From positions 1 through 64,000 of the forward strand of contig CAUJCU010000016.1 in the NCBI GenBank assembly GCA_963169745.1: a DNA stretch of 64,000 nt, in the 5' to 3' direction. This document shows positions 1 through 64,000 of the stretch, piece after piece. The notes below the pieces were generated by a model. That model ran no database searches. It saw nothing but the letters and a program-made list of their open reading frames with translations, and was not told where the DNA came from. The DNA is from Bacteroidota bacterium (lineage in GTDB: Bacteria > Bacteroidota > Bacteroidia > UBA4408). A program made the position numbers and the translations under genes. Each line of letters starts with the position of its first letter. Within the stretch, counting starts at the first letter, position 1.

Positions 1-311
1 CAGTCCTGAACCTCAACGTTAAGAGTGTATGTTGCTGAATAGCCAGTCTCGGGGTTATTGTAGTCAACCGTTGCAGAATAAGTTCCGTCTTCAAATTTAC
101 AGCCATTAGAATATTCGTTATTTTCTTCATTACTTTCTTCATTGTTATCTTCGTTTGAGTAATTTGATGAACCACTCTGAAAACTATTATCATCGTTGCT
201 TGATGAACTGCTTTGAGTTGAAGAATTATTTTCACTTTGTTTTTCAGATTTGGAAGAACAAGATAATAGAGTGAATAATAAAAATGTTCCAATCAATACT
301 TTTCTTTTCAT
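1..311 (-). CDS. Lipoprotein, C-terminus beyond window edge
   Basis: The gene reads leftwards from the ATG at 309-311 and is still open at base 1, so the C-terminus is missing. The first 20 or so residues are a lipoprotein signal: a basic start (MKRK), a hydrophobic stretch and a lipobox ending LLSCSS. A Ser/Asn/Glu-rich linker follows to about residue 70, and then a folded-looking part begins (GCKFEDGTYSATVDY). It is therefore probably a membrane-anchored lipoprotein. The family was not recognised. It starts 2 nt after the stop of the exported protein at 314-673, so the two probably form one transcription unit. Confidence 0.75.
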   Translation of the reverse strand, partial: MKRKVLIGTFLLFTLLSCSSKSEKQSENNSSTQSSSSSNDDNSFQSGSSNYSNEDNNEESNEENNEYSNGCKFEDGTYSATVDYNNPETGYSATYTLNVEVQD

Positions 312-313
312 AA

Positions 314-673
314 TTAATCAATAAAAATTATTTCTCCTTTGTCATAACCGTAATTGCTTTCTACTATAAGGATTACATCATCGCCCGTAGCATACTCATA
401 GCAATACCTTGTTTCAACGTATATGTCCTGTCCATCTACTTTATAAAGATTAGATGCTTTTCTTGTTACCGAAAGTTTGTATTTGCCTTCGTCAAGTTTC
501 GTTGGAACTAAAATGTATTCAGCTTCTTCGATTTCACCACTTGTCGTTAAAACTTTAACATCACTTTCCGCTTCAATTGCTTTGTAAAAGTTTTTGACAT
601 CGCATTTTGTTTGTCCGTAAGTTACAGTTGCAAAAAATAGGATGATTGAGAATGTTAATAGTCGTTTATTCAT
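314..673 (-). CDS. Small exported protein of unknown function
   Basis: The product has 119 residues. The first 20 form a Sec signal peptide (MNKRLLTFSIILFF, cleavage after TYG). The mature part is short, mostly beta-type and acidic, with two cysteines (TKCDVKN near the start and TRYCYEY near residue 91) that could form a disulphide in the periplasm. No family was recognised. The lipoprotein gene follows 2 nt downstream, which suggests joint expression and possibly a joint role at the envelope. Confidence 0.7.
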   Translation of the reverse strand: MNKRLLTFSIILFFATVTYGQTKCDVKNFYKAIEAESDVKVLTTSGEIEEAEYILVPTKLDEGKYKLSVTRKASNLYKVDGQDIYVETRYCYEYATGDDVILIVESNYGYDKGEIIFID

Positions 674-811
674 TTTCTGTCGGTTTTGTAAAATTACACA
701 TAACTCCCAAATATACGAAGTTTTTGTAATTTTTAGAAAATTATACTAAAATAAGTCAAATTATTTATTAAGTAGTTGAAAATACGTGTAATAACTGTTT
801 TTAAAACTTCG

Positions 812-832
812 TACTATACTGCGTGTATAGTA
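812..832. promoter_or_regulatory. Perfect inverted repeat upstream of recombinase gene
   Basis: TACTATAC (812-819) and GTATAGTA (825-832) are perfect inverted copies separated by TGCGT. The repeat ends right beside a TTG at 833-835 and 40 nt before the preferred recombinase start. The geometry fits either an operator over the promoter or the core of a tyrosine-recombinase site. Which one it is cannot be told from the sequence. Confidence 0.45.
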
Positions 833-852
833 TTGATTAAAATTTTATGTTG

Positions 853-861
853 TACTTTTGC
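853..861 (+). promoter_or_regulatory. Bacteroidota -7 element of recombinase gene
   Basis: TACTTTTGC matches the Bacteroidota -7 consensus TAnnTTTG and lies 11 nt before the ATG at 872. A TTG at 833-835 is a possible -33 element, although the 17-nt spacing is shorter than usual. The element makes the upstream in-frame ATG at 776 an unlikely start. Confidence 0.5.
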
Positions 862-871
862 TTTAATAAAT

Positions 872-1978
872 ATGAAAAATGCGAAGATTATGACTCCTGA
901 AGATTTAAACAATTTTATGACGAAAAATTTTACATTTCAGTTAGGCTCACATAAACGTAAAGAGGTAATATGGATAATATTTCCGTATAATGCTGATCTA
1001 ATAAAATTTCTAAAGTCTAACTTTAAACCATTCTGGAGCAATAGCCTTAAAATGTGGTATGTTTACGACACCGTTTTCAATAGAAAACTAATAGGTTTGG
1101 AGCAAAAGTTATTTAGCAATACTCTTTTCTTCGAAATTGCTCCTGAAAATCAACAAGCACTTCAAAAATATATCGAACAGCTTCAACTAAAGGGCTATAG
1201 TGCCAACACCATACGTACCTATACCAACGAATTTATTCAACTCCTAAAAACATTAAAAAAATACCCTATAAATCAACTTACCTCTCAAAAATTACGGTCT
1301 TATTTTTTATACTGTATTAATACATTAAAATTATCCGAAAACCTTATTCATAGCCGCATGAATGCGATTAAATTTTATTTTGAACAGGTTCTTTTCCGCG
1401 AAAAATTGTTTTTAGAAATACCCAGACCTCGTAAACATAGTACTTTGCCCAAGGCCATTTCAGTAAGAGATATAAGAAAAATGCTTGCCGTTGTAAAAAA
1501 TATAAAACATGAATTATTATTAAAAATGTGTTATGGTATGGGTTTACGAGTAAGTGAGTTGGTCAATCTCAAAATATCTGATATTGATAGTGGTAGTATG
1601 CAGGTGTTTATTAGTCGAAGTAAAGGTAAGAAAGACAGAATTGTTGCCTTACCCCAATCGGTACTTGAACTGTTAAGAACATATTATAAAGAATACAAAC
1701 CTCAAAAATACCTTTTTGAAGGCCAAAGAGGCGGGCAATATGCTGTGCGCTCAGCGCAATTAGTGTTTAAATCGGCTTTAGAAAAAGCTAAAATAAATAA
1801 AAAGGTAGGTATTCACGGATTACGACATAGTTATGCCACACATTTGATTGAGCAAGGCACAGATATACTTTTTGTAAAAGACTTACTGGGTCATAATAAT
1901 ATAAAAACTACTATGATTTATACCCATATTACTGATATATCAAAAAGAAAGATTAAGAGCCCTTTAGACAATATCTGA
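872..1978 (+). CDS. Tyrosine recombinase/integrase
   Basis: This is a site-specific DNA recombinase of the phage-integrase/Xer superfamily, about 368 residues from the start at 872. The frame is open from 776, but the -7 element at 853 favours 872. After a short N-terminal part with a W-S-x-W-Y pattern (residues about 35-60) comes a SAM-like core-binding domain (about 95-180). The catalytic domain shows the expected residues: Arg in GLRVSEL, HGLRHSYATHL, LLGHNN and the nucleophile Tyr in MIYTHI. All catalytic residues appear intact. No cargo genes or clear attachment-site pair surround it. A 21-bp palindrome lies just upstream. It is not XerC, which is encoded separately at 4476. Its substrate is unknown. 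Confidence 0.85.
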   Translation: MKNAKIMTPEDLNNFMTKNFTFQLGSHKRKEVIWIIFPYNADLIKFLKSNFKPFWSNSLKMWYVYDTVFNRKLIGLEQKLFSNTLFFEIAPENQQALQKYIEQLQLKGYSANTIRTYTNEFIQLLKTLKKYPINQLTSQKLRSYFLYCINTLKLSENLIHSRMNAIKFYFEQVLFREKLFLEIPRPRKHSTLPKAISVRDIRKMLAVVKNIKHELLLKMCYGMGLRVSELVNLKISDIDSGSMQVFISRSKGKKDRIVALPQSVLELLRTYYKEYKPQKYLFEGQRGGQYAVRSAQLVFKSALEKAKINKKVGIHGLRHSYATHLIEQGTDILFVKDLLGHNNIKTTMIYTHITDISKRKIKSPLDNI

Positions 1979-2359
1979 GTTAATATTTTTAAAATATTTA
2001 GGTGTTGTAAAAACGCATTCAATAACTCCATTTGTATGAGTGAGGGGCTTAGTTTAGGGCGTTTTTATATGTTTCTTAATAGCAGTGCATAATTCTTTCC
2101 AGTTTTGATTAAACCTAAGTTTATTTTACGGTATGTTAGTTTCTAATAATTTGAGGCTAAGAAACACCTTGCTCAAAACATAGCAGTATCCTTTAAAAAC
2201 CAGATTAGTTAAAATATGAATTGTTTAAAAAGTTATATTAATACTTTTTTATAGAAGAATACATTCTATTGAACTTTGAAAATGGATTTAATTATTATCT
2301 ATAAGTCTTGATTATTATCAAAACTTTATTTTTATACTTGTCCCATAATCCATCCAGCT
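1979..2359. other. Intergenic region with long hairpin
   Basis: No gene was seen in these 381 bases. AAAAACGC at about 2009 and GCGTTTTT at about 2060-2067 are inverted copies enclosing some 43 nt and could act as a weak terminator for the recombinase gene. The rest is AT-rich with no coding pattern. Confidence 0.4.
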
Positions 2360-2893
2360 ATGTTAGAGCAAGAAATAAAAAAAGTGATAAGAGATGTACC
2401 AGATTTTCCCAAGCCTGGCATAGTTTTTAAAGATATTACTCCAATTTTACAAAATTCCGATATGTGTTGGAAAATTACCGAACAATTGGCAAATATGGCT
2501 CGTACGCATCAAATAAATGCTGTTTTGGGAATTGAGAGTAGAGGGTTTTTGTTTGGTTTTTTATTAGCTCATTTTATGCAGGTTCCGTTTATTCCAATAC
2601 GTAAGGCAGGAAAGTTACCCTATAAAACCATTCGTGAAAGTTACGATTTAGAATATGGTTCAGCAGCTATTGAAATGCATAGTGACGCCCTTTTTAAGGG
2701 AGCCAAAGTTATGATTCATGATGACTTACTGGCCACTGGTGGAACTGCTGCGGCTGCTGCTAATTTGGTTAAAAAAGCCGGGGCCGAAGTAGCCTGTTTC
2801 TCCTTTTTGGTAGCACTCCATTTCTTAAACGGAAAAGAAAAACTTCTACTCGAGTGCCCACATATACACACTTTGGTTAATTATACCGAGTAA
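2360..2893 (+). CDS. apt: Adenine phosphoribosyltransferase
   Basis: The enzyme makes AMP from adenine and PRPP in purine salvage and acts in the cytoplasm. The 177-residue length is normal for the family. The N-terminus (DVPDFPKPGIVFKDITPIL) is the typical Apt start. GIESRGFLFG is the PP-binding loop, and VMIHDDLLATGGT (about residues 115-127) is the PRPP-binding motif. The gene is monocistronic, with AT-rich spacers on both sides. Confidence 0.96.
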   Translation: MLEQEIKKVIRDVPDFPKPGIVFKDITPILQNSDMCWKITEQLANMARTHQINAVLGIESRGFLFGFLLAHFMQVPFIPIRKAGKLPYKTIRESYDLEYGSAAIEMHSDALFKGAKVMIHDDLLATGGTAAAAANLVKKAGAEVACFSFLVALHFLNGKEKLLLECPHIHTLVNYTE

Positions 2894-2988
2894 GCTCCAG
2901 AAGGTGTAGTTTTACCATTATTGTCAATTTAAAAATTGCTCTGAACTTTTCATTTGTAAATTCAATTTTATAGCGTTCAAATTTTTTT

Positions 2989-2996
2989 TACTTTTG
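2989..2996 (+). promoter_or_regulatory. -7 promoter element of acyl-CoA dehydrogenase gene
   Basis: TACTTTTG matches TAnnTTTG and overlaps the alternative TTG start at 2994. This is why the ATG at 3015 is preferred as the translation start. Confidence 0.5.
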
Positions 2997-3014
2997 TCCA
3001 CTAAATTTTTAGAA

Positions 3015-4154
3015 ATGGATTTTAGTTTAAACGAAAATCAGCTTATGATAGCTGATATGATTAAAAAATTTGGTGACGAAAATATACGTCCAAACCTAAT
3101 GGAGTGGGACGAAACTCAGACTTTTCCTATTGACGTTTTTAGAAAATTAGGCGAGCTCGGTTTAATGGGGGTTTTAGTTCCACAAGAGTATGGTGGCTCG
3201 GGCTTCACTTATAATGAGTACGTTACGGCAATAAGTGAGTTAGGAAAAATTTGTGGCTCCATAGCGCTTTCAATGGCCGCTCACAATTCCTTATGTACCG
3301 GTCATATCCTATCTTTTGGGAATGAGGAGCAAAAGAAAAAATACTTACCTAAACTGGCTACCGGTGAATGGATTGGCGCCTGGGGCCTTACCGAACCTAA
3401 TACCGGATCAGATGCAATGCGTATGCAATGTGTAGCCAAACAAGAGGGCGATTATTGGGTATTAAACGGAACCAAATGTTGGATTACACATGGCAAAAGC
3501 GGTCATGTTGCTGTTGTAATAGCGCGTACAGGCAATTTACTCGATTCGCACGGAATGACGGCTTTTTTTGTAGAGCGCGGAACTCCCGGATTTAATGCCG
3601 GTAAAAAAGAAAATAAGCTAGGCATGAGAGCGTCTGAAACTGCCGAAATGATTTTTGATAACTGCCGCGTACACAAAAGCCAGATATTAGGGAATGTAGG
3701 AGATGGCTTTATTCAGGCTATGAAAATTTTAGATGGAGGACGCATTTCTATTGCTTCTTTATCTCTGGGTATAGCTAAAGGTGCTTACGAAGCCTCCGTT
3801 AAATATGCTAAAGAGCGCGAACAGTTTGGACAGCCCATTGCTAACTTTCAGGCAATTGCTTTTAAATTAGCCGATATGGCTACCGAAATTGAAGCTGCAG
3901 AATTATTGATTTACCAAGCTGCGTACCTTAAAAATAACCACAAAAAAGTAACTAAAGAAAGCGCTTTTGCCAAATATTATGCCTCAGAAGTAGCTGTAAA
4001 ATGTTCTGTTGAAGCCGTTCAAATATTTGGCGGCTATGGTTATACTAAAGACTTTCCGGTTGAAAAGTTCTATCGCGACAGTAAACTTTGTACTATAGGC
4101 GAAGGCACTTCAGAAATTCAAAAACTGGTAATTGCCCGCGAAATATTTAAATAA
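3015..4154 (+). CDS. Acyl-CoA dehydrogenase
   Basis: This FAD enzyme oxidises acyl-CoA to trans-2-enoyl-CoA and passes electrons to electron-transfer flavoprotein. The length from 3015 is 379 residues, usual for short- or branched-chain members. The signature AWGLTEPNTGSDA lies around residue 130, and the C-terminal QIFGGYGYTKDFPVEKFYRD and IGEGTSEIQKLVIAREI motifs are present. The base is probably the Glu of the GEGTSEIQ region, as in short-chain types. Substrate chain length cannot be told. No ETF genes are nearby. Confidence 0.92.
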   Translation: MDFSLNENQLMIADMIKKFGDENIRPNLMEWDETQTFPIDVFRKLGELGLMGVLVPQEYGGSGFTYNEYVTAISELGKICGSIALSMAAHNSLCTGHILSFGNEEQKKKYLPKLATGEWIGAWGLTEPNTGSDAMRMQCVAKQEGDYWVLNGTKCWITHGKSGHVAVVIARTGNLLDSHGMTAFFVERGTPGFNAGKKENKLGMRASETAEMIFDNCRVHKSQILGNVGDGFIQAMKILDGGRISIASLSLGIAKGAYEASVKYAKEREQFGQPIANFQAIAFKLADMATEIEAAELLIYQAAYLKNNHKKVTKESAFAKYYASEVAVKCSVEAVQIFGGYGYTKDFPVEKFYRDSKLCTIGEGTSEIQKLVIAREIFK

Positions 4155-4156
4155 TT

Positions 4157-4188
4157 TTGTTATTTATTAAATTAAGCAGTATATTTGC
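4157..4188 (+). promoter_or_regulatory. rpsU promoter
   Basis: TTG at 4157-4159, a 20-nt spacer and TATATTTGC at 4180-4188 match the Bacteroidota consensus TTG-N19-21-TAnnTTTG. The element lies 33 nt before the rpsU start. Confidence 0.7.
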
Positions 4189-4221
4189 AGCCTCAAAAAA
4201 AAATTATTTAACAAATAACTA

Positions 4222-4413
4222 ATGATTATAGTACCGGTAAAAGACAGCGAACCTATTGATAAGGTTTTAAAAAAGTTCAAAAAGAAAGTAGAGAAAACTG
4301 GAATGATTCGTGAGCTTCGTGACAGACAAAAATTTACAAAACCGTCTGTTTTAAGAAGAGAAGAACTTAAAAAAGCTGCTTACAAACAACGTTTAATGCA
4401 GCAAGAAATATAA
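4222..4413 (+). CDS. rpsU: 30S ribosomal protein S21
   Basis: This small, very basic protein of 63 residues belongs to the small ribosomal subunit. Family features are the N-terminal PVKDSEPIDKVLKKFKKK, the central ELRDRQKFTKPS and the Lys/Arg-rich C-terminus. It has its own promoter and is followed by a strong terminator, so it is probably expressed at a high level independently of xerC downstream. Confidence 0.96.
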   Translation: MIIVPVKDSEPIDKVLKKFKKKVEKTGMIRELRDRQKFTKPSVLRREELKKAAYKQRLMQQEI

Positions 4414-4435
4414 TTTTCTTCTGAAATAATATTTG

Positions 4436-4475
4436 AATACCTTTGATTATTGATTAAATCAAAGGTATTTTTTTT
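4436..4475 (+). terminator. rpsU terminator abutting xerC start
   Basis: AATACCTTTGATT (4436-4448) and AATCAAAGGTATT (4457-4469) form a 13-bp stem with an 8-nt loop, followed by a run of T. The run ends against the xerC ATG at 4476, so the hairpin also occupies the whole xerC leader. Confidence 0.85.
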
Positions 4476-5351
4476 ATGGATATTACCGACTTTATTGCTT
4501 ATTTAACGTATCAAAAAAAGTTTTCTGCTCACTCCATAACCGCTTATAAAAACGACTTAAATGATTTTTGGAAATATTTGGAGCAAAGCAAAATTGAAGC
4601 TCTTAATGAGGTAAATCATATTCTTATACGAAGCTGGTTAGTTTCATTGCTCGAAAGCGGTATGGATGCCCGTAGCGTAAACCGTAAAATTTCAACACTA
4701 AAATCATATTACCGTTTTTTAATTAAAGAGGGGCAGGTTACACAAAACCCAATGGCTAAAATTTTGAGCCCCAAAACAACCAAAAAACTCCCTGTGTTTA
4801 TTGATAAAACACAAATGGAAAACCTGTTTGATTCGACAGTCTTTGATACGGATTTTGAAGGACAAAGAAACCGGTTGATATTATTGCTTTTTTACTATAC
4901 CGGAATGCGCTTATCAGAGCTAATTGGATTAAAAAAAGAGGCTATTGACTTAAGTCAAAATCAACTAAAGGTACTTGGAAAAAGAAATAAAGAGCGTATC
5001 ATCCCATTTACTCTTGATATGCATAAAGAAATTGAAAATTTCTTACAACTTGCCTCGCCTAATTACACAGCATCACCATTTTTATTTTCACAAAAAAATG
5101 GCAATAAGCTACAAGCAAAGCAGGTATATACTATTGTAAATAGTGCTTTATCAAAAGTAACTACGGTACACAAAAAAAGCCCCCATATTTTGCGCCATAC
5201 CTTTGCTACACACATGCTCAACAACGGTGCCGATTTAAATGCCATTAAAGAAATATTAGGACATGCCAATCTTTCAGCCACACAGGTTTATACCCATAAC
5301 AGCATCGAAAAACTAAAAAATATTCACAAACTGGCACACCCTAAAGCATAA
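4476..5351 (+). CDS. xerC: Tyrosine recombinase XerC/XerD-like
   Basis: The 291-residue protein has the length of the Xer recombinases that resolve chromosome dimers at dif. The N-terminal domain (residues 1-85) has the usual start FIAYLTYQKKFSAHSITAYK. Catalytic residues are seen as Arg in GMRLSELIGL, Lys in VLGKRNK, HILRHTFATHML, LGHANL and Tyr in QVYTHNS. The start has no space for a ribosome-binding site because the rpsU terminator runs up to it, so expression probably depends on read-through. It converges with the ferredoxin gene, 5 nt apart. Confidence 0.92.
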   Translation: MDITDFIAYLTYQKKFSAHSITAYKNDLNDFWKYLEQSKIEALNEVNHILIRSWLVSLLESGMDARSVNRKISTLKSYYRFLIKEGQVTQNPMAKILSPKTTKKLPVFIDKTQMENLFDSTVFDTDFEGQRNRLILLLFYYTGMRLSELIGLKKEAIDLSQNQLKVLGKRNKERIIPFTLDMHKEIENFLQLASPNYTASPFLFSQKNGNKLQAKQVYTIVNSALSKVTTVHKKSPHILRHTFATHMLNNGADLNAIKEILGHANLSATQVYTHNSIEKLKNIHKLAHPKA

Positions 5352-5356
5352 CAGTA

Positions 5357-5584
5357 TTAGGATGATGTAACTTTAATAATTTTTACCGGGCACGATTTAG
5401 CAGCATTCAGGCACGCCTCTAACTCATCTTCACGCGCTTTAACCGTATAAAACCCTCTTCGCTCCCGCGAATGGAGCAAAACAGCTTTCCCATCTTTTTT
5501 CGACATTGTAAACCTTTGGGGCGCATATTCACAACAATAGTTACACCCTATGCATTTACTTCGTTGCAGGGTAATTGTAATCAT
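5357..5584 (-). CDS. Small [4Fe-4S] ferredoxin-like protein
   Basis: This 75-residue protein carries a CxxCxxC cluster motif (C11, C14, C17 in KCIGCNYCCEYAP) and a distal Cys before Pro (SCPVKII), as in single-cluster ferredoxins. It would carry one iron-sulphur cluster for electron transfer in the cytoplasm. Its start overlaps the last bases of the U32 gene (ATGA, 5581-5584), so the pair is translationally coupled. This suggests the ferredoxin supplies electrons to, or helps assemble, the U32 enzyme. That link is inference. Confidence 0.85.
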   Translation of the reverse strand: MITITLQRSKCIGCNYCCEYAPQRFTMSKKDGKAVLLHSRERRGFYTVKAREDELEACLNAAKSCPVKIIKVTSS

Positions 5585-6822
5585 TCGGTATTACTTACCA
5601 GTTTATACAACTTATCACTTTTGCGTATTGGGGTTTCCAATTTTATGGCACACAAATCACCTTTTACCACTTCATGCACAGGGCCGTTGGTGGTATGTAG
5701 TTCTTCTACAACACTTTCAATTACACCGGTAGTAGGTCCGGTAACTAATATTGAATCTCCAATTTTAAGTGAGTTGGTCTCAATTTGAAATTCGGCTACT
5801 CCTATTTTACTGAAATAATTATTTCCTTTTCCCAAATAAACTTTGCGAAGCTTGGCCTTTGAGCCTGATGTATTGGCCCATTCTCCTAATTGTTGGCCTA
5901 AATAATATCCTGACCAAAAACCTCGGTTATACACATTTTCCATTTTTTCTTTCCATTGTAAGGCTTGCTCTTTGGTATAGGTACCTGCAAAATAGGAATC
6001 AGCCGCCTGTCGGTAACATGATGTAACTGTTTTTACATACTCGGGGCCCTTTCCACGGCCTTCAATTTTTAATACCGTAACACCCGATTTCAAAACATCG
6101 TCTAAAAAATCTATGGTACATAAATCTTGTGCCGACATAATGTATTCATTCTCTATGGCAAATTCATGACCTTCTTCTTGGTCTGTAACCTTATAGGTTC
6201 TTCTGCAATTTTGAATGCAGGCTCCTCGGTTTGCCGAAGCATTATGAGTATGCAGGCTCAAATAGCATTTCCCCGAAACTGCCATACATAAGGCACCATG
6301 AACAAATATCTCAATTTCTATTAACCTTCCCGATGGGCCTTTAATTTGTTCGGCTTTTATGGTATCCGTAATTTTCTTTACCTGTGTTAAACTCAGCTCT
6401 CTGGCTAAAACAATGGTATCGGCAAATAAGGCATAAAACTTAACCGTTTCAATATTGGTAACATTTACCTGAGTCGAAATATGAACCTCCATTTGAACCG
6501 ATCGGGCATAGGCTATAACCGCTTGGTCGGCAGCAATAATGGCTGTAATTCCAGCATCTTTAGCCGCATTAATAATAGTTTTAATTACTGATAAATCATG
6601 ATCATACACAATTGTATTTAGTGTAATATAGGAGCGAATATTGTTCTCCTTACAAATACGGGCTACTTCTAAAATATCATTTATTGTAAAATTCATGGTA
6701 GCTCGGGCACGCATATTAAGCTGCTCTACTCCAAAATAAACCGAATTGGCCCCACCTTGTATGGCTGCCATCAAAGAGTCAAAGCCTCCGGCTGGAGCCA
6801 TTATTTCAATATAATTTTTCAT
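5581..6822 (-). CDS. Peptidase U32 family protein (TrhP/YegQ-like)
   Basis: The 413-residue protein belongs to the U32 family. Its E. coli and B. subtilis relatives TrhP/YegQ and YrrO are needed for 5-hydroxyuridine at tRNA position 34 and are not true proteases. The N-terminus (IMAPAGGFDSLMAAIQGGANSVYFG) is the TIM-barrel start. The family Cys cluster lies around residues 176-205 (GALCMAVSGKCYLS, RGACIQNCRRTY), consistent with an iron-sulphur site. A C-terminal beta domain (about 330-413) matches the longer YegQ/YrrO type. It overlaps the ferredoxin gene by 4 nt. Confidence 0.88.
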   Translation of the reverse strand: MKNYIEIMAPAGGFDSLMAAIQGGANSVYFGVEQLNMRARATMNFTINDILEVARICKENNIRSYITLNTIVYDHDLSVIKTIINAAKDAGITAIIAADQAVIAYARSVQMEVHISTQVNVTNIETVKFYALFADTIVLARELSLTQVKKITDTIKAEQIKGPSGRLIEIEIFVHGALCMAVSGKCYLSLHTHNASANRGACIQNCRRTYKVTDQEEGHEFAIENEYIMSAQDLCTIDFLDDVLKSGVTVLKIEGRGKGPEYVKTVTSCYRQAADSYFAGTYTKEQALQWKEKMENVYNRGFWSGYYLGQQLGEWANTSGSKAKLRKVYLGKGNNYFSKIGVAEFQIETNSLKIGDSILVTGPTTGVIESVVEELHTTNGPVHEVVKGDLCAIKLETPIRKSDKLYKLVSNTE

Positions 6823-6940
6823 GATTGGGCTGCAAAGTTAAACTAATTTATAATGATTTTAAATTTGAAAATTATTTTTTATAGACCACCGGCTCGGTGT
6901 ATGATAGGTAAAATTTACATCTTTATGAAACCCTCACAAA

Positions 6941-8146
6941 TCAGCTTTTCTGTAATCTTTTATGAAGTATGTAAATCCCAATAGCTACTGTTATTCCAAA
7001 TAAAAACAAAATCATCCATAAAGTATTAAAACCGGCATGGGTAATAGTTTGTGTGGCTATTATTGGAGTTATAATTTGAGCTACACTCCAGGTCATACTA
7101 TAAAATGATGCATAACTCCCCTTTTTATTGGCTCCTGCTCTATTTATCATAAAAGTGGACATAAAGGGCATGGCCATCATTTCAGAGCCTGTTACTAATA
7201 GTATTGAAACTATAAGCCAAATATAATTTGATGCAAAAAATAATAGAAAATAATTTGCTGCCAGTAACAAGGCACCCAATATAACAAATTGTAAAGGCTG
7301 AAGCTTATGTTCAATCTTATAAATAATAACCATTTCAATAGCTGCAACTAAAATGCCATTTAAGCCCATGAGTAAGCCTATCTGTTGTTCGCTTAAGTGA
7401 TGTACCTCTTTGTAGTAAAGGGGCATAGTGCTAAACATTTGGAAAAAACCGGTAGCATATAAAACTCCAAGTAAAGTAAAAAGCAGGTAAGGTTTATCGT
7501 TAAAGGGAGAAATGCTATTTTCATTTATGTTAGCTATTTGCTGTTTATTTTCGGGCATCTTATGTTTATCACGAACTAAAAAAATGAGAATAAAGGCTGC
7601 ACTAATACACGAAAATCCATCGGCATAAAACAATAAACTAAAATTATGGCTTGCCAATAAGCCGCCCAATGATGGACCAACAGAAAAGCCAAGATTGGTA
7701 GCCAGGCGATTGAGTGATAAGGAACGGGTAAAGTTCTCGGGCTTACTATATACCGAAATAGCAGCCATATTTGCAGGCCTAAACGCTTCGCCAAACAAAC
7801 TAACTAAAAAAGTAAAAAATGTGATGAGATAAAAATTTTGTATATGAGCCAGCAAAATAAAAAGTAAGCCCCCGCTTATGAGGCTAAAAATCATAACACT
7901 TCGGTAGCCCAACTTATCGGCCATTAAACCACCGGCAAAAACGCCAAGCAATGAGCCTAAACCAAACATAGAAATAATAGTGCCGGCTTCTGTTACACTA
8001 AAGTTTAGTTTGTCAGTTGCATAAACACTCATAAAAATAAGCACCATGGTTCCGCTACGGTTAACCAACATGGCTAATGATAAATACCAAACTTCTTTAC
8101 TAATACCCGAAAAAGCTTGAGTAAAGGTACTTTTGAGCGAATTCAT
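6941..8146 (-). CDS. Major facilitator superfamily transporter
   Basis: This inner-membrane secondary transporter has 401 residues and about 12 predicted hydrophobic segments. The family loop between helices 2 and 3 is present (FAGGLMADKLGYRSVMI). The resemblance is to drug/sugar efflux-type MFS proteins, but the substrate cannot be told. The gene is monocistronic between the U32 and sigma-factor genes. Confidence 0.88.
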   Translation of the reverse strand: MNSLKSTFTQAFSGISKEVWYLSLAMLVNRSGTMVLIFMSVYATDKLNFSVTEAGTIISMFGLGSLLGVFAGGLMADKLGYRSVMIFSLISGGLLFILLAHIQNFYLITFFTFLVSLFGEAFRPANMAAISVYSKPENFTRSLSLNRLATNLGFSVGPSLGGLLASHNFSLLFYADGFSCISAAFILIFLVRDKHKMPENKQQIANINENSISPFNDKPYLLFTLLGVLYATGFFQMFSTMPLYYKEVHHLSEQQIGLLMGLNGILVAAIEMVIIYKIEHKLQPLQFVILGALLLAANYFLLFFASNYIWLIVSILLVTGSEMMAMPFMSTFMINRAGANKKGSYASFYSMTWSVAQIITPIIATQTITHAGFNTLWMILFLFGITVAIGIYILHKRLQKS

Positions 8147-8275
8147 ACAAATTACCCTGAAAATATCAGCTTTAATATAAAAGGATAAACGATTGGTGTT
8201 CTAAATAAAGCCCGAAAATACGCTTTATTTAGGACTGCGAAAAGTAAAAATAAAAAGTAGAATGAGGTGTAAAAA

Positions 8276-9145
8276 TTAACCTAAATAGGTTTTTAAAATT
8301 TTACTGCGCGAGGTGTGTTTCAATCTTCTCAACCCCTTTTCTTTTATTTGTCTTACACGCTCGCGGGTCAAATCAAATTTTTCTCCAATCTCTTCCAAAG
8401 TCATTGCCGATTTGCCGTTTAACCCAAAGAAACATCGTAAAACTTCGGCTTCACGTGTAGTTAAAGTTGCCAAAGCGCGTTCAATCTCTCTGCGTAGCGA
8501 ATCATTCATCAACTCTTGCTCCGGACTGGGATTATCATCACTTACCATCAAATCATACATGCTCCCAGAGCCTTCATCACTTGTAGAAAGTGGAGCATCC
8601 ATGGATAAATGCTTTCCGGTAGAGCGCATAGAGTCTTTTACATCTTGCTCACTCATTTCCAAAAGAGTACTTATTTCTTCGGCTGTTGGCTCGCGTTCAT
8701 ACTCTTGTTCTAACTGCGAAAAGGTTTTGTTTATTCTGTTTATAGTACCTATTTTGTTTAGAGGCAGCCTAACTATGCGACTTTGCTCGGCTAATGCCTG
8801 CAAAATACTTTGTCTTATCCACCAAACAGCGTATGATATAAATTTAAACCCTTTTGTTTCATCAAAACGCTGAGCAGCTTTTATAAGCCCCAAATTACCT
8901 TCATTTATTAAATCAGGTAGTGTTAAACCTTGGTTTTGATATTGCTTAGAAACAGATACAACAAAGCGTAAATTGGCCTTAGTTAGTTTTTCTAAAGCAA
9001 TTTGGTCGCCTTGTTTAATACGCTTCGCAAGTTCTACTTCTTCATCTGCACTAATAAGCTCTAAACGCCCTATTTCTAAAAGGTATTTGTCTAAAGAGGC
9101 TGTTTCACGGTTGGTAACTTGTTTAGTAATTTTTAATTGCCTCAT
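8276..9145 (-). CDS. rpoD: Primary RNA polymerase sigma factor (RpoD/SigA)
   Basis: The 289-residue length is typical of the short Bacteroidota housekeeping sigma factor, which lacks the long region 1.1. Region 1.2 ([20 protein letters not shown]) is followed by region 2 with [18 protein letters not shown] and [13 protein letters not shown] (RNAP and -10 binding). Region 3 is [16 protein letters not shown], and region 4 has [22 protein letters not shown] (-35 recognition helix-turn-helix). This factor should read the TAnnTTTG promoters noted in this window. Confidence 0.96.
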
Positions 9146-9596
9146 ATATAATATTTTTGTGATTCAGAACTTTTACGATTGGGGAATTATTAAGTTGCAC
9201 TATTTATTTAATTTTTAGTACCTGATTATGAATGTGTTTAACCACTTATTCTTTTTAATTTGATTTTTATACCCACAAAAAACGATTTCTGTTTACGCCT
9301 TCCGGTATGGCATATAATTGTATTCTATGTGATGAAATTTGTGTAACATAATGAAGCTAAAGCATTATATTAAAGGAAATAAATTTTGATTATAATTCTC
9401 TAAAATTTGATTTGCTTATAGAAAATACGACTTAATTTGGTATGCCTTTATAACAACAAAAAATTAATAAAACCTCAATAATGAATGTAATATAATGATA
9501 ATCAGCAATGTAATAAATTGAAATAAATTAACGCTTAGCTATAGTTTTTTATATAAAAATGATGTACTTTTGCGGAAAATTTTAACCCTCCCTAAA
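9146..9596. other. Divergent intergenic region rpoD/phaE
   Basis: These 451 AT-rich bases separate the divergent rpoD and phaE genes. Only the phaE -7 element could be placed (9565-9573). No RNA gene or repeat was seen. Confidence 0.5.
9565..9573 (+). promoter_or_regulatory. phaE -7 promoter element
   Basis: TACTTTTGC fits TAnnTTTG and lies 23 nt before the phaE ATG at 9597. It overlaps the upstream in-frame ATG at 9570, which is therefore not used. No clear -33 TTG was found. Confidence 0.55.
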
Positions 9597-10976
9597 ATGA
9601 AAACTACAAAAAATTTAATGGATGCGATGGTAGAATCATCATCTAAAACTGTTAACAACTGGGTAGAAACTGCACAAAAGGCACAAAAGGCTGCATTAAG
9701 CGGATCGAGCCTTGAAAAAAACTCGGAACTATACAAAGAGTGGCTGAGCAATCAAATGAGTATTTTCAAAAATATTTCTTTAACAGATGGCCCAACGGCT
9801 GCATCTGAAAAGGCTGAAGATGCTAAACAAAACATGGAAGAGTTTTATAAAAATTGGTATTCCAATCAACTTTCTGCATTTCAACAAATGACTGACTTTA
9901 ACAAGAAATTAATGGAGTCATGGGTTAATTTCAGCACCCCTTCAAATGAAGAAAACACAACCTTCGGTAATTGGAATAAAACCGCAACCGAAATGTATGA
10001 AAACTGGATGAATACAATGAATAATACTTTTAATAATTTAAGCAAAACATTGAAAGATAACTTAAATAAAGAAGTGTTTGAAAACATGTTTCAGTCACAG
10101 CATGTAATTTTAAAAATGCAGGAGTTTTATGCTCCATTTTACAAAGCCATGCAAAATGGTTCTTTTAATGCCGATAGCTTTAAACAATACATAGACCCTG
10201 CCATGTACAAGAAAAACATGGAATCTATGTTTAGCAATTTAATGCCACAAGCTAACATGAAAGAATTTTTTGAAAGTTATATGAATCAGATTCAAAATTT
10301 GATGAATAACTCACAAAGCCTAGCTAAAGATTTTAAAGAGAGTTTACAAAAATTTGCAAGTTCTTATCCTGACTTGTTTAATGGCGACATGAGCAAAGCC
10401 ATGAGCATGTACAATCAAATGAGCGATAATTTTCAAAAATCTGTTGCTCCTTATTTAAAATTAGTATCCGGTGGAAAAGAAAAACAGAGAATTGAAGCCG
10501 CTTTTGACACTTTAGACAAAATAGCCATTCACCAAATTAAGAATGCTCAGTTACAGTATTTAATTATGACCTCAGGCCAAAGTTCACTTGAAAAAAGTAT
10601 GGAGATGGTAGCCGAAAAATTTAAGTCGCAAGCAGAAATTACAAGCTTCCATAAGTTTTTCCAAGAATGGGTAAATATTAATGAAAATACTTTTATCTCT
10701 TTGTTCAATTCAGACGAGTACTCGGCTTTGAGAGCAGAAGTAACCAGCCTTTCGTTAGCTATCAAGAAAGATTTAGAAATCCAGTTTGAACAACAAATGG
10801 CGGTATATCCTTTTGTGTTTAAAACAGATATGAATGAAGTTTATCAAACCATTCATGATTTGAAAAATAAAGTAAAAGCTTTAGAAACTCAATTAGCTGC
10901 ACTTAAAATTTCGGCTTTGGAATTAGAAGACGAAGAGCCTGCTAAAACCACTAAAAGCGGAACACGTAAAAAGTAA
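9597..10976 (+). CDS. phaE: Class III PHA synthase subunit PhaE
   Basis: PhaE is the non-catalytic partner of PhaC in class III polyhydroxyalkanoate synthases and activates polymer synthesis at the granule surface. The product has 459 residues from the start at 9597. The N-terminal third carries three similar segments, ELYKEWLSNQMSIF, EFYKNWYSNQLSAF and EMYENWMNTMNNTF, each an amphipathic helix with Tyr-x-x-Trp. The C-terminal part (SGQSSLEKSMEMVAEKF ... FHKFFQEWVNINE) matches PhaE/PhaM-type proteins and ends in a coiled coil (about 415-450) with a basic tail that could touch DNA or granules. phaC follows, after a terminator. Confidence 0.85.
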   Translation: MKTTKNLMDAMVESSSKTVNNWVETAQKAQKAALSGSSLEKNSELYKEWLSNQMSIFKNISLTDGPTAASEKAEDAKQNMEEFYKNWYSNQLSAFQQMTDFNKKLMESWVNFSTPSNEENTTFGNWNKTATEMYENWMNTMNNTFNNLSKTLKDNLNKEVFENMFQSQHVILKMQEFYAPFYKAMQNGSFNADSFKQYIDPAMYKKNMESMFSNLMPQANMKEFFESYMNQIQNLMNNSQSLAKDFKESLQKFASSYPDLFNGDMSKAMSMYNQMSDNFQKSVAPYLKLVSGGKEKQRIEAAFDTLDKIAIHQIKNAQLQYLIMTSGQSSLEKSMEMVAEKFKSQAEITSFHKFFQEWVNINENTFISLFNSDEYSALRAEVTSLSLAIKKDLEIQFEQQMAVYPFVFKTDMNEVYQTIHDLKNKVKALETQLAALKISALELEDEEPAKTTKSGTRKK

Positions 10977-10994
10977 TAGTTCAACAAAACTTAA

Positions 10995-11030
10995 AAAAAG
11001 CCTGTAGTAAATACTATAGGCTTTTTTATT
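10995..11030 (+). terminator. Terminator between phaE and phaC
   Basis: AAAAAGCCTgTAGTA and TACTATAGGCTTTTTT form a stem with a short loop, followed by T-rich sequence. It separates two genes for one enzyme complex and probably lowers phaC read-through relative to phaE. Confidence 0.8.
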
Positions 11031-11047
11031 CAAATCCTAAAAAGCAT

Positions 11048-11056
11048 TAAATTTGC
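11048..11056 (+). promoter_or_regulatory. phaC -7 promoter element
   Basis: TAAATTTGC fits TAnnTTTG, lies between the terminator and the phaC start, and suggests phaC has its own promoter. No good -33 TTG was found. Confidence 0.45.
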
Positions 11057-11071
11057 ATAAAAATAGTTATC

Positions 11072-12130
11072 ATGAAAATAAATTCAGGCGAGGTAATTCA
11101 GGAAATAGCTGAAACTACAAGTAAAATGATGAAGGGATACAACACTTTATCAGAAATTGATGAAGTAAGTATAGGTACAACACCTAAAAACCTGGTGTAT
11201 AGTGAAGACAAGCTAAAATTATTTCGTTACGATCGAAAAACCCCATCTGCTTGTAAAACTCCGGTATTAATAGTTTACGCTCTAGTTAATCGTTTTGATA
11301 TGATGGATTTACAAAGCGACAGAAGTTATATCAAAAACCTACTGGATTTAGGTCTTGATATTTATGTTATTGACTGGGGATATCCTTCAAAGGCCGACAG
11401 ATACCTGAGTATGGATGATTATATTAACGGATATATCAATAATTGTGTAGATTTTATTCTTCAGGCTCATAAAATTAAGGAACTGAACATTATGAGTGTT
11501 TGTCAGGGTGGTACCTTAAGCACAATATACAGCTCTATCTATCCGCAAAAAGTAAAAAACTTAATTACACTAGTTACACCAATTGATTTTAATGTTAATG
11601 ATGGCTTACTTTTCCGCTGGAGTAAGGATATGGATTTTGATGCATTAGTGGACAACAACGATGGAATTATTCCGGGTGAATTCTTAAATGTTGGCTTTGA
11701 AATGCTAAAGCCCATGATGAAAATTAATAAAAATACAGGACTAATTAATTCTTTAGACGATAAAGATAAACTGCTTAACTTTTTGCGTATGGAGAAATGG
11801 ATTGCCGATAGTCCTGACCAAGCCGGAGAGTGTTTTAGACAGTTTATGAAAGATTTATACCAAGGCAATAAACTGATTAAAGGAACTCTTGTTGTAGGAG
11901 GTCATAAGGTAGATTTGAAAAAATTAACCATGCCACTTTTAAATATTTATGCCACTGAAGACCATCTGGTACCGCCTAGCGCCACCATTCCTTTGAATGA
12001 TCATGTGGGTTCAAAAGATAAGGAATTGTATAAATTTCAAGGCGGTCATATTGGTGTGTTTGTGGGTGGCCGATCTCAAAAAGAGCTGGCTCCTGCTGTA
12101 TTTAACTGGCTTAAAAAGAGAGATGCTTAA
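11072..12130 (+). CDS. phaC: Class III PHA synthase catalytic subunit PhaC
   Basis: The enzyme polymerises hydroxyacyl-CoA into polyhydroxyalkanoate. The 352-residue length fits class III (about 350-360). It has an alpha/beta-hydrolase fold with nucleophile Cys144 in MSVCQGG (the lipase-like box, usually G-x-C-x-G-G and here S-V-C-Q-G-G), Asp297 in YATEDHLVPP and His326 in GGHIGVF. DIYVIDWGYPSKADRYLS is the conserved region before the nucleophile. The complete triad suggests an active enzyme working with PhaE upstream. No phaA, phaB or phaJ genes are in the window, so the monomer source is unknown. Confidence 0.93.
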   Translation: MKINSGEVIQEIAETTSKMMKGYNTLSEIDEVSIGTTPKNLVYSEDKLKLFRYDRKTPSACKTPVLIVYALVNRFDMMDLQSDRSYIKNLLDLGLDIYVIDWGYPSKADRYLSMDDYINGYINNCVDFILQAHKIKELNIMSVCQGGTLSTIYSSIYPQKVKNLITLVTPIDFNVNDGLLFRWSKDMDFDALVDNNDGIIPGEFLNVGFEMLKPMMKINKNTGLINSLDDKDKLLNFLRMEKWIADSPDQAGECFRQFMKDLYQGNKLIKGTLVVGGHKVDLKKLTMPLLNIYATEDHLVPPSATIPLNDHVGSKDKELYKFQGGHIGVFVGGRSQKELAPAVFNWLKKRDA

Positions 12131-12176
12131 GCTATAAGTAAACTCTCAGATAATAACAATCTTTGACCAATGGAAT

Positions 12177-12214
12177 AAAAAAAAGGTTCACATAATAATG
12201 TGAACCTTTTTTTT
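12177..12214. terminator. Bidirectional terminator
   Basis: GGTTCACAT (12185-12193) and ATGTGAACC (12198-12206) form a perfect stem with a 4-nt loop, flanked by A on the left and T on the right. It can serve both phaC (+) and the convergent lipoprotein gene (-). Confidence 0.85.
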
Positions 12215-12229
12215 AAAGATTTATATCTT

Positions 12230-12775
12230 TTATTTTAAAGGAACAACATTGGCTTTAATTTTATAATTGATGGTGACTTTAACGGGTTGTTCCGTTAAAA
12301 TTTTTGTGTTTGTGTATCCTTTTGAAGTAACATAAAAGTTTTTCTTAGACAAAAATTGTTTAAGGTCTGTTCCAGAAGAGCTAAGCTTAATTGTTTTACT
12401 ACCATCATGTGTTACGGGATTAAGATAAGCAATTTTACTCTCAGCACCTCCGTCAAGCATAAAGTATGTGTCAACATAGTCAATGGCATCAAATGTCATA
12501 GTACTGCCATCTTGCAAAGACCATTCAACAGATTCAACCGATACAGACTTTACATCATCTAAGCTAGCTTTATATTCATTAAGTTTTGCCTCAAGATCTG
12601 AATTAATAACTTGTTTGTTGAACTCTTTATACCCAGGAACGGTATCTACCGGAATTGAAAAGCTTACAGACAAAGTTGAATTAATATCAGTTTCAACCTT
12701 AACTGCTTCTTTTTCACATGAACTAACTAAAACTGCCGCTGCGGCAAATAAAGATAAAAGAATAGATTTTTTCAT
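12230..12775 (-). CDS. Lipoprotein of unknown function
   Basis: The start at 12775 gives a clean lipoprotein signal (MKKSILLSLFAAAAVLVSSC, Cys at about 20). The in-frame ATG at 12805 would add ten residues before it and is less likely. The mature part, about 160 residues, is beta-rich with no recognised family. It contains a TMTFDAIDYVDTYFMLDGG segment and a C-terminal VTINYKIKANVVPLK strand. The protein is probably anchored in the outer or inner membrane. Confidence 0.7.
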   Translation of the reverse strand: MKKSILLSLFAAAAVLVSSCEKEAVKVETDINSTLSVSFSIPVDTVPGYKEFNKQVINSDLEAKLNEYKASLDDVKSVSVESVEWSLQDGSTMTFDAIDYVDTYFMLDGGAESKIAYLNPVTHDGSKTIKLSSSGTDLKQFLSKKNFYVTSKGYTNTKILTEQPVKVTINYKIKANVVPLK

Positions 12776-12896
12776 TGGATTTGAGTTTGGTTTATATATA
12801 TACAAAAGTAAATATATTTCTTAGATTTGCAAATACATCGTGTAATAATATAGTTTAATAGGATGTAATTTAATACTTGTAGAGTATTAACATTTT

Positions 12897-13574
12897 TTAA
12901 TGGTTTAATAAATCGGGCCTTTTTAGCTTCGTTCGTAGGTAAGCTTGCTCGTATCTCCATTTTTCAATTTCAGCAGCATGCCCGCTTAAAAGCACCTCGG
13001 GTACTTTTAAGCCATTGAAATTTGCTGGACGTGTATAAACCGGAGGTGAAAGCAAATCATCCTGAAAAGAATCAGAAAGGGCCGAAGTTTCATCATTCAG
13101 CACACCGGGTATCAAACGAATTACACTATCGCTCAATACAGCCGCAGCAAGCTCACCACCACTAAGAACATAATCGCCAACAGATATTTCTTGGGTAATA
13201 AACAATTCTCTTATTCGCTCATCAATGCCTTTATAATGCCCACAAAGTATAAGCACACGCTTAAGTATTGACAAATTATTTGCCATTTTTTGATTCAATT
13301 TCTGACCATCTGGCGACATGTAAATTATTTCATCATAAGTATATTTACTTTTTAGATAGTTAATGCAATTAGCAACAGGCTCAATCATCATTACCATACC
13401 TGCCCCACCACCGTAACAATAATCGTCTAAGTTTTTATGCTTGCTTACTGCAAAATCTCTTAAATTTATTAATGATATGGTAACAATACCTTTTTGCTGA
13501 GCTCTTTTCATAATAGAGTGCTCAAAAGGGCTCTTTAGCAAATCCGGAAAAATTGAAATGATGTCAATGTGCAT
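12897..13574 (-). CDS. trmD: tRNA (guanine-N1)-methyltransferase
   Basis: TrmD methylates G37 of tRNAs read with a following G, using S-adenosylmethionine, and keeps the reading frame. At 225 residues it has the usual length. The SPOUT trefoil-knot motifs are present: [19 protein letters not shown] at the start, [28 protein letters not shown] and [15 protein letters not shown]. Cys-Gly-His in place of the usual Cys-Gly-Arg is a mild variant. The gene stands alone here rather than in the rpsP-trmD-rplS operon found in many bacteria. Confidence 0.94.
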
Positions 13575-13880
13575 TTTTGTAAACTTTAAATAGCTTTTTA
13601 TGATTCTGTACTGTAAAAGTTGGAATAATATCTAAGAAAATCAAATCTTAGTTTATAGCGATAAACACAATATCTATAATCAGAAAAACGATAATATCTA
13701 TATTAAGATTTATTTAATTCTAATTCAGAATTTAGCATAGATTATCTGAATTTACTACAAATACAGCCAATACAACAATTATCACAAAAAAGGAGTATGG
13801 TTAAAATAAAGTGAAATTACTTTCAATTTAAAGTTTGTCATTTTGTGAAAATATATTCCCTTTGCAAATAAAAAAGCGAA
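13575..13880. other. Divergent intergenic region trmD/fmt
   Basis: These 306 AT-rich bases hold the promoters of trmD and fmt. No clear TAnnTTTG element, RNA gene or repeat was seen. CCCTTTGC just before fmt is only a partial -7 match. Confidence 0.4.
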
Positions 13881-14831
13881 ATGAAAATTGTTTTTATGGG
13901 AACCCCCGATTTTGCTGTACCTGCATTGGCCCGGTTAATGGCTGACGGGCATGAGATTGGAGCCGTTATTACAGCCCCTGATAAACCCAGTGGGCGCGGA
14001 CTAAAAGTACATCAATCGGCAGTTAAAGAGTTTGCTCTTCAACATAATCTTAGTGTATTGCAACCCGAAAAGCTCAAAAATCAGGAGTTTATAGAAACCT
14101 TAAAAGCCATAAATGCCGAACTTCATGTTGTTGTTGCTTTTCGTATGTTGCCCGAAGTAGTTTGGAATATGCCACCCCAAGGAACCATAAACCTGCATGC
14201 TTCATTATTGCCACAATATAGAGGTGCTGCGCCAATTAATTATGCTATAATAAATGGTGAAACAACCACTGGAGTTACTACCTTTTTTTTGCAACATGAA
14301 ATAGACACAGGAAGTATTATTATGCAACAATCATGTTCCATTGATCCTGATGAAACAGCAGGTGAACTACACCATAAACTGATGAAATTGGGAGCAGATG
14401 TACTTTCGCAAACCGTGCAAAACATAGAAAATGGCAATGTAAAAGCTATACCACAAACAGACCTTGTGGTTTCAGAACTGAAAACAGCCCATAAAATTTT
14501 TAAGGAAAATTGCCGCGTAAAATGGAATAGTATTGCGCAAGAAATTCATAACCTTATTAGAGGTTTAAGCCCTTATCCAACGGCTTTTACAAATATCATA
14601 ACCCATAATGGCGAAGCTCAGGTACTTAAGCTGTTTAAAGCAAATTTCGAAATAGCTACTCACAACAAAGCTCCCGGAAGCATTGTATCTGACGGGAAGA
14701 ATATTTTTAAAGTAGCCTGCAATAACGGATTTATTCACATATTACAGCTTCAACTTGCCGGTAAAAAAATGATGACTATTCATGAATTTCTAAGGGGCTA
14801 TGACGGTTCTAAAATTAAAATAATGGAATAG
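13881..14831 (+). CDS. fmt: Methionyl-tRNA formyltransferase
   Basis: The enzyme formylates the initiator Met-tRNA using 10-formyltetrahydrofolate. The 316-residue length is normal. Features are MKIVFMGTPDFAVPALARL at the start, the substrate loop TAPDKPSGRG, the catalytic NLHASLLPQYRGAAPI region (Asn, His) and the distal Asp in FFLQHEIDTGSII. The C-terminal tRNA-binding domain begins around residue 210. The fhs gene at 47586 supplies formyl-tetrahydrofolate for the same reaction. Confidence 0.95.
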   Translation: MKIVFMGTPDFAVPALARLMADGHEIGAVITAPDKPSGRGLKVHQSAVKEFALQHNLSVLQPEKLKNQEFIETLKAINAELHVVVAFRMLPEVVWNMPPQGTINLHASLLPQYRGAAPINYAIINGETTTGVTTFFLQHEIDTGSIIMQQSCSIDPDETAGELHHKLMKLGADVLSQTVQNIENGNVKAIPQTDLVVSELKTAHKIFKENCRVKWNSIAQEIHNLIRGLSPYPTAFTNIITHNGEAQVLKLFKANFEIATHNKAPGSIVSDGKNIFKVACNNGFIHILQLQLAGKKMMTIHEFLRGYDGSKIKIME

Positions 14832-14895
14832 GTTTCATAATACGAGTGCTTATCCTGAATTTATTTATAAACTTGCATCTTAATTATTTGAACTT

Positions 14896-15954
14896 ATGAA
14901 ACAAAATATTATTGGAATACAACAAATTGGTGTGGGAATTCCTGATCTTCAAAAGGCCTGGACTTATTATCGTAAACATTTTGGAATGGATATTCCTATA
15001 TTTCAGGAAAGTGCTGAAGCAAAACTAATGACTCGATATACAGGCGGGAAAGTACATAGCCGCACTGCTGTATTGGCAATAAATCTCAAAGGTGGAAGCG
15101 GGCTTGAAATATGGCAATTTACCAGCCGTAAAACTGAAGCTCCGGCTTTTGAACTCCAAATGGGCGATACAGGTATTGTGATGGCAAAAGTAAAATCACC
15201 CGATGTTAAGCTTGCCTATCAACATCTCAAAAATAACGGAGCCTACTTAATTGGTGGGCTGCAAACCGCACCTGACGGATTACCTTGTTTTTACTTAAAA
15301 GATGAAATAGGAAGTATTTATCAGGTAGTACAAGGTAAAGATTGGTTTCGGAAAAGCGAACACATTACTGGGGGTATTTGTGGTGCCGTTATTGGAGTTA
15401 GCAATATGGAAAAATCATTAAAATTCTATAGTAATTTATTAGGCTACGATCATATTATTTATGATAAAACAGAACCTTTTGACGATTTTAAAGAACTACC
15501 CGGAGGGAAAAATAAAATAAGACGTGTTTTACTTTCAAAAACCAAGGAAAATACCGGAAATTTTAGTAAACTATTAGGTGTAAGTACCATTGAGCTAATT
15601 CAAGTTTTAGACCGTAACCCTCGTAAAATATTTGAAAATCGTTTCTGGGGTGATTTAGGCTTTATTCATCTTTGTTTTGATGTTTACAATATGAAAGAAC
15701 TTGAAAAAAACTTAAGCGCCAACGGATATCCTTTTACGGTGGATAGCTCTTCGAGCTTTGACATGGGAGAGGCTGCCGGACACTTTAGTTACATCGAAGA
15801 CCCAGACGGCACTCTAATAGAGTTTGTAGAAACCTATCGTATTCCAATTTTAAAAAAAATAGGCTGGTATTTGGATGTGAGCAAACGCGACCGAACCAAA
15901 ACACTTCCTGATTGGATGTTAGGCACTTTAAAATTTAATCGTAAAAAAGATTGA
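14896..15954 (+). CDS. Two-domain VOC family protein
   Basis: The 352-residue protein contains two vicinal-oxygen-chelate (glyoxalase-fold) domains. The first starts at GIQQIGVGIPDLQKAWTYY (residues 5-150), the second at AVIGVSNMEKSLKFYSNLLG (about 165-320) and ends FSYIEDPDGTLIEFVETYRI. VOC proteins bind a metal and include dioxygenases, glyoxalases and epimerases. The substrate is not known. A basic tail (about 320-352) follows. It resembles, but is clearly distinct from, HPPD at 28109. Confidence 0.75.
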   Translation: MKQNIIGIQQIGVGIPDLQKAWTYYRKHFGMDIPIFQESAEAKLMTRYTGGKVHSRTAVLAINLKGGSGLEIWQFTSRKTEAPAFELQMGDTGIVMAKVKSPDVKLAYQHLKNNGAYLIGGLQTAPDGLPCFYLKDEIGSIYQVVQGKDWFRKSEHITGGICGAVIGVSNMEKSLKFYSNLLGYDHIIYDKTEPFDDFKELPGGKNKIRRVLLSKTKENTGNFSKLLGVSTIELIQVLDRNPRKIFENRFWGDLGFIHLCFDVYNMKELEKNLSANGYPFTVDSSSSFDMGEAAGHFSYIEDPDGTLIEFVETYRIPILKKIGWYLDVSKRDRTKTLPDWMLGTLKFNRKKD

Positions 15955-15964
15955 TATTTTTTTT

Positions 15965-15992
15965 ATTAGCAATGTCAAAAGCTTTTGCTAAT
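15965..15992. terminator. Hairpin between convergent genes
   Basis: ATTAGCAA (15965-15972) and TTGCTAAT (15985-15992) form an 8-bp stem overlapping the stop of the methyltransferase gene. There is no good T run on either strand, so it is a weak terminator candidate. Confidence 0.4.
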
Positions 15993-16848
15993 TTATCTGT
16001 AACCAAAAAGAACCCCCGTGTTTCTCTACATGCTGTGTTTGCGAGTGTTCCCATATAGGTTGAATAATTTGTGAAAGAGTCTTGTCTTCACTAATAAACA
16101 TACCCGGAAAAATAGGATTGTATTTTTGCGGATGAGCTAAAACAAAGGCAGCCAAAACATATTGCTCGGAGTAAAAGCGATCACACATAAATTGCGGATA
16201 ATCATAAGGTAAATAAATATCGTGAATGTGAACAACAACACCCTTTTTTAGATAAGGCAATAGGTCTAAAAAGCACACAGTAACATCAGAGTTAGGTAAG
16301 CAACGATGCGAATTGTCAATAAATAAAATATCGTTTTCTTCAAGTTCATCTATAATGAAACGATAGTTATCTAGACTTTCAACTGGCTTTCGAATAACCA
16401 CATCGGCTAAATGGTCAATATGGGCTCTTGGAAAAGGATCAACAGAGGTAATCTTGGTTGTGAGCTTGTTTTCACGAATACTTTTTCGAGCTACTTTGGT
16501 AGAATTACCGGATCCTATTTCAATATACCTTTTAGGTTTGTAATAAGCTAAAAGCGTGTATAAAGCCATAATATCTAACCCGGGTAAAAAGCCATTGTTC
16601 CAAGCTGGCTCATTTTCATTACTTTCTTGCGCAGCAGTTTTAATGTTTTGAAAAGTGTCTTTCTGAGCTAAAATTTGATGCATAAATGAAGTATAAGTAT
16701 CTCTGTTTTTATTCAGTATTTCATACAAAAGCGGATGTGGCTTTTGCCCATAGCCATATCGTGGTTTCATATTCACTTTGTATTCTAAAATTAGTTTTTG
16801 ATACTTAGGCAGCAATAGCTTTATAAAAGTTTTAATAAAATTAGACAT
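15988..16848 (-). CDS. Class I SAM-dependent methyltransferase-like protein
   Basis: The 286-residue cytoplasmic protein has a Rossmann-type SAM site at KRYIEIGSGNSTKVARKS (about residues 108-125) and an acidic second loop at TKITSVDPFPRAHID. NDILFIDNSHRCLPNSDV and GVVVHIHDIYLPYDYPQF match the Methyltransf_24 type often found in polysaccharide or lipid modification clusters. The N-terminal 80 residues are basic. The substrate is unknown. It stands alone and converges with the VOC gene. Confidence 0.75.
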   Translation of the reverse strand: MSNFIKTFIKLLLPKYQKLILEYKVNMKPRYGYGQKPHPLLYEILNKNRDTYTSFMHQILAQKDTFQNIKTAAQESNENEPAWNNGFLPGLDIMALYTLLAYYKPKRYIEIGSGNSTKVARKSIRENKLTTKITSVDPFPRAHIDHLADVVIRKPVESLDNYRFIIDELEENDILFIDNSHRCLPNSDVTVCFLDLLPYLKKGVVVHIHDIYLPYDYPQFMCDRFYSEQYVLAAFVLAHPQKYNPIFPGMFISEDKTLSQIIQPIWEHSQTQHVEKHGGSFWLQIN

Positions 16849-16959
16849 GAGTGTGCGATTTACGAGTTTGTTGCAAAGCTATAAAACATAACAAATTCAA
16901 ATGGAATTCAGCATTAAAAAAATTGTATAAATTTGTAAAAGGATTATTAACAAAAATAT

Positions 16960-16981
16960 GTAAACTTTTTTTTAGGACGAG
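16960..16981 (+). repeat. Shared motif copy A (GTAAAC-T8-AGGACGAG)
   Basis: GTAAAC, eight T and AGGACGAG occur here. The same motif with seven T is found on the opposite strand at 47333-47353. This copy lies just before the STAS-like gene and ahead of the kinase remnant; the other bounds a truncated gene. It may be the end of a mobile element. Confidence 0.55.
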
Positions 16982-17004
16982 ACAAATAGTTTAAAACTTG
17001 CCTT

Positions 17005-17433
17005 ATGATTCCTGACAAAATTGCAACTGCTTCATTAAATGAAAACAATTTTATTGAGTTAACATTTCTTCGTGAAAATGTAACACTTAATATAGATGAA
17101 GTTATTGTGGGTTGGGAAAAAGCACAAAAATTATCTCCTGACAAAAAAATTTCTGTTCTTCTTAAAACAGGCAAATGGACTTTACTTGATAGTGAAGCAC
17201 GTAACTATGTAATGAATGAGTTGAAGACTTGGCCCAATGTTGCAATTGTTGTTGACAATATTGGTCAACGTATAATGGGGCAAGTGGTTATAAACTTAAC
17301 CGGCAAAAGCAATCGGCTGAAGATTTTTAACAATGAAACAAAAGCTAAAGAGTGGCTGATTAAAAAAGTATCCACGAGCAAATCGAGTACCAAAAAGTGT
17401 TCTAATGCCGCAACTAAAAGCAAAAAAACATAA
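17005..17433 (+). CDS. STAS/SpoIIAA-like protein (DUF7793-type)
   Basis: The 142-residue protein has the alternating strand-helix pattern of STAS/SpoIIAA-like domains in its first 115 residues (FIELTFLRENVTLNIDEV, KISVLLKTGKW, WPNVAIVVDNIGQRI), resembling the Bacteroidota family I know as DUF7793. A Lys/Ser-rich tail (about 118-142) follows. Such genes often stand next to histidine kinases. Here only the C-terminal remnant of a kinase lies downstream (17478-17606), so a former signalling pair has probably been lost. The function is unknown. Confidence 0.65.
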   Translation: MIPDKIATASLNENNFIELTFLRENVTLNIDEVIVGWEKAQKLSPDKKISVLLKTGKWTLLDSEARNYVMNELKTWPNVAIVVDNIGQRIMGQVVINLTGKSNRLKIFNNETKAKEWLIKKVSTSKSSTKKCSNAATKSKKT

Positions 17434-17477
17434 GCGGAATTACTCCTTCATTACTTACTTCCAAATTGCAGCCATAA

Positions 17478-17606
17478 ACACGCTTTGAACTTGGCCTTGC
17501 TATTTGTAAAGAATTTATAGAGGGCCTGGGAGGTGTAATTTCGTTGGAAAGTGAAATAGGAAAGGGAAGTACTTTTTCAATTGTACTAAACAAAGCAATA
17601 GCATAA
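17478..17606 (+). pseudogene. Histidine kinase C-terminal remnant
   Basis: After an in-frame stop at 17475-17477 the frame reads to a TAA at 17604-17606 and gives [17 protein letters not shown] followed by [17 protein letters not shown]. This is the G2 box and final strands of a sensor histidine kinase ATPase domain. The rest of the kinase is missing, so this is the 3' scar of a deleted gene. No start codon or ribosome-binding site is evident. Confidence 0.85.
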
Positions 17607-17669
17607 AAAATTTGCTTTTACTTCGTATAACACAATAGTCATTTTGTATGCTGAAAGAGTCATTTGCAC

Positions 17670-18101
17670 CTAAAGGTCAATTTTGATAAAATCACCATTA
17701 CGTTTAAATTTCAAATCAATATCGTTGTTTAAGCCTACTTTCTGATGCCTATCATCCAGCTCCCATTGGGTAATAAAGTTACTTACAAAGTTAACTTTTA
17801 CATAGTCATTTATCTTAGGAGGAATAACACTTTCAGGGAGTTGAGTATGTGCTTCAATTCCAATAATTTCATTTTTACGGTTAAACTCCAAAGAAATATT
17901 GTTCTCTAATAGGACATCATAGGTTCTCTTTAGGCCATCAACATCTTTTACAACATACAATATTTTATGATTTGGAAAGTGAGTTGTAACATAAGTTGAA
18001 ATTTCACTTTGAATTTCATTGGGTTTTAAAATAGTTTCCTTTTCGCAGCTTGTCAATCCGATAAATGCTATGAATAGTGTAGCAGTAATAATTTTTTTCA
18101 T
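17670..18101 (-). CDS. PepSY-like lipoprotein (tandem copy 2)
   Basis: This exported lipoprotein of about 143 residues, counted from the Met at 18101, has signal MKKIITATLFIAFIGLTSC. Upstream in-frame ATGs at 18104 and 18119 are also possible; the last would overlap the neighbouring gene by 11 nt. It resembles the Bacteroidota PepSY-like (beta-lactamase-inhibitor-like) fold. Two similar halves are visible, ISTYVTTHFPNHKILYVVKD and INDYVKVNFVSNFITQWELD. It is paralogous to the upstream gene along its whole length. It may be a periplasmic sensor or inhibitor; no partner is seen. Confidence 0.75.
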   Translation of the reverse strand: MKKIITATLFIAFIGLTSCEKETILKPNEIQSEISTYVTTHFPNHKILYVVKDVDGLKRTYDVLLENNISLEFNRKNEIIGIEAHTQLPESVIPPKINDYVKVNFVSNFITQWELDDRHQKVGLNNDIDLKFKRNGDFIKIDL

Positions 18102-18108
18102 CATTTTA

Positions 18109-18552
18109 TTAGTTATCAATTTTTAAAAACTCATTTTTCAATGTAAATTTTAGTTTAATACTATTATCTAATTTTATTGATTGATACGTTTTTTCAAGCT
18201 CCCATTTGGTAACAAAATTATTCTGGTAATTTGCTTTTATATAATTTCTAATGGCCTCAGGAATTACAGCATCAGGAAGCTTAGAGATTGACGAAATACT
18301 TTTAATTTGTTCATTTCTATTAAATTCCAATTCAATATTTTCACTTAAAATAATATCATACTCCTTGGTTAGCCCCTCATAATCTATCTCTGATTGCAAT
18401 ATTTTATTATTCGGAAAATAATTTTTTATATATGCTTGTATTTGTGGTGGAATTTCGGTGTAGGGAACTATTCTTTCTTGTCCAAACACACAAACGTTTG
18501 ATAATAATAGTAAAGTTACTACAGTGCTTTTTAAAGAAATTGATTTTATCAT
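18109..18552 (-). CDS. PepSY-like exported protein (tandem copy 1)
   Basis: The 147-residue protein has a Sec signal peptide (IKSISLKSTVVTLLLLSN, cleavage near FGQ) but no lipobox, unlike its neighbour. It has the same two-repeat architecture: IPPQIQAYIKNYFPNNKILQ near residue 33, and IPEAIRNYIKANYQNNFVTK near residue 93, followed by WELEKTYQS. The tandem pair arose by duplication. One copy is probably membrane-anchored and the other soluble in the periplasm. Confidence 0.75.
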   Translation of the reverse strand: MIKSISLKSTVVTLLLLSNVCVFGQERIVPYTEIPPQIQAYIKNYFPNNKILQSEIDYEGLTKEYDIILSENIELEFNRNEQIKSISSISKLPDAVIPEAIRNYIKANYQNNFVTKWELEKTYQSIKLDNSIKLKFTLKNEFLKIDN

Positions 18553-19071
18553 TTTAAATTTTTTGTTTCTTGATTTCTAAAACTTCTTTAATTAAATGAT
18601 TAGCTAAAAATCATTACATAATTACTACAACAAAGATAAGAAAAAGGAGTTATTAAGCTTATAGATTGGGCTTATAAGGTATGTTAAAACTCAAAATTAA
18701 AATAACTAAGTTACTTCTTAACGGGAATGTCTATAATCAGTGATGTTACTAATCAAATAAGAATTGACAAGCGAAATAATCTAAAGTGTACAAACTAACA
18801 ATAAATAGTCAGAGAGTAGAGTTAAGTGAAAACATATCTTTTGAAGCTTAATGCCCTTAAAGAAAATTGGTTTAACAAGAGTAAAATGGGTGTAATAACC
18901 GAAATACACATTTTTAACAACACGAGTATTAGTGAATATATGATGTTGTAGTAAGTTATCTTCATACAATCAAAAAAGTGTTAACATTTGTCATATTGAA
19001 CTCTAAAAAATATTACTTTCTCATCATAAAGAGTAGTTTTTGTTTCAAACATGTTGTATATTTGCTGCATA
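18553..19071. other. Divergent intergenic region
   Basis: These 519 AT-rich bases separate the PepSY-like pair (-) and the metal-uptake operon (+). Only the -7 element at 19057 was placed. A short minus-strand reading frame at 18781-18969 has no homology or composition that supports a gene. Confidence 0.45.
19057..19065 (+). promoter_or_regulatory. -7 promoter element of metal operon
   Basis: TATATTTGC matches TAnnTTTG just before the ATG at 19072. It overlaps the upstream in-frame ATG at 19051, which is therefore unlikely to be the start. Confidence 0.55.
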
Positions 19072-19419
19072 ATGAAATTTTGGACATTTCTTTTTGCAAC
19101 CTTTATTCTTTTTCTTGCTATTAAGCCGGGAATAGATTTAATTTCATTTCAAGAGGACACCGAGCAAACTTGTTGTGACGGGCAGTGCCTTCCTACTTCA
19201 GATAATAGCCAATCAGAAAAACAAGCTCCTGGAAATAGCTGTGAAGGGAAATTCTGTAACCCTTTTCAGGTGTGTAGTTCTTGTGTATTGCTATGCTTGA
19301 ATGTTCCGCTTGACTTTGTTTCTGTGCCCAAAATTTTCTCTGAAAAAGGGTTTACTTACCAATCTATTTTTACTTCTCAATTCGCATCTGACTTTTGGCA
19401 GCCACCAAAAATTGTTTAA
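19072..19419 (+). CDS. Small Cys-rich exported protein (DUF6660-like)
   Basis: The product has 115 residues from the start at 19072. An N-terminal hydrophobic segment (MKFWTFLFATFILFLAIKPG) is followed by cysteine clusters: TCCDGQC, NSCEGKFCNPF and VCSSCVLLC, nine Cys in all. This resembles a small Bacteroidota family (DUF6660-type) encoded next to metal-related TonB receptors. A periplasmic metal-binding or buffering role is inferred from the Cys and the neighbours. It is the first gene of a three-gene run with 70- and 58-nt gaps. Confidence 0.65.
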   Translation: MKFWTFLFATFILFLAIKPGIDLISFQEDTEQTCCDGQCLPTSDNSQSEKQAPGNSCEGKFCNPFQVCSSCVLLCLNVPLDFVSVPKIFSEKGFTYQSIFTSQFASDFWQPPKIV

Positions 19420-19489
19420 CACCCTTTGCACTTTGCTCTAAAAAATTAGAGCAACTATTTCTTAGTTAAACAATTTAAATATCAGAAAA

Positions 19490-19828
19490 ATGAAATTTAT
19501 TCAATCTTTTGTTTTGGCTTTAATCGTATTAGCAGCCACAGCAAGCAATGTATATTCGCAAGCTAATACATCAGAATCAGACAGTTTAAAAACTGTCACC
19601 GTTAAAGTTAAGGGTATAACCTGTTCAACAGATGTAAAAACGATATCTGCCAATGTTGAGAAAGTTAAAGGGGTGAGCAGTTGTAAGGTTGCCAAACAAG
19701 GAGCAACAACATCTTTTGAAGTAGCATTCAATAAGTCAAAAGTAACTGAAAAAGAAATTTTTTCAGCTATTGAAAATACCGGAGGTTGTGAAAATCCTAA
19801 CGATAGACCATATAAAGTAAAACAGTAA
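19490..19828 (+). CDS. Exported HMA-like domain protein, one metal Cys missing
   Basis: The 112-residue protein has a signal peptide (cleavage near VYSQA) and a ferredoxin-like heavy-metal-associated domain (residues about 36-100): VTVKVKGITCSTDVKTISANVEKVKGV. The usual GMxCxxC loop reads GITCSTD, so the second Cys is replaced by Asp. Other Cys are at SSCKV and GGCENP. Such single-Cys variants may bind metal through another ligand. It lies between the Cys-rich protein and the TonB receptor and probably hands metal to or from them. Confidence 0.8.
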   Translation: MKFIQSFVLALIVLAATASNVYSQANTSESDSLKTVTVKVKGITCSTDVKTISANVEKVKGVSSCKVAKQGATTSFEVAFNKSKVTEKEIFSAIENTGGCENPNDRPYKVKQ

Positions 19829-19886
19829 ATACCTAACCAAACAGGGCTTTTACAATGCCCTGTATTGATCAAAAAAAATCAAGACA

Positions 19887-22127
19887 ATGAAAAAGTATAT
19901 ATTCATTGTTGGTTTGCTGTTTCCCTTAGGTGCTTTAGCTCAAAATATAATAGGAAAAGTAACCAACCCAAAAAAAGAACCACTAATAGGTGCAAGTGTT
20001 TATTGGTTAGGCACAAACATTGGTGTAACAACCGGTGATAACGGAGATTTTGAAATTTCAGTAAAAGAAATTAGTAATAAAAAACTAATAGCAAATTATG
20101 TAGGCTACTCGTCAGATACGATTACGGTTAGCAACCAAACCTATATTGATTTCACTTTACGTGAAACAAAAACCCTAAATGAAGTGATTATACAAGGACA
20201 AATTGATGGTATAATTATTTCAAATATAAAACCAATTAAAACAGAGCAAATAACGCAGGCAGAACTTGCTAAATCTGCCTGCTGTGATTTGGCCGGTTGT
20301 TTTGAAACACAAACTACCGTGCAAGCGCAAACAACCAATGTAATTACAAACTCAAAAGAGCTTCGTATTTTAGGCTTGTCAGGAATTTACAATCAGGTAT
20401 TGATTGATGGATTGCCCATGATTCAAGGTTTATCATATACTTATGGCATTAGTAGTATCCCAGGTACTTTAGTGGATAATATTTTTATCTCAAAAGGAGC
20501 CAATAGTGTATTGCAGGGGTATGAAAGCATTAGTGGGCAAATAAATGTGATAACAAAAGAACCCGACAAAACTGACCGTTTGCTGCTCAATGTATATATG
20601 AATAATTTTATGGAAAAGCATATTAATGCAAACTTCCTTCAAAAAAAAGGGAAGTGGAGCAACTTAACAGCATTTCACTCAGTGCAACCAGCAAACAAAA
20701 TTGATCGAGACCATGATAATTTTCTTGATTTGCCTTTGCTCACACGATATATGGTATCTAATAAATGGAAATACGGAAATGAAAAAAATTGGGGTTGGAG
20801 TAGCAAAATTGGATTACGTGTTTTAAATGAACAACGAGTGGGCGGACAAACATTTTTTAACCCTGAAAATGACAAAGGAAGCACCCGCCTATATGGGCAA
20901 AGTGTAAATATTAACCAGCCCGAAATTTGGACCAAAACGGGTTATCGTTTAAACGACAAACACAACATCGTTTTTTTTGCTTCCGGTTTTTACCAACAGC
21001 AAAATTCATTTTTTGGAACAGTAAAATACAATGCCCAACAAAGCAATTTTTATGGAAATATTCAATATGAACTAGATTATGCCAAACATGATTTGAAAGC
21101 CGGTATGAGCTATCGTCATTTGAATTTAAACGAAGATATTACTTTTACCGAAAAGTCAATACCGCGTACTTATGCTGGAAATTATCATCGATTAGAAAAT
21201 ATTCCAGGACTTTTTGCTGAAAACACAATGCTCTTTTTCAAAAATAAACTTTCTTGGATTTTAGGCGTTAGGGCCGACCATCACAATCAATTTGGACTAA
21301 ATTTTACACCAAGAACATTGTTAAAATTTGACCTTGCCCCCAACACCATTGTTAGAGCTAGTATTGGAACCGGTTGGAGAACAGTGAACTTATTTAGTGA
21401 AAACATAGGATTGCTTGTAAGTTCGCGAAATATTATTTTTGCTGAACAATTACAACCGGAAAAGGCCTTAAATTGGGGAATTAACATAATGCAAAAATTT
21501 GAAACCAATAGCGAAAATTTATCCGGATACTTTAGTGCAGATTATTACCGAACAGAATTCCAAAATCAAATTTTTCCCGACTATGACAGTGATCCCACTA
21601 AAGCAATCATAAAGAACTTTACTGGAACAAGTGTTAGCAATGGGTTTCAAACCGAATTATATTTTAAAATTTACAAACAGGTGGAGTTTAAAACAGGGTA
21701 TAACTTTTTAGATGTTTATAAACTTGTTGGGAATTCAAAGCAAGAATTGCCTTTTAACTCAAGAAACAGATTCCTGAGCACTTTTAGTTATAAGCCCCCT
21801 TCAAATAATTTTCATTTTGACGTAAATGTACATTGGATGGGTGAACAGCGACTACCATCTACAAAATCAAATCCTATCGCATTTCAGCGACCCGATTTTT
21901 CAAAACCTTTTACCCTTGTAAACACACAATTTACATATAGATTTAAAAAATTTGAAGTATATGCAGGTTGTGAAAATGTTTTTGACTTTCGGCAACAAAA
22001 GCCCATTATTGGTTGGCAAGACCCTTTTAGCCCCTATTTTGACACATCATCGGTTTGGGGCCCAACAAGAGGACGAGAATTATATATTGGCTTTAGATTT
22101 AAAATAATGAATAACACCAATATATAA
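19887..22127 (+). CDS. TonB-dependent outer-membrane receptor, probable metal uptake
   Basis: The 746-residue protein has a signal peptide (residues 1-18) and a carboxypeptidase-regulatory-like domain (about 20-95, IIGKVTNPKKEPLIGASVYW). A plug domain (about 100-220) contains LRILGLSGIYNQVLIDGLP. A 22-strand-type barrel runs to the C-terminus (GRELYIGFRFK). Between the domain and the plug lies SACCDLAGCFETQ, a Cys-Cys-x4-Cys motif found in receptors paired with HMA proteins. The substrate is likely a metal or metal chelate, taken up using TonB energy. No TonB or siderophore genes are nearby. Confidence 0.9.
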   Translation: MKKYIFIVGLLFPLGALAQNIIGKVTNPKKEPLIGASVYWLGTNIGVTTGDNGDFEISVKEISNKKLIANYVGYSSDTITVSNQTYIDFTLRETKTLNEVIIQGQIDGIIISNIKPIKTEQITQAELAKSACCDLAGCFETQTTVQAQTTNVITNSKELRILGLSGIYNQVLIDGLPMIQGLSYTYGISSIPGTLVDNIFISKGANSVLQGYESISGQINVITKEPDKTDRLLLNVYMNNFMEKHINANFLQKKGKWSNLTAFHSVQPANKIDRDHDNFLDLPLLTRYMVSNKWKYGNEKNWGWSSKIGLRVLNEQRVGGQTFFNPENDKGSTRLYGQSVNINQPEIWTKTGYRLNDKHNIVFFASGFYQQQNSFFGTVKYNAQQSNFYGNIQYELDYAKHDLKAGMSYRHLNLNEDITFTEKSIPRTYAGNYHRLENIPGLFAENTMLFFKNKLSWILGVRADHHNQFGLNFTPRTLLKFDLAPNTIVRASIGTGWRTVNLFSENIGLLVSSRNIIFAEQLQPEKALNWGINIMQKFETNSENLSGYFSADYYRTEFQNQIFPDYDSDPTKAIIKNFTGTSVSNGFQTELYFKIYKQVEFKTGYNFLDVYKLVGNSKQELPFNSRNRFLSTFSYKPPSNNFHFDVNVHWMGEQRLPSTKSNPIAFQRPDFSKPFTLVNTQFTYRFKKFEVYAGCENVFDFRQQKPIIGWQDPFSPYFDTSSVWGPTRGRELYIGFRFKIMNNTNI

Positions 22128-22139
22128 AGTGTGTTTGAA

Positions 22140-22155
22140 AGAACTACGTAGTTCT
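22140..22155. repeat. Perfect 16-bp palindrome after TonB receptor gene
   Basis: AGAACTACGTAGTTCT is a perfect palindrome 13 nt after the receptor stop. No T run follows, so it is a poor terminator. It may be part of an RNA 3' end or a protein-binding site. Confidence 0.5.
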
Positions 22156-22273
22156 ATTAAGGAAAATGTTAACTGTAGTTTTACTTAAATTAGGGTAAGC
22201 CGGTAACTGTTTTTACTTTTTTGCACCAATATTTTTTTGGTATAAAACAGGTATATTATCAGTAAAAATTTAC

Positions 22274-23455
22274 TTATTGTATAATTATTCTTTGATAAAT
22301 ATCCTGATTGAACTTTGTTTTAAGTTGTATAAAATAAAGCCCTTGAGTAAACTCATTAATATGAACCGGAAACGAGTTCCCTTGTTTAATTAACTTTCCA
22401 TCAAACTGATAGATTTGATAGGATGAAATTTGTGATGGATAGTTAATTGTAAAAAAATCACTGGCAGGGTTCGGAAAAATAGAAATAGAAGCTTGAGGTT
22501 TAGTTACATCATTTCCGATTTGCAGCCCACAAAGAACAGTGTAATAAAAAGTTGAAACAACCGATATTAATGTGTCGGTAAAAGGGATTGAATCGATTCC
22601 AAGTCCGTGAATATTGGAATTAAAACCCTTTAAAACGGAATAAATACCTAAATTATGAGCACGTTGATTAATGCTATAGCTTCCAAAATGATCATACCCA
22701 GTTAAAAAGCAATCGGGTCCGCTTGTCCAATGTATGCAAGTGTCATAAATAGACTGCAAGGTTCCTACTGGAATATTACCGCTTTCTATCCATGTTGTAT
22801 CTGTAATTGCTCCCCATAAGTTGAAAATGGCTTTCTTAGAATTAGAATACGGGTACAAATTTCCAGTACCATGCAATGGTCCAATACCTGTTGTATCAAT
22901 GTATGCAGGAAGTTCATTTTCATCAAGAAAGGCGTTTGCCAATGATATACCACCACCTGCTGAACTCCCCTGAACAAAAATTTTATTTGTATCAATATTA
23001 TATACCGTTGCATAATGTTTTGCAAAACGAATAAAGGAGTTTAAATCTTGATTGGCTCGTAAATGAGCCTGACCCAAGGAGTGGTTTGTTGTATCAGATC
23101 TTCCAATACGATAGTCAATAGAAGCAATGACATAGCCCTTTTTAGCAAGCTTATCGCACATATATGGAATATTGAGCATATCACGGGTTCCAGTTACAAA
23201 TCCTCCGCCATGTAAATGAATAATGGCAGCCCTTTTAGTTGCAGTATCACCAACAGGGCTATATATATCTGCAAATAATTGTGTTGGGGAACCTAAGAAA
23301 TTGGGCTTTACATCATACATTATTGTGTAAATTGAAGAACTTGAAAAAGTACTGTCAAGATACCTATTTCCACAGGGTTGTGCATTTACTACATGGATAG
23401 CAATAATTTGAAAAAAAAAGATAATGCTATAGATATATCGGATATTTGTTTTCAT
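22274..23455 (-). CDS. T9SS-exported alpha/beta hydrolase (esterase-like)
   Basis: The 393-residue protein has a signal peptide (residues 1-25), an alpha/beta-hydrolase domain and a type IX secretion tail. The oxyanion motif is HLHGGGFVTG (about residue 82) and the nucleophile elbow is FVQGSSAGGGISLA (Ser about 166). A His candidate (NIHGLGIDSIPF) lies near residue 280. The last 75 residues (ISIFPNPASDFFTINYP ... GLYFIQLKT) form the type A C-terminal domain that directs surface release through PorQ-type machinery. It resembles carboxylesterase/BD-FAE enzymes. The substrate is unknown. Confidence 0.85.
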   Translation of the reverse strand: MKTNIRYIYSIIFFFQIIAIHVVNAQPCGNRYLDSTFSSSSIYTIMYDVKPNFLGSPTQLFADIYSPVGDTATKRAAIIHLHGGGFVTGTRDMLNIPYMCDKLAKKGYVIASIDYRIGRSDTTNHSLGQAHLRANQDLNSFIRFAKHYATVYNIDTNKIFVQGSSAGGGISLANAFLDENELPAYIDTTGIGPLHGTGNLYPYSNSKKAIFNLWGAITDTTWIESGNIPVGTLQSIYDTCIHWTSGPDCFLTGYDHFGSYSINQRAHNLGIYSVLKGFNSNIHGLGIDSIPFTDTLISVVSTFYYTVLCGLQIGNDVTKPQASISIFPNPASDFFTINYPSQISSYQIYQFDGKLIKQGNSFPVHINEFTQGLYFIQLKTKFNQDIYQRIIIQ

Positions 23456-23679
23456 TACCTTTAGATAAAGTTAATAATTAATGGTTTAATACACAATATC
23501 TTTGTAATTAAGTACACCTCCCTATCAATAACTTTTTTTATTTTTTTATAACGCTACAACTAGAGAGTTTGCATCTTAATTTATCCCAGAAATTATTTAA
23601 TGGGCTAAATTTATGTTAATGTACAGTAACAAAAGTAATATCTTTACTCGAAATAAACAGATAAAAACAATCATTCCGT

Positions 23680-26600
23680 ATGAAAAACCTTTTTATAGTA
23701 ATGCTTTTGTGTCCCTTACTTTCATGGTCCCAAGATAAGCCCTATTTTCAGCAGGAAGTAAACTATACCATTAATGCCTCGTTAAATGACGAAAAGCATG
23801 AAATTTATGCCAACATTCTTATTGAGTATATTAATAATTCTCCTGATGAATTGAATTTCATTTGGTTTCATCTTTGGCCTAATGCCTATAAAAACAATCA
23901 TACTCCCTTAGGAAAACAGCTTTTAGCCGATGGTAATAAAAAATTTTATTATGCTTCATTAAAGGAACGTGGCTGGATTGATTCATTAAGCTTTAAGGTG
24001 AATGGACAAGAAGTGAAAACAGAACCCGGATCCAGTATTGATATCCTTAAACTGGTACTTAATAAACCTTTAGCACCCGGTCAAAAAATTAATATCAGTA
24101 CCCCTTACAAATTACATATTCCTATCGGTTCTTTTTCTAGGTTTGGACACATTGAGCAACAATATCAAATTACACAATGGTATCCTAAACCTGCAGTGTA
24201 CGACCGGTATGGCTGGCATCCTATGCCCTATCTGAATCAGGGCGAATTTTATTCCGAATTTGGAAATTTTGATGTTCACATTACATTGCCTAAAAACTAT
24301 GTGGTTGGAGCTACAGGAACTCTTGTTAATGGAGCAGATGAAACAGCCTGGTTATTACAAAAAGTGGAAGAAACACAAAAGATAAGCACTTTCGATAAAA
24401 AAGATGATGCATTTCCTGCCTCTTCCTCAGAAAAAAAGACGCTGCATTATACTGCTCAAAATGTTCATGATTTTGCTTGGTTTTGTGATAAGCGTTACCA
24501 TGTTCTTCATGATGAAGTAATACTCCCCAAAACTCAAAAAAAAGTAGATACCTGGGTTATGTTTACCAATTCTTATGGTGATTATTGGAAAAAAGCAGCA
24601 AAATATGTTAGCGATGCTATTTATTACTATTCACTTTGGAATGGTGATTATCCCTACCCCCATGCTACGGCTGTTGATGGTGCTTTAAGTGCCGGGGCCG
24701 GTATGGAATACCCTATGATTACCGTTATTGGAGCAAGCAATAGCGATGCCATGCTCGATCAGGTTATAGCACATGAAGTTGGGCATAATTGGTTTTACGG
24801 CATTTTGGCTTCAAACGAGAGAGACCATGCTTGGATGGACGAAGGAGTAAACTCTTTCAATGAAAAACGCTATATGGAAATTAAATACCCAAAAGACTCT
24901 GCCGATGGAATAGCCTCAATTACAGGCAGCTCAAATATCTTTAATATTCAGAAACTATTGGGTTTAAAAAATTTAGATGAACAAACTTTAACCGACCTAG
25001 CGTATCGTTTTAATCAAGTGCAAAAAAAAACTCAACCAATGGATTTAAAAGCCTCTGAATATACAACAATCAATTATGGAACTGTGGTATATGGCTATAG
25101 TGCAATTGTTCTTAAATATCTTCAAAACTATTTGGGAGAAAACTTGTACGACCAATGTGCAAAAGCTTATTATGAGAAATGGAAGTTTAAACATCCTTAT
25201 CCTGAAGATATGAAACAGGTTTATGAGCTGGTTTCAGAGAAAGATTTAAGCTGGTTTTTTGACCAAATAATACCAACTACCAAACATATAGATTATAAAA
25301 TCTGTTCCGTAAAAAAATCTTTATGCCCCGAAAGTTTTATAGGCGATTGCTGGGAAGTGAAAATAAAAAATAAAGGAAATATAAATGCTCCCCTCCCTAT
25401 ATCTTGTTTAAAAAACAATAAGATTGTAAGCACTAATTGGTACAATAGTGCACCCGGAACAAGTACAGTAAAAATATATACTATGAATTTTGATCAGGTG
25501 AAAATAGATGCCCAAAATTATATGCCTGACATGAATCGCCAAAACAACACTTACAAAATGTATGGAATATTCAAAATGGTAGAGCCATTTCAATTAAAAA
25601 CATTGGGATTATTGCCCAACACCAACAAAACACAGCTCTTTTGGATACCTACAATAGGATGGAATCAAAACGACAAATTTATGCTTGGTGCAGCTCTATA
25701 TAATAATCTGCTACCCGAAAAAAAGTTGGAATTTGTTGTAATGCCTATGTATTCATTTAACAATAAAGACATTAAGGGAGGGGCAAAAATTCATTACAAC
25801 CTGCATTTTGACCAATTTATTCAAACTCTTAGAATTGGAGTGAAAGCTGAAAGATACGCATACAGTAGCTTGTTACATAATCTAAATTATAATAAAATAG
25901 CTCCTGAAATTTATATTGAATTCCGAAAAAAGCAGTTGAACAGCCCGTGGAAACATAGTATTTCTTTAAGGCAAATAAATATTTATTCAGATGAAGCTGT
26001 TCCGGTAAATGGACACTTTTCAATAATACCGGTTTATAAAAGAGTACCTACTCTAAATCAATACGCTGATGCAATTTATACCGTAGCAAACAATAGGAAA
26101 ATAAATCCTTTTAGTGCATCTGTATATATGCAGCAATCATACCTACAAGATAAGTTTACAAAAGCATCGGTAAATGTTAATTATCATTGGGGTTTTAAAA
26201 AGGCGAACTCTGGCTTTGATTTCAGGTATTATGCGGCTGCTTTTCTTTCCGGAAAAAACGGGAATCCCAAATATGCTCTTTACTCTAGTGATGGCCCAAG
26301 ATATATTGGAAATGGTGTTTTTGATTACTTATATGATTATACTTATTTGGATCGCAGCGGAACACGAGGTCTGTTGTCGCACCAATATTCAGAAAGCGGA
26401 GGAGGTTTAAAAGTAGGCACACCCATTGGAGCTTCTAATACCTGGATTACAACTTTAAGTATTAAGTATAAACCACCGGTTAAAATACCTGTAAAGTTTT
26501 TTGCTGATATTGCCGTAAGCCCTAATAAAGTATTAGCAAATCAGGTACTATATGATGGAGGCTTGTGTTTTAACTTAATACAAAATATTATGGAGGTGTA

Positions 26601-26754
26601 TTTGCCTTTAATAGTTTCCGATAATATTAATAAGTCTTTTGAAAAGAGTTACCCTAAAATTAAGGGATTCAATAAAAATCTAAATATGATTCGATTTACG
26701 TTTAATATCCAAAAGTTAAACCCTTTTGAACTGGTTAAAAATATAAATCTATAG
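23680..26754 (+). CDS. M1 family zinc metallopeptidase with C-terminal barrel-like domain
   Basis: The 1024-residue protein starts with a signal peptide (cleavage near SWSQD). An N-terminal beta domain (about 20-260) leads to GAGMEYPMITVIG, the substrate-binding GxMEN-like motif. The zinc site is HEVGHNWFYG (about residue 364) with its distal Glu in WMDEGVNSF, so it should be an active aminopeptidase. After about residue 640 the protein turns into alternating strands (IPTIGWNQNDKFMLGAALY ... KAERYAYSS) like an outer-membrane beta-barrel. Ordinary M1 peptidases are about 600-850 residues, so this one appears to be anchored in the outer membrane. Confidence 0.87.
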   Translation: MKNLFIVMLLCPLLSWSQDKPYFQQEVNYTINASLNDEKHEIYANILIEYINNSPDELNFIWFHLWPNAYKNNHTPLGKQLLADGNKKFYYASLKERGWIDSLSFKVNGQEVKTEPGSSIDILKLVLNKPLAPGQKINISTPYKLHIPIGSFSRFGHIEQQYQITQWYPKPAVYDRYGWHPMPYLNQGEFYSEFGNFDVHITLPKNYVVGATGTLVNGADETAWLLQKVEETQKISTFDKKDDAFPASSSEKKTLHYTAQNVHDFAWFCDKRYHVLHDEVILPKTQKKVDTWVMFTNSYGDYWKKAAKYVSDAIYYYSLWNGDYPYPHATAVDGALSAGAGMEYPMITVIGASNSDAMLDQVIAHEVGHNWFYGILASNERDHAWMDEGVNSFNEKRYMEIKYPKDSADGIASITGSSNIFNIQKLLGLKNLDEQTLTDLAYRFNQVQKKTQPMDLKASEYTTINYGTVVYGYSAIVLKYLQNYLGENLYDQCAKAYYEKWKFKHPYPEDMKQVYELVSEKDLSWFFDQIIPTTKHIDYKICSVKKSLCPESFIGDCWEVKIKNKGNINAPLPISCLKNNKIVSTNWYNSAPGTSTVKIYTMNFDQVKIDAQNYMPDMNRQNNTYKMYGIFKMVEPFQLKTLGLLPNTNKTQLFWIPTIGWNQNDKFMLGAALYNNLLPEKKLEFVVMPMYSFNNKDIKGGAKIHYNLHFDQFIQTLRIGVKAERYAYSSLLHNLNYNKIAPEIYIEFRKKQLNSPWKHSISLRQINIYSDEAVPVNGHFSIIPVYKRVPTLNQYADAIYTVANNRKINPFSASVYMQQSYLQDKFTKASVNVNYHWGFKKANSGFDFRYYAAAFLSGKNGNPKYALYSSDGPRYIGNGVFDYLYDYTYLDRSGTRGLLSHQYSESGGGLKVGTPIGASNTWITTLSIKYKPPVKIPVKFFADIAVSPNKVLANQVLYDGGLCFNLIQNIMEVYLPLIVSDNINKSFEKSYPKIKGFNKNLNMIRFTFNIQKLNPFELVKNINL

Positions 26755-26905
26755 AACTAACCTACGTGAGGCAATCTTAATTTAAAAAATAACTTTTTGA
26801 ATAACTACAATAAATGTAAACCTGAAAGTTTTGAAGAATTACAAAAAATTATGGATAAAATCACCGATATTTCTTTAAATTTGACACCTACTAAACATCT
26901 TTACC

Positions 26906-28063
26906 ATGCCTATATATCATAAACTTGGAAATATACCACAAAAAAGACATGTTGTTTTTAAAAACGAAAAAGGGCAACATCAATACGAACAATTATTCGG
27001 AACCGAAGGTTTTCATAGCCACTCCTCGCTCCTGTATCACGTTCACCGGCCTACACAGGTTAAAGAAATAACTAAAACCTATGATGTAACACCAGAAATT
27101 GCCGTTGAAAAAAATATTAAAGCCATATTGCTTAGTGGGTTTGATATTCAGCCCGAAAATGACTTTTTGGAAAGTCGTAAAGACTTGTTTGTAAATAGTG
27201 ATTGTACTATTGGATTAGCTGCTCCCAAAGAAAGTTTAACCGGCTATTTCTATAAAAATGCTGATGCCGATGAAATGATTTTTGTACATCAAGGAAAAGG
27301 AAAATTAAGAACTTTTATGGGGAATATTAATTTTGAATATGGCGATTACCTGATAATACCCCGTGGCATGATTTATCAAATTGAATTTGAAACTACTGAC
27401 AACCGCTTACTTTATGTTGAAACCTTTCATGCTATATACACCCCTAAAAGATACAAAAGTTCATCGGGTCAGTTATTGGAACACTCACCCTTTTGTGAAC
27501 GCGATTATAAGCTACCAACTGAACTTGAAACACATAACCAAAAAGGCGATTTTTTGATGAAAGTAAAAAAAGAAGGAGTTATTCATGAAGTTATTTTTGC
27601 TACACACCCCTTTGACGTGGTTGGCTGGGATGGTTATAATTATCCCTGGGGTTTTAGTATTCATAATTTTGAGCCTATAACAGGTCGTGTACACTTGCCT
27701 CCGCCAATTCATCAAACTTTCGAAACACCCGCTATGGTTATTTGCTCTTTTTGCCCGCGATTGTACGATTATCATCCACAAGCTGTTCCGGCTCCATACA
27801 ACCATAGTAATATTGATAGTGATGAATTGTTATACTATGTGGACGGTGATTTTATGAGCCGCAACAATATTAAAAAAGGAAACATTACCTTGCACCCTAA
27901 AGGCATGGCTCATGGCCCGGCTCCAGGAGCTATGGAAAGAAGTGTTGGACAAAAAGAGACAAAAGAACTTGCCGTAATGATTGATACTTTTAAACCCTTA
28001 AAAATTACGAAGCAAGCCATCCAAATTAGTGACCCAAACTATTATAAAAGTTGGGTTGAGTAA
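26906..28063 (+). CDS. hmgA: Homogentisate 1,2-dioxygenase
   Basis: The enzyme opens the ring of homogentisate in tyrosine catabolism using Fe(II) and oxygen. The 385 residues show the family start (YHKLGNIPQKRHVVF), two cupin-like halves, and the C-terminal metal region DGDFMSRNNIKKGNITLHPKG then MAHGPAPGAMERS. It precedes hpd by 45 nt, and together they convert 4-hydroxyphenylpyruvate to maleylacetoacetate. A partial promoter element TAAATTTG lies at 26876-26883. Confidence 0.93.
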   Translation: MPIYHKLGNIPQKRHVVFKNEKGQHQYEQLFGTEGFHSHSSLLYHVHRPTQVKEITKTYDVTPEIAVEKNIKAILLSGFDIQPENDFLESRKDLFVNSDCTIGLAAPKESLTGYFYKNADADEMIFVHQGKGKLRTFMGNINFEYGDYLIIPRGMIYQIEFETTDNRLLYVETFHAIYTPKRYKSSSGQLLEHSPFCERDYKLPTELETHNQKGDFLMKVKKEGVIHEVIFATHPFDVVGWDGYNYPWGFSIHNFEPITGRVHLPPPIHQTFETPAMVICSFCPRLYDYHPQAVPAPYNHSNIDSDELLYYVDGDFMSRNNIKKGNITLHPKGMAHGPAPGAMERSVGQKETKELAVMIDTFKPLKITKQAIQISDPNYYKSWVE

Positions 28064-28108
28064 TCTATTAATCACAGAAACTATAAATTACATATAAAAA
28101 TTACAGCT

Positions 28109-29266
28109 ATGAAAAGTGTAACAAATGTAGAGTATGGACTCGAAAAAATTTTTGAAGGAGCCCAAGATTTTTTACCCCTTTTAGGAACCGATTATGTTGA
28201 GTTTTATGTAGGTAATGCAAAACAAGCAGCTCACTACTACAAAACAGCTTTTGGCTTTCAATCATTTGCCTATGCAGGTCTTGAAACAGGTTTAAAAGAC
28301 CGTACCAGCTATGTTATTAAGCAAGATAAAATTAAATTGGTATTAACAACGGCCTTAAACAGTCAATCTCCCATTAGCGAGCATGTAAAAAAACATGGTG
28401 ATGGTGTAAAAGTAATTGCTCTTTGGGTTGAAGATGCCCGTAAATCATGGGAAGAAACCACTAAACGTGGTGCTAAATCGTTTATGGAACCCACCGTTGA
28501 GAAAGACACACACGGACAAACAGTGCGATCTGGTATTTATGCCTATGGTGAAACAGTGCATATTTTTGTAGAACGTAAAGACTATAAAGGTTTGTTTTTA
28601 CCCAACTTTGTAGCTTGGGAAAGCGAATACAACCCCGCTCCTACCGGACTTAAATTTATTGATCATATTGTAGGCAATGTTGGTTGGGGCGAAATGAACA
28701 CCTGGGTTGAATGGTACGAAAAAGTTATGGGTTTTGTTAATTTTCTATCGTTTGATGATAAACAGATTCATACTGAATACTCGGCCTTAATGAGCAAAGT
28801 GATGAGCAATGGAAACGGGCGCATAAAATTCCCAATTAATGAACCTGCCAAGGGAAAAAAACGTTCCCAAATTGAAGAATATCTTGATTTTTATGAAGGA
28901 CCTGGAGCACAACATTTAGCCGTTGCCACCGATAATATTATTGAAACAGTTAAAGCTATGCGTAACCGTGGTGTTGAGTTTCTATCAGCACCACCACACG
29001 CTTATTATGAAGAAGTTCCTGATCGACTTGGAAAGCATTTCAGCATGTTTAACCAAGACCTATCAGAATTAGAAAAATTAGGTATTTTAATAGATGCTGA
29101 TGAAGAAGGCTACTTGCTTCAGATATTTACAAAGCCTGTTGAGGATCGGCCTACACTATTTTATGAAATTATACAACGGATGGGTGCCAGAGGATTTGGG
29201 GCCGGTAATTTTAAAGCCTTGTTTGAGTCTATTGAACGTGAGCAGGAAAAGCGTGGAACGCTCTAA
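28109..29266 (+). CDS. hpd: 4-Hydroxyphenylpyruvate dioxygenase
   Basis: The enzyme turns 4-hydroxyphenylpyruvate into homogentisate, the substrate of hmgA just upstream. The 385 residues have two VOC domains. Iron ligands are visible in the C-terminal one: His in LKFIDHIVGNVGWGEM, His in GAQHLAVATDNI and Glu in PTLFYEIIQRMG. The family ending GFGAGNFKALFESIEREQ is present. The first step of the route (an aminotransferase) and the last (a canonical FAH) are not in this window. Confidence 0.95.
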   Translation: MKSVTNVEYGLEKIFEGAQDFLPLLGTDYVEFYVGNAKQAAHYYKTAFGFQSFAYAGLETGLKDRTSYVIKQDKIKLVLTTALNSQSPISEHVKKHGDGVKVIALWVEDARKSWEETTKRGAKSFMEPTVEKDTHGQTVRSGIYAYGETVHIFVERKDYKGLFLPNFVAWESEYNPAPTGLKFIDHIVGNVGWGEMNTWVEWYEKVMGFVNFLSFDDKQIHTEYSALMSKVMSNGNGRIKFPINEPAKGKKRSQIEEYLDFYEGPGAQHLAVATDNIIETVKAMRNRGVEFLSAPPHAYYEEVPDRLGKHFSMFNQDLSELEKLGILIDADEEGYLLQIFTKPVEDRPTLFYEIIQRMGARGFGAGNFKALFESIEREQEKRGTL

Positions 29267-29287
29267 ATAATGTCAGATTTGGGGTTT

Positions 29288-29312
29288 CTACCTTTTGGTG
29301 GACACAAAAGTT
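29288..29312. repeat. IS-end-like repeat, copy 1
   Basis: A 25-nt sequence containing GGTGGACACAAAAGTT is repeated with one mismatch at 46638-46662. Both copies lie next to truncated genes, which suggests the terminal sequence of an insertion sequence whose body was lost. Confidence 0.6.
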
Positions 29313-29357
29313 ACTATTATCTGTGCTATCTTTAACAAACAAAAGAACAAACTGTAA

Positions 29358-29555
29358 TTATAAACGTAATTCATAATAGGGATTGGCTGGATAACATGTA
29401 CAAAGTAAATTTCCAGCGATATGACATTTGTAACCAGGGTTAGGCCAGTTTGTTCCCATACCAATTCTACCAGTATTGTCAACTTTTAATTGTGCAAATC
29501 CTGACAATGTATAAACTGCAAACATTGCAGTCATAAATATTTGTTTTGTTCTCAT
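29358..29555 (-). pseudogene. Truncated exported protein, tail-fibre-like start
   Basis: The frame holds 65 residues: a signal peptide (cleavage near GFAQ), then LKVDNTGRIGMGTNWPNPGY and KCHIAGNL. This wording is typical of the first repeat of Bacteroidota tail-fibre-domain or fibronectin-like proteins hundreds of residues long. The frame stops soon after, 45 nt from the IS-end-like repeat, so it is probably a 5' stump left by an insertion and deletion. Confidence 0.55.
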
Positions 29556-29570
29556 AATTTTACATGTTTT

Positions 29571-29960
29571 TTAATTTGATTTTATTTCAAACGTCCCTTC
29601 ATTTTGATATTGATTTCCTCCTTGATAATAGGTTTCCGTAAAAGTTCCTTTTATCAGATAGTTTTTACTAAATAGTTTATGAGACCATTCTCCATTTAAA
29701 TCAATTCCAAATTGTGAAAAGGAAATATTTTCTATTTTCCCTTCAATTTTTTTACCATCTTTAGTTAATTCAGAACCATTGATAATGATTTTATTCTTAG
29801 AAGATTCTGTTATTACTATTTCAGCTGTTTTAATTACTCCCTGAGGAGTGCTGTACGTAAATATTCCGTAATAATTACCGATACTAGGTTTTTCTTTAGA
29901 GCAGCCTATTCCAAAAAATATCAAACAAATACTACAAACAAATAATATGTGTGTTTTCAT
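29571..29960 (-). CDS. Small lipoprotein of unknown function
   Basis: The 129-residue protein has a lipoprotein signal ending FFGIGC followed by SKEKPSIGNYYGIFTY. The mature part is a beta-rich module with a GxYxGxF-like start and an ending in GTFTETYYQGG ... EGTFEIKSN. This is like small lipocalin-type or calycin-like outer-membrane lipoproteins, but no family was recognised. It lies between two broken genes and appears intact. Confidence 0.6.
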   Translation of the reverse strand: MKTHILFVCSICLIFFGIGCSKEKPSIGNYYGIFTYSTPQGVIKTAEIVITESSKNKIIINGSELTKDGKKIEGKIENISFSQFGIDLNGEWSHKLFSKNYLIKGTFTETYYQGGNQYQNEGTFEIKSN

Positions 29961-29972
29961 AACAATTTAGAT

Positions 29973-30977
29973 TTAATAACATGAATTTACATCTATATAG
30001 AGTTCAGCTCCAATTGGCACTGTAAAATCACCGTTTATTGTTACACCCTCTGGTGTGCGTAAATAAATATTATCATCATTATTTAGGCTATTAGCGCAAC
30101 TGCCGTTACCAATTATTATACTTTTTTTAACTCTATTATCATGATTGGCAAAATTATAATTACAAACATTTAAAGAAGTATTACAATCATTATTCAAGTC
30201 ATAAACTTTTACAAAATCGACATACTTATAATCTGTAAAAGATGGTGATGTAGGGGGTAAATATCCTGGTTCTATTGTTAGATTTAATATGGTGCGCACA
30301 GGATCAATAATTCCATGATTAGGAAAAACTCGAGCAGGTGAATCATCAACATATCAAATTATTTTATTAGGAGACCATTCTATCCCATAGGTATGCCATG
30401 TTTTTGCATAATTAAAATTTGTTGGTGTTATATCCAATCCAAAAATATTCCCATCAGGATAATATGTGTGGATGTTAGTCACTAAAATATTCGATGGTTT
30501 ATGACCAACCATATCAAAAATGTCAATTTCTGCTTCGTTAGAGGTAGTAACTGCTCTCCATGTCCAGAATGCTGGCCAAAAACCATATCTATATGGCAGT
30601 TTAATTCTAGCTTCAGCATACCCATATTGAGTATTATAATTATCTGATGTTTCAATCCAACCAGAATTATAAGGATATGATTGACCTGGAGTAGCTAAAC
30701 CGCATGCCCAAGTCGTTTGAATAGGGTTTGGTGGACATGTTACAGAATTGTTGTTTACTTTAATAACAAGTTCTCCATTTAATGTATAAACATTTGAACT
30801 AAGATATATTTGTGGTTCAGGTAAATGAATTGCATAATTAGCCTTAACCCATTTAGTGTTATCAAAAAAATTAAATTGATCTTCCCAAACTATTTGCCAA
30901 TGCGGATCATTTGAAGGTGTTTGTCCGAATAGTAATAAACTATTCAGAAAAATAAACACATTAAGTATAAATTTCAT
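29973..30977 (-). pseudogene. GH16 glycoside hydrolase interrupted by in-frame TGA
   Basis: One continuous frame of 335 codons is broken only by TGA at 30354-30356. The conceptual protein has a signal peptide (MKFILNVFIFLNSLLLFGQ), WQIVWEDQFN, GYAEARIKLPYRYGFWPAFW and the catalytic strand NEAEIDIFDMVG. It belongs to family GH16 (laminarinase-like endo-beta-glucanases). The stop sits where GH16 proteins have Trp (I-I-[W]-Y-V-D-D-S-P), a TGG to TGA change. The acid/base Glu of the usual ExDxxE is Asp (EIDIFD). Both changes point to a decayed gene, although a sequencing error is possible for the stop. Confidence 0.85.
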
Positions 30978-31421
30978 ATTAATAAATTTAAATTATTCAT
31001 TCTATTTTGTCTTTATCATAACAGGTTGCCAGCCTTTACCGTAGCTTCTCTTTATGTTTGCTAACGGCAGTCCGTCTAATAACTTAAATTTCTCATCCAT
31101 TGTTTTGCTAAACTAAGCAAATAAATTCGATTTTAAGCAGCTAAAATTTCAAGTATCTTGGGTAAGGGAACTTGTGTGTTTAAGCCAAGAAAATCATCCT
31201 CAAACAAGCGAAATAATCTAACCGGAAACTATAAAACGGACTAAACCACAAAGAACAAAAGCTACAAAACCTCCTACATAAAAACTAACGGTCTCGTTGA
31301 ATGATATGCTGAGCTTGTCGAATGGCACCGAATAGCAAAAAGCCCTGAAGTGTTTCCTTCGCTCAGGGCTTTTTCGCATTAGGGCTTTTTCTATTCGGCA
31401 TAATGTTACCGGTAGTGCTTC
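30978..31421. other. Region with small remnants and nested inverted repeats
   Basis: No intact gene lies in these 444 bases. Minus-strand frames at 31002-31100 (MDEKFKLLDGLPLANIKRSY then GKGWQPVMIKTK) and about 31133-31225 (ending FEDDFLGLNTQVPLPKILE) look coding-like but are too short to assign. They may be fragments of a deleted gene. From 31284 a set of nested inverted repeats begins (listed separately). Confidence 0.4.
31284..31416. repeat. Nested inverted repeats with terminator core
   Basis: Three inverted pairs are nested. The outer is ACTAACGGT/ACCGGTAGT (31284/31408, one mismatch). The middle is CCGAATAG/CTATTCGG (31328/31391). The inner is AAAAAGCCCTGA/TCAGGGCTTTTT (31337/31363), with a further AGGGCTTTTT at 31381. 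The inner stem is a good bidirectional terminator. The whole could fold into a long hairpin of 133 nt just after the stop of the unknown gene at 31422. Confidence 0.6.
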
Positions 31422-32651
31422 CTATGTCAATATGCTTTCTAATTCGCCTTTCCATTTTACAAAACCGTCCACAAGGTCTGAGTAGTCGTGATAAATTCTC
31501 CTAAATGGGTCATCAGTTGAACTTATGTATGCTGTCTTCCCTTGAACTTTGATTACGTTAATAATATCTTCAATTTTTCTGAATGTCATTTTTAAAACAT
31601 TAATGTCCTTGGTTATGTGCCAGACATAAGTTGCTTCTTCTGTGTCAAGTGTTTCCCAAACAATATGATAGTTTCTGTCACCTTGAATTAAAAATATGAA
31701 CGAAAATGGCTTGTGAACAAACCTAAGTTTCATTATGTCGTGTGAATGTTTACTGGATAGAAATCTTAAATGTTTGTAGTGCTTGGTATTTGAAATTGTT
31801 AGCAAATCTTCAAAAAGTTCCTTGTCGTTATTGTAGAAGGTGTTCCACTTAAATTTTTCGTCAGCAAAGGTGTCAAAATACTCGTCCATAGTGAACAAAG
31901 TCTTATCAATTTCAACATTGACTTTCTTTTTAGTCGTGGATTTAACAAACTCAAATTTTACATTATCAATGAGTTGTTTATCAATTTTCTCAATTTCGGG
32001 CGATTTAGCCTCTATAGAGGTTACTTCGTTGTAAGTAATTTCAATATTTACTGTTACTACAATCTTTTTAGTCTTTAAGACATTGGCCAAATAATTTTTC
32101 ACTGCATGAAACTCTTCACGAATGTCATAGTTGGGAATTGTGAGTTCTAATGTTTTTTTATGCTCTTTGAATTTTTTGTCAAATGAAACACAGCCAAGTT
32201 TGAAACGAACATTTTTAAGTGGCACATAAAAAGTTTCTTTGATTGTTACTTTATGTGGTTGTCTTACTAACTCTGTTGGCTGAATATGTGTTGTTCTGTC
32301 AACTGGAACAAATTTAATTGGTCTGACCACAACTGAATTACCTACTAAAGTTTTTAAAAGTCCAGTCGTGTCAATGCTCTTGAAACTAATGATTTGAAGG
32401 TCGTTTAATTTGTCAGCAAGAGATTTTTGACTACTTCCAAATTCAGTTTCTCCAACCTGATAGGAGGTGATTTTGCAAAATATTTTCTTTTCGTTTTCTC
32501 TGTGGCTTAATACTTTGATTGTCTAGAATGCTGGCTCTTTAAATGTCTTTGCAACATCAGGCAGTCCAAGCTGTTCAAATGTCAATGGTCTGTCTGCTGT
32601 CAAGTATGCTTTGTCCTGCCGAAATAATATTTTTATCTCTTGTCCTGTCAT
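31422..32651 (-). pseudogene. Unknown 410-codon gene broken by in-frame TAG
   Basis: The frame runs from the ATG at 32651 (MTGQEIKILFRQDKAYLTAD) to a stop at 31422 and is interrupted only by TAG at 32523-32525 (codon 43). The remaining 302 residues are open from a GTG at 32330. The family was not recognised. The protein is soluble, Lys-rich, with a beta-rich first half (VKFEFVKSTTKKKVNVEI) and a C-terminal segment YHIVWETLDTEEATYVWHI and FRRIYHDYSDLVDGFVKW. It has no signal peptide. It lies beside an IS110 fragment in accessory DNA, so a defence or mobile-element role is possible but unproven. Confidence 0.65.
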
Positions 32652-32734
32652 TTATGTTTGGTCGTCATAGCATTCTTACTATCACAAAATAGCTACTGTA
32701 TATTAATTAGTTACAATTTTCAATTCTTCATTAG

Positions 32735-33237
32735 TTAGTCCAAATTTAGTGATTTGCTTTGTATTCTTTTTACTATTCCCAATTTTTTTTTGTCTAAAAA
32801 TAAATAAGCATCAGGGTTGATGTATGGCACATCTTTTACAATCATGTTCCATATAATTACTCCAAGTTTTCTAGCAGTTGCACTTATGGCAGAAACTCTA
32901 CCTTTTCTAAAACTTATTCTTTGGAAAAAGTCTCTTAAAGGTGTTGAGTCTTTAAGATTTCCTATGGCATTAGCAGCATTTCGAAGTGCTATTTTCAGTC
33001 TGTTTACTTCCTTTGGGCTCTTTACTTGAAAGCACTTTGCCACCACTAACTTTGTTATTTGGTGCAAGGCTGAGCTAGGAGCAAAAGTGCTTTGAAGTTG
33101 GAAACTTTTTTATTCCTTCTATGCCAACTTCACTCATTATTGCAAGCACTGTAGCGTGACTCATACCTTCTATAGCCAGCAAATCGGTTCCTTCAAACAT
33201 TTGATACGATTTTAGATTAAGATCTATGTCTTTGGGT
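32735..33237 (-). pseudogene. IS110-family transposase fragment, nonsense plus frameshift
   Basis: Reading leftwards from about 33237 the frame gives GTDLLAIEGMSHATVLAIMS, KKFPTSKHFCS, a TAG at 33075-33077, then LSLAPNNKVSGGKVLSSKEP. A frameshift near 33005-33016 then leads into VNRLKIALRNAANAIG and RDFFQRISFRKGRVSAISAT. This is the C-terminal Transposase_20 part of an IS110-type element. The TAG stands where Trp is expected (S-W-L-x-L-A-P). The N-terminal half is absent. It is a dead element and no terminal repeats were identified. Confidence 0.85.
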
Positions 33238-33298
33238 GTGTTCTAATTGATTCGCTTATGCGGTTTTGAATCTATGTAGTGCTGTTTTTAATTTAAAT

Positions 33299-33332
33299 TG
33301 TGAAACCTATTTCAAGACAAGTAGGTTTCACA
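33299..33332 (-). terminator. Hairpin after OmpA/TSP3 gene
   Basis: TGTGAAACCTA (33299-33309) and TAGGTTTCACA (33322-33332) form an 11-bp perfect stem with a 12-nt loop, 34 nt after the stop of the gene at 33367. The following sequence is AT-rich but without a clean T run. Confidence 0.6.
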
Positions 33333-33366
33333 AAATGCAGTTTAATGGTACGCTTTTTAGAAGCCC

Positions 33367-35667
33367 TTATTTAAACTGAATAGTAATTTCAACTCTATTA
33401 TTTGCATCTCTGCCTTCTGCAGTATTATTATCTGCTATAGAAACGGTATCACCGTAAGGTGTAATTTTTAATCGGTCATTGTTAATCCCCTTTCCTATAA
33501 AAAACTCTATAAGATTTGTTGCTCGGTCTTTGGTAAGGGTCATTGCAAAAGAATTACTTCCCGAATTGTCGGTAAATACATTAATAACCAAAATAATAGA
33601 AAGATTATTTTTCATCATTTGAACCAAGTGATCCAAGTGAACAAAAGAAACTCCAAGTAACTCATCTTTCCCAGTTTCAAATTTTATATGTTCTACAGCT
33701 TCCTTAACTATTAAGGCTTCTTCCGGTAGTGGTTCAGGACAACCTTTATTAGCAACACTACCCTTTGTTAATGGACACAAATCTTCTCTATCTAAGACCC
33801 CATCTAAATCAGTATCTTTATCAGGGCAGCCAAAATTCTCTTTTAACCCCGGTTCTGTTGGGCAGTGATCATCAATATCCGGAACCCCATCTTTATCAGT
33901 ATCTATTGGGCAACCATTATTATCTCTTGGCCCAAACTCATTAGGACATAAGTCATCTTTATCCGGTATTCCATCACCATCTGTATCCGGGCAGCCCCTA
34001 AACTCTGGCAAGCCTTTAACATCCGGGCAATCATCATCATCATCTTTTACTCCATCTTCATCTCTATCCGGGCAACCCTGAAAACGGGATATTCCCGGGG
34101 TATCCGGGCATTTATCAAATTTATCTATAATTTTATCCCCATCTCTATCAGGACAACCGCCCAACAGTGCTTTTCCATACTCATCGGGGCACTGATCTTC
34201 GAAATCGGGCACACCATCGTTATCCCGATCAGGACAACCATGAGTAGCAGGAAGCCCCTTGTGATTACGGCACTTATCTTCAAAATCAGGAACTCCATCG
34301 CCATCACTATCATCCAAATAGGAATCATTCCCAAAACGTAAATTTACACCAATTCGTAGGTTAAATGTTTTTACACTTTGAGGAAAAACAGCACCAAGAA
34401 TATTGTCGCTAATAATATAATATTGAGTACCACCCCAAGAGTTAATGCACAAACCAAGACCTAAATTAGAAAAGCTATTATTAAAAATAGAATAGTTCAT
34501 GTTAAGGTGTATAAGTTCGGTTAACTGCCCGCCTATAAATGCACTTAGACCCGGACGCATTTTGCCATCAAAGAACAAACCATGGAGCAAAAGTCCTGTA
34601 TTATACTTCTCTGCAATTTGATAGGTTCCCCCTAAGTATATTTGCCGGTTAAGCTTTGAGCGGTAGCTGTGGTATGTAGTATCTATTCTAAAACTGGCAT
34701 AAGCAGAATCTAAAGTTTTATTAAAGGCTTGATTTAAACTCGTAGTATCATTAATCAAATCGGCTATGTATAAACCTCTAAAGGTGTATATATCTTGTGG
34801 ATTACGGGTTACTAAGTTATAGGGCTTATGATTCCAATTGATTCCTCCAAAATCTAATAGGGTGGCACTTACCGTTATTTTTGGAGTAACTTTATACTGT
34901 GCTCCTAAATCAACTGCAAATCCTGTATTTTTTAAGCCCAAAAAATATTCTTTCCAATTTTTGTCTGCTCCAAAAACTTCTTTATAATTCCCTGATTTAT
35001 TAAATAAAATATCTGATTGTACTCTTAAATTGTAGTCTGTTGGGTCGGTATAAAGTTTAACATCGGCTTTTTTGGTCTGTATATTCTCCATACCATAAAG
35101 GTACTTTAATTTAACCCCTCCTGTCCATTGTGAGTTAATTTGCCGAACATAGTTAATACCATACTCCCGGTAATGGGTGTATTGAAAACCTGCCGCAAAA
35201 TTAATGGTTTGCCCAATAGAAGGCCCGTTCCCGTTCCATAAAAAATCAACTAAGTCCTTGCTGTAACTGGCAACAGAAGTTATTTTTTCAGTAGCGCTAA
35301 ATTGAATAAAATTTTTATTAATCCGAAAACCAAAAGCGAGCAAATCAGTCTCAAAATTTCCCAATAAATAGTTTTTATCTTTCATCCGATTTATAGCCTT
35401 ATTCATGTCAATTATCAAAGAGTCATCACTTCTTTTTTGAACAATATCCTGATAAGCAAAAGTAGTATTAGTAAATCCAAAATAAGTTGAAGATAAGAAC
35501 GGAATGTTTATATTGTAGTCACTCGTAGGAAAAAAACTGGGATTGCAAGAAATGTTCTGATTCAAATATTGCATATTGTACAAAACATAATTTTGCTGTG
35601 CCCAAGAATGATTCTTAAAGCCGATCAAAAAAACGAATCCAATAAAAAAGCGAAAAAGTATTTTCAT
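33367..35667 (-). CDS. Outer-membrane protein with DUF5723-like, TSP3 and OmpA domains
   Basis: The 766-residue protein has a signal peptide (residues 1-23) and a barrel-like N-terminal domain of about 430 residues (NYVLYNMQYLNQNISCNPSF, DUF5723-like). It is followed by about ten thrombospondin type 3 repeats (about 450-640; D-x-D-x-D-G-V-P-D-x-x-D-x-C-P), which bind calcium. A C-terminal OmpA domain (about 645-766) contains KITPYGDTVSIADNN and RDANNRVEITIQFK, which would tether it to peptidoglycan. It links the outer membrane to the cell wall. Its 5' leader holds the palindrome at 35669-35686. Confidence 0.88.
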   Translation of the reverse strand: MKILFRFFIGFVFLIGFKNHSWAQQNYVLYNMQYLNQNISCNPSFFPTSDYNINIPFLSSTYFGFTNTTFAYQDIVQKRSDDSLIIDMNKAINRMKDKNYLLGNFETDLLAFGFRINKNFIQFSATEKITSVASYSKDLVDFLWNGNGPSIGQTINFAAGFQYTHYREYGINYVRQINSQWTGGVKLKYLYGMENIQTKKADVKLYTDPTDYNLRVQSDILFNKSGNYKEVFGADKNWKEYFLGLKNTGFAVDLGAQYKVTPKITVSATLLDFGGINWNHKPYNLVTRNPQDIYTFRGLYIADLINDTTSLNQAFNKTLDSAYASFRIDTTYHSYRSKLNRQIYLGGTYQIAEKYNTGLLLHGLFFDGKMRPGLSAFIGGQLTELIHLNMNYSIFNNSFSNLGLGLCINSWGGTQYYIISDNILGAVFPQSVKTFNLRIGVNLRFGNDSYLDDSDGDGVPDFEDKCRNHKGLPATHGCPDRDNDGVPDFEDQCPDEYGKALLGGCPDRDGDKIIDKFDKCPDTPGISRFQGCPDRDEDGVKDDDDDCPDVKGLPEFRGCPDTDGDGIPDKDDLCPNEFGPRDNNGCPIDTDKDGVPDIDDHCPTEPGLKENFGCPDKDTDLDGVLDREDLCPLTKGSVANKGCPEPLPEEALIVKEAVEHIKFETGKDELLGVSFVHLDHLVQMMKNNLSIILVINVFTDNSGSNSFAMTLTKDRATNLIEFFIGKGINNDRLKITPYGDTVSIADNNTAEGRDANNRVEITIQFK

Positions 35668-35668
35668 T

Positions 35669-35686
35669 GTTATTTATACAAATAAC
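35669..35686. promoter_or_regulatory. Palindrome in leader of OmpA/TSP3 gene
   Basis: GTTATTT (35669-35675) and AAATAAC (35680-35686) are perfect inverted copies with a 4-nt spacer, directly before the start codon of the gene at 35667. It may be an operator or an RNA hairpin hiding the start. Confidence 0.4.
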
Positions 35687-35716
35687 GTAAAAATAGCTAA
35701 AAGTCCATTATTTTTG

Positions 35717-36382
35717 TTAAAACGCTTCTCTTACAATAGCCTCTTTCGAAACCCCTAAATTACTTAGATGTTCTTCTACGGCATTCATCATAGGAGGTGG
35801 TCCACATAAATAAAAATAAGGATGTCCTTGAATCTGGCTTTTTATGATTTCGGCATTAATATAGCCAAATTCATAACCCGGTACTTTTTCGTCAGATAAA
35901 ACATTGATAAAGTTTTTACCTAACAGCTCGGTAAAGTATTTTTCTAAAATAATATCTGCTTTTGTTTTATTGGCAAATATGAGCTTATTGTTTGCCAGTT
36001 TGTGATGTTTTTGCAAATGTTTTAATATAGATGTAAAAGGAGTAATACCAGCCCCGCCAGCAATAAAAACTCCTTCGCCCTTGTAGGTAATATCGCCAAA
36101 AACATCACCAATAAGCAATTCATTGCCCGATTTTAGTGTTAGCAATTCGTTAGTAACCCCTTTATGTGCGGGATAGACTTTGATGTTAAATTCAATAAAA
36201 TCCTCGTCAGGTAACGAAGTAAAGGTAAATGCCCTTAATTCATTTTCCCACCCGGGCTTGTTTATTGAAACATCAACCGCTTGTCCGGGGTGAAATTGTA
36301 TATCGTTCGGCTTTTCGGCTATAAGCCGAATAACATCATGGGTAAGATAATCAATACCTTTAATTTTAACTAGGTGTGTCAT
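35717..36382 (-). CDS. Ferredoxin-NADP reductase-like flavoprotein
   Basis: The 221-residue protein has an FAD-binding barrel (residues 1-95, with the FAD motif RAFTFTSLP) and a NAD(P)-binding domain (GVFIAGGAGITPFTSIL, YFYLCGPPPMMNAVEEHL). It ends VREAF. There is no iron-sulphur domain, so it needs a separate electron partner. It follows the PLP decarboxylase gene (gap 38 nt) on the same strand, so the two may be co-transcribed, although a common pathway is not obvious. Confidence 0.88.
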   Translation of the reverse strand: MTHLVKIKGIDYLTHDVIRLIAEKPNDIQFHPGQAVDVSINKPGWENELRAFTFTSLPDEDFIEFNIKVYPAHKGVTNELLTLKSGNELLIGDVFGDITYKGEGVFIAGGAGITPFTSILKHLQKHHKLANNKLIFANKTKADIILEKYFTELLGKNFINVLSDEKVPGYEFGYINAEIIKSQIQGHPYFYLCGPPPMMNAVEEHLSNLGVSKEAIVREAF

Positions 36383-36420
36383 AAAATTAATTTAAAGTTA
36401 ATAAAATCAATAATGGTTAT

Positions 36421-37848
36421 TTATATATCACTTTCTATCAGTTCTCTTAATGTATTTATCAAAATATCTATTTCTCTTTTATGTGTTCTGAATGAAAGTA
36501 TGGCAATACGTAACCAAAACGCCCCGTCTATGTTAGTTGATGAAATAAACACTTTACCATCATCATGAATTTTTTTAAGCACATTACGATTAAATGTATC
36601 GCGGTCAGTTTTTTGGGGATTATAGCGATAAACAGCAACGGTTAAATCGGGTGTATGACCCAGTTCAAAGCCCAATTTTTGAATACTTTCACAAAAGTAG
36701 CGCATCAGTTCTAACTTCTCATTTAAGCACATTTCAAATGGCTTTACGCCATGTATTTTTAAAGGGAGCCACATCCGTAAACCTCTAAAATTACGACTCA
36801 TCTCTGGTGAAAGATCCATAGGCGAAAGCTCCTGCTCATAGTCTTTAGCATCTTGCATATACGATGGACTATAACTAAAAGTGTTTAATAAGTGATTCGC
36901 TTGCTTTAACAACACAATACCTGTACCATAAGGAAGAAACAAACCTTTATGGGGGTCTAAAACTACCGAATCAGCCAACTCTATTCCTTTTAACTTTTTC
37001 TTTCCATGCTCTGTTAGCATAAAAAAGCCCCCATAAGCGGCATCCACATGAAGCCATAGGTTTTGTTTCGTGCAAATTGCTGCTATCCTTTGCAAATCAT
37101 CGGTAGCTCCTACATCTGTAGAACCGGCATTAGCAATAACTAAAAAGGGACTAAGATTTAATTGTCGGTCATTTTCTATTTGATTTTCAAGCTCAGATAC
37201 CTGCATTTTAAACTGAATATCGGTAGGTATATAACGCAGCACACACTCGTCAAGACTCAATAAACGCAATGCTTTTAACACGCTGTGGTGCGTTTGTTTT
37301 GTGGTGTAAATAACGGAGTTCTCAATATTTCTGCTTTTAATATTATGGGCTGTTTTAGCACCAGCCAGGGCAGTTAAATTAGCAATACTCCCACCAGAAG
37401 TTAAATTTCCGGCAAAGTTCTTTTTATACCCAATTAAATTGCCTGCCCAACGTATAAGAGCATTTTCAATACGTACCGCTCCGGGCGATGCATAAAAGAC
37501 ACCGGCATAACGATTTGTTACAGCAGCTATAAAATCACCAAGAGCAGCCGTGTAAATACCCCCACCGGGAATATAGCCCAAGTGGCCTCCTGAGGCTGGA
37601 TTTAAACCGGGCTGATCAACGCGGTCATGAAGCAATCCAAGCAAATCTTTTAGTCCTGTGATATCCTCATCAATATAAAAATCGCTATCTTGAGGTACTT
37701 TATTGTACTTGTCGCCTTGATATGCTTTCTGTTCCGATAATGTGTCTAAAAAATTGTCTGTATATTCTTGTACTATATGCATTAAACGTGTTCGGCCCTC
37801 TAATGTAGGTTCAAGATTCATGTCCTTGTCTAATGGTGGTGTTATCAT
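36421..37848 (-). CDS. PLP-dependent group II decarboxylase
   Basis: The 475-residue enzyme belongs to the aromatic-amino-acid/glutamate decarboxylase family. The PLP lysine is in VLDPHKGLFLPYGTG (about residue 298), the Asp that holds the pyridine ring is in LWLHVDAAYGG (about 268), and SGGSIANLTAL binds phosphate. Length and motifs fit L-amino-acid decarboxylases that use aromatic substrates, but the exact amino acid is unknown. No transporter or regulator is adjacent. Confidence 0.87.
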   Translation of the reverse strand: MITPPLDKDMNLEPTLEGRTRLMHIVQEYTDNFLDTLSEQKAYQGDKYNKVPQDSDFYIDEDITGLKDLLGLLHDRVDQPGLNPASGGHLGYIPGGGIYTAALGDFIAAVTNRYAGVFYASPGAVRIENALIRWAGNLIGYKKNFAGNLTSGGSIANLTALAGAKTAHNIKSRNIENSVIYTTKQTHHSVLKALRLLSLDECVLRYIPTDIQFKMQVSELENQIENDRQLNLSPFLVIANAGSTDVGATDDLQRIAAICTKQNLWLHVDAAYGGFFMLTEHGKKKLKGIELADSVVLDPHKGLFLPYGTGIVLLKQANHLLNTFSYSPSYMQDAKDYEQELSPMDLSPEMSRNFRGLRMWLPLKIHGVKPFEMCLNEKLELMRYFCESIQKLGFELGHTPDLTVAVYRYNPQKTDRDTFNRNVLKKIHDDGKVFISSTNIDGAFWLRIAILSFRTHKREIDILINTLRELIESDI

Positions 37849-38291
37849 TTATTTACTTGAGATTAAATTAAAAAAATACCCAATGTTTCATCATCAATGT
37901 ATATTCAATAGGTATTTTAAACGAATACTATTCTAAATAAAAAATACGCTACAAAGATACATTATAATTGGCTTTATATTCTTAAGTAGCTATTTCATAA
38001 GGTTTCAAAACATTATTTAATCTGAAAGAATTAAAATACAAAAGGTATTTCTAAAAAAGCGATTATAAACAGTATCAATTTTTACCAAAAATGGGAAACT
38101 AAAGTGGTCTGAATTTAATAAAGAAATGAAACTAGTAACGTAAAAATATTTATATTCAAAAAACTCAAAAAATAAGAATGCCGAAATGGAAGCTATATTG
38201 TTGGATTAGCCTGAATCAAATTCAAGTTTTGTAATACGCATCAAAGTCGTTTATTTTGTAATTAATTATTGATTATCACATAACCATTTTA
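37849..38291. other. Divergent intergenic region, nothing recognised
   Basis: These 443 AT-rich bases separate the PLP decarboxylase (-) and the channel gene (+). AAAATACC near 37868 and GGTATTTT near 37912 are inverted copies with a long loop. No gene, RNA or clear promoter was found. Confidence 0.4.
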
Positions 38292-39392
38292 ATGTATCGG
38301 ATTAAATATATAACCATTTTAAAACTATTTTTTTTATTTCTATTGTGGTTTGCACCTTCAGCAGGACAAGCACAAGTACAAAATAAAATGCTGTTGGTGG
38401 GTATTACCGGTAATAAACCATTTGTGTTAGATACGCTTTCGCCAAGTGGTATTTCAATTGAAATTTGGACCACCTTAGCTCAGGTGCTCAATTTAGACTA
38501 CAAAACACAGTATTTTTCTGATCCTAACCAGGCACTTAAGGCATTGGAACAGGGCCATATTGATGTGCTTATTGGCCCCCTCAATATTACTTCACAAAGA
38601 GCTTCAAAAGTCACTTTTTCACAACCCTATTTTCAAGCGAGTATTTCAATTCTTTCGCTAAAAAAAGATCCATCATTGTGGCAAAGGGTAAAACCCTTTT
38701 TTAGTGAAAAGTTTCTGTATGCGGTTATAATTTTCATTTCTATTTTAGCTATAGTGGGTACTTTGCTATGGTTAGTAGAGCGCAAACAAAATCCTGATCA
38801 ATTTCCGTCTAAACCAGCACGAGGCATAGGTAATGGTATGTGGTGCGCCATTTCTACAATGACTACGGCTGGCTTTGGCGATATCGTTCCGATTACATTT
38901 TGGGGTCGGTTTTTAACCGGTACTTGGATGGTTATTTCATTGATAATGGCCACCAGTATGGTTGCCGGTATTGCAAGTACGCTAACCCTAACCGGCATGA
39001 AAAGCATTACCATTACTGAAGCCGAACAGTTATCCGGAAAAAAAACGGGCGTTATATCGGGCACACCATCTTATGATTTTTGTAAAAGGTATGGTGCCCA
39101 ACTGGTAAAAATTAACAACATAGAAGATGGTTATCAATTGCTTAACAATGGAAAAATTGATGCTGTGGTTAATGACAGAACACAATTACAATATTTTATA
39201 CATCAAAAAAACATAACGAATGCCAGCCTATCAATAACTGAATACGAACGGCATGGTTACGGTTTTGCTTTCAGACCCAACGAACCTATAACCCATAGTG
39301 TTAATGTGGAATTACTTAATTTACAAGAAAACGGTGTGATAGATGATATTATTTTAAAGTGGTTAAATATTAAGCATGGCCAACCAAAATAA
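38292..39392 (+). CDS. Ligand-gated K+ channel, prokaryotic glutamate-receptor (GluR0) type
   Basis: The 366-residue protein has a signal peptide (residues 1-28) and a solute-binding lobe 1 (about 33-128). Membrane helix M1 lies at about 140-162. A pore loop has the K+ selectivity sequence TTAGFGDIVP (191-200), followed by M2 (about 207-230) and lobe 2 (about 240-360). This S1-M1-P-M2-S2 order is that of GluR0 and related bacterial ionotropic receptors, in which a periplasmic amino acid opens a K+ pore. TxxGFGD is a recognised K+ filter variant (TVGYGD in most channels). The ligand is unknown. The gene converges with the SIMPL gene. Confidence 0.9.
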   Translation: MYRIKYITILKLFFLFLLWFAPSAGQAQVQNKMLLVGITGNKPFVLDTLSPSGISIEIWTTLAQVLNLDYKTQYFSDPNQALKALEQGHIDVLIGPLNITSQRASKVTFSQPYFQASISILSLKKDPSLWQRVKPFFSEKFLYAVIIFISILAIVGTLLWLVERKQNPDQFPSKPARGIGNGMWCAISTMTTAGFGDIVPITFWGRFLTGTWMVISLIMATSMVAGIASTLTLTGMKSITITEAEQLSGKKTGVISGTPSYDFCKRYGAQLVKINNIEDGYQLLNNGKIDAVVNDRTQLQYFIHQKNITNASLSITEYERHGYGFAFRPNEPITHSVNVELLNLQENGVIDDIILKWLNIKHGQPK

Positions 39393-39402
39393 AGTAATTA
39401 GC

Positions 39403-40161
39403 TTATTCAATAGAATAATCAATATTGACAACCACCTTTACCTTCTTATAAATATCGTTTACATTCGGGTCAAAAAAGCCCCCATCCCCGGTGTTCGCCA
39501 TTACCGAATAATCTCTGTCAACAATAGAAAACAAGCCTTGACTTGCTCTTTGAAGCTTTCCTAATTTTACACCACTTTCTTTGGTAAATTCTATGGCTGC
39601 TTTCTTTGCATTTTGTGTTGCTTCCGAAAGCATTTGTGGTTTAATATCATTTAAACGGGTGTATAAAAACTTTACATTAGGGCTATAATCATTTTCAGTA
39701 AGCATAACACCTGCTTTAAATAACTTATCTGTTTGTTTACTTAATTTGGCTATTAAATCAACATTTTCTGATCTTACCTGAATGGAGTTATCAACAATAT
39801 ACCGGAAGGGCCCCATATCATTACTTACATAATCACGAGCCAGCTTATCGGTAACATTAAAGTTCTGTTGAATAATTTCATGGGGTTGTATTCCGCTTTC
39901 GGTTAAGAATTGGAATAATTTTTCTTTGTTCTCTTCAATGGTTTTTGTTCCCTCTAACAAATCATTTGAGGTTACTCGGGTTTTAATTGTCCATACAGAA
40001 AAATTAGATTTTACCTCCTTTTCCGAGAACCCTTTTACGGATATTTTCCGATCTTCTCTCTTAAATTTTTCTAACGATTTTCCAATAAATAAACCATTTA
40101 AGGCAAATCCAAGTGCAACAATGGCAGCCATTGCCAATAGGTTTTTATTTTTAGTTTCCAT
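39403..40161 (-). CDS. SIMPL domain (DUF541) protein
   Basis: The 252-residue protein has an N-terminal membrane anchor or signal (MAAIVALGFALNGLFIGKSL) and a SIMPL domain (about residues 35-250). The domain starts ISVKGFSEKEVKSNFSVW and contains NAKKAAIEFTKESGVKLGKL, the conserved family segment. SIMPL proteins are periplasmic, form oligomers, and have been tied to oxidative stress, but their activity is unknown. It is monocistronic and divergent from the efflux operon. Confidence 0.85.
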   Translation of the reverse strand: METKNKNLLAMAAIVALGFALNGLFIGKSLEKFKREDRKISVKGFSEKEVKSNFSVWTIKTRVTSNDLLEGTKTIEENKEKLFQFLTESGIQPHEIIQQNFNVTDKLARDYVSNDMGPFRYIVDNSIQVRSENVDLIAKLSKQTDKLFKAGVMLTENDYSPNVKFLYTRLNDIKPQMLSEATQNAKKAAIEFTKESGVKLGKLQRASQGLFSIVDRDYSVMANTGDGGFFDPNVNDIYKKVKVVVNIDYSIE

Positions 40162-40322
40162 TTTTTTAAATTGATTTTATAATGAATTAAAATTGCTTAC
40201 GTATTTACATATCAAAATTATAAATAATTTGTGTACTATACCTTGCAATTCACTTTAATAGAGATAGATTCATCAACTTTATAGATATTTCTTTTTGTGC
40301 ACTCTTATAATTTGTTAAATTA

Positions 40323-40366
40323 AATAGTTTACATTGTTAACTATTCGTATTAAAAACTACTTTTGC
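40323..40366 (+). promoter_or_regulatory. Promoter and candidate operator of MarR-RND operon
   Basis: TTG at 40334-40336, a 21-nt spacer and TACTTTTGC at 40358-40366 match the Bacteroidota promoter. AATAGTT (40323-40329) and AACTATT (40339-40345) are inverted copies spanning the TTG, the right position for a MarR operator that shuts off its own operon. The -7 element lies 4 nt before the ATG at 40370, so the transcript is almost leaderless. Confidence 0.6.
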
Positions 40367-40369
40367 CCA

Positions 40370-40861
40370 ATGAATCAAAATCTATGTGATAAGCTTCCGT
40401 TTGGACGATTTCTGGCTGTTTTGGGAAAATCATATTTCGGTGCATTGTCTAAACAACTAGAACATTTGGAGGTTGAGCGTTATTACTCTATTCTTATTCA
40501 CATTGATAATTACAAAGGAAAAAGTACACAACAATTTATTTCTGATGAATTGAAAATTGATAAGGTTTCTATGGTAAGAATACTGGACTATTTAGCAGGA
40601 AAAAAATTAATCAATAAAGTAATAAATCCCGATGACCGTAGATCACATTTAATTCAGCTCACAGCAAAGGGAGAAAAAATGATACCCACTATCAAAGAAG
40701 CAATAGCCGAGGTTAATAGGCAGGCCATGTTAGGCTTATCACCCACTCAGCAAAAAGAATTATATACTTCTTTAAATCAGGTTCAGCTAAACCTGGAACA
40801 ACTTCCAGCACAAAAAGTATATTTAAGTTACAATAAAGTACGAAGAAAACATGAAAAATAA
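40370..40861 (+). CDS. MarR family transcriptional regulator
   Basis: The start at 40370 (MNQNLCDKLPFGRFLAV) gives 163 residues; the upstream ATG at 40334 lies inside the promoter. The winged helix-turn-helix is visible at KSTQQFISDELKIDKVSMVR, followed by LAGKKLINKVINPDDRRSHL, the MarR wing. MarR proteins repress efflux genes and release DNA on binding a small phenolic or drug molecule. Its 3' end overlaps the adaptor gene by 11 nt, making it the first gene of a four-gene efflux operon. Confidence 0.92.
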   Translation: MNQNLCDKLPFGRFLAVLGKSYFGALSKQLEHLEVERYYSILIHIDNYKGKSTQQFISDELKIDKVSMVRILDYLAGKKLINKVINPDDRRSHLIQLTAKGEKMIPTIKEAIAEVNRQAMLGLSPTQQKELYTSLNQVQLNLEQLPAQKVYLSYNKVRRKHEK

Positions 40862-41912
40862 ATCTATTCTGATTATCCTATTAGTAGTTGCAGTTCTGCT
40901 AGGAATTAAATTTATCTTTTTAAGTCCTAAAGCAAAAAATAAAGGAGGTGGAAATTTTTCTAAAGGCGGACCGGTAAAAGTAACAGCCTATATAACTCAG
41001 CCTACAATTTTAGAAAATAAAATATTTGCTACCGGAACCATTAAAGCCTACGAAGAAGCTGCATTAATTCCGGAAGTAAGCGGGAAATTACAAAAAATTA
41101 ATTTTACCGAAGGCAGCCCGGTTAGTAAAGGTACTTTATTAGCCAAAATTGTAGATTCCGATTTGCAGGCACAACTTGTAAAACTAAATACGCAATTACA
41201 ACTGGCAGAAGATAAAGAGAGCCGTTTAAAACAACTTTTAAATATACAGGGGGTAAGCCAAGAGGATTATGATGCTGCTATAAATACCATAAAAGTGATA
41301 AAAGCCGATGTTGCTTTTGTACAATCTCAAATTGCAAAAACAGAAATAAGAGCTCCTTTTGATGGTGAAATAGGCCTGAGACTTGTGAGTGAGGGAAGTT
41401 TTGTAAACACCAACACAGTACTTACCACCATGCAACAAATAAACCTATTAAAGATTGATTTTATGGTGCCTGAAAAATATGCATCAATCATAAAAAAAGG
41501 TGATTTAATAAAGTTTAATGTGGAAAATGTGCGTGATACCTTTGCAGCTAAAGTAGAAGCCATAGAACCTAAGATTGACCCAACTACCCGAAATATAACC
41601 ATGCGGGCGGTAGTCAATAATTCCAAAATGAATTTATTTGCCGGTTCATTTGCACGTGTTGAGCTTATTGCCAGCAGGAAACATGATGCACTATTAATTC
41701 CTACCGAAGCAATTATCCCCGAATTAAAAGGAAAAAAAGTTTTTGTAAACAGAAAAGGGAAAGCTACCCCAATAAAAATTGTTACAAATACACGAAACGA
41801 TAAAATGATTGAAGTAATTGAAGGGCTAAAAGTAGGTGATACCGTAATAACCACCGGACTAATGAACCTAAAACCTGACAATGACCTGATTATTACTAAT
41901 TTCAAAAAGTAA
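40851..41912 (+). CDS. RND efflux periplasmic adaptor (AcrA/HlyD type)
   Basis: The 353-residue protein links the inner-membrane pump to the outer-membrane channel. It has an N-terminal anchor (ILIILLVVAVLLGIKFIF), lipoyl half-domains around ALIPEVSGKLQKINFTEGS and IRAPFDGEIGLRLVSEGS, a short coiled coil (about 105-150) and a beta-barrel domain (KIDFMVPEKYASIIKKGD). It overlaps the MarR gene by 11 nt and precedes the pump by 6 nt. Confidence 0.93.
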   Translation: MKNKSILIILLVVAVLLGIKFIFLSPKAKNKGGGNFSKGGPVKVTAYITQPTILENKIFATGTIKAYEEAALIPEVSGKLQKINFTEGSPVSKGTLLAKIVDSDLQAQLVKLNTQLQLAEDKESRLKQLLNIQGVSQEDYDAAINTIKVIKADVAFVQSQIAKTEIRAPFDGEIGLRLVSEGSFVNTNTVLTTMQQINLLKIDFMVPEKYASIIKKGDLIKFNVENVRDTFAAKVEAIEPKIDPTTRNITMRAVVNNSKMNLFAGSFARVELIASRKHDALLIPTEAIIPELKGKKVFVNRKGKATPIKIVTNTRNDKMIEVIEGLKVGDTVITTGLMNLKPDNDLIITNFKK

Positions 41913-41918
41913 GGTCTT

Positions 41919-44900
41919 ATGAGTATCTCCTCAACCAGTATAAACAGGCCGGTATTGGCCATTGTGATGAATCTGATCATCATTTTGTTTGGAGCCATCG
42001 GCTACACCTTTCTTGGCGTTCGCGAATTTCCTTCTATTGACCCGCCAATTATAACCGTTAGAACCAATTATGCAGGTGCCAATGCTGATGTTATTGAGTC
42101 TCAAATTACCGAGCCTCTCGAAAAAGCAATTAACGGAATTGACGGGGTAAGAACTATTTCTTCTTCGAGCAATCAAGGCGCAAGTGTCATTACCGTTGAA
42201 TTTAACCTAAGTGCTGATTTAGAAGCAGCAGCCAATGATGTTCGCGATAAAGTATCTCAAGCTACGAGCCAACTACCTAAAGATATAGATGGAATGCCTA
42301 TTGTATCTAAAGCAGATGCAAACTCTGATGCGATAATCTCTTTAACCTTACAATCTAACACCAGAACTCAACTCGAAGTAAGCGATTTTGCAGAAAATGT
42401 ACTATCAGAGCATTTACAAACTATTCCGGGAGTTAGTTCCATACAAATTTGGGGGCAAAAGAAATACGCCATGCGTTTAGCTTTAGACCCTATTAAGCTG
42501 TCATCTTATGGCTTAACACCACAAGATGTAAAAAATGCCGTTGATCGTGAAAATGTTGAATTACCTGCCGGAAAAATAGCCGGTGACAACACCGAATTGA
42601 CTTTAAAAACTATTGGCAGGCTGAAAACTGTTGATGAGTTCGATAATATCATTTTAAAAAGTGATAAAGATCAAACCATACGTTTTAAAGATGTTGGTTA
42701 CACCTATCTGGGCCCCGAAAATGAGGAAACTATTTTAAAACAGTCTGGTGTACCTATGATTGGGCTGGCTCTTGTGCCGCAACCGGGAGCCAACTATTTA
42801 GATATTGCCAAAGAATTTTACAAACGATTAGAACATATTAAAAAAGATTTACCTAAAGATTTTTATGTAAATATTGCTTTAGACAATACCACGTTTATTC
42901 AAAACTCTATCGATGAGGTAATGGAAACTTTACTTATTGCTATCGTTTTGGTAATTGTAGTAATTTATTTATTTTTTAGAGAGTGGCTTATTGCTTTACG
43001 CCCATTAGTTGACATCCCTGTATCTTTAATTGGTGCATTTTTTATTATGTATATGATGGGGTATTCGGTTAACGTGCTTACTTTGCTGGCCATAGTATTA
43101 GCAACAGGTTTGGTGGTAGATGACGGTATTGTTGTAACCGAAAATATTTATAAAAAAATTGAAGCCGGACTAAACCCTATTGAAGCTGCTCATAAAGGAT
43201 CAAATGAAATTTTCTTTGCCGTCATTTCTACTTCGTTAACACTGGCAGCCGTGTTTATGCCGGTTATCTTTTTAGAAGGTTTTGTAGGCCGATTATTTCG
43301 CGAATTTGGGGTAGTTTTGGCCGGGGCTGTTCTTATATCTGCATTTGTATCGCTTACCCTCACACCTATGCTAAATGCTTATTTGGTAAAAAAGGATTAT
43401 ACCAAAAAAAGTAAATTTTATGTGGCTACTGAACCTTTCTTTGAACGTATGACACAAGTTTATGGAAATTCTTTACAAGGATTTTTGAAAAAACGTTGGT
43501 GGGCTATTATTATTTTGGGGGGTGCAATATTACTAACATATCTTGCTGGAAGTCAGTTACAGAGTGAACTTTCACCTTTAGAAGATCGTAACTGGATGCG
43601 GGTTTCCTTAACAGCACCCGAGGGCTCATCTTATGAATATACAGATAATTTTGTAGATGCCTTTACACAGTTTGTTAATGACTCTGTGCCTGAAAAGCAA
43701 GTGTGTTTAACCGTAACTGCCCCGGGGTTTACCGGTTCAGGAGCAGTAAACACCGCTTTTGTACGCCTAGCCCTGTCAGAATCATCAAAAAGAGATAGAA
43801 GTCAGCAGCAGATAGCCGACATGATAAGTAAAGAAGCCAAAAACTTTCCGCAAGGAAAAATATTTGTTATTCAACAACAAACCATTTCTGCAGGAGGCAC
43901 TCGTGGGGGGCTTCCGGTTCAGTTTGTAATTCAGGCTCCTAATTTTGACAAATTGAAAGACCGTTTACCTAAGTTTATGGAAGAAGTTTCTAAAAGCTCC
44001 GTTTTTCAGGGTTTTGACACCGACTTAAAGTTTAATCGTCCTGAAGTGAATATTACTGTAGATCGCGAAAAAGCCAAAAATGCAGGAGTATCTGTTGTAG
44101 ATATTGCACAAACATTACAGTTGGCACTAAGTGGGCAGCGGTATAGCTACTTCACTATGAATGGAAAACAATATCAAGTAATTGGACAGTTTGCCCGAGA
44201 AAATCGTGATGAAGTACTCGATATTAAATCAATTTATATACGTAATGATAAGGGTGAATTAAACCAATTGGATAATTTTGTTACTTTCCAAGAAGAAAGC
44301 TCTCCCCCACAATTATATCATTACAATCGTTACCAGTCGGCCACAGTTTCGGCAGGTTTAGCACCGGGTAAAACTATTGGTGATGGTATTAAGGAAATGG
44401 AGCGAATTGCACAACAGGTACTTGATGATAGCTTTAGTTCCAGCTTAACAGGAGCTTCACGCGATTTTCAAGAAAGTTCATCAAATATATTGTTTGCTTT
44501 TTTGCTGGCATTGCTAATTGTTTATTTGGTCTTGGCAGCCCAATTTGAAAGCTTTATTGATCCCTTTATCATTATGCTTACCGTGCCATTAGCTTTAGCC
44601 GGTGCAGTAATATCATTATGGTACTTTAATCAAACCCTAAATATTTTTAGCCAAATAGGTATTATCATGCTTATTGGTTTAGTTACTAAAAACGGGATTT
44701 TAATTGTTGAATTTGCCAATCAGTTAAAAGAAAAAGGGATGAACGTTAAAGAAGCAATTCAACATGCTGCCGAAGCCCGAATGCGACCTATTCTAATGAC
44801 CAGCCTTGCAACTTCACTCGGAGCCATGCCCATTGCTTTGGCTATAGGTGCGGGTGCTAAAAGTCGCATGGGTATGGGGATTGTAATAGTAGGAGGAATT

Positions 44901-44981
44901 TTATTTTCGTTAATTCTGACTCTATATGTTATACCGGCCATTTATTCTTATTTATCAAAAGAAAAGAAAGAACATGCGTAA
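41919..44981 (+). CDS. RND efflux pump (AcrB-type inner-membrane transporter)
   Basis: This 1020-residue proton-driven pump has about 12 membrane helices and two large periplasmic domains. The start SISSTSINRPVLAIVMNLII, the helix 4 proton-relay region ATGLVVDDGIVVTENIYKK (two Asp) and IMLIGLVTKNGILIVEFAN near the C-terminus are typical of the hydrophobe/amphiphile (HAE-1) family. It should export hydrophobic drugs or similar compounds with its adaptor and TolC partners. The TolC gene overlaps its end by 8 nt. Confidence 0.95.
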   Translation: MSISSTSINRPVLAIVMNLIIILFGAIGYTFLGVREFPSIDPPIITVRTNYAGANADVIESQITEPLEKAINGIDGVRTISSSSNQGASVITVEFNLSADLEAAANDVRDKVSQATSQLPKDIDGMPIVSKADANSDAIISLTLQSNTRTQLEVSDFAENVLSEHLQTIPGVSSIQIWGQKKYAMRLALDPIKLSSYGLTPQDVKNAVDRENVELPAGKIAGDNTELTLKTIGRLKTVDEFDNIILKSDKDQTIRFKDVGYTYLGPENEETILKQSGVPMIGLALVPQPGANYLDIAKEFYKRLEHIKKDLPKDFYVNIALDNTTFIQNSIDEVMETLLIAIVLVIVVIYLFFREWLIALRPLVDIPVSLIGAFFIMYMMGYSVNVLTLLAIVLATGLVVDDGIVVTENIYKKIEAGLNPIEAAHKGSNEIFFAVISTSLTLAAVFMPVIFLEGFVGRLFREFGVVLAGAVLISAFVSLTLTPMLNAYLVKKDYTKKSKFYVATEPFFERMTQVYGNSLQGFLKKRWWAIIILGGAILLTYLAGSQLQSELSPLEDRNWMRVSLTAPEGSSYEYTDNFVDAFTQFVNDSVPEKQVCLTVTAPGFTGSGAVNTAFVRLALSESSKRDRSQQQIADMISKEAKNFPQGKIFVIQQQTISAGGTRGGLPVQFVIQAPNFDKLKDRLPKFMEEVSKSSVFQGFDTDLKFNRPEVNITVDREKAKNAGVSVVDIAQTLQLALSGQRYSYFTMNGKQYQVIGQFARENRDEVLDIKSIYIRNDKGELNQLDNFVTFQEESSPPQLYHYNRYQSATVSAGLAPGKTIGDGIKEMERIAQQVLDDSFSSSLTGASRDFQESSSNILFAFLLALLIVYLVLAAQFESFIDPFIIMLTVPLALAGAVISLWYFNQTLNIFSQIGIIMLIGLVTKNGILIVEFANQLKEKGMNVKEAIQHAAEARMRPILMTSLATSLGAMPIALAIGAGAKSRMGMGIVIVGGILFSLILTLYVIPAIYSYLSKEKKEHA

Positions 44982-46284
44982 GATTATAGTTTTAATATGG
45001 TTTCTGTTACCCGCTATATTACATGCCCAAAGCACAACCAGGCTGGAATACAAGCAAGCAATAGCACTTCTACTGAAAAATAATTTCGATATACAAGTTG
45101 CTAAAAACAATGCAACTATTGCAGATGTTCAAAATAATTGGGGTTCAGCAGGGTTATTACCCAAAATAGATATTATTGCCGGCACAAGTATTGCCAGTAA
45201 TCAAACCCGACAAGAGTTTTCAAGTGGTTTAACTGTAAATAAAAATGGTGTAGGCTCCCAAAACCTTAATGCCGGTGCTTTTTTAAGTTGGACAATTTTT
45301 GATGGTATGAAAATGTTTGCCACCAAAGAGCGTCTAAACCTAATGGAAAAACAAGGCGCATTGAGTTTAAAATTAGAAATAGAGCAACGGCTCGAACAGT
45401 TAACTCTAATTTATTACCAAGCGGTAAGTCAAGAGCAACTTATTGCCGGTATAGAGTCGGCTATGCAGGTTGGTCAGGAACGGATCAAATTATATCAAAT
45501 GAAACTTGATATTGGTGCCGGTTCAAATGTGGAATTGCTTCAAGCACGATTAGACTACAATGCTCAAAAATCAAGTTTACTTTCACAAAAAAACTTATTA
45601 AATGAATATAAAATAAATTTGTTAACCCTTCTCAAAATGGGTCCCGAAACCAATTTTGATGTAGATTCTGTATTTGTTTTTGACACACCAAATTCTTTAG
45701 AAGAAATAAAGCAAAAAATTGAACAAGCAAATCAACAACTCCTGTTTGCTAAACAAAATGTTCAAATTCAATCCCAGGCCCTTAAAGAAATGCAATCATT
45801 TAGCCTGCCACGTGTAGGACTTACTTCTTCCTACAATTTCAGTAAAAACCAAAACACAGCAGGTTTTTCATTGCTCAACGAAAATCTAGGATATAACGTA
45901 GGGCTCAATTTAAGTTGGAATATTTTTAATGGATTTACTACTCGTAATCAAATTAAAATAGGGAAATACCTGTTGCAAAACAGCCAAATAGAAACCGACA
46001 AAATAAAATTCTCTTTTAACAACAATGCCTCCATAGCATATAGTCAGTTACTCAATAATCAAGAAATTTTAGCACTTGAAGAAGAAAACATGAAGCTATC
46101 ACAAGAAGCTTTAAAAATAAGTTTAGAACGCCTTCGGATAGGTTTGGGAAATTATCTCGAAATTAAAGAAAGCCAGAGCACTTTTGAAGCTTCTTTATCT
46201 CGTTTGGTTGCTGCAAGATACAATTTAAAAAAATCGGAAACAGCCTTAAAAAAACTTATGGGCACCTTGGTTCAAACAAATTAA
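44974..46284 (+). CDS. TolC-family outer-membrane efflux protein
   Basis: From the ATG at 44974 the product has 436 residues with a signal peptide (MRKIIVLIWFLLPAILHAQ). The frame is open from 44926, but that start lies deep inside the pump gene and would spoil the signal. Two outer-membrane-efflux repeats (about 25-215 and 235-430) form the helical tunnel, and the C-terminal YNLKKSETALKKLMGT is typical. It completes the MarR-adaptor-pump-channel operon. Confidence 0.92.
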   Translation: MRKIIVLIWFLLPAILHAQSTTRLEYKQAIALLLKNNFDIQVAKNNATIADVQNNWGSAGLLPKIDIIAGTSIASNQTRQEFSSGLTVNKNGVGSQNLNAGAFLSWTIFDGMKMFATKERLNLMEKQGALSLKLEIEQRLEQLTLIYYQAVSQEQLIAGIESAMQVGQERIKLYQMKLDIGAGSNVELLQARLDYNAQKSSLLSQKNLLNEYKINLLTLLKMGPETNFDVDSVFVFDTPNSLEEIKQKIEQANQQLLFAKQNVQIQSQALKEMQSFSLPRVGLTSSYNFSKNQNTAGFSLLNENLGYNVGLNLSWNIFNGFTTRNQIKIGKYLLQNSQIETDKIKFSFNNNASIAYSQLLNNQEILALEEENMKLSQEALKISLERLRIGLGNYLEIKESQSTFEASLSRLVAARYNLKKSETALKKLMGTLVQTN

Positions 46285-46448
46285 AAACAAAACGGCTTAG
46301 GAGGCACATTGTGCCATTGCGATTTGCAGGTTAGCGATGTGGCTGTATGCGTTATGTACTTTTCAGCCATATTGTAAATCTGCTGTAATACACTTTCAAA
46401 TCTTCACGCCTCATTGACAAGCTAAGCACTGAATTGGAATTCCAAATA
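46285..46448. other. Spacer with 13-bp palindrome
   Basis: No gene was seen. GGCACATTGTGCC at 46302-46314 is a palindrome with a single central base. The composition is less AT-rich than that of the neighbours, hinting at foreign DNA next to the IS3 remnant. Confidence 0.4.
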
Positions 46449-46638
46449 AAAAGTGGACAAAAATTTGTTATCATTAAGCTGCATTTGTTAAGTAATTATT
46501 AATTGATTTTTGATGTTCTAATATAGTTAAATTATTTAAATGTTTATTTCTTCGTTTTGTGTTGTAAAATGTTTCTATGTATTCAAAAATTGATAAAGCT
46601 GCCTCTTGTTTGGTTTGGTACTTGAGTTGTGGAGTAAC
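46449..46638 (-). mobile_element. IS3-family transposase tail (remnant)
   Basis: The minus-strand frame 46474-46638 gives VTPQLKYQTKQEAALSIFEY, IETFYNTKRRNKHLNNLTIL and ends with a stop after NNYLTNAA. This is the C-terminal end of an IS3-family OrfB (rve) transposase. AAGTGGACAAAAATTTG just beyond the stop (about 46451) is similar to the IS-end-like repeat and may be this element's own terminus. The catalytic DDE part and orfA are missing. Confidence 0.85.
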
Positions 46639-46662
46639 TACCTTTGGGTGGACACAAAAGTT
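46638..46662. repeat. IS-end-like repeat, copy 2
   Basis: This copy shares 24 of 25 bases with 29288-29312 and contains GGTGGACACAAAAGTT. It lies exactly between the IS3 transposase tail and the truncated DUF3644 gene, at the break point. Confidence 0.6.
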
Positions 46663-46933
46663 TTACATCCGTGTCAGATAAAAACTTGATTGTATTGTCG
46701 CTAAATCCCTTCCGCACACAAGCACCAAAACCAATCGTTTCTTTAGCCCCTTTTTCTTTGATTTTACCGCCTTTGTGAATGATGCTTGCTTTGAGCAACA
46801 TTTCAAATGAATGGTCTATAAAAATCAAAACACCGTGTATTCGTCCGCAATCGTTAGGACGATTAAAAAGCTCAATACTCAATGTTAATGAGTCAATGGC
46901 TTTTTGATACAGGTGTTTTGCTTCCTTTCTCAT
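46663..46933 (-). pseudogene. DUF3644 protein, 5' fragment
   Basis: The N-terminal 90 or so residues (KEAKHLYQKAIDSLTLSIEL, FIDHSFEMLLKASIIHKGGK, KETIGFGACVRKGFSDNTIK) match DUF3644, a family often near restriction and other defence genes. The normal family continues for 150 or more residues, but here the frame runs into the IS-end-like repeat and stops at 46583 with unrelated residues. Its ATG overlaps the stop of the upstream fragment (ATGA). Confidence 0.75.
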
Positions 46934-47325
46934 TTAATATTTACTTCAATTATCTTACTCGTATCAATACCCAAAATGTCCACCACTTTCACCATCACTT
47001 TGTATTTGCCTGCCTTCTTGTATTCGTAGGCAATGCTTGTAAACTCAAGCGTTGGGTTCTTCTTGGTTCGGAAACTCTGCCACTCGTTTTCAAAAAGATA
47101 ATTGCCAGTCCATTGCTCTTCTACTTAGCCTAGTGAAGTATCGCCTGATTCAATTTTGATTTTGATGATTTCCTTTTTGTCTTCGTAGTTGAAGTCAATA
47201 GCCCAATAGTCAATCCAATCGTGCCAATCTTTGGTAAGAATGGTTTTGGTGATGATTCCGTTTTTGTCTTTTTCTACTTTGATAATCTGTCCGTCTTCAA
47301 TTACTACTTTGCTTCCTGCCCTCAT
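46930..47325 (-). pseudogene. C-terminal fragment of larger protein (possible DNA methyltransferase)
   Basis: The frame from 47325 (RAGSKVVIEDGQIIKVEKDK) reads through ILTKDWHDWIDYWAIDF to a TAA at 47125-47127. It then continues in the same frame as VEEQWTGNYLFENEWQSFRT and KYKVMVKVVDILGIDTSKII up to TGA overlapping the DUF3644 ATG. One nonsense codon therefore splits it, and the N-terminus was cut off near the shared AGGACGAG motif. The wording recalls the C-terminus of type III-like DNA methyltransferases encoded with DUF3644. This identity is from memory and uncertain. Confidence 0.55.
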
Positions 47326-47332
47326 TGACTGA

Positions 47333-47353
47333 CTCGTCCTAAAAAAAGTTTAC
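47333..47353 (-). repeat. Shared motif copy B (GTAAAC-T7-AGGACGAG)
   Basis: This is the minus-strand copy of the motif at 16960, with one T fewer. It lies at the break where the probable methyltransferase fragment begins. Confidence 0.55.
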
Positions 47354-47401
47354 CGTTTAATTGATTAATCCTATAATAAGTTTACAATTCATTTTAAGTC
47401 C

Positions 47402-47416
47402 TGTAAATGATTTACA
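47402..47416. promoter_or_regulatory. 15-bp palindrome upstream of fhs
   Basis: TGTAAAT-G-ATTTACA is a perfect palindrome with a single central base, 170 nt before fhs. It resembles operator half-sites but no regulator is nearby. Confidence 0.4.
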
Positions 47417-47510
47417 ATAGTAGAATTTTTTCGATAATAATTCTTCCATAATCTTTCTGTTTTTATTTTTATTTTTGAATGATGAATAGTATGAAAATAG
47501 AAAGCTAAAA

Positions 47511-47528
47511 AAATACAGTCCTGTATTT
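47511..47528. promoter_or_regulatory. 18-bp palindrome upstream of fhs
   Basis: AAATACAG and CTGTATTT flank two bases (TC), 57 nt before the fhs start. It is a likely dimer-binding operator in the fhs promoter region. Confidence 0.45.
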
Positions 47529-47585
47529 GATATCAATCTTTTTACTATCATTGTTGCGTTATCACTAAAAACTAAATACATATTT

Positions 47586-49253
47586 ATGAAAACGGATATT
47601 GAAATAGCACAGGAGTGTCAAATACGCCCTGTATCAGAAATTGCTGTAGAACTTGGAATTTCAAAAGAAAAAACCATTCCGTTTGGGCATTATAAAGCCA
47701 AAATTAATTTTGACTTAATTGATGAACAAAAGGTTGCACAAAACAACCTCATATTAGTTACAGCTATTACCCCAACTAAAGCAGGAATTGGTAAAACAAC
47801 TATGAGTATAGCCTTGGCACAGGGGATGAAAAAAATTGGGAAAAATGCTATAGTAGCCCTGCGCGAACCCTCTTTAGGACCTTGTTTTGGAATGAAAGGA
47901 GGTGCTTGTGGAGGTGGCTATTCACAAGTAGTTCCAATGGAAGATATAAACCTGCATTTTACCGGTGATTTTCACGCTATAACCTCAGCAAACAATATGA
48001 TTTCAGCTTTGCTCGATAATTATCAATACTATAACCGGGGTACCACTAAAGCACTAAAACAAATTACCTGGAAAAGGGTGCTCGATGTTAACGATCGCTC
48101 TTTACGCTTTATTGTTTCGGGTTTAAATGGCTCCTCTAATGGAATTCCTCAAGAAGCAGGATTTGATATTACAGCAGCATCAGAAATTATGGCCATATTT
48201 TGCCTTTCTAAAAATTTAGATGATTTAAGAAAAAGGATTGATCATATTTTACTTGGCTATACTGCAGATAATAAACCCTTTACCGTTTCAGATTTAGGTA
48301 TTGGAGGCGCTATTACAGTATTGTTAAAAGATGCTTTAAACCCCAATATGGTACAAACTTTAGAAGGTGGGGCAGCTTTTGTACATGGTGGTCCTTTTGC
48401 TAATATTGCTCATGGCTGTAACTCGGTAATGGCAACTAAAATGGCTATGACTTATAGTGATTACACAATAACTGAAGCAGGATTTGCTGCCGATTTGGGG
48501 GCAGAAAAGTTTCTAAATATCAAATGCCGAACAGTTGGCATTGCTCCTAAAGCATCGGTTTTGGTTGCAACCTCTCAAGCTTTAAAAATGCATGGAGGCG
48601 TAGCTCTTGAAGACATAAGCAAACCGAACCTGACAGGCTTGAAAAATGGTTTAAAAAATCTCGAAAGACATTTAGAAAACCTTCAGAATTTTGGACAAAG
48701 CGTCATTGTTGCTTTTAACAAGTATCATTTTGATACCGATGAGGAAATGAAATATTTGGAACAATGGTGCTATGAGAAAGGAGCAGAATTTGCCTTAAAC
48801 AATGGTTTTGTACAAGGTGGAGAAGGAGCAGTTGCATTAGCCAAAAAAGTAGTTGAAGTAATAGAGAAAAAAACATCAAAGCCTATTCAACACACTTATG
48901 AACTGAGCGACAGTATTCCTGAAAAACTTAGGAAAATTGTAACCAAAATATATCGTGGTCGCGATATTCATTTATCTAAAAACGCACTAGCCTCTTTAAA
49001 AAAAATAGAAGCCTTGGAGTTAACACATTTCCCCGTATGTATAGCCAAAACACAATACTCTTTCAGCGATGATGCTTCGCAACTTGGTGTAGCCAGTGAT
49101 TTTATTTTAACTATTGAGAATTTAATTATTAACCGAGGTGCTGGTTTTATTGTTGCCGTTGCAGGAGAAATTATGCGTATGCCGGGTTTACCTAAAGTAC
49201 CTCAAGCGCTCAGCATTGATATTGTAAACGGAAAAGTAACCGGATTAGCTTAA
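47586..49253 (+). CDS. fhs: Formate-tetrahydrofolate ligase
   Basis: The enzyme joins formate to tetrahydrofolate with ATP to give 10-formyl-THF for purines and initiator tRNA formylation. The 555-residue length is standard. The ATP site [19 protein letters not shown] (usually T-P-x-x-x-G-E-G-K-T) has Ile for Glu in the loop. [20 protein letters not shown] and [13 protein letters not shown] are family motifs. Two palindromes precede the gene. It supplies fmt (13881). Confidence 0.95.
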
Positions 49254-49315
49254 CTTTTATTTTGATATTATGGCATAATTGTTGCGTTTACTCCAGTAAT
49301 CAATAAAATAAAAAA

Positions 49316-49735
49316 ATGAAAAAGTTAATCTTTTTTTCAGCAGCTTTAATGCTAAGCGCACTTACTTTTGCGCAAACTTCCAAAAGTGCTTCACAAAGCA
49401 CACAGCCTGCAACTAAAACCCACGTGGTTCCGGTTAAAATGGCTGCTCAGCCCGCCCCTACTGCAACTCCTAAAAAGGAAACTGCAGCAGCTGCTCCTCA
49501 CCAGCAAAGTTCGGCAACTAAAAATGAAACAACTGCCGCTAAACCCCATGAGCAGAACTCTGCTACTAAAAACAGTACAACAGCTACTAAAGCCCCTGCA
49601 ACTAGTGTAAGTAAAAATGTAGTTACAAAGAAAGATGGAACGCCCGACAAAAGGTACAAAGCCAATCAAACCTTAAAAAAGGATGGTACACCCGACTTGA
49701 GATATAAAGAAAACAAAACTGAAGGCACAAAATAA
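49316..49735 (+). CDS. Exported low-complexity protein with KKDGTPD repeats
   Basis: The 139-residue protein has a signal peptide (MKKLIFFSAALMLSALTFAQ) and a long Ala/Thr/Lys-rich, disordered middle (about 22-105). Within the middle, SATKNETTAAKPHEQN and similar units repeat. At the C-terminus KKDGTPDKRYKAN and KKDGTPDLRYKEN are two near-identical copies. The motif occurs in small Bacteroidota secreted proteins, but its function is unknown to me. It follows fhs by 62 nt and ends before a terminator. Confidence 0.7.
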   Translation: MKKLIFFSAALMLSALTFAQTSKSASQSTQPATKTHVVPVKMAAQPAPTATPKKETAAAAPHQQSSATKNETTAAKPHEQNSATKNSTTATKAPATSVSKNVVTKKDGTPDKRYKANQTLKKDGTPDLRYKENKTEGTK

Positions 49736-49755
49736 GCTGCACTTCAAAGTACCAG

Positions 49756-49790
49756 AGAGGCTGTTTTTTTAAAAAAAACAGCCTCTTCTA
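49756..49790 (+). terminator. Terminator after repeat protein gene
   Basis: AGAGGCTG-T7 and A8-CAGCCTCT form a long, nearly loopless hairpin ending in T-rich sequence. Confidence 0.75.
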
Positions 49791-49940
49791 TTTTTAGGCT
49801 ATCACATTGGTAGTTTTTCATTAATTTGATAAGAAAATACTAAATAAGAACAACCTTGATAAAAAAAGATAAACCCTTTATTTTTGGTCTTAATTTACAA
49901 TTTTCCATCTTTTAAAAGTTTTATTATTGGCATTTTAGTT

Positions 49941-49948
49941 TACTTTTG
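49941..49948 (+). promoter_or_regulatory. -7 element of E2 gene
   Basis: TACTTTTG matches TAnnTTTG and lies 19 nt before the ATG at 49967. It overlaps the alternative start at 49946. Confidence 0.5.
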
Positions 49949-49966
49949 TGCCGTAATTTTAATATT

Positions 49967-51304
49967 ATGGCACAATACGATATGATTATGCCCAAAATGG
50001 GCGAAAGCGTAGCCGAAGCTACAATTACCAAATGGTTAAAAAATGAAGGCGATAGTATAGCTCCTGACGAATCCGTTTTGGAAATTGCTACAGACAAAGT
50101 TGACTCTGAAGTACCAGCACAAAAAGGAGGAATTTTAGTTAAAAAACTTTTTAATGAAGGTGATGTTGTGCAAGTGGGTACAGTAATTGCTGTAATAGCC
50201 GACAGCGCTCAGGATAGTATTGCTGCTCCTACTCAAATAAAAAGCCCTGAAAGTTCTGGATCTGCCCCTGAAATAAAACAACCAAGTGCAAGTCAAAACA
50301 TAGCTCCAATCCCGGTAAGTGCAAGCGACAGGTTTTATTCCCCACTTGTTAAGAATATTGCCAAAGAAGAACAAATTTCAAACAATGAACTTGATACAAT
50401 TCCGGGAACAGGAAAGGACGGTCGTTTAACCAAAGATGATATTTTAAGCTACGTTGCTAATAAGAAGAAAAACGGAGGCGCTGCCCAAACTTTAGCTTCT
50501 GAAGCTGCCCCTAAAGCTGCACCACAAGCAGTTTCATCTACACCACCTGCACCTGTTGCAAACGCAACGGCTAAATCAAATGTGAGCATAAATGCCGGAG
50601 ATGAAATCTTAGAAATGGATCGAATGCGCAAGCTGATAGCCGATCACATGGTAAGAAGCAAACACACATCGCCCCATGTTACTTCTTTTGTTGAAGCTGA
50701 TGTAACTAACATTGTGATGTGGCGTGATAAAAACAAAGCCGCCTTTGAAAAAAGAGAACACGAAAAGATAACTTTTACACCCCTATTTATAGAAGCTGTG
50801 GCTCGTGCTATCAAAGATTTCCCTATGATTAACGTAGCCGTTGATGGAAATAACATCATCAAAAGAAAAGATATAAACATCGGTATGGCTACAGCTTTAC
50901 CTAGTGGAAATTTGATTGTACCAGTAATTAAAAATGCTGATCAGAAAAATCTACTAGGCCTCACAAAATCTGTTAATGACTTAGCTTTTAGAGCACGTCA
51001 GAACAAACTAAACCCTGATGAAATTGCAGGGGGCACTTTTACTCTTACAAATGTAGGTTCCTTTGGCAATGTGATGGGAACACCAATTATTAATCAGCCC
51101 CAAGTTGCTATTTTAGCTGTTGGAACCATAAAAAAGAAGCCTGTTGTTATTGAAACCCCACATGGAGACACCATTGGAATTAGACAAATGATGTTTTTAT
51201 CTTTAAGTTACGATCATCGGGTTGTTGATGGTTCTCTTGGTGGCAGTTTTGTGAGAAGAGTAGCCGATTATCTTGAAAATTTCGACTTTAACCGAACAAT
51301 ATAA
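49967..51304 (+). CDS. 2-Oxoacid dehydrogenase E2 (dihydrolipoamide acyltransferase)
   Basis: E2 is the core of a 2-oxoacid dehydrogenase complex and moves acyl groups from lipoamide to CoA. From 49967 the product has 445 residues. The lipoyl domain (1-80) has the lipoylated Lys in EIATDKVDSEV. The E1/E3-binding domain lies near residue 125 (YSPLVKNIAKEEQISNNELD). The catalytic domain (about 215-445) carries the active His in SYDHRVVDGSLGG. It is most like branched-chain E2, although pyruvate or 2-oxoglutarate types cannot be excluded. Its E1 and E3 genes are not adjacent. Confidence 0.88.
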   Translation: MAQYDMIMPKMGESVAEATITKWLKNEGDSIAPDESVLEIATDKVDSEVPAQKGGILVKKLFNEGDVVQVGTVIAVIADSAQDSIAAPTQIKSPESSGSAPEIKQPSASQNIAPIPVSASDRFYSPLVKNIAKEEQISNNELDTIPGTGKDGRLTKDDILSYVANKKKNGGAAQTLASEAAPKAAPQAVSSTPPAPVANATAKSNVSINAGDEILEMDRMRKLIADHMVRSKHTSPHVTSFVEADVTNIVMWRDKNKAAFEKREHEKITFTPLFIEAVARAIKDFPMINVAVDGNNIIKRKDINIGMATALPSGNLIVPVIKNADQKNLLGLTKSVNDLAFRARQNKLNPDEIAGGTFTLTNVGSFGNVMGTPIINQPQVAILAVGTIKKKPVVIETPHGDTIGIRQMMFLSLSYDHRVVDGSLGGSFVRRVADYLENFDFNRTI

Positions 51305-51379
51305 TAGTTATTTACATTAATGTTTAAAAATAAATATAGGGATTTAAACGATTTCTTTTTTTAATTTAACGATAAAATG

Positions 51380-51388
51380 TACTTTTGC
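51380..51388 (+). promoter_or_regulatory. -7 element of OmpA/PD40 gene
   Basis: TACTTTTGC lies 50 nt upstream of the gene at 51439 and matches TAnnTTTG. Confidence 0.5.
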
Positions 51389-51438
51389 ACCATTATATTT
51401 TTAAAAAATACAAATAAACAACCAATCTATAAGTAACG

Positions 51439-53619
51439 ATGAAAAACCTAAAACTTTTTACCTTAATGCTTTTGCTTAGCACTACGGCTGTTTTTGCACA
51501 AAGTCCTGACTTTGTAAAGAAATTTAGTGATGCTGAATACCATTTGCAATACAAAAATTACAATGAAGCACTGCCACTTTATGTAGAATTAGCTAACGCT
51601 GACCCCAACAATGCAAACGTTGGCTACAAGGCGGGATTTTGCTATTTAATGATTTCAGGAGACAAGTCAAGAGCAATTCCATTTCTTGAAAGAGCAAGCG
51701 CTTCAACTTCAAGCAACTATCAAGAGTTTTCGTCAAGTGAGAAAAAAGCTCCATTAATTGCAATTTTTGATTTAGCTAATGCGTACCAAATTAATATGCA
51801 ATTTGATAAAGCCGAAGAGCAGTTTAACAAATACAAAAGTGCCATAGGAACAAAAAATAAAAACTTACTTTTAGAGATTGATCGTCACATTGCTATGTGC
51901 CAGTTTGCTGCTGCCGCTGTAAAAAAGCCGGTAAATGTTACAATCAAAAACTTAGGGGCTAATATTAATACTAAATATGCTGAGTATGAGGCCTTTTTAA
52001 CTCCAGATGAATCATCTCTAATTTATAACACTAAAAGAGAAGGCTTTGGAAATTACCAAGATATTGATGGCTCATACTTTGAAAGTGCTGTAATTTCAAA
52101 TGAAGTTAATGGTGAATGGGGAGTACCTTCTCTTATAAGTGCCAACATTAATGATGATGAAAACGATGCTGTTGTTGGAATTTCTGCTGATGGTTCAAAG
52201 TTATTGGTTTGGAAAAATCAAAAATCAAATGGAAGTATTTTTATTTCAGAAGCTAAAGGAGAATCATGGAATACCCCAGTTGAGTTGGGAGCCAATATCA
52301 ATTCAAAAGCAATGGAAAGAGGTGCTTGCTTGACACCCGATGGTAACACTATGTTCTTTGTTAGCGACCGTAAAGGAGGCTTAGGTGGTAGCGATATCTA
52401 TCGTTCAGAAAAAGGAGCTGACGGGGTATGGGGACCAGCAGTTAATTTAGGAAACACAATCAATACGCCTTTTGATGAAATTAATCCGGTGCTTACCATA
52501 GATGGAAAAACATTATATTTTGCTTCAAATGGTCATGAAACTATGGGAGGATTTGATATTGTATCAGCTAGTTATAATGAAGGCGACAAATCATTTGGTA
52601 CAGTTACCAACTTGGGCTATCCTATTAACACTCCTGATGATGAAACTTCGTTTTTCCCTACCTTAAATGGTAAATATGCTTATTATTCAGCCACACGCAA
52701 AGAAGGTTTTGGTGACTTAGATTTATATTTAATTACATTTAACGATAAACCTATGGCACCTGTTACTGTGTTTACAGGTAAGGTAATTAACAATATTGAT
52801 GCTGAATCTACAATATTTCCTCCTATTGTAGCTACTGTAACTCAGGTTGGTGGTAGCGGTACGTCAAAAACTTATAATGGAAACTACAACACAGGTAAGG
52901 TTAAATTTGCCTTACAACCAGGCGCAAAATACACAGTTAAAGTAGAAGTTGATGGTGTAGAGAAATTTAAAGAAGATTTTGATTTAACTTCTGCTTTAAA
53001 GTATGAAGAAGTGAATCGTGATATTTACATGAAAGCTATTGGTGAGACTCCGGAGCAAAAACTTGCACGTGAAGAGGCTGAGAAAGCTGCTGCTCTTGCT
53101 GCTGCCGATGCTAAAGCCAAAGCTGAAGCTGAGGCTGCAAAAATAGCTGCCGAAGAAAAAGCTAAAGAAGAGGCTTGGAAAAAAGATCCTAAAAATAAAG
53201 GAAAAGAAATGCCTACCAAAAAAGATCCTAACACGTTACCAGAAGCCCCTGCCGAGTTTAGAACTTACTTTAAATACAATAAAACTGCCGTTGATGGTAC
53301 AAATAAAGACTTTATGCAATTTATGAAGCAACTAACTGCAATGGTTAAAGCAGGTCAGTCTGTTACTGTTGTAATTGAGGCAAGTGCATCAAAAGTACCT
53401 ACTACTAAATATGGAACAAATAATGCTTTAGCAGCTAAGCGTGGAAATGATGCTATTGCAAAAATTAAGAGTATGCTTACTCAAAGAGGTGCTGATGCAT
53501 CTAAAGTAACATTTGCTCCTGTAAATGCTCTAGTTGGCGGTCCAGAGTATAACAAGGACTTTAACGAAAGAAGAAGTGAGTACGAAAAGCATCAATATGT
53601 TGATATTTCTGTAAAATAA
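51439..53619 (+). CDS. Outer-membrane OmpA-family protein with TPR and PD40 repeats
   Basis: The 726-residue protein has a signal peptide (residues 1-20), a TPR-like region (about 25-150), and WD40-like PD40 repeats (about 165-430; SLISANINDDENDAVVGIS and LTPDGNTMFFVSDRKGGLGG style). A carboxypeptidase-like domain (about 440-530) and an Ala/Lys/Glu-rich coiled coil (about 540-590) follow. A C-terminal OmpA-like part (about 605-726) ends NERRSEYEKHQYVDISVK. The layout is like PorE-type proteins that connect the T9SS or outer membrane to peptidoglycan, but PorE identity is not certain. Confidence 0.82.
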   Translation: MKNLKLFTLMLLLSTTAVFAQSPDFVKKFSDAEYHLQYKNYNEALPLYVELANADPNNANVGYKAGFCYLMISGDKSRAIPFLERASASTSSNYQEFSSSEKKAPLIAIFDLANAYQINMQFDKAEEQFNKYKSAIGTKNKNLLLEIDRHIAMCQFAAAAVKKPVNVTIKNLGANINTKYAEYEAFLTPDESSLIYNTKREGFGNYQDIDGSYFESAVISNEVNGEWGVPSLISANINDDENDAVVGISADGSKLLVWKNQKSNGSIFISEAKGESWNTPVELGANINSKAMERGACLTPDGNTMFFVSDRKGGLGGSDIYRSEKGADGVWGPAVNLGNTINTPFDEINPVLTIDGKTLYFASNGHETMGGFDIVSASYNEGDKSFGTVTNLGYPINTPDDETSFFPTLNGKYAYYSATRKEGFGDLDLYLITFNDKPMAPVTVFTGKVINNIDAESTIFPPIVATVTQVGGSGTSKTYNGNYNTGKVKFALQPGAKYTVKVEVDGVEKFKEDFDLTSALKYEEVNRDIYMKAIGETPEQKLAREEAEKAAALAAADAKAKAEAEAAKIAAEEKAKEEAWKKDPKNKGKEMPTKKDPNTLPEAPAEFRTYFKYNKTAVDGTNKDFMQFMKQLTAMVKAGQSVTVVIEASASKVPTTKYGTNNALAAKRGNDAIAKIKSMLTQRGADASKVTFAPVNALVGGPEYNKDFNERRSEYEKHQYVDISVK

Positions 53620-53981
53620 ATTCATTCGCTTTTCATAAAAAAGGCTGCTCAAAATTGAGCAGCCTTTTTTATTTGATATACCATATATCTATAGTTCACA
53701 TGATTTATTCTAAAGCTTTCTATAGTTCCTTGTTTTTGCTCTATTTTTATTTTACAAACTTTGTTGTGTATTTATAGAGTATGAAGGCGGGTTGTATATA
53801 ATTACATCATAATGTGTTTTTTAAATTACCTACATTAAGCTATAATTGAAACTTTATCTCCGAAACCAAAAACAATACTATTGAAACAAAAAGTATAGAG
53901 TTTCTATCTCTAAAAAGCTAAAAGTAATACACCTAGAATAACAAGTGTACAGTTATTCCAAAGGCATTATATCTAAATTAC
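53620..53981. other. Convergent intergenic region with terminator
   Basis: These 362 bases hold only the terminator at 53637. The remaining AT-rich sequence shows no gene or RNA. Confidence 0.5.
53637..53670. terminator. Bidirectional terminator
   Basis: GGCTGCTCAA and TTGAGCAGCC form a perfect stem with a 2-nt loop, flanked by A and T runs. Confidence 0.88.
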
Positions 53982-54869
53982 TTAAATAATTTGTGTTTCG
54001 AAGCTGCGAATGCTTTCTTTTACTTTTTCCATAAGCCACATAGGGGTTGATGTAGCTCCACAAATTCCAACTGATTGTGCATTTTCAAACCATTCTTTTT
54101 TCAACTCTTCCGGCTCTGAAATAAAATAAGAATGATCGTTTTCAAGCTTACAAGTATCAAATAAGGCTTTTCCATTTGAGCTTTTTTTGCCGCTTACAAA
54201 AATAACGACATCATGTTTTTGAGAAAAATCACGTAATTGCGGTTCTCTATTACTTACCTGACGACAAAGTGTATCATTCGCTTCAAATATATTTTTATGA
54301 TCGCCTCCGGCAGCTTCAATTCTTTGTTCTATTTTTCTCTTTAAGTCCAAAAAACCTTTTGTACTTTTTGTAGTTTGAGAAAATAATTTCACCGGTCGGG
54401 TAAAATCAATTTTTTCCAAATCACTATCATTCATAACCACAATAGCTTTTCCTTTGGTTTGGCCAACTAATCCATTTACTTCTGCGTGCCCCTCTTTTCC
54501 ATAAATAACAAGCTGTCCATCCATTTTCTCGGCTTCATCAAAACCTGCTCTTACTCTGTTTTGTAATTTAAGCACTACAGGACATGAAGCATCAATTAAT
54601 TCAATGTTGTTTTGGGAGGCAATCAAATAGGTTTCAGGTGGTTCACCATGTGCCCTAATAAGAACCTTCACATCGTGTAATTGTCTTAACTGATCGTGGT
54701 TTATGATTTCCAAGCCTTTTGCTTTTAGCCGGTCAACTTCCATATTGTTATGTACAATATCACCTAAACAATATAGTTTATCAGTATTCTCCAACTCATC
54801 TTCGGCCGTTTGTATGGCATACACCACTCCAAAACAAAAACCGGAGTTTGTATCTATATTTATTTTCAT
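53982..54869 (-). CDS. ispH: 4-Hydroxy-3-methylbut-2-enyl diphosphate reductase
   Basis: The last enzyme of the MEP isoprenoid pathway makes IPP and DMAPP using a [4Fe-4S] cluster. The 295 residues include the three cluster Cys: Cys12 in NSGFCFGV, Cys96 in DASCPVV, and Cys in GICGATSTPMW. AHGEPPE contains a substrate His. The downstream order ispH-cmk-porQ on one strand is common in Bacteroidota. Confidence 0.95.
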   Translation of the reverse strand: MKINIDTNSGFCFGVVYAIQTAEDELENTDKLYCLGDIVHNNMEVDRLKAKGLEIINHDQLRQLHDVKVLIRAHGEPPETYLIASQNNIELIDASCPVVLKLQNRVRAGFDEAEKMDGQLVIYGKEGHAEVNGLVGQTKGKAIVVMNDSDLEKIDFTRPVKLFSQTTKSTKGFLDLKRKIEQRIEAAGGDHKNIFEANDTLCRQVSNREPQLRDFSQKHDVVIFVSGKKSSNGKALFDTCKLENDHSYFISEPEELKKEWFENAQSVGICGATSTPMWLMEKVKESIRSFETQII

Positions 54870-54972
54870 ATACAGTTACACTTATAGAATGCCAAAATTA
54901 ACAATAATCTATTGTCGTTCAAAAGTTGATTGCAAGAAAAAAGCTTAAAAAGGTTTAATATTGAAGATACAG

Positions 54973-55674
54973 CTATTTTGCTTTGAACAGTTGTAAATCA
55001 TCAATAAGTCTAAGAACAAAATCGAGTTGTTGTTGAGGATTTAAATCGCTGTTATCTAGTATTATGGCATCAGAGGCTTTAACTAAAGGATTTTCTTTTC
55101 GGTTTGTGTCATCAAAATCACGCTCCTGTAGGTTTTTTTTAACCTCATCGTAACTTATCATTGTCCCTTTGCTATGTAATTCATCATAACGTCTTTGTAC
55201 TCTCACATCAATATCAGCTGTCATAAAGAGCTTCAATTCGGCATTCGGAAAAACAGCCGTACCTATATCTCGTCCTTCCATTACCACACCTTTGTTTTTA
55301 CCCATTAGTTTTTGTAATGAAACCATTTTTTGGCGAACTTCTTTTAAGGCACTTACTTTACTCACATTTTCAGAAACAGGCATTTGCCTAATTTCTTTTT
55401 CAACATTTACTTGATTTAAGTATGCTTCGCTAAAACGTAACGTTGGGTTATACTGAAAAGTTATAACAATGTGCTCCAATTCCTTTATAATCTGCTCTGC
55501 ATTAAATATTTTCCCGTTTCCTACAATATCTTTTTGCATTAAGTAATAGGTGGTACAGCGGTACATGGCTCCTGTGTCCACATATTTATACCCTAATTTT
55601 ACGGCCAAGGCTTTTGCAAGGGTACTTTTACCACACGAAGAGTAGCCATCAATAGCTATGGTTATTTGGTTCAC
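54973..55674 (-). CDS. cmk: (d)CMP kinase
   Basis: Cytidylate kinase phosphorylates CMP and dCMP with ATP. The 233 residues begin with the P-loop IAIDGYSSCGKSTLAKAL. YVDTGAMYR and VMEGRDIGTAVFPNAELK are CMP-binding motifs. The lid region RRYDELHSKGT is present. It lies between porQ and ispH, 100 nt from each. Confidence 0.95.
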   Translation of the reverse strand: MNQITIAIDGYSSCGKSTLAKALAVKLGYKYVDTGAMYRCTTYYLMQKDIVGNGKIFNAEQIIKELEHIVITFQYNPTLRFSEAYLNQVNVEKEIRQMPVSENVSKVSALKEVRQKMVSLQKLMGKNKGVVMEGRDIGTAVFPNAELKLFMTADIDVRVQRRYDELHSKGTMISYDEVKKNLQERDFDDTNRKENPLVKASDAIILDNSDLNPQQQLDFVLRLIDDLQLFKAK

Positions 55675-55774
55675 GTTCCTGAGGGTTTATACAAAGCAAC
55701 AAAATAAGGGAAGATTTTTTAATTAACAGATACTAGGTACAAAAAAATTGCTCTACAAAATTTAGATTTACAAG

Positions 55775-56848
55775 TTACTGTGATGCTCTTTTTCTGCTAA
55801 AATCGTTCATGTTCATACTCAACGAAAGCAAATCGGTTCCTCCGGCCAAATGATAGAATGAATGGCTGTAGGCTATAGTAAATTTAGTAATTTTTATTCC
55901 GGCACCAAAGGCAAAGCCACTTAATCCGGTTCGTGTTGGTATTGCTAAATCTTTTCTGCGGTTGTAATTATAACTCAGTCGTAGATTTAGGTTTTTAGTT
56001 ATTAAAAACTCGGCCCCAAACACAAAATGGCGCATGATATTCTCAGAATATTTTTTCCCGGGTGGCAAAGCCTGGTTGGTTAAAGGGTCAATTTTTACTT
56101 CATTTACAGAATCAGTATAACTAAGTTTAGGACGCTGCAAATTGGTTGCTATTAAATTAAAACGAATAGGAACATGTTTAAGTTTTTGCGTTAAACCTAT
56201 TTCAATATTTAATGGAATTGGTTCTTTATTATCTAAATGATATGGTTTAATTTGTGCTCCTATATTTCGTGCAGCAAAAGATGCTGTAAAAAGTTTATTA
56301 GGATGGATAAACGCCCCTCCAATGTCAAAAGCAAGGCCAAAAGAATTATATGTAGAAATGGCAGAATAAACCGGTTTTAGTTGTGCTCCAATCGTAAATA
56401 TAGAGTCTATCCGGTAACCCCACCCAATACCTAAAGCATATTCTCCACCTGTAAAAGTGCCGGTCTGTATTGAGGTTTCGTCTGCTTCAATAAATTTTCC
56501 ATAGCTAATATATTGCATTCCTATAGCAAAAGTTCCGTAACGTTCTTTATCAAAACCGTATCCCACCATACCGTAATTTATTCCGGAAACATAATTCAAA
56601 TAATTAAACACCAATTGTTTGTCCATCTCCTTGTTTAAAAGAGCGGGGTTTATAAGACCCATATTCAAATCATGATCTCTAACTGCTGGAGCATAGCCCC
56701 CTAATGCCGCTATTCGTGCATTGGGAACAAGATTCAAAAAATTATAAACAGTATTTCCCCCGGTTTGTGCACTTGCTTTAATAATGGTAAACAAGGATAT
56801 GGCTGTTAAAACCATCTGTTTAATCATAGGTTTAATTTTTTGAATCAT
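55775..56848 (-). CDS. porQ: Type IX secretion system protein PorQ
   Basis: PorQ is an outer-membrane barrel protein needed with PorU, PorV and PorZ for attachment of secreted cargo. The 357 residues start with a signal peptide (cleavage near ASAQ), then GGNTVYNFLNLVPNARIAAL and GGYAPAVRDHDLNMGLINPALL, the conserved PorQ start. ATNLQRPKLSYTDSVNEVK lies near residue 245. The gene fits with the T9SS cargo at 22274 and with the plug-like gene at 57635. Confidence 0.9.
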   Translation of the reverse strand: MIQKIKPMIKQMVLTAISLFTIIKASAQTGGNTVYNFLNLVPNARIAALGGYAPAVRDHDLNMGLINPALLNKEMDKQLVFNYLNYVSGINYGMVGYGFDKERYGTFAIGMQYISYGKFIEADETSIQTGTFTGGEYALGIGWGYRIDSIFTIGAQLKPVYSAISTYNSFGLAFDIGGAFIHPNKLFTASFAARNIGAQIKPYHLDNKEPIPLNIEIGLTQKLKHVPIRFNLIATNLQRPKLSYTDSVNEVKIDPLTNQALPPGKKYSENIMRHFVFGAEFLITKNLNLRLSYNYNRRKDLAIPTRTGLSGFAFGAGIKITKFTIAYSHSFYHLAGGTDLLSLSMNMNDFSRKRASQ

Positions 56849-57003
56849 TACGGGCTTTTCTACTTTAGAAAAAGGGTTGCGCTAGAATATAATTTATGCT
56901 GCAAATAACGAATAATTTTTGAAAATATTGCAGTTTGTTAATGGACAGACTTTTAACTGAATACGTGTTAAGCTAAAATAAAAATTTTCATTTTTAGTTG
57001 TAT

Positions 57004-57615
57004 TTATTTTATTTCGAAGTTCAGTAATTCTTTATCTTCAAGTGTGGCTATTAGTCTGTCGCCAATATTAACCGGCCCCACTCCTGCCGGTGTTCCGGTA
57101 AAAATTAAATCTCCTGTTTTAAGTGTCATAAATTGTGAAATGTAGGCAATAATTTCATCTATAGTGAAAATCATCTGGTTGGAACTGCCTTCTTGTACAG
57201 TTTCTTGGTTCTTTTTAAGATTAAAGCGTATGTTCTTATTATCTTTTAGTTGATGAATTGAAACAAAAGTACCAACTGCAGCACTATGATCAAAAGACTT
57301 GGCTATTTCCCAAGGAAGTCCTTTAACCTTACACTGTTCTTGCAAGTCGCGTGCTGTAAAGTCAATACCAAGTGTAATTTCCTGATAGTATTTATGTGCA
57401 AATTGGGGTTGTATGGTTTTTCCGTTTTTACTTATTTTCACAACCAACTCCAACTCATAATGTAGATTTTTGGTAAAACGTGGGTAATAAAGAGGTGAAT
57501 TGTCCTTAAGCAAAGCGGTATCGGGCTTCAAAAAAAATATTGGCTCTTTAGGTTTAGCACTTTGCATTTCATTAATATGGTCGATATAGTTGCGGCCAAT
57601 GCAGATAATTTTCAT
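57004..57615 (-). CDS. Fumarylacetoacetate hydrolase family protein (FAHD1-like)
   Basis: The 203-residue enzyme has the FAH fold with the metal site region HYELELVVKISKNG, GIDFTARDLQEQCK and FTGTPAGVGPVNIGDR. The length fits FAHD1-type acylpyruvases or oxaloacetate decarboxylases, not true fumarylacetoacetase of the tyrosine pathway (about 420 residues). It may act on an acylpyruvate. It precedes the T9SS plug-like gene on the same strand, 19 nt away. Confidence 0.88.
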   Translation of the reverse strand: MKIICIGRNYIDHINEMQSAKPKEPIFFLKPDTALLKDNSPLYYPRFTKNLHYELELVVKISKNGKTIQPQFAHKYYQEITLGIDFTARDLQEQCKVKGLPWEIAKSFDHSAAVGTFVSIHQLKDNKNIRFNLKKNQETVQEGSSNQMIFTIDEIIAYISQFMTLKTGDLIFTGTPAGVGPVNIGDRLIATLEDKELLNFEIK

Positions 57616-57634
57616 AGTAAAGGGGAGTAAAAAA

Positions 57635-58933
57635 TTACTTTATAGCGTTTGATTTTACTTTTTTATAGGCAATGAGTCGGTCGTAAAAAACCCCTATGGG
57701 CTGATGGTACACCATCAGGGTGTAATCGTTTTCGGTTTCAAAACGATTGCCCTCTGTTAAGGTCTCGTCAGGCACTTTGTCTTTTTGACCTTTAAGCACA
57801 TACTCATAATTATAAAAACCTTGTTTTAAAAATAAACGGGCACGATAGCCTTTAAAAGCGGCATCATAAATCATTTTAAACTCTTCTTTACACTGCCAAT
57901 CGCTTAAAGCACCAAAAACATATACGTCACCATCCATTATTGGCGTATCACTCATCAGGTAAAAATAAACATAACAGTAATCAGCTTCAGTTTCGGGACT
58001 GTCGCTAACATTAGTTTTAATTATAAACTTTCCATTCAAATCCTTTTCATAGGCATAGCGCTTAAATGCTCTTTTATCATCGTTATACAAATAGAAATGT
58101 GTAAAGTATAAGCTATCGATTCTTATCTTATTTATACGCACATCAGGGTTTCTAAGGCTTTGGGTATTAAAGTATCTAAACTCTTTTCCTCCATTAAATG
58201 TATTTCCATCGTCATACCCATAATCTAATTCTGTATCTTTTATAAAAACTGGTTTAAGACCTTCTATACTTGTATCAAAGCGGTCGTTCTGCATCAATAC
58301 TACTTTTAAATCATTTAAAGGATCAAGAATTTTATAATAATTGGAATTGATTTTAAAATCAACTTCTTGTTTTAAAAAACGGTACTCGTTTAAAGTAGCA
58401 GGATGTATATCTATAGCCACATCAACTTCTTCTTCATACACCATAAACCTACGGGTTATAGCGATATCCTCTTCGTCACCATTTAAATAAACTTTTAATA
58501 GGTAATTTCCGCTTTTTGTAATTTTAAAAACATCAGTAGGAAGCTCCACCTGATAGTGCGTATATTGCTGAATGGTATTGAAAGAACGTGTTATGTTAGA
58601 AATTTGATCTTCGGTGTATCCTTCAATATAGTCAGAAGGGGTCATATTGGTAGGGTTCCATTCAGCATCGCAATGTATTACGGTGTAATTGTATGTTTTA
58701 TAATCATTCTCAAAATCATCAAAAGCAAAAATAAGCTTTTCGTCACTTTTAAGGCGAATGGCCGGAAAACCTGTCTCCCAGCCTTTAAAATAAAAGAGTA
58801 CTGTTTTAATATTCGATTTGTAAATATAATCTTCATACCGTAGTGTTGTTTTAGCATAATCATCGTATGAAGCCCATGACGAGTACCCAATAAGCAACAG
58901 CACAAGCAGTAAAGTATATTTATGAGTTTTCAT
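57635..58933 (-). CDS. Type IX secretion plug-like protein (DUF5103)
   Basis: The 432-residue exported protein (signal near SSWAS) belongs to DUF5103, whose members include the plug that closes the T9SS translocon SprA. Typical parts are TLRYEDYIYKSNIKTVLFY, VIHCDAEWNPTNMTPSDYI, and the C-terminal VYFYLMSDTPIMDGDVYVFG segment followed by ALSDWQCKEEFKM. Its start overlaps the end of the solute-binding lipoprotein gene by 14 nt. It completes a T9SS-related group with PorQ. Confidence 0.85.
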   Translation of the reverse strand: MKTHKYTLLLVLLLIGYSSWASYDDYAKTTLRYEDYIYKSNIKTVLFYFKGWETGFPAIRLKSDEKLIFAFDDFENDYKTYNYTVIHCDAEWNPTNMTPSDYIEGYTEDQISNITRSFNTIQQYTHYQVELPTDVFKITKSGNYLLKVYLNGDEEDIAITRRFMVYEEEVDVAIDIHPATLNEYRFLKQEVDFKINSNYYKILDPLNDLKVVLMQNDRFDTSIEGLKPVFIKDTELDYGYDDGNTFNGGKEFRYFNTQSLRNPDVRINKIRIDSLYFTHFYLYNDDKRAFKRYAYEKDLNGKFIIKTNVSDSPETEADYCYVYFYLMSDTPIMDGDVYVFGALSDWQCKEEFKMIYDAAFKGYRARLFLKQGFYNYEYVLKGQKDKVPDETLTEGNRFETENDYTLMVYHQPIGVFYDRLIAYKKVKSNAIK

Positions 58934-60578
58934 TTTTAATTGTTTTCTGAACGGTTTTTAATTGTAACAAGTTTAAAGCATTGCCTTTTAGGCCTTGAAT
59001 ATTATTATGATAAAAAAAAACAGCATCATCATAATACAATGGAACTACAGGAGCATTTTCAATAATTATTTTTTCCATCATACTAAAGTTTCGCTGTAAA
59101 TCATTGTTATCTAAGGGCGACAAACACATTTGGTACAAGGAGTCAAAAGTAGTATTGTTAAAATGCGTGTAATTGGGGCCGTCAGGACTAAAATTTTTGG
59201 AGTAAAATACCGACATATAGTTTTCTTTATCAGCATAGTCGGCAACCCATGATTTTCTAAAAAAAGCGGCTTTATTATGTGCTATAAGATCGCTGTTAAT
59301 AGCGGGCAGCAAGACTTCTACCTTTATTTTAATGCCCTGTAATTCTAATTCTCGTTGAATGTATTCGCAAACATCTTGGTAAACCGATGTAGTAATTAAA
59401 GGAATAGTAGGTAAATTTTTCCCTTCAGGGAAACCAGCTTCTTTTAATAGTTTTCGTGTAATTTCAGGACGGAAAGAAAATCCTTTCAGTGTATCATCAA
59501 AAAAAGGCATTCCCTTGGGGACAAAGCCATATTCAGCAGCCGAACCAATATTGTTTCGTAAATAAGCGATCATTTTCTTTCGATCTATTCCGTAGTTTAT
59601 AGCCTGTCTTATTTTGCGCTGTGTTTCTTTAGGAAGCAATCCTATTCCATCTTTATAATCTAAATTAAAACCTAAGTAATCTGTTTTTAAAAATGGAATC
59701 TTAGACATGTTAATTTTATTTTCGTAGGCTTTTTGTATATGACCACTAGGGGTAAGCAATTCGTCTTTGTAACTCGCATCAATACCCGACATAAAATCAA
59801 AATTTCCTTTTACAAATTCAAGAAAAGCGGTTTGTCTGTCTTTTAAAAAGGAAATATTTACAGCATCTAAAAATGGCAACCGAAGTCCGTTGTATGTTTC
59901 AAAATAGTGTGGGTTCTTGAGTAAAACCATTTTTTCACCTTCGGCCCAAATTTTAAAAGTAAAAGGTCCGGTACCAACCGGATTGTTTCGAAAATCTTTT
60001 TTATAATGGCTTGCTATTTCTTTTGGAACAACACTGCAATAAGGCATACTTAGCAGTAATATGAAGGGGCGATAGGGCTTTTTTAAAGTAATTTGCAAAA
60101 TACTATCATTGGGAGCCGAAATTTCGGGTACTCCGTTTTTCTCGGCAATGGCATGAAGCACCCATACACCCGGTGAAGCAGTAGCAGGATTAAGCAGGCG
60201 ATTAAAGCTATACACAAAATCATTTGCTGTTACTTTTCGGCCTTTATTATTTGGAAAAAGCTGGTGATCGTGAAAAAAAACATCGTCACGTAAATGAAAA
60301 GTATATACTAAACCATCATCGCTAATGCTCCAGCGGTAAGCAATACAAGGCTTAAGCTGCAATGAATCATCCAGTTGAACCAATCCATTAAACAACATAT
60401 TTACAGCCCAAATATTTTCGGTACGATTGCAAAAAGCCGGGTCGAGCGAAGAAATTCCTGCGGCTTCATTATATCTGAAAACAGTTCTGTTATCGGTATT
60501 AGGAGTTTGACAAGAAAATGCCATCCAAGTAGCACACATCAAAACAGTGAATTTTAGATAAGCTTTCAAAATGTGCAT
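58920..60578 (-). CDS. ABC-type solute-binding lipoprotein (SBP family 5)
   Basis: The 552-residue protein has lipobox AFSCQTP and the SBP_bac_5 fold: SLDPAFCNRTENIWAVNMLF, YTFHLRDDVFFHDHQLF, NDFVYSFNRLLNP and RKIRQAINYGIDRKKMIAYL. Such proteins bind peptides or other ligands for DppBC-type importers. No permease or ATPase gene is in the window, so it is an orphan here and sits between the porin and the T9SS plug-like gene. It may work with a distant importer. Confidence 0.9.
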   Translation of the reverse strand: MHILKAYLKFTVLMCATWMAFSCQTPNTDNRTVFRYNEAAGISSLDPAFCNRTENIWAVNMLFNGLVQLDDSLQLKPCIAYRWSISDDGLVYTFHLRDDVFFHDHQLFPNNKGRKVTANDFVYSFNRLLNPATASPGVWVLHAIAEKNGVPEISAPNDSILQITLKKPYRPFILLLSMPYCSVVPKEIASHYKKDFRNNPVGTGPFTFKIWAEGEKMVLLKNPHYFETYNGLRLPFLDAVNISFLKDRQTAFLEFVKGNFDFMSGIDASYKDELLTPSGHIQKAYENKINMSKIPFLKTDYLGFNLDYKDGIGLLPKETQRKIRQAINYGIDRKKMIAYLRNNIGSAAEYGFVPKGMPFFDDTLKGFSFRPEITRKLLKEAGFPEGKNLPTIPLITTSVYQDVCEYIQRELELQGIKIKVEVLLPAINSDLIAHNKAAFFRKSWVADYADKENYMSVFYSKNFSPDGPNYTHFNNTTFDSLYQMCLSPLDNNDLQRNFSMMEKIIIENAPVVPLYYDDAVFFYHNNIQGLKGNALNLLQLKTVQKTIKNENS

Positions 60579-60584
60579 TCGATT

Positions 60585-62483
60585 TTAATTAATAAACATC
60601 CAGTTTAGCCCAAATTTAAAAGTTAAGCCCGGCATAGCGTAGTATGGGCTGTAAAAATAAGGTTGAGTAAAAATAGTATTGATCTGTTCTAAACGAATAA
60701 ATGATTGTACCGTTTTAATTTTAAAAGAAAGAAAGATATCTACCAAGGGCATATTGCCCGTTGTAAACTTATTTTGATAGTAAAATAAATGAGTGGCTGC
60801 CATATAGGTATATGGTTTATAGTTATTCAACCAAAATATATCAGCTCCTGTTTGAAACCATAATTGTCTTTTAAAAATACGTTCCTCAAAGTACAACGAT
60901 GCTTTAGTAAAGTAAGTTGGTATGCCTAAATATTGTTGGGTGGTGTTTTCGTGTTGAATTAAAATCTCTGGAGCCCATCGAAGCGCTTTCCATTTAAACA
61001 CTTTAAAATACCGTAGCTGTATTAAGTTTAAGGGTACGTTTAGCTGTGTTGGTAATGCAAAAGTATCTGCAAAAGTATAATTCTTAATAATGCTGTATTG
61101 CAAAAACAATGTACCCAATGACTGCCTTGTTAGCGAGGCATTTATAAATTGATGTTGAACCGGTTTTAGTGTGTTATTCCAATAAAAATTATTGGAGTAA
61201 TAGTAATTGTAAATCACTTCGGGTGCAGCACTGTTAATGCCAATTTGTATATCCCAATGGGTTACTTTTTTGGGTGCTGAACTCAGCTTAAAAACTGTCT
61301 GATAGTTATTTGCATTATACCCATTCAAATAATATTTTCCTTCAGCACCCAAAACTACATTTCTTATATTTTTACTTAATGAAGCTGCCGTATAAAAGGT
61401 AAAATAATTTTTACGATAGTCCTTAAAACTAACATCTAAATTTTCAAATCCAACCTGCCAATCATACCCCAAATAGTGCTCAAGCGGGCTATCTGCAACC
61501 GTGTTAAACAGGCTTAGAACTATTTTAGTTTTTTGAGCTCTTAATTTATCTTTAAAAGGTTGTTGGGTAATCCAGTAATTTTGATAGTATAACGAATCGC
61601 TGTACTGATCATCATAGTGTCTGAAATACTCTTGGTAACGTGCATAAACAGCTATTTTGTTTAAAGACACTGAAGTGCCATTAAAGGGACTTAACACGTG
61701 GTTCACTAATTTTTTATCTAACCCTAGTACTTGTTTGGTATAAACATCTGATCCAAAAATAAGTTGCTGGGCATGATTTAAGTATACAGGTATTAAATTT
61801 TTATCGCTCAAATTACTATAATTATATGAAAATGCTGAATCAGGCTGTAAACCACCGTTTAATTGAGAAGCAATACGGTTATAGGTATAAGCAAAAAAAC
61901 TTTGAAACCTTTTTTGTGGCGAAAGATAAGAAGCAAAAGTTTGAAACCCGATGGTATTGGCTTGTTGTTTATTATAGTAGCCTTCTGTTCGCAGGCCATT
62001 TATTTTGAATCCAACGTTTAGTGCCGGGAGTATTTGCTGGCTGTGTAATAACTCTACCACCTGCTCTTTTTTACTGCCCACTACTGCTTTTATCATAGTT
62101 ACCGGGTAATAAGTATGCATAAATTCAGTTTGATTATTATTCAGGTAAAGATTATCGTAAAGTGTAGAGCAAAAGGTTAAAGCATCACTAATTCGAGTTT
62201 GGTAAAATACATTTCGTGAAGGCAAAGAAAGGTGACCGGTAATGTTGTAAAAGTTACCCGTTTTAAAAAGTGAGTTGTACCGTTGTAATTCATTTAAGGA
62301 GGTATCTATCAAATGAAATCCAGAAAAATTATCCTTAAAAAAATACGGAATTGAATCATAAGCTACTTTAGATGAATCTGATGCTGCCCATACCTTACCT
62401 GACAAGGGTAACACCATTAAAAAAAAGATAAGCAAACAGAGCTTTACAGAACAAATAAATTTTATAGGCTTTTTGGAATCCAC
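60585..62483 (-). CDS. Putative outer-membrane porin (Porin_10 type)
   Basis: The 632-residue protein has a signal peptide (KLCLLIFFLMVLPLSGKVWA) and alternating strands throughout: FAYTYNRIASQLNGG, LPLVDIFLSFKIKTVQ and the C-terminal strand YYAMPGLTFKFGLNWMF. It belongs to the Porin_10 family of Bacteroidota outer-membrane barrels. The order porin - binding lipoprotein - T9SS plug-like protein suggests one transcript with spacing of 6 nt and then a 14-nt overlap. Confidence 0.8.
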   Translation of the reverse strand: MDSKKPIKFICSVKLCLLIFFLMVLPLSGKVWAASDSSKVAYDSIPYFFKDNFSGFHLIDTSLNELQRYNSLFKTGNFYNITGHLSLPSRNVFYQTRISDALTFCSTLYDNLYLNNNQTEFMHTYYPVTMIKAVVGSKKEQVVELLHSQQILPALNVGFKINGLRTEGYYNKQQANTIGFQTFASYLSPQKRFQSFFAYTYNRIASQLNGGLQPDSAFSYNYSNLSDKNLIPVYLNHAQQLIFGSDVYTKQVLGLDKKLVNHVLSPFNGTSVSLNKIAVYARYQEYFRHYDDQYSDSLYYQNYWITQQPFKDKLRAQKTKIVLSLFNTVADSPLEHYLGYDWQVGFENLDVSFKDYRKNYFTFYTAASLSKNIRNVVLGAEGKYYLNGYNANNYQTVFKLSSAPKKVTHWDIQIGINSAAPEVIYNYYYSNNFYWNNTLKPVQHQFINASLTRQSLGTLFLQYSIIKNYTFADTFALPTQLNVPLNLIQLRYFKVFKWKALRWAPEILIQHENTTQQYLGIPTYFTKASLYFEERIFKRQLWFQTGADIFWLNNYKPYTYMAATHLFYYQNKFTTGNMPLVDIFLSFKIKTVQSFIRLEQINTIFTQPYFYSPYYAMPGLTFKFGLNWMFIN

Positions 62484-62676
62484 AACTTTAGCAAGCAGAT
62501 GACAAAAATATTATATTTTGATAAATTTCGGGTAACAAAAAGCCTTAACATATAAAGAGCGTGAAAGAAAGTTTCATTTTTAAAGTGAATTCTTTCAAAT
62601 ATCCTTTAAAGTCAATTCTTTGTAAGCAAACTTTAAGTTAACAGGTCATCATTTACTCTAAAAATCCGTCCTTGAT

Positions 62677-64000
62677 CTATTTAACCCATTGTTGTTTTGA
62701 AATCATAAGTGCTTCCTGTACGGTAATTCGATTGCTATTGTTATATGCAGTAACAAATGGACCGGGTAAATTATAAGGAGCTAAATCTTCTCTTTTATTA
62801 CGGGCATCAGCATATTGTGAATATCCTCCAACTGTAAACTTCAGCCAACCTTCGTGCATTTCCTGCATTACTTCATCAACCAATTTATAAGTGCTTTTCA
62901 CAAATCCGGCATTAACTTGTTGGTGGGTAGCACAAATTTGTACTCTAAAAGTTAGAGCTCCGGCAGTTGGGTTACTATTAGCCGGTTGAATAGTTGGTGC
63001 TTCTTTGCTTTTTTGTGATGTTTCAGCAAGCTCGGTTATTTGATTATTTACAGGTTCGGGCACCATACTGAGTTCTTCAATAGGTTTTACTTCTTTTTGT
63101 AGAACTTGTTCCGGCTGACTCACTTTTGCAACTTCTGTGTTTACAGCTGTCTTATTCACAGCAGTATCCGGAGCCACCGGTTTATTTTCTTGTTTGGCTG
63201 TTTCAATGCCGGCATTGGGTGGCAATGGTACATTGGCAACCGTAATTCCTTTTTCATAATCAACAGTAATGGTATTAAAATCACACTTCATACTTTTCTC
63301 ACCCTTTAAATATGAAAAATCTCCTCCCACAGTACATCGGGTAAGCCAACCAGCAGCTTTGTCTCTTATTAATTTATAGGTAACATTAATATTTTCCTGA
63401 GTAGGAAGTTCAGTCCAAACATATTTTATTTTTCCGTCAACTATAGAAAACACACCGCCATTATTCTCTAAATTAACTGCGGTTGTTCCTTCACATATAG
63501 GAATTTCTATTTTTCCAAAACCGGTTATGTTTCCTTTTATAATTCTAATATTTATTTTAGTTTCTGTTTTATTCATCATTTCTGACACCTGTGTGCAAGC
63601 TACACCTGCTTCTCTAAGCATCTTGTCTATATTTTCGGTTAATGCCCTATGAAAGGTTGTGTCTGAAACTTGAACGAGTTCTTTTTCGTTTTCATCCAAT
63701 GCTTTTGGAGCTCCTTTTTCTATGGTTATTTTTGATGTTTCTGAAGCGATACTGTATCTTTTGTTATTTTCAAGATAAGCAAACCGACTGTTCAAAGCAT
63801 ATTCATTCAAACTTGTTTCATGGTCAACCAAAATTCTCAGCTTAATAGTAAATTGATCTAAGTCCGATATTTTATACCAAATAATTTTCACAACATTATT
63901 TTCATCTTGTGAAAGCACACCACCTTTTAAATCAAGCCCAACAGCAACCATTCCCTTGGGTAATTGCTGTTCAAACTTGGCAAAGCTGTTTACACTAGTG
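62677..64000 (-). CDS. SPOR-domain protein with repeated beta modules, N-terminus outside window
   Basis: The frame is open to the right edge (TSVNSFAKFEQQLPKGMVAV), so the start lies beyond 64000. Two similar beta modules are seen: FAKFEQQLPKGMVAVGLDLK with GGVLSQDENNVVKIIWYKI, and FGKIEIPICEGTTAVNLENN with GGVFSIVDGKIKYVWTEL. They are joined by a helical linker. A Pro/Val-rich spacer (about 255-335 of the visible part) leads to a SPOR-like domain (FRVQICATHQQVNAG ... WLKFTVGGYSQYADARN), which binds denuded peptidoglycan. The function is unknown and an envelope structural role is inferred. Confidence 0.7.
   Translation of the reverse strand, partial: TSVNSFAKFEQQLPKGMVAVGLDLKGGVLSQDENNVVKIIWYKISDLDQFTIKLRILVDHETSLNEYALNSRFAYLENNKRYSIASETSKITIEKGAPKALDENEKELVQVSDTTFHRALTENIDKMLREAGVACTQVSEMMNKTETKINIRIIKGNITGFGKIEIPICEGTTAVNLENNGGVFSIVDGKIKYVWTELPTQENINVTYKLIRDKAAGWLTRCTVGGDFSYLKGEKSMKCDFNTITVDYEKGITVANVPLPPNAGIETAKQENKPVAPDTAVNKTAVNTEVAKVSQPEQVLQKEVKPIEELSMVPEPVNNQITELAETSQKSKEAPTIQPANSNPTAGALTFRVQICATHQQVNAGFVKSTYKLVDEVMQEMHEGWLKFTVGGYSQYADARNKREDLAPYNLPGPFVTAYNNSNRITVQEALMISKQQWVK

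Follow-up and report, generated by a model that had tools for sequence, protein, structure and literature searches.

A divergent GluR0-type channel gene in a Bacteroidota genome with a variant potassium filter and a changed ligand pocket

The window, a stretch of 64,000 nucleotides from a Bacteroidota genome, carries an uninterrupted open reading frame from an ATG start to a TAA stop that encodes 366 amino acids (Table 1). The gene had appeared complete from the sequence alone, and it contains no internal stop. The product of the divergent decarboxylase gene reached none of the NCBIfam cut-offs set for named decarboxylases, and this gene is not adjacent to the channel gene in the relatives. 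Beyond the convergent gene for a SIMPL-domain protein lies a MarR regulator with an apparent RND efflux operon. The GC content around the channel gene, approximately 32-38 %, resembles that of the surroundings, thus the composition gives no sign of a recent transfer. A scan for promoters and terminators around the gene yielded sites no more numerous than in shuffled sequences. Elsewhere in the window, a homogentisate 1,2-dioxygenase-like and a 4-hydroxyphenylpyruvate-dioxygenase-like gene stand side by side (26906-29266, +), a pair probably serving tyrosine degradation, and a reverse-strand gene (33367-35667) codes for a protein of 766 aa with DUF5723, thrombospondin type 3 repeat and OmpA domains, probably an outer-membrane protein.

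Table 1. Features of the channel gene, with the predicted parts of its product, and its direct neighbours
Feature	Coordinates	Strand	Basis or position
Complete gene (366 aa) for a predicted GluR0-type ligand-gated K+ channel subunit	38292..39392	+	ORF, Pfam, PDB sequence match, genome homologues, AlphaFold model, VIA-align
Predicted N-terminal signal peptide, residues 1 to ~28	38292..38375	+	Inferred: sequence, hydropathy, low pLDDT at 24-28
S1 half of the ligand-binding domain, residues ~31-125, with R103 and N98	38382..38666	+	Pfam, PDB sequence alignment, model, 44-row alignment
M1 membrane helix, residues 139-163	38706..38780	+	Hydropathy, model
Re-entrant pore helix (175-190) and selectivity filter TTAGFGD (191-197)	38814..38882	+	Sequence, Pfam, model, alignment
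Inner membrane helix, equivalent to iGluR M3, residues 203-235	38898..38996	+	PDB sequence alignment, model, alignment
S2 half of the ligand-binding domain, residues ~240-361, with D295	39009..39374	+	Pfam, PDB sequence alignment, model, alignment
Group II PLP-dependent decarboxylase	36421..37848	-	Upstream of the channel, divergent
SIMPL-domain protein	39403..40161		Downstream of the channel, convergent

Four Pfam families matched the protein above their curated cut-offs. SBP_bac_3 (E 1.1e-19) spans residues 36-359, and inside this span lie Lig_chan (E 6.6e-15, residues 148-261) and Ion_trans_2 (E 7.9e-9; 35.7 bits against a cut-off of 22.5); Lig_chan-Glu_bd was matched with E 1.1e-7. The best sequence match in the PDB was GluR0 of Synechocystis (Slr1257, 2.2e-26), which covered two pieces, residues 34-121 and 245-359, on either side of the pore. 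Together with the Pfam matches, this describes a ligand core of SBP family 3 that is split into two halves by a membrane segment. Alignments with plant GLR3.4 and with AMPA and NMDA receptors ran through lobe and pore, and full-length homologues were present in other genomes with E values down to 7e-111. The N-terminus is hydrophobic at residues ~6-25 and continues with AGQAQ ahead of the mature S1 lobe, thus a signal peptide is probable. The chain begins with S1 after this segment and ends after S2 at residue 366.

A monomer structure was predicted with AlphaFold2 from 31 aligned sequences (pLDDT 87.8, pTM 0.70). It presents two alpha/beta lobes, between which follow one another the helix 139-163, the pore helix 175-190, the filter loop 191-197 and the helix 203-235. 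The order of lobe, helix, pore loop with TTAGFGD, helix and lobe, as proposed by the sequence-only reading, was thus recovered by hydropathy and model as well as by the Pfam matches, and the re-entrant loop on which that reading had staked its proposal appears in the model as pore helix and filter loop between the membrane helices. The top match in VIA-align was the glutamate-bound GluR0 core 1ii5 (Z 30.6, 1.8 A over 219 residues, 30 % identity), followed by the Nostoc GluR0 2pyy (Z 28.5), also a glutamate complex, with glutamine-binding proteins not far behind. Foldseek aligned the whole chain with AMPA receptor chains comprising the ligand-binding and transmembrane domains (E ~1e-22, TM 0.5-0.6). 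The arrangement of lobes to pore is not fixed by the model, because it is a monomer and superposes on AMPA receptors with a large rmsd over the whole chain (~7-11 A). The proposed relationship of this GluR0 plan to the animal ionotropic receptors is borne out, with GluR0 nearest in sequence and structure and the AMPA receptors alignable.

Proteins of this kind are frequently annotated as solute-binding proteins of ABC transporters or as fused permeases, which would make the gene product no channel at all. Both lobes indeed match the SBP family 3 and the NCBIfam models of glutamine-binding proteins, and judged by the predicted model, GluR0 and binding proteins cannot be distinguished from the fold of their lobes alone. 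What distinguishes them is the pore module, absent from binding proteins: here it interrupts the lobes and includes a filter. The NCBIfam GlnH score of 86.7 bits is far below the cut-off of 303 bits, and neither an ABC permease nor an ABC ATPase was present among the scanned neighbours. We rejected the transporter annotation on the basis of the low score, the pore module inside the lobes and the model, and give it hardly any credence. The protein belongs, with high probability, to the GluR0 family, prokaryotic iGluR Group 1, as one subunit of a ligand-gated and K+-selective channel that would be a tetramer. It is placed in this group because of its sequence, domain order, predicted fold, conserved Arg and Asp and K+-type filter, of which the last four form the direct basis in this study.

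The genome encodes a single Lig_chan protein. Its further potassium inventory comprises one Kup-type K+ transporter and one other Ion_trans_2 protein; TrkH and KdpA were not matched in the genome by Pfam. The other Ion_trans_2 protein, encoded at positions 970-1848 of locus L071, is a 6-TM voltage-sensor-like K+ channel with the filter TTVGFGD and a zinc-ribbon-like CxxC...CxxC tail at its end.

Residues of filter and pocket were compared in an alignment of 44 rows, the window protein included. The usual filter of the relatives is TTVGYGD, present in 33 rows; five rows had S/T-T-T-GYGD, one had STVGYGD, four had lost the filter, and TTAGFGD was confined to the window protein. Two positions of TTAGFGD differ from TTVGYGD, and such departures might turn the protein into a non-selective or non-conducting receptor whose filter no longer selects K+. 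Among relatives in the phylum a complete loss has occurred: L066, L067, L069 and L049 are full-length GluR0-like proteins with intact ligand Arg and Asp that present IVGGTDN, ISGGCEN, LKLKKQD and --IGSSD, respectively, at the filter position, and by their sequences they are candidates for non-selective or non-conducting receptors. The window protein, however, retains T-x-G-[YF]-G-D, and GFG is one of three combinations occurring in functional K+ channels (PMC12332018); it is also present in the 6-TM K+ channel of the same genome. TTAGFGD is therefore compatible with K+ selectivity, and a receptor without K+ selection is improbable. The C-terminal end of the inner helix, MVAGIASTLTL, aligned with the gate region of iGluR M3.

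In the ligand pocket, R103 was invariant (44/44 rows) and D295 was present in 43/44. Asparagine at position 98 was a feature of the window protein only, the remaining 43 rows having Thr or Ser there; PDB sequence alignments placed Ser of GluR0 and Thr of GLR3.4 at the equivalent position. This position presumably corresponds to the ligand contact Thr480 of GluA2. The S2 turn, SGTPSYD, also differs from most relatives. In GluR0, an arginine of S1 holds the alpha-carboxyl group of the ligand and an aspartate of S2 the alpha-amino group, and both are conserved across Group 1 and Group 2 proteins (PMC2950845); R103 and D295 are, as judged from the alignment, these retained residues. The natural ligand may not be glutamate, because N98 replaces Thr/Ser at a presumed ligand-contact position, and this substitution is the best ground for such doubt. 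A channel of the same architecture could have its altered pocket tuned to another amino acid or to a small organic acid, a refinement of the channel assignment more than a rival to it. The unusual S2 turn and the matches of the lobes to models of glutamine, Lys/Arg/Orn and cystine binding proteins, all below cut-off, point in the same direction as N98, while the retention of both holders of the amino-acid backbone and the two glutamate complexes as nearest structures speak against it. We consider a ligand other than glutamate a serious possibility, at slightly less than even chances. The combination of a filter and an Asn98 that are both unique among the 44 rows leaves altered selectivity, an altered ligand or a non-conducting sensor as possible outcomes. 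That pocket (N98) and filter (TTAGFGD) were both retuned in this lineage to sense something other than glutamate, be it another amino acid or a metabolite, is a speculative and rather unlikely proposal.

Counted from the match list, full-length relatives occurred in 31 of 395 sampled genomes of the phylum (~8 %), the own genome included; a tally of 61 takes in matches to the pore only. The count for the class was 14 of 395 sampled genomes (3.5 %), again with the own genome. GluR0-type genes are thus not very rare in the phylum. That few are characterised in Bacteroidota agrees with our literature search, in which no paper was found that names GluR0 together with Bacteroidetes. Seven other genomes of the same order had no full-length relative, and the closest relatives found share at most 48 % identity and belong to another family. 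In the phylogenetic tree the window protein grouped with five relatives of the same class, from the families f9, f33 and f36, on a branch that is not starred (94/87), and together with Flavobacteriaceae proteins they formed a clade of ten (99/96). Members of f33 and f36 were located on two distant branches, a pattern that would fit an old duplication with loss, or a transfer. Within the genus, the search revealed no ortholog similar enough to support a test of selection. In the other genomes of the genus the channel and its two neighbours do not stay together, so that a comparison of the locus did not distinguish gain from loss. The flanking ORFs of eight related loci had no matches to genes of the window beyond the channel and its antisense shadows. 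As the neighbourhood is not conserved in these eight loci, the adjacent PLP-dependent decarboxylase gives no evidence for a shared glutamate pathway. Viral contigs contained no channel relative with the search patterns used.

Synechocystis sp. PCC 6803 GluR0 shares with the window protein the order S1-M1-P-M2-S2, a K+-type filter, the ligand Arg and Asp and the fold of the ligand core, but the identity over this core is 30 %, its filter is of the TXVGYG type and Ser takes the place of Asn98. The Group 1 prokaryotic iGluRs described by Ger et al. 2010 (PMC2950845) have in common with it a K+-like filter between two SBP-3 half-domains and the conserved Arg and Asp, whereas the window protein has a variant filter and pocket and belongs to a small clade with other Bacteroidota families. 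A full-length relative of the Flavobacteriaceae, from Marixanthomonas spongiae, has the same order at ~42 % identity, but carries TTVGYGD, Thr at position 98 and other neighbouring genes. Animal AMPA, kainate and NMDA receptors and plant GLRs share the ligand-core fold, the M1-P-M3 module and an alignable M3 gate region; unlike them, the window protein has neither an amino-terminal domain nor M4 and has kept a K+-type filter.

Homology to GluR0 makes a K+ channel with an inverted pore, gated by an amino acid, the most likely identity of the protein; we infer its tetrameric assembly, its orientation and gating, the K+ flux and its role in the cell from this relative. Once the signal peptide is cleaved, S1 and S2 would form a periplasmic clamshell that binds amino acids; the inverted pore would be built from M1, the re-entrant loop and the inner helix. 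A bound ligand, most probably an L-amino acid, would close the clamshell, and paired clamshells would pull on the inner helices and open the pore. K+ would then flow down its gradient and thereby alter the volume of the cell, its K+ content and its membrane potential. The K+-deficient E. coli LB2003 regains K+ uptake with GluR0, which has periplasmic lobes, requires these lobes and their dimer contacts, and moderates the shrinkage on KCl upshock; direct evidence of a physiological role of the Synechocystis protein was first given in 2026 (PMC13099474).

Channels of this type have been described before; the present copy is a divergent representative of patchy distribution, whose filter and pocket show small changes. 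If pocket and filter were indeed retuned, the bacterium would possess a dedicated K+ conductance gated by an extracellular metabolite. Among the relatives of the animal synaptic receptors, the GluR0-type channels are the simplest. Their scattered representatives in the phylum mostly carry K+-type filters, and some have lost the filter, so that changes from a K+-selective to another pore, and changes of ligand, could be compared within one phylum; the copy in the window is one data point in that series rather than a breakthrough.
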